Assembly (NCBI GenBank): GCA_943704525.1 | Contig: CALSCQ010003206.1 | Coordinates: 1 to 21,753, forward strand | Reading direction: 5' to 3' | DNA: 21,753 nt | Origin: Pigoraptor vietnamica | Taxonomy: Eukaryota; Opisthokonta; Filasterea | In this document: piece by piece, positions 1 to 21,753 of the stretch | Layout of the letters: each line of letters opens with the position of its first letter | Position numbering within the stretch: position 1 is the stretch's first letter | Translations under genes and position numbers: made by a program | The notes under the pieces: generated by a model | Seen by the model: only the letters and a program-made list of their open reading frames with translations | Databases searched by the model: none | Told to the model about the DNA's origin: nothing

Positions 1-19
1 GGGGGGGGGGGGGGGGGGG
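1..19. repeat. Poly(G) run of 19 at the left edge
   Basis: The window opens with 19 consecutive G. It lies 31 bases beyond the last visible KCTD9-like exon, inside what should be the next intron. Long G runs are hard to sequence and assemble, so this probably marks a contig end rather than a biological boundary. Confidence 0.95.
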
Positions 20-49
20 TGCGTGTGTCCAACATTATAACAAGCATAC

Positions 50-2074
50 CTTCCATGCTGACGGCGAGGCGCCGCGCGGGGTCCTCAAAGTCGCACTTGC
101 GGATGCTTGCGCCGGTCAAATTCGCGCGGCAAAACGACGATCCCTGCAGCTTTGCGCCCTGTGCGTGCGCATAACAGCGGCATAAGTCAGCGCGAGCGAC
201 AAACTACAAGGGCGTGCTCACAGCCAATTTCGAAAACTGCACGCACGTTTGGCATTGAGAGTACACATTGGAGTGTACGCACAACGACAGGGCAAAGGAG
301 GCACATGCATAGACATACGCACGCAAGCACACAATAGCGTCATCGACCCACGTCCAGCTTGGCGCCGCTCAAGTCCGCGCCGTCAAAGCGGCAGCGCTCG
401 AGATTACACATGGAGAGATCAGCGTTTCTCAGCATGGCCATATTGAAGTTGATGTTGCGGAGGTCCAGCCGAGAGAGATCGGCGCACTCAAAGTTCATCG
501 CCTACGAGTGCGTGCACGTGTGTGCGGTAAAAGGAAGCAGTGTGACAAGGGGTTCGAAATTGCATGCGAGCGACCGACTCCCTCGCTCACTCACTCACAC
601 ACATGCACACATACACACACACACGCACACACACACACACACACACACAACACACACACACACACACACACAAACAAACAGTTCAACATATCCTCCTCCT
701 CTCCCTCTCCGCCTCATCCTCGCGCGCACCTGGCAGCGAATGCCCTCGGAAGACCCCGTCATCAGCAAGGCCTTCATCAGTTTGCGACGACCAAGCGGCT
801 TCTCTTCGTCGGGAATGGGCGTGCGCATCTGTCGCGAAATGAGGGACAACATGAGCACCTGTCCAATGGCTGGCTGTGTGACGCCTGTGTGGTAGTGCGG
901 ATGACTGCAATCTCTCTCGTGTGTACGGGCGTGTGTGGTAAGAGTACGTTGTGGGCGTCGTGCTCGTTTGCATACCTTGATAATCGCTTCGACTCCTTCT
1001 ATCGCACTCTCAATGTTGAAAAACCGCGCCTCCTCAAGCACGCCTGTCAGCACTTCGTGAGTAACGGGCCGTTCAAACGCCCCGTCGCCACTCGTGTGTG
1101 CGAATGCGCGTGTGTGTATGTTCGTCCATCGTGCGTGTGGGTGTGCTGTATGCATGTTTTGCGTGACTCAGGCGCACTGACCCTCCGGGTTGATGCCCTC
1201 GTTGAGTATGAGCCGGCCATGGCGAAGAAAGTTCAGCAGCGGCTCAAAGTACTCGGGAGACCGATCGATGAGAAAGGCGCCGTTGTGGTCGACGGCGCTG
1301 TGCCACGCGTCTGCAGCCACAGCATGAGTGAGTTTGAGTGTGCGTGCGTGCGTGTGTGTGTGAATGTGTGTTTATGTGGGCGTGGTGTGTGTGTGTGCGT
1401 GCGTGCTTGTGTGCGTGTGCGTGCGGTGTGTATGTGTGTTTATGTGGGTGTGGGGGGTGTGCGTGTGTGCGTGTGTGCGCGTGTGTGTGTGGGTGCGTGT
1501 GAGTGTGTGCGTGTGTTTGTGTATGTGTGGGTGGGTGGGTGGGTGTGAGTGTGCTTTGAGGACGGAAGAACGTGTGCGATCGTATGAGAGAGGACGGCTG
1601 TGCGTCTTTTGTGTGGTAGTCGGTGCACGTACCATTGGAAAACATGCGCGCAAGCATTGAATTGGGGTCGCGGCAGAGAGTAGTCCTGCAGCATAAAGGG
1701 TAAACGCATACTCAACTGGCCACACAACAGCTCATGCTCACCACCACCACGTGTAAGGGACAACATGGACAGCACTAAGGGACAAAAGGACAGCCCTGAG
1801 CAAGGACAGCACTAGGGGACAGCAAGGGTACTAAGGGACAAAAGGACAGCGCTGAGGGACAAAAGGACAGCACACGCACCTTGTTGTCGAGAACAGCTTG
1901 CCGCCCACATTAAGTGTGACCCAGTCTGTCTGCCGCTCGCCTGCCGAGCCTGTCGTGAAAACGGTGAGCAACGAATTGCGGAAAAATGAGCTCACGCAGT
2001 CAACGAAACTCACATGGCACAGTGTGCACGAGCGCCTTTGAGTGCGCGCTCTCATCGCTCCTCGCGCCGTCCAT
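50..2074 (-). CDS. KCTD9: KCTD9-like BTB/pentapeptide-repeat protein, 3' end missing (8 exons)
   Basis: Animal KCTD9 has a BTB (T1-type) oligomerisation domain followed by pentapeptide repeats and is thought to act as a substrate adaptor for CUL3 ubiquitin ligases. Exons in transcript order: 2074-2014, 1949-1880, 1685-1633, 1310-1182, 1043-976, 828-730, 501-352 and 158-50. All phases agree and give about 246 residues. The BTB core begins with DWVTLNVGGKLFSTTR (exon 2), continues with PNSMLARMF (exon 3) and DHNGAFLIDRSPEYFEPLLN (exon 4), and ends with GVLEEARFFNIES (exon 5). Pentapeptide repeats follow (CADLSRLDLRNINFN, exon 7; GASIRKCDFEDP, exon 8). The order and spacing match animal KCTD9 closely. 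The start is the ATG at 2072-2074. The N-terminal ubiquitin-like/KHA region of animal KCTD9 is not seen upstream, so the protein either lacks it or an earlier exon was missed; a TTCAG lies directly before this ATG. The remaining pentapeptide repeats run off the left edge. The introns are rich in GT/CA repeats. Confidence 0.9.
595..680. repeat. (CA)n microsatellite in KCTD9-like intron 6
   Basis: This is an imperfect CA tract lying inside the intron 502-729. On the sense (minus) strand it reads as (TG)n. It is open in several frames only because it is a dinucleotide repeat. Confidence 0.95.
1323..1553. repeat. Long imperfect GT-rich tract in KCTD9-like intron 3
   Basis: About 230 bases consist of TG, TGCG and TGGG units, ending in GTGGGTGGGTGGGTGGGTG. 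It fills most of the 322-base intron 1311-1632. Alternating purine-pyrimidine DNA of this kind can adopt Z-DNA in vitro (general knowledge, not shown here). The long open frames across it are composition artefacts. Confidence 0.95.
1753..1872 (-). repeat. Minisatellite of splice-acceptor-like units in KCTD9-like intron 2
   Basis: The tract lies inside the intron 1686-1879. Read on the sense (minus) strand it is a run of roughly 20-base units built on CTGTCCTTTTGTCCCTYAG. Five units end in YAG (CAG, TAG, TAG, CAG, TAG) behind a pyrimidine-rich stretch, which is the layout of a 3' splice site. The acceptor implied by homology is none of these. It is the CAG just before exon 3 at 1685. Confidence 0.85.
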
Positions 2075-2741
2075 TGCTGAAGACGGCAAAGTCGCTTTCG
2101 ACGGCAGTGGCAGAGGGTGGTGTGCGTATGTGTGCTGATGATGAGCGTGTACGTTGAAACACTTGTGTGTGTGTGTGTGACTCAAGCTTGAAAAGCCACA
2201 CACAGTGCACAAATGTACTAACACGTAATTTCTCTCAATTGTAAATAAATACAATAAGCAATAATTGTGATGTGTGCCAAATAAAGTATTACAGGCGAAT
2301 TGTACTTGTATTTCCATACATTTTCTTCCATAATCAACTCCTAGCAATGCAAAATGGGAGTGATGACGCGTCTGGAGCCGAGGCCAAGATCTCAACGAAC
2401 ACATTGTCGTTGCTTTCTTGCAAATCGAGGCGCAAATGTCGGTATTCCTTAGAGTTCCGAGTCCACCTGCTTTCCTTCATTGTGGGCTAAAACGACTGCA
2501 ATCCCAACACGCGCTTTGGTCCACGTTGGCTGTCGAAACAGGGCTTGGGGCTTACAGACTTCACGTTGGCACTCTCAGTGCTTCGTGATGCCAGTGCAAC
2601 GCAAAGTGGGCATCCCAAAAAGAAGGCACGAGGAAGTGAATTGAAGCGCAAATGTATGCCGGCACACAGAGAAACGCAGCACGCGACGACGCGACGTCAA
2701 AAACGCTGTTGCATCAGACCCCTCACACGGTCCATCCAGAT
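2075..2741. other. Intergenic, KCTD9-like start to V-ATPase B stop; no gene seen
   Basis: These 667 bases separate two genes on the same strand. A short GT tract sits near 2165-2180. A markedly AT-rich patch covers about 2200-2350, including an AATAAATACAATAA segment. It should hold the V-ATPase B 3' UTR and polyadenylation site as well as the KCTD9-like promoter, but I could not place either. No open frame here resembles a known protein. Confidence 0.7.
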
Positions 2742-5293
<2,552 letters not shown>

Positions 5294-5912
5294 TTTTCCC
5301 TATGGGTTTGATTTCGACGGCAACTCCGCACGTTGCGCGAGCGTCGTCCCAACGTCAATAAACTACCGACCACAGCTGTGACAAGATTTACTCGAAGTGA
5401 GAAAGTGCCAATATGAACACGCGACGGGGGGGAGACGCACGACACACACACACACTGCAGTCACACCGCATACACACACGCGCGACGTAAGCCGTGCGCG
5501 CAGCAAAATCGCACACTAAACTGGCATCAGTGACGCACCCACACACACACACACCACACCACACACACACACACACACACATGGGCCCACAGTCAAGCCA
5601 TAGAGAAGAAAATTGTGGGCTAGGGTGGGGGTCAATTTCTTTATTACATCACAAATATTACGGCACTTCGTTTTTGGTACATTTTCCATAGTGAGCGCCC
5701 GTTATTTTGCAAGCGCGGATCACGAGCCGTCATAATTGGGAAGAGTTTTCCGGGATTATTCCGCGTCAATTCTTGTTACGGCACGCCACGAGCGTATTGT
5801 TACTGAGCCCTTGGTGCGCACACCTTCACCACGACATCTCTACACTTCGGCGCACGACAAAAGTCAGCCTTTGGCCTTTGCTTTGTAAACGTTGTCACAT
5901 GAATTTGTAAGG
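5294..5912. promoter_or_regulatory. Divergent intergenic region, V-ATPase B / CIAO2B; probable shared promoter
   Basis: The two genes are head to head, with start codons 619 bases apart, so both promoters should lie here. It contains a CA microsatellite at about 5538-5581 and an otherwise mixed sequence with an AT-richer part at 5630-5690. I saw no convincing TATA box or other named element, and no coding sequence. Confidence 0.6.
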
Positions 5913-6824
5913 ATGGATAACGTGAACCCCACTATATATGAGGCCAGTGCGGCGCGCCCTGTGACCGCGAGCGAGGAGGATGAAGGCGTGTACGACCCCG
6001 TCGATCGACGCGAAATCTTCGATATCCGCTTGCCTTCTTGCGCGCGTGTGTGTTGCCAGAGTGTGGGCTTAAAGACAGACGTATTCCCTTGACTGCGAAT
6101 GTGCGCACATCTCATCAGGTGCATCAACGACCCCGAGCACCCGCTGACGCTCGAAGAGCTGAAAGTGGCGCAGGAAGCGCACATTGAAGTCGACGACGAC
6201 CAGAATTTTGTGCGCGTGCAGTTCACGCCGACGATTCCTCACTGCAGCATGGCCACCCTTATCGGGCTGTGCATCCGCGTCAAGCTGTTGCGGTGCCTTC
6301 CGGAGAGGTTCAAGGTGAGTGTGCAAGCGAACACACAAACGGCATACCTTTGCCTGGTGGCAGCGGACTGTGAGCACGAATGGTAAAAAAATTGCCCCTG
6401 TTTGCGATGGGATTCGAACTTACAACTCACCTCCTTGTGTGCAGATTGATGTGTCTATCCGGCCGGGGACGCACGCGTCTGAAGAAGCCGGTGCGTGGCA
6501 TCTCTTGCGTTGCTGTTGTTGCCGTGCAGTGGAACCGCCTCTCGGTTTGGAGGGAAAATGCGGTTGGATCATCCATACCCTGTGTTTGTTTACTCTACTC
6601 CACTCGAAACACTGTGATCGCCTGTGATTCCCCCCTGCGATCCCCTGCTGCAGAGTTGTTATCCAAAACTCGTTGTGTGGTGTTATGTTCATGTTCGTGT
6701 TTTTTGTTCCTTCGCCACTACAGTAAACAAGCAATTAAACGACAAGGAGCGAGTGGCGGCTGCTCTCGAGAACGGTCATCTCCTGGAGGTCGTCAACCAG
6801 TGCTTATCGTCCAAGTCCGCGTAA
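5913..6824 (+). CDS. CIAO2B: CIAO2B / MIP18-family cytosolic Fe-S assembly factor, complete (4 exons)
   Basis: CIAO2B (FAM96B/MIP18) is part of the CIA targeting complex with MMS19 and CIAO1, which hands Fe-S clusters to cytosolic and nuclear proteins such as DNA polymerases and helicases. Exons are 5913-6021, 6109-6314, 6445-6490 and 6724-6824, joining in phase to 153 residues. Visible hallmarks are ERPVTA-like [31 protein letters not shown] across the first junction, [15 protein letters not shown] with the conserved DUF59 cysteine at about residue 82, and [20 protein letters not shown] near the C terminus. The start ATG at 5913 matches the usual N-terminal length. The first intron has AT-AC ends with minor-spliceosome signals and is the only join that restores the family sequence. 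The other two introns are GT-AG. The stop TAA at 6822-6824 overlaps a GTAAGC donor-like sequence. Confidence 0.94.
6022..6108 (+). other. U12-type AT-AC intron in CIAO2B
   Basis: This 87-base intron begins ATATCCGCTT and ends GCAC. The first six bases equal the minor-spliceosome donor consensus (ATATCCTT). TTCCCTTGAC at 6084-6093 matches the U12 branch-site consensus (TTCCTTRAC) closely. The branch A at 6092 lies 16 bases from the intron end, within the usual U12 spacing. Splicing here gives [15 protein letters not shown] with no indel, as in the CIAO2B family. No GT donor near the exon end can do this. Confidence 0.87.
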
Positions 6825-6960
6825 GCCTCTGCGCGTCTGCGTGCTTGCGTGGCGTTGCGTAAGCTGCGGCGTGTGCATGTCGCGCGTGCGTGCGTTCCCG
6901 GGCAACTCGTAATGTACATATCCGATTTTCTCTCCTCCGTTTTTGCTTCCATGAGCATTG

Positions 6961-6994
<34 letters not shown>

Positions 6995-7245
6995 GTGAAT
7001 GCTGTGCGCGTTTTTGTTTGTTTTACGTTATATATTTACAGCGCTGGCCTGTTTGAGGAGGGCACCTTCAATCGAGGTGCCACTCCCGGCCTGCCACATT
7101 CTTTTCGGTTCTGCACGCAGGGGGAAAAAAAAATAACGACGAAAGCGAAAACGCCGCGAGCGCAACGCGACCTGCAAGGCCTCGCTGCCCGTCGAGTTCA
7201 GCCAGTGACGCTCGTCGGGCCCGTGCCTTCCCTTCGTTCCCTTCT
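6825..7245. other. Convergent intergenic region, CIAO2B / NDUFA4-like 3' ends
   Basis: These 421 bases lie between two convergent stop codons and should hold both 3' UTRs. They contain a (TC)n tract at 6964-6992. An in-frame alternative last exon for CIAO2B (7042-7249) is conceivable from splice signals, but it has no recognised homology. No other gene was seen. Confidence 0.6.
6964..6992. repeat. (TC)n microsatellite
   Basis: This is a perfect dinucleotide run of 29 bases downstream of the CIAO2B stop codon. Confidence 0.97.
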
Positions 7246-7589
7246 CTAGTGAGTGCGCTCCTCAAACGGGATCTTGTGGCTCTCGTTGAGGCTGTGGGGA
7301 ATGAAGAAGTAGTTGGGCTTGTCCTTCTGGTTCAGCCAGGGGAAGGGGTTCGAGGAGTGCTTCCAGCTGCATGGCAAAGGAGGCAGAACGGTAAGCAACG
7401 TGCTCGACTGGAGGAGAGTTATGCTGTTTTGCGCGCAGCGAAAGGGCTGAGTACTCACACAATGTCGGGCTGGCGGGCGGTGTGGATGAGCATGCTCGAG
7501 GCAATGAAGAGGGCGCCGCCGACGATGCCAATAAGAGGGTAGGCCTCCTTGGGCACGTAGTTGCGGAAGAACATCGACGCCGAAACCAT
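7246..7589 (-). CDS. NDUFA4: NDUFA4/B12D-family small respiratory-chain subunit, complete (2 exons)
   Basis: NDUFA4 (COXFA4) is a small single-pass inner-membrane protein first assigned to complex I and later to cytochrome c oxidase. Exons are 7589-7459 and 7366-7246, separated by a 92-base GT-AG intron, and give 83 residues, the family size. The protein has a short positively charged N terminus, one membrane segment (about residues 17-36, PLIGIVGGALFIASSMLI) and a polar C-terminal domain. The family hallmark is QPDIVWKHSSNPFPWLNQ, matching the P-D-V-x-W and N-P-x-P-W pattern of NDUFA4. The start is the ATG at 7587-7589 in an AAAATGG context. The intron falls inside the V codon just before the conserved W. 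A plant-type B12D protein of the same Pfam family is the alternative, but the NPxPW motif favours NDUFA4. The stop codon overlaps an opposite-strand TAG. Confidence 0.78.
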
Positions 7590-8330
7590 TTTCGAGGTTG
7601 GAGTTGGCTTTTGCTTGCTTGCTGAGCGGGCTGTTGAGTTGGAAACTCGAGTGTCTGTTGCAATGCTGGAGGGAGCCGGCCGTCCGTCTTTTATAGGGGA
7701 TGATGTGTGTGGGGTGTGTGCGTGTGAGTCCCTGTTGTTGTGCGACAGCGCGACGACTGTGAGGATTCGCGGCGTCGTATTGTCTGGGAGTGCCGTTTCC
7801 AGCCGGGTGTTGCCAGCCGGCTCGCACCATCATAGCGTCAAAACTGCGATTGCGAACTTTCGCAAATCAGAGTAATCTCTACTATTAGTTTATATTTCTT
7901 CACGTAATGTATGTGCATGTTTTCATAATTCATTATTTAAGTATTTGATGTATTAGCTATACAAATTTAGATACATTGTCTCTTGGTCGATAATTTCACT
8001 CTGAAAGGTAACCGTCATCGAATTCTTGATGACTTTGCCACTCGCGGTGCTCACACTTGACACACGGGCACACGCCTCGTACCTTCCGGGAGATACCCTT
8101 CGTTCTTGCAAACGTGCACGCACCACATGCCACTCACACTCTCCCGCACACTCTCACACTCTGCCCAACCGCGCCCCTCAAATTACGCCAAATGTAACAC
8201 CCGAAAGGTTTCTGGCGTCCCGCGTCCGAGTTCACCTCACAGGTGGTGTGTTGCGTGCCGTGTCCCACACTGCTATGCGCTTTCGGTCGTGGCCTCTTCG
8301 TCAGTGCATCTTCATCGCCCTCTGTTCAAT
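7590..8330. other. Upstream of NDUFA4-like gene: promoter, then AT-rich patch; no gene seen
   Basis: The first 270 bases should carry the NDUFA4-like promoter and 5' UTR. From about 7860 to 8030 the sequence turns sharply AT-rich (for example ATTCATTATTTAAGTATTTG), unlike the GC-rich surroundings. From 8030 it returns to mixed composition with CACTCTC-rich segments. I saw no conserved coding sequence on either strand. Confidence 0.6.
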
Positions 8331-9230
8331 TAAAACCACAAGATTTTTGTATTATATTCTCCATCACACTTGAATATTTCTGCACCGTCCATGTCGGGTT
8401 CAGTGTCCATATTTCTCCGGCCAAGAGAATGCCGTAATGATGTAGATGACTGCACGACAAGCGATTCGTTAGCGAAATCCAGCCGCGTGAGTACGCGCAG
8501 AAACTGGCCCTCCGTCTCGATTCTCTTGTCACGTACAGTGCCGGCCTGACCCGCCATCGCCCGTGCTCGGCTGGCTTCGACAATTCGGAACACGCGTGCG
8601 ACCGTGGCCTTCCAGCTGCTGCTGAGCGGGATCGACAGTGGCGCGCGAATTGTTGCGAGCGGAAACCTCCCCGACACAGAGAATCGCATACGACGCAGGC
8701 CCAAAGCGACGCAGCGCAATTCGGGTATTGGTTTCAACGTGGAGCCGATTCTCATTCATAGCGCTGGCGTCACACAGCCGGCCTTGTTGCTCCGAACGAC
8801 GCGTAGAGGCCGGGGCGCAAGACGGCCAGCACAGCCCTCCGGAGGCGACCTCGCGCGCGACGATTCGGATGCCGGCGCTTATCGCTGACTGAAACCGGCG
8901 CCGGGTGAAAGGCGGCAACCTGTCGAACTTTGAGCCTGCCCAACGCTACCACTTCAGTTCTCGTCAAATGTTGGCCAGCGCCGATTTAATTCACAATAAT
9001 TCTGGACTTCAGTTGTTATGCCTGAGAGCTGCCGCCGGACTGCTCGAACGTTCTGGCGGCCGGCGGATACGCCGATTGGACATTTAGCCGTAGCTCAGTA
9101 TCAACCATGTTGCGCCCGAATCGTCGGCAGGCCCTGGTCAACAACTTTCGAACCCCAGCACACGTTTCAGGTCACTCGCGGGGCCTCATACGGCAGAAAA
9201 ATCGAAGCCGAACTTTTGCACAAAGCGGTC

Positions 9231-9254
9231 ATATATATATATATATATATATAT
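9231..9254. repeat. (AT)n microsatellite
   Basis: This is a perfect 24-base AT alternation in otherwise GC-rich non-coding DNA. Confidence 0.97.
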
Positions 9255-10105
9255 ACGTGGCTGCGTGTAATGGCGTCCCCAGGCACAAAAGGCGCACACA
9301 AACGACACTGACACCGCGAAACTGACGCCGAGCATGAAACGAACGCCAGACTGTCATAGTGAGCCGTGGGTAGTGTCAATGACAGCAGCCACTGCATTTA
9401 GACGGTTCGCAGCTGTCAGTCAGTCGGTCCGGCCGGTGGCCGCCCGGCTGCGGCTGCGGCTGCTGGCTGGAGTGCATACCGAAGTAGGGCTCGCGGAACG
9501 GAATCAGTTACCAGTTAGCCGTCGCTTCCACTCGACCGGCCGGGGTACGGTCAGACGCAGTAGATGTCATGGCCGGTCGTCGCTGTTCCGACAGTTAGTC
9601 AGCGGAGTCTGTTGCGCCGCCCGTATTGATCACGGCATGGGTTCAGCACGGGGGCCACGTGAATTCCGCCGAGCGCTTGGCCGTGCAGTGACTGTCGTGT
9701 GCATCACTTTCCCTCAAGCTGACGGACGTGTGAGCGGCCGAATTCCATGCTCAGCTAAGCGCGTGCGACAGGTGCGCACGGCAGACCGCGGAGTGACGTG
9801 GAGGGAGTGCGAAGATCTGGACAGAGGCCGGGGCGGCCCGGGCACTGGGCGCCGCCGATCTGGCCGGCAGTGGAAGCCGGCGCCGCCTGAGCCGCAGCAC
9901 AGAATTCGGATGGAAGAACTCGCGTGTGTCCCGCCATGCGCGCGTCGACACCAGCTTGCCGGCGTTGACTGAGACCCATTACACGATGAAGCGGTCGCCT
10001 GTGCACACTTCTGCCCGCGCGCGCGCGAACGTTGGTGCAACAGTGCCAGTCGCCTGTCCTTATCCAATTGGAACTCGAAAGTGTCTTTGACAGATTCAGA
10101 GAAAT

Positions 10106-10164
10106 GAAAAGGGAAAAGGAAAGAAAAAGAAAGAAAAAGGTGGCAACTCGGTAAAAAAAAAAAA
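10106..10164. repeat. Polypurine run followed by A12
   Basis: Bases 10106-10140 are all A or G. A run of 12 A follows at 10153-10164. It could be the poly(A)-like tail of a retroposed sequence on the plus strand or simply low complexity. No matching element body was recognised. Confidence 0.8.
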
Positions 10165-10567
10165 CGCGGAAACATTAATCCGTTGACAGTTAGACGGAAT
10201 TCATGCGCCGCCCGAAAAATCCTCGTCTGTCTCCGTCTTTCCCCAGAACTCCAAAATTGATTTTCCCGCCTTCGCCACTCCGTTCTCACATGCACTTACG
10301 GCCACACACACAAAACTGAAGACGGCGGCGCCGAATGTGAGAAGGGCCGTATGCCGCACTCGTAGTCATGGCTACGGTGCAGTACCGCTATGTCCTTGAA
10401 GGACGCCCCGTCGCGTCCATTTCAAAGTTGTTGTTGAAGCGCGCCGCAACAGGGTGTAACGCCTAACCATCCAGCTCGTTTCGGCGACCGTGCCATGAGG
10501 ACGCGCGTGTACGTGTAGGGGCCGTTCGAGTCACCACTGACACTCCGATCCGGACAGCGCGGCGCTG

Positions 10568-10753
10568 ATGTTTCTGTCCGTGCGAGAGAGTCAGTCCGCG
10601 CTCACCAGCTGTCGTTTTTTCGTCTTCAGTCGCAAAATGTCACGGAGGCGTTCAATTAAAGCACTTTCGCGTGCGGTGGCCCGGCGGGAACAAGGCAACG
10701 CCGACGGACAGCTACAACTTGGGCTCATGCAGTGTACTATGGACGACAACTGA
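10568..10753 (+). pseudogene. Possible single Sel1-repeat relic
   Basis: The frame ending TGA at 10751-10753 encodes ALSRAVARREQGNADGQLQL followed by GLMQ. This fits one Sel1 repeat unit (A-x-x-G-N-A-D-A-Q-x-x-L-G-x-M). It stops after 61 codons at most, far shorter than any functional Sel1 array. A CTTCAG precedes the in-frame ATG at 10637-10639, so it could instead be a terminal exon of an unseen gene. A full Sel1 gene lies about 3 kb downstream on the opposite strand, making a decayed copy plausible. The match is short and could be chance. Confidence 0.25.
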
Positions 10754-10775
10754 AGTGATACTTTTCGGCCGCTGA

Positions 10776-10893
10776 TGCGACTCCCATCCCATCCATAAAG
10801 GGCGCCTTTTACGCTCAAGAGCCGTTATGCGAGTTTGCGACTCCCATCCCATCCATGAAGGGCGCCTTTTTACGCTCAAGAGTTATGCGAGTT
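10776..10893. repeat. Tandem direct repeat, two units of 60 and 58 bases
   Basis: Unit one is 10776-10835 and unit two is 10836-10893. They share TGCGACTCCCATCCCATCCA, a short AAAGG-GCG-CCTTT hairpin-like core (AAGG in unit two) and TTATGCGAGTT. They differ by one substitution (A/G), one extra T in unit two and a two-base gap. No coding function is evident. Confidence 0.92.
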
Positions 10894-11010
10894 GTTTCGT
10901 GTATGAATGCCTGGCCTGTTTCCTGTCAGCGACTGTCGCTTCATTCATTAATGGCGCCTGATTGCTGTTACGCGACACTTGCTTCGTTTATGGAACGCGC
11001 AGCACCATGC

Positions 11011-11097
11011 ACGAGCGCCCATCTCCACGCACGAGCGCCCATCTCCTTGCACGAGCGCACAGCGACACGCCGGCCGCACGAGCGCACAGCGACACGT
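11011..11097. repeat. Minisatellite with 20-base units
   Basis: Four units start ACGAGCGC: 11011-11030, 11031-11050, 11051-11070 and 11078-11097. The first pair continues CCATCTCC and the second pair continues ACAGCGACACG. A seven-base spacer separates units three and four. Confidence 0.9.
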
Positions 11098-11107
11098 ACA
11101 AGCGGGT

Positions 11108-11119
11108 GGGGGGGGGGGG
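11108..11119. repeat. Poly(G) run of 12
   Basis: Twelve consecutive G occur just after the minisatellite. This is a likely site of length errors in the assembly. Confidence 0.95.
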
Positions 11120-11622
11120 ATTGATGTTCGTGTGTCCGACTGTGCAGCAGCAGAAAATTGAACGGGGTGGTATGTGTCAGTCGTGATGGCGTTGACTCTG
11201 GGTTCTTGACCAGCCACTGACTCGGCTAGTGAGGGCGAGCGATGTATTCCAGTACCAGTCAGCCGGCGCACTTTGTGACTGACTCCGCGTCCAACGAAAT
11301 TGATGTAGTCTGCGACAAACGCTTTTGCGTTGATGACAACGGGCAGATGCATAGGCCCACGCACGCATGCCGGCAAATGCACACTCGCGTACACGTAACA
11401 CACAGCGAACGAACAGAACGCAGTTGATTGACACCGTCACGTGTAACACTCGGAGTTACTCCCTAAGGCACGCGTGTCAGAATATTTGGCAGCGGTTGAC
11501 AGGTCCGCGTCAGCGTTCCACGTCCCGTCTTTACAGTTCACGGCAAGCGCAGGGCACGCGTGGGGAGCCGCGGCGAAGATTCCTTAGAGCTTTATGTGCC
11601 GGCTGGCTGATGTGGGGCTACG

Positions 11623-13351
11623 ATGGGCGGCGACGTGAATCTGCTGTGTCGTCCGCGATTCTCTTATGCCGTCGTTATCTTTTCCGTAGTTGCCGTTTGC
11701 TTCCTCTTCGCCGTCTACACACTCCTGGGACCCTCTGTGAGAGTGAAGTCTTCGTACTGCGTGGGCGCGGCGGAATGCGGTGCGCAGAGCTCCGAAGAGC
11801 TCGATGTAATTGAGGATTTGCCGTCCGGCATCGTGAGCACGCCGACGCCGGCCGGCCCGGCTGTCGGAGAGGGACGGCCTCAGGCTCCGGCGCCGGTCGT
11901 GTGCGAGGCGCGACAGTCGTGTAACGAGTTGCTTCTCTTCCCCAACGAGCGCTGCGGCGTGTTTGTCGTCCCTGGTGCCGTGGAGGGCGAGGAACCTGGG
12001 ACCTATCGCTCGCGTATCGCGGCAAATCTGCCTCGCTGCGTGCGGGGAGACGAGGAGGGGCGGTGGCTGGTCCAGTGTCCCCCACCACCGGTGCCGGGCA
12101 GCAACGTGTCGGACGTGCGCGCGTGCGACTGGAAATCGGCGGTGTGGCAGCCATTCAAATGCAGCCTCGTAGATCCGACCGTCGAAGAGGCGCGCTCGTG
12201 CTTGGAGTCGGTCGTGCTCGTTGCGTTCGGGGACTCGACGCTGCGCAACATTCTCAACGCCACGCTGGACGTCGCCGGCATCGATGGCATCGGGAATGAG
12301 CAGAGCCACGATTACTGGGACTGCGGTCTTGGAGAGGAGGGCAACGCCATCGTGTTCTTTCTCTACAATTCGCGCTGCTTCCACGACTCGACGCAGGGCG
12401 TAAACGACACGATTTGTCTCGACTTTCGCGTCCTGTTTCAGGAAATGGTCGAGCGCATGGATGCGCGCATTGCGAACAGCACGCGTGAGAGGCACGCCGC
12501 GCATCCACGCAGGCTCGTGTTCTTCGTGGGCGGTCTTCACGTCGACAGGCCGCTGCACGCATACGTGGAAGCATTCGCGCAAAACGACACCACCTTATCT
12601 CGGTGGGCCAAGGCGTTGGGGTACGAAACGGCCGGCGATTCGTCGTCGAGGCCGCGGATTATCCTCAAGTCGCGCTCTCTCGTCGCCAGGAACCGTCCGC
12701 CCGAGCTGCAGTATAGCGTGAACGCGGACCTGAAGGCCATGGTCGACGCGCAGCCGCCGAATGCAACCGTGCACGCGAGCCTACTCGATGTTATGCAGGT
12801 GAGGAAGCGACCGCGCGACCTTCATGATCATGCTTTTAGTTCCTCGCCCGTGTTCTTGTTTGTGTCAATGGCGCCGGTCCGAGGCAGGCGCGCCGGCCAC
12901 TGTTACTGTTACTGTAGTCACAGTGTGCCTGTAGTCGACTGCTTGGCGGCCCGTCACTTTTCAGTTGACGGCTTCCTGCGCTTAGTTGGCTGCCTGTCTG
13001 AATTCTGCTGTGAGCCACTGCGACCGACTGTGGGTTTGCCGAGTGATGTAGCTGTCTTAGCTTCGTGTTCAGTTTGTCAGTTGTGATTGTCCTTTCTTGA
13101 ACAAGCTACCGTCGAGTACATCTCGATCGCCGCACCTCTTGTGCCCTCGGTATCATACTAACGGGATGTGGTCATGTCGGTGCTCTGCCGGGCAGATTCA
13201 CCACGGGGTCGAACATCTTCGCAAGGTCGACGCGTGCATGTGCCATTTTACTGGCAACGACCCGCGCATGCCGCCAGGCCATCGTGTGGGGGTGCCGGTC
13301 GACCGCGAAACGGGCCGCGTCTTGTTAACACTACTCTGCCCCTCTCTTTAA
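11623..13351 (+). CDS. Type II membrane protein with PC-esterase/SGNH-like lumenal domain (2 exons)
   Basis: Exons are 11623-12798 and 13196-13351 and give 443 residues. Residues 1-13 are a short cytosolic tail, followed by one membrane anchor at about 14-35 (SYAVVIFSVVAVCFLFAVYT) and a long cysteine-containing domain. At residues about 177-210 the pattern W-x-P-x-x-C, then SCLESVVLVAFGDSTLRNIL, is the block I signature of the PC-esterase superfamily (NXPE, TBL and CAS1-like proteins), with Ser205 as the predicted nucleophile. These enzymes act on glycans in the Golgi lumen, often as O-acetyltransferases or esterases. Six or more N-x-S/T sequons fit a lumenal domain. The 397-base intron carries a perfect TACTAAC branch site at 13156-13162, 33 bases before its AG. 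A typical D-x-x-H catalytic pair could not be assigned; candidates are LLDVMQIHH across the junction and KVDACMCH. The substrate is unknown. Confidence 0.65.
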
Positions 13352-13518
13352 TTGAAGAACATGTTGGTATAAACTGGGCATTCAGTTGGTCACTCTCTGA
13401 GTTGCACTTCCGCGTAACTGGATACTACATGGACTTCACCTTACGCTCGGGAGGTGTTTAACGTAATCGTCGCACGCCTTTACTCACACCTAAACTGACT
13501 GACTCGACTTCAAGAACA
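13352..13518. other. Convergent 3' spacer, PC-esterase-like / Sel1 genes
   Basis: These 167 bases lie between two convergent stop codons and must hold both 3' ends. The segment includes AAACTGACTGACTCGACTT. No polyadenylation hexamer stands out. Confidence 0.6.
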
Positions 13519-16237
13519 TCAGAGAGTCCACAAGACCGAGGCTGCCTTCTCGTCCCCAGCCTCTGCCGCACGCCTGAGCAGCTCATTGCCACGCTGCTCA
13601 TCCATTGCCATCCCAAACCCGCCCAAGTAGCACTTCCCGAGCAGCGCGACTGTCTCCGCGGTCGGGAGGTGGTAGTCGACGACCCTCTTCAGCCACTTGA
13701 ACGATTCTGTCACGTCCCTTTCGACGCCGTCGCCCACGCCCAGAATTGTCGAGAGCCGCTCCATCGCCTCCAGGTCGTTCAGTTCGGCCGCCTTCCGCCA
13801 GAGGCGCACGGCGCGCGCAATGTCCTTCTTCACGCCATCTCCTTGCTCCAGCGTAGTAGCGGCAGCGCACAGCGCGCCCGTGTGCCCCGCCTCGCCCGCG
13901 CGCTCAAGCCAGACGAGGCCCTCTGCCACGTTCTGTTTCACACCGCAAAACCCCTCGCACAGCATCATGCCATAGGAGAACATTGCTTCTGGCCCGCTCC
14001 GCCTCACACCAACCTGTAACCGAGGGCCATACGTCGGGCTCCAGGACGCCCTTATTGTGCAACATCACGAGCGCCTTCTGCGCGTCAACGTTGCCGCCCT
14101 CCGCCATCAGCAGCAACCAGCGGACAATTGCCCGCACATCCTTGCAGTTCTTGCCCTTCGTGGCGGCAGCCGACAGATGTTGACCGTAGAATCGAATTGC
14201 CTCGCCGTCGCCACGCGATGCAGCCGCAAAGCGCTCCGCGTCACTCCATCCATCAAACCGAGGGTTCACACAATCGAGCATGTTCGCGATGTTGTCCGCC
14301 TCCGCGTGCCCCGAGAACCGCCGACTCGCGCACAAGGCGCCGCACCTCGTCCAAGTTCTTCGGCAGAACGCCCGCTACGCCCGTCAGGTGCAGGCACCCG
14401 TACAGGAGCATGCCGGTGGGATCCCGCATCGCCGACGAACGCCTCACAAGCTCGACAGCCTCTTCCGGCCCCGACGTGTGCCGCATCCAGGTTTGTCGGA
14501 TCGCCACAAAATTTTTGTAGAGATTGAAGCTCGCCGGCAAAATTTTCTCGGTACGGCTGGCATACAGCGCGTACAGCACATTGCACGAGGCGGCGTGACC
14601 TGCGGCCGCGGCGTGGCGTAGGCGGCGCATTCCCTCGGCCACGTCCTGTCGAAAGCCATTGCCTAAGAGACGTTGCAACCCCTCTGCGTGCAGGGCCGCG
14701 AGGTCCACAGTTGCTGGCTGCACGTCGGCTGTAGGAGCTCGCACGGGCGAAGTAGGGCTTCCCTCGGGCGGGTAAGACCTGTCGCCCAAGAACTGAAGGC
14801 ACTCCGGCGGCATCTGCGAAGGCGAGGCCAAAAATTCAGCCGCACCCACGTCCCCAGCTTCCGCCGCACGCCGCATCAGCGCCATGCCGCGCTGAGCGTC
14901 CTTCGCCACACCCTTGCCGAAGATGTACGCCGCCCCGAGCATCCTGACCGTCTTCGCGTCCTGGCCGGTGATAGTCGACCACCTTCTTCAGCCACGCGAA
15001 CGCTTCGGCCTCGTTCCTCTCGACGCCGCACAACGCCACCGAGAGCACGGACGCGAGCCCTCCCATCGCCTCAGAGTCGTTCAAGTCGGCGGCCTTTCGC
15101 AAGTGACGCACGGAGCGCGCCAAGTCCTGTTTCCCGCCCTTCATCATGAGGACGGTCGCGGCGGTCGTGAGGGCCTTTGTGTGCCCCGCCTCGCCAGCGC
15201 GCTCAAGCCAGACGAGGCCCTCAGCCTCGTCCAGCTCTGCGCCGCGCGACCCCTCGCACAGCATCAGCCCGTAGCTGTACTGGTCCAGCCGATCCCCTTC
15301 CATCGCCTCCAACCGATGCCACTGGGTAACGGCCGGCTCGACGTCCTTGTCCAAAGCGCCCATGTCGTGCAGCCGCACGAGCGCCCTCTGCGCCGCACGG
15401 TCACCGCGCTCCTCCGCCGCCCACTTCAGCCAGAGCACTCCCTCCCGCACGCGGTCGTTCCCCTTTTCCTCGGCGAGTTGCTCCAGTCGCAAGCCGTAGC
15501 ACCGAATCGCATCCGCGTCACCGCGCACCGCAGCCGCGTAAACGTCGTCGACGCTCATTCCGTTGAAAGGAGTCTGCGTATACTCCATCTCCCTCACCAC
15601 GTGAGTCGAAAACTCGTGCCCGAGAGCGGCCGACTCGTGTACCATGCGAATACCTTCGACGCGAACCTTCGTGAGGATACCCGGCACGCCCTTCGTAAGC
15701 AGCGTTCCGTAGATGAGCAGGCCCACCGGATCCCGCACCTCCGCCGATTGCCTCGCGAGCGCCACCGCCTCGTTATTAAGCTCCTTCAGCAGTTCCTCAC
15801 TCCGGCACGGCATCTTCGTTGACTTGCAGGTCGAGTAACAGCGCCGCAAGCGTGTTGCACGAGGGTATGTGGCCAGCAGCCGCGGCACGGCGAAGAATGC
15901 GAATACCCGCGGACATGTCCTTGCGAATTCCGTGGCCGTTAACGAGTTGCACCCCATGGGCGTGCAGCGCGGCGAGGTCAACCACCGGCGCCGACTCTGT
16001 CGCTGGATGCGCGTTAACACTTGAAACGCTTGTTAGAAACGAAGCACCGCCCTTCGCGTCGGTGGAAACACAACGAGCGCTCAGCGACGAATGGGAGCGC
16101 GCGAACCCCACGAAAGCAGGAGTGCGATGCGCAGTCGCGTGGAACGGAGGGACGTCGAGGGCGACAAGCGACGACCGCGTGTTACCGACGCGCCGCAGGG
16201 GCACGGCGCGCGCCGCCCTCAGACACAGCCGCAGCAT
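13519..16237 (-). CDS. Double-module Sel1-repeat protein interrupted by four apparent +1 frameshifts (possible pseudogene)
   Basis: Sel1-like repeats are TPR-related helical pairs that scaffold protein complexes. Reading from ATG 16237 to stop 13519 needs four frame changes, near 15802-15806, 14960-14968, 14309-14312 and 13993-13995. Each skips one base in the same direction. With them the frame is 904 residues and intronless, unlike its neighbours. Sel1 units are clear, for example EGLVWLERAGEAGHTKAL, DAQRGMALMRRAAEAGD and NELLRRAAEAGDEKAA. The protein contains two homologous modules: DLAALHAHG (from 15979) and DLAALHAEG (from 14705) start equivalent segments about 424 codons apart. They are joined by a P/S-rich linker of about 40 residues with no stop. 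The N-terminal 60 residues are rich in R, A and S and poor in acidic residues, so a mitochondrial presequence is plausible. Frameshifts could be real lesions, sequence errors or recoding; the sequence cannot decide. The gene is divergent from MOV10. Confidence 0.8.
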
Positions 16238-16854
16238 TGTTGATGCGACCGAGTAGAGCTCTCTTCGACGAACAAAGCGGACTCGCGAGCTGTTGTGCTG
16301 TGTTTTCTACGCGTGTGTTTCTGTTTTCCCACCCATTTTTTTTGGTCGTCGGGTGGTCCTGTTACTGCGCCGCAAAAATCAACAGAACACTCGTGTTGTC
16401 CAACCCTCACCCTATGCTAAACGCCAAGTGACGAAAGGTTATCTTGCTGACGCGCACACAACGTGTCGCTGCCATTCCTTCGCTCCAAGTCCAATGACAC
16501 ACGTCAAACGTCGCTTCCGTCGCGGCCATGTGGGCGACCATGAGGACGCAATTGCTTGGCGTGTGTTGGTGTTAACGCGAACTGAAGGGTCAGTGCGAAG
16601 GGCAAATGGCCGCCATTAACGAAGTGAGTCCTATGTTTGTTGCTGTTAAGCGACCCTCCTCCTTGGTTCCAGCCACATTGTCTCGATGGGCTAACCTCGA
16701 GTGCTCTTCGTGTGCGATCTCTCCGTTTTTCTCTCCTCTTTTGCGAACTGAGCGACTTCAGCCGCATCATCCCACAATAACTTCATACCCCTTTGACTCG
16801 TAGCTGTGGTCGGCGGACCCTCGTGCGTTTGCGCATGTCCTCCCAGCACGCACA
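16238..16854. promoter_or_regulatory. Divergent intergenic region, Sel1 gene / MOV10 helicase; probable promoter region
   Basis: The start codons are 617 bases apart and head to head. Both promoters should lie here. A T8 run (about 16337-16344) is visible, but no TATA box or conserved element could be supported, and no third gene was seen. Confidence 0.55.
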
Positions 16855-19800
16855 ATGGCCAACCCGCCGTTTGCGCCGCCGGCGTGGCAGTGGCCCCCGC
16901 ACCCAGTGCGCGCCCCACTCCCCCTTCCCCTTCCGCCGGGCCTCGAGCACATCAGGCCAGCACCTGCGCTACAATGGCAGCCTGTGTGGAGGGCTCCTTG
17001 GGCAGTGCCGTACCCCGCGCCGCTCGGGCTGCCACCGGGGCTGTTTCCGCAGGGAATGATGCCTCCCGTGCGGCCGATGCGACCCCCGTTCCCGTGGAGG
17101 GACACGGGGGATGCACCCGGCCAAGCGTCCGCTGTCCACGTAACGGGCGGTGGCGGCGGCCCCACGGGTGCCCCGTCGCGCAAGGGTGCGCGCGCAAATG
17201 CCGACGCATTTCGTGCGGCAATCGCTCGCCTTGACCGTGCGTTTGCGTCGTCGATAGCGGAGGTACGTTGTGAGCAGCCCTCATACTGCACAATGTGCTT
17301 CTCTAGGGAAAGATCACGTTGGGACGCTGTGTTGTGCTTGTTAACACGCGCTCTTGCGTCTGTCAGGGTGACAAGGCCCTTGGTCAGTTCGCGGCTGCGG
17401 AGGCGGACCATTTCGCGCTGCACTTGCGCGCGGACACCCACGAGACGGTGTTGGGCAATGACCTCGACTTTGGCCGGTTCGAAGCAGGCGCGACAACAGA
17501 TCCTGTCCTCAAGACACTGCGCGTGTACAACACGAGCGAACAGGCGCGTTCCATCGTCGGCGTCTTCTACTTCCCGCAGCCCGACGAGATTTCGCTCCAC
17601 CTGGAAAACTTCGGCATGTCGCGCACGCGGCCGCACGCGTACACCCCTTCGAAAGACGAGCCCGTGCAGGTGCGGCCGAGGAGCGTCTTGGAGCTCCGCA
17701 TTGTGTGCAGGGCGAGCACGGCCGAGGGCCTCAAGCGCGTCCACGTGTTTGTCGCCTTCGACAACGGCCTTATTCTGTCACGGAAGGTGCTGGCGCTCAT
17801 GGCAAAGCCCGCTGTGAACGGGAAGAAGTCACTCGACCCGCGAGCGGCGGAGTACGGTGAGTAGCATGTGCGCGGAGCTGCGTAGACATGGTTGTGGCTG
17901 TCTGGAACTCCCTAATCTCTCCTTCTTGCAGTGCCGCAACGTGCGCAGACAGGCACGGCGATTCACACGCACGTAGCTGGCGAACCGCCCCCAGTTGCGA
18001 TGCCGCCCGGCCCGACGTCTGCTGCTGCGTCCAGTGCCGAAAGCCTGCGCGAAAGTCTGCGACGCTTGAAGACTCTTTCGCCGGAGACTTATTACCAGCA
18101 CTTTTCCACGCTCGTGGAAGCCGAAGGTAGTCTCGTCCTTCTGTCGACTTCTCTCCCTGTGTGTGTGTGTTCGTCGCATTGCTCATCCGCATCGTCGGTT
18201 GTTCCGTGAGCTTTCCATTCGATGATTCTGATGCGCTTGCAGACTTTCAGATGCGCCGCGACATCCGCGCGTACGATATCCCTTCGGCCGAGCTGCGCAA
18301 GGATCCCGCGAGGTACGCCAGCGCGCGCGTTGTATGTTGTGCGTAGCATCGTGTTGTGGTGTGCGTACGACGGGCACTTGTCTGTTGGCACTGCGGTGGG
18401 CGCATTCTTCATCCCCTGTGTCTTACGGTGCGCTCGTTCAGGGTGTCGCTATACACGCTCCACGTGCCGGGTCTACTTGAGTCGCGCCCACCGATTGGAT
18501 ACGGCGACTTGGTGTACCTTTTCAGCGAGGGCGTTGCCTTTGACGCATACGTGCACGCGTGAGTGCGGCGGAGATGTGCATGTTGCCAGTTGTGGTCCAC
18601 GGCAGTGCGTTGTGATTCACTAATGGCGCAGTTGTGTGTGTGTGTGTGTGTCTGTGTCTGTGTTGTGTTTGGGTGCTAGTGAGCGCAGCGTGTGTGCTTG
18701 CGTGATGAATTTGTGTCGGTGTTGACGTCTGTAGATCGTCTCACGCTCACTTGCAACATTCCAAGCACCAAACACACACATACGCACACACCCATACACA
18801 GAGACATCTCATTCCATCACTTCCTTTGGCACAGGGTCGATCGCAAGAAGGAGATGGTGTGGCTTTCCGTCGGGAGCGGCCACCTGAGACCGGCGTCCGA
18901 CAGCACGTACTACGTCCAGTTCACCGTCAACCATCAGGCGATGTATGAAGTGAAGCGGGCGCTGTCTTTTGCGTCCCCACTCCTCACTTCGCAGTTCGCG
19001 TTCCTGCGGCGGCGTCTGTTTCCCACTGCGGCGGACTTCACGGGCACGTGGAGGAACGGCCTTCGCCTTCACATCGACCCGCCCTTTCCGTTCGACTGGG
19101 ACCAGCGAAAGGCGATACAGGCGATCGTCTATTGGGAAGCCCATCTCCCGCTTGACGGCGCCCCCTTTGTGCTGCACGGCCCGCCGGGCACGGGCAAGAC
19201 GTGTGTGATTGTGGAGACAGTTGCGCAGGCGAGTGCGCGTTTTTACTTTTGTGTTCTTTCTGGGACTCCGTCCGCCGCCGCACTTTAGCCTAATGGCTCG
19301 GCGCATCTTGACCACTTGCGCAGATACTGCTGAAGAAACCCGACGCACGCATTCTCGTCGCGGCGCCCAGCAATGCCGCTGCGGACGTTCTCTGCGCGCG
19401 TCTCGCGACGCGGTTGAAAAGCGAGATCTCGCAGTCGGTGGGCCATGATGCGCGAGATCTTTGGTTTGAATGGTGTGTGGTAGGAGAGCGAGACTGTTAA
19501 CACTGCGTCTATTGCGCAGCCGCGCATGCTATTCCGGCTCAATTCGCACACGCGGTTCATCCAAGAAGTGCCACGCCAGCTTTTGGCCTTCTGCCACATC
19601 GACAACAGCAGCGGATTCTTTGCCGCGCCTCCGCTGGACGACCTGCAGGGGTGGGTTCGTGAGGCCTGCTGTTGTTCGTTCTCGTGCCAGTGGTTTCGTG
19701 AGGCCTGCCGTTGTTCGTTCTCGTGCCATGCCGTCTCACGCGGTACCCAATCGCAGGCGGCGCGTCGTCGTTTCCACGTGCGTCTCTGCGGGCCTTCTCG

Positions 19801-21136
19801 TGAACGCGGGGATCGACTTCCACCACTTTGCATTCATCTTCGTGGACGAGTGCGCGCAGGCAACTGAGCCCGAGGCCCTCGTGCCGCTGTCGCTTGCGGG
19901 TCCCAGCTGCCGCGTCGTCCTGTCCGGCGATCACAGCCAGCTTGGGCCGTCCATTCGGAGCAACGTGTGTATCTCGCTCGGCCTTGGAATGTCTCTCCAA
20001 GAGCGCATCATGCGGCGTTACGTGGCGTTTGAGCACGAGGCGAACGGGAACGTCCACTGCCCGCATATGCGCCTGAGCACAAACTTCCGCTCGCACGGCC
20101 CCATGTTGTCTGTCCCTTCGGCGCTCTTCTACGGCGGCGAGATTGAGGTTGCGCCCGACGCCGACGACGTCGCGCCGCTCCCGTGGCTTCCCAACCCGCG
20201 CTTTCCGCTCGTCTTCTATGCTGTTCAGGGCGAGGACATCCCGATGGGCAGCTCGGTCGTCTCGTACAGCAATCCAATCGAGGCGCTACTGATCGCCGAT
20301 ATCGTCGAGCGCGTGTACGAGAGTTTTGGCAACGCGGGAGATACAGCGGGGCCTCACGACGGGCGCGACGACGTCTCCGGCGTGGCTACGGGGGACGTCG
20401 TTGCGCATGGACGGTCTCAGGAGCGGCTGCTGCAGTCGGACATTGGCGTCATCAGTCCCTTCCGCGCGCAGGTCAAGCTCATCCGTCAACTGCTGCGCAA
20501 CCGGTCGCTCTCCGGGGTGGATGTGGGCACCGTCGAGGACTATCAGGTGGGACCCCGATGCATCCGCGTCGCCGTCTTGCGGAATGGGTGTGCGTGTGTG
20601 CTGGACTCACCATGCGAGTTTGTCCCCAGGGGCAAGAGCGCAAGATCGTCGTCGTTTCGACGGTGCGGTCGCACGGCACGTGGCTGGCGTATGACCGGAG
20701 GAGTGGGATGGGACTCCTCAACAACTCGAAGCGCTTCAACGTCGCAATCACACGCGCGCGCTCCCTTCTCATCGCCGTCGGGAACCCCGCCATCCTCGCG
20801 CTGGACGCGAACTGGCGCGCTTTCCTCTCGCACTGCGCGGGGCACGGGTCTGTCATGGGAGCGGCGCCCTCGGGCATTCTCGACTCGTGTGCCAAGCACG
20901 CCACGCCCAACGAGGGGCGCGCGCTTCTGAGGGCTATTGAGAAGAAGCAGGCTGACGCGGCCGCGATGTCGACGCTTGCGCCCTCGCGCTGCCTGGGGGC
21001 TGCGGCGGAGGGTGAGGACGAGGCCATTCTCACCCCGGATGACGAGGACGCGGACGCCGGTTTCGACGACGACGGATGGACTGGCATGGGCGCGTCGGTC
21101 TATGCAGACGACAAGGAGTGGCGCTACGTGCTCTGA
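16855..21136 (+). CDS. MOV10: MOV10/SDE3-family SF1 RNA helicase, complete (10 exons)
   Basis: MOV10, SDE3 and Armitage are UPF1-like 5'-3' RNA helicases acting in RNA silencing, mRNA decay and control of retroelements. Exons are 16855-17262, 17367-17856, 17932-18126, 18243-18312, 18442-18558, 18835-19228, 19324-19437, 19520-19650, 19757-20546 and 20630-21136. They join in phase to 1071 residues. Residues 1-120 are proline-rich and probably disordered. Residues about 150-280 form a beta-rich domain (LDFGRFEAG, LRVYNTSEQARSIVGVFYF) like the MOV10/SDE3 N-terminal domain. Helicase motifs are all present: Walker A GPPGTGKT (542-549), Ia APSNAAADVL, Walker B DECAQATEPE (from 670), III GDHSQLGP (from 697), STNFRSH, V GTVEDYQGQER (about 896-906) and VI NVAITRAR (from 940). 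The C terminus is acidic. Intron 6 is GC-AG, and intron 8 starts with a duplicated splice donor. The catalytic core looks intact and active. Confidence 0.92.
18631..18665. repeat. (GT)n microsatellite in helicase intron 5
   Basis: A GT-rich tract lies within the 276-base intron 18559-18834. A CA-rich stretch follows at about 18773-18800, so the transcript could form a GU/CA hairpin. Confidence 0.9.
19229..19323 (+). other. GC-AG intron in MOV10-like gene
   Basis: The exon ends CAG and the intron starts GCGAGT, a GC donor in an otherwise strong context, and ends GCGCAG. It is 95 bases long and phase 0. Family conservation (ETVAQ then ILLKKPDARILVAAPSN) fixes both ends. No nearby GT gives the same frame. 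Confidence 0.85.
19651..19728 (+). repeat. 39-base tandem duplication that begins exactly at a 5' splice site
   Basis: Two units of 39 bases, 19651-19689 and 19690-19728, differ at two positions. The first base of unit one is the GT donor of helicase intron 8 (19651-19756), so unit two carries a second donor (GTGGTTTCG). Use of the second donor would add exactly 13 codons in frame with no stop. Confidence 0.9.
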
Positions 21137-21231
21137 GAGTGCGCCAGGAAGTAAACTGGCAGTTGTATATACACTTGTGTCACTGTGACAGTTGTCGTGT
21201 CGTTTGTATTCTCGCGTCACCGGCGGCTGCT
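21137..21231. other. Convergent 3' spacer, helicase / HELSH-motif gene
   Basis: Only 95 bases separate the two stop codons. TTGTATATAC at about 21163-21172 is the most AT-rich stretch and could serve 3'-end formation. This is inference only. Confidence 0.5.
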
Positions 21232-21646
21232 CTACTGCACGCCGCGTGGGTCGATGGGAAGGCCGAGCGCAGCCATCGCCGCGACAAAGCGCGGGAGATA
21301 GCGCTCGGAATACGACTTGAAATACGAGGCGAAAACCTGGACGTTCTCGATGAGATTGGTGGCCTCAAACGGTCAAAGCGCACAGCGGCGACGAGGAGTG
21401 GGCCGAGGGCCACCTCGCAACACCTCGCAACACCTCGCACACGCACACGCGGCAGTGCATGGCAGTGACGAGGAGTGGCCGAGAAAACCTTGCAGACGCA
21501 CACGCTGCAGCAGTTCATGGAGAGACATGGTGCGTGGGACCTCACCTGATCATGGGGCGACACGAAATTGTGCGATAGCTCATGCGAAAATGTGAAGAAC
21601 CAGAAGATGTAGGCGCCTTGCTGGGCAGTCACGGTGCCGTCGGGCG
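21232..21646 (-). CDS. C-terminal part of a protein with a zinc-protease-like HELSH motif, 5' end missing (2 exons visible)
   Basis: Exons in transcript order are 21646-21546 and 21363-21232, joined in phase 0 across the intron 21364-21545. The stop TAG is at 21232-21234. About 77 residues are visible. The first exon holds GAYIFWFFTFSHELSHNFVS followed by PHDQ, which contains HELSH with a third histidine at the metzincin-like position (H-x3-H-x5-H). The last exon encodes FASYFKSYSERYLPRFVAAM and ends LPIDPRGVQ. The layout, a hydrophobic helix, HELxHN, a histidine and a final YxxxYLP helix, recalls the C terminus of large HSP90-like-ATPase proteins of the sacsin-like/DUF3684 type, from memory only. 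Another zinc-peptidase-like family is possible. The upstream exon is cut off by a (TG)n tract in the preceding intron. The exons themselves are well supported; the family call is tentative. Confidence 0.55.
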
Positions 21647-21652
21647 CTGCAT

Positions 21653-21666
21653 GGTGTGTGTGTGTT

Positions 21667-21753
<87 letters not shown>
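21653..21753. repeat. (TG)n microsatellite at the right edge
   Basis: About 100 bases of nearly pure TG run to the window end. On the sense strand of the adjacent gene this is (AC)n in an intron, immediately before the acceptor of the exon at 21646. The true length is probably greater. Confidence 0.97.

Follow-up and report, generated by a model that had tools for sequence, protein, structure and literature searches.

The CIAO2B gene in the stretch of DNA analyzed here (21,753 nucleotides, hereafter the window) is interrupted by an intron with AT-AC ends, the donor of which carries GC at positions +7 and +8. TT at these positions is the textbook consensus of U12-type introns; it is the commonest form elsewhere and no strict requirement. 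The locus raises the question of whether the intron belongs to the minor spliceosome and, in that case, of how its donor would be read. Few parts of splicing are as strongly conserved as the donor of minor introns and the RNAs by which it is read.

A U12-type intron in CIAO2B

The gene, modeled in spliced form and supported by its homologues, and the signals of the intron that interests us are arranged as follows.

5913..6824, forward strand: CIAO2B gene, four exons, 153 amino acids
5913..6021, forward strand: exon 1, whose last base opens codon GAT (phase 1)
6022..6029, forward strand: intron donor ATATCCGC, the putative lineage form with G7 and C8
6084..6093, forward strand: intron branch site TTCCCTTGAC, branch A at 6092
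6107..6108, forward strand: intron acceptor AC, 16 nt past the branch A
6109..6314, forward strand: exon 2
6315..6444, forward strand: intron 2, ordinary GT-AG (GTGAGT...GCAG)
6445..6490, forward strand: exon 3
6491..6723, forward strand: intron 3, ordinary GT-AG (GTGCGT...ACAG)
6724..6824, forward strand: exon 4 with stop codon TAA

Among the best 120 of 6,724 matches, the top relative of the protein is P0001 (EukProt) from Opistho-2 (Pigoraptor chileana), identical at 138 of 153 positions (90%) without gaps, and the next-best relatives are mostly animal, which disfavors Parabodo as the source of the DNA. Pigoraptor comprises two species; Opistho-2 is described as a clone of P. chileana (PMC7147346), and both Pigoraptor genomes are described as coming from cultures that also contained the kinetoplastid Parabodo caudatus (PMC9492541). 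The closest relative of the FKBP12 of the same genome is again from Opistho-2 (89%). These similarities suggest that the window comes from a filasterean, probably Pigoraptor vietnamica. The match to galla-2 in the PDB (6tbl_C) spans residues 2-151 without gaps (E 1.1e-66), compared with residues 33-148 for FAM96A (E about 1e-42). This full-length homology indicates CIAO2B rather than CIAO2A, and the comparison with galla-2, of the MIP18 family, revealed no notable difference.

The intron occupies positions 6022-6108 of the forward strand (87 nt) and contains an in-frame TGA at 6090-6092. It starts with ATATCCGCTT and ends with TATTCCCTTGACTGCGAATGTGCGCAC, in the context CTTCG/ATATCCGCTT...TATTCCCTTGACTGCGAATGTGCGCAC/ATCTC. 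The original prediction of an AT-AC intron at this place in CIAO2B agrees with the sequence, including the 16 nt between the branch A and the terminal AC, and the join of 6021 to 6109, which had been said to restore the protein exactly, yields a 153-aa model that aligns without gaps to the P. chileana protein and to galla-2. The AT-AC ends fall at this junction fixed by the protein; three registers of the join (AT-AC, TA-CA and AT-AT) give an identical CIAO2B protein, AT-AC being the sole standard one.

The donor core at 6022 is ATATCC, the RTATCC form found in U12-type introns, and GC follows at +7/+8 in the place of the consensus TT. Aligned from its 3' end, the branch motif reads CCCTTGAC, with one mismatch to TCCTTRAC, and lies near the 3' end of the intron as in U12-type introns. 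The motif proposed at 6084-6093 is U12-like as claimed, but it is not an exact TTCCTTRAC, since it holds one extra C. The branch site alone is no proof, because the window contains 24 one-mismatch TCCTTRAC sites when 21.4 are expected by chance. Of 20,000 dinucleotide shuffles made from the intron body, 32 contained a CCTTRAC whose A lay 9-18 nt from the end, and the donor adds a second match with its ATATCC; over the whole window, CCTTRAC occurs twice on the forward strand and never on the reverse one, and ATATCC four times and once, respectively. Judged from these signals, 6022-6108 is almost certainly a U12-type intron. In the cell it would be removed by the minor spliceosome, with the U12 snRNA pairing with CCCTTGAC around the branch A at 6092. 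The original suggestion that the efficiency of minor splicing may influence Fe-S delivery concerns this gene.

Further candidate minor introns and their donors

The genome to which the window belongs consists of 32,526,649 bases in 1,395 contigs. The textbook pattern ATATCCTT...TTCCTTRAC had no match in it and none in the control. The pattern ATATCCNY...CCTTRAC...AC, which fixed +1 to +6, left +7 free, accepted only C or T at +8 and required a final AC, had 15 matches at 13 donors, L010 and L012 being second ends of L009 and L011, compared with 2 matches in the reversed control. Nine introns were kept, eight of them with GC at +7/+8 and the ninth with GT. The +7/+8 bases of the four dropped donors were CC, AC, CT and TT: L004 offered no open join, and L013, L016 and L018 had some open joins with an upstream side that, by eye, was not coding-like (repeats or unlike protein). 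GC was present in 8 of 9 kept and 0 of 4 dropped donors (Fisher P 0.007), a contrast that is weak because the drops were chosen by visual inspection and the donor sequences were visible meanwhile, as they were when the other joins were judged.

A scan with a stricter branch site, TATCNNN...TTCCTTRAC, in which +6 to +8 were free, had 12 matches, fewer than the 20 of its control. It provided three usable introns: two GT-AG introns with GTATCCGC and, via an internal match, one AT-AC intron with ATATCCCC. The match L021 lies inside the L007 intron; L019, L022, L024, L025, L026, L027, L029 and L030 were dropped.

The genome thus contains 12 candidate U12-type introns, that is, 11 besides that of CIAO2B. 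The joins of seven are supported by homology (CIAO2B, FKBP12, DMC1, urocanate hydratase, SGF29, a PI3-kinase-like protein and a CaM-lysine methyltransferase-like protein), and the other five (L007, L008, L014, L015 and L028) have an open frame and the signals as their sole basis. Pfam gave no match for L007 and L028 and matches of E 0.05 to 0.12 only for L008, L014 and L015, and L008 had no useful match in the PDB. In the DMC1 gene (L009, upstream of reverse-strand position 1500), an apparent micro-exon of 8 nt (GGCACATT) separates a GT-AG intron from the U12-type intron.

G occupies +7 in 11 of the 12 introns (P 1.1e-5 given the 29% G of the intron interiors), in 10 of 11 when CIAO2B is left out (P 3.5e-5) and in 6 of the 7 supported by homology (P 0.003). 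C occupies +8 in 11/12 introns, the pattern having admitted no other base than C or T there for 9 of the 12, and +6 in 12/12, fixed by the pattern in 9. Position +9 is mixed. At +10, 9 of the 12 have C, so not every donor bias need mean pairing. No intron of the 12 has TT at +7/+8, that is, ATATCCTT. The distance from the branch A to the intron end is 11-16 nt in all 12, and the ends are AT-AC in 10, a share that is uninformative since 9 come from a pattern requiring AC. Of the two explanations that had been offered for the departure at donor positions 7-8, a tolerant pairing or a consensus proper to the lineage, the second agrees with these counts (G7 in 11/12, C8 in 11/12, no TT): RTATCCGC appears in all likelihood to be the donor consensus of this lineage, replacing ATATCCTT.

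Minor snRNA genes

The organism had been predicted to keep U11, U12, U4atac and U6atac. Three of them were found in the genome, each as one full-length match above the Rfam gathering score and each with matches in 0 of 14 control genomes: U6atac (81.4 bits), U12 (73.8 bits) and U4atac (64 bits). U11 was not found in this search. The U12 contains GAGUAAGGAA, its branch-pairing side being in the usual form; the CCTTRAC branch sites of the introns reflect the choice of scan pattern. Paired with each other, the genome's own U4atac and U6atac give a 17-bp duplex of -31.1 kcal/mol. The duplexes with consensus partners reach -20.0 and -24.6 kcal/mol, and that of consensus with consensus -30.2 kcal/mol. 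The greater strength of the genome's own duplex over those with consensus partners indicates that U4atac and U6atac changed together. The 5' end of the genome's U1 is the usual AUACUUACCU.

A shared upstream element and the search for U11

The element GTCCCAYAAG, which resembles the plant upstream element RTCCCACATCG, precedes U6atac and U4atac by 67 bases each and U12 by 72. It also precedes U1, U2, U5 and two Y RNA-like genes, the loci with the element before snRNA or Y RNA-like genes being L001, L002, L003, L034, L040, L078, L082 and L090. Both Y RNA-like genes (L034, 1435-1508, and L040, 1426-1506, each on the reverse strand) have a TATA-like box and end in a run of T, besides carrying the element. 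The Rfam family ceN72-3_ceN74-2 is matched by L034 above its cut-off (41.4 bits), and L040 matches Y_RNA at 29.7 bits, below the cut-off of 38.

Rfam gave no U11 up to E 10, with 39 of 1,226 first-look candidates scored. The element followed by GCGG had 15 matches (control 10), which yielded the two Y RNA-like genes and no U11; with an Sm site it had 2 (control 2), namely U4atac and one chance match; and with GGG and an Sm site it matched U4atac only (control 0). The element alone occurs at 78 places (control 49), the sequences of which were all inspected; Rfam scans of 75 of them, three at the gathering threshold only, revealed no U11 (L072, L086 and L114 were left out). These places included U1, U2, U5, U12, U4atac, U6atac and the Y RNA-like genes. 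U4 and U6 were likewise absent from the matches of this route, with the same 75/78 places scanned, and the miss of U11 is therefore no evidence of its absence.

Predicted pairing of U6atac with the donor

In human cells, compensatory mutants described in PMC4980772 show that GG14/15 of U6atac and GG6/7 of U11 pair with CC5/6 of the donor. In the register given there, positions 13 and 12 of U6atac would face donor positions +7 and +8. Positions 12-16 of U6atac read GCCGA in this genome (G12, C13, C14, G15, A16) and AAGGA in the Rfam consensus. G7 can pair with C13 and C8 with G12, and C14 opposes C6, present in 12/12 introns, without pairing. The computed duplexes with donors of 8 nt are weaker for the genome's own U6atac than for the consensus one: -1.7 versus -3.3 kcal/mol with ATATCCGC, -1.5 versus -3.3 with ATATCCGT and +0.3 versus -2.9 with ATATCCCC. 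The genome's own U6atac is favored only with the CIAO2B donor, which was given as 10 nt (-4.6 versus -3.3 kcal/mol). A fully compensatory change of U6atac is countered by the C6 mismatch and by these energies.

Several scenarios may explain this state. One is that the donor, read by U11 and then by U6atac, would have shifted from ATATCCTT to RTATCCGC with G12 and C13 of U6atac pairing with C8 and G7 in what may be a compensatory change, that C14 of U6atac would no longer pair with C6, and that U11 probably changed too. The evidence for compensation is mixed, and we regard it as an even question whether donor and U6atac changed in concert. It is plausible, and put forward more tentatively, that the whole minor 5' splice-site code was rewritten in concert, the donors passing from ATATCCTT to RTATCCGC, U6atac from AAGGA to GCCGA and U11, by prediction, from AAGGG to GCGGG, with the branch site and U12 as before. 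In U11, the predicted change would put GC where positions 4-5 from the 5' end otherwise carry AA, the unchanged form being AAAAAGGG.

Alternatively, U11 or a U11 protein could by itself account for G7 and C8, the changes at positions 12-14 of U6atac being independent drift in a helix for which few pairs suffice here. The C14 opposite C6 and the weaker computed pairing with 8-nt donors speak in favor of this scenario, and we estimate that, given three changed bases, two would fit by chance about once in 9 cases. Nevertheless, G12 and C13 of U6atac, opposite the two unusual positions of the donor, are exact complements of the bases there, and the pairing with U4atac shows that U6atac is under selection; we hold this scenario to be possible and lean somewhat against it. 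A mere GC-rich drift at +7/+8, at positions no longer read, would suit the composition of the window (58.5% GC) and the C at +10 in 9/12 introns. Yet +7 is G rather than C in 11/12 even though the introns contain 29% G and 31% C, and +9 is mixed, which makes such a drift improbable. AT-AC introns of the U2 type exist and the TA-CA and AT-AT joins would give the same protein, but a U2-type intron, or splicing in another register, is highly improbable in the case of CIAO2B given the joint presence of an ATATCC donor and a U12-type branch site at 16 nt, the minor snRNA genes in the genome and the usual U1 5' end AUACUUACCU, which is presumably a poor partner for ATATCC. Taken as a whole, a minor-spliceosome intron with a donor consensus shifted in its lineage is very probably the best explanation.

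Comparison with known systems

The intron shares with the U12-type AT-AC introns of animals and plants the AT-AC ends, the ATATCC core, the CCTTRAC near the 3' end, phase 1 and the accompanying U12, U4atac and U6atac, and differs from them by GC instead of TT at +7/+8. The human U6atac/U11 suppressor mutants of the P120 assay, as described in PMC4980772, likewise combine an altered donor with altered facing snRNA bases; nevertheless, those are laboratory mutants at +5/+6, whereas the present change is natural, lies at +7/+8 and leaves one of the facing bases mismatched. In Physarum polycephalum (Larue 2021, as cited in PMC10639083), minor splicing is reported to have been transformed, likewise at the level of a lineage, but with a great gain of minor introns; in the present genome there is no sign of many. 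The main text of the pan-eukaryote survey PMC10639083 makes no mention of Filasterea or Capsaspora, and our literature search, outside of which most subscription journals lay, revealed neither a description of Pigoraptor minor introns nor one of a GC donor consensus.

If the donor consensus is indeed the lineage's own, the minor splicing code can drift, and such introns would score low in callers based on fixed motif matrices, which intronIC is described as using (PMC7367187). It would also be a natural test of how far pairing with U11 and U6atac constrains the donor, and a rewriting in concert, if true, would parallel in nature what the compensatory-mutation experiments did in human cells.

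The window also contains other genes: exons of a V/A-type ATP synthase subunit (2745-5157, reverse strand; ATP-synt_ab_N and ATP-synt_VA_C), long frames encoding Sel1-repeat proteins (13522-16032, reverse strand) and a UPF1-like superfamily 1 helicase (18683-20927, forward strand; AAA_11 and AAA_12).
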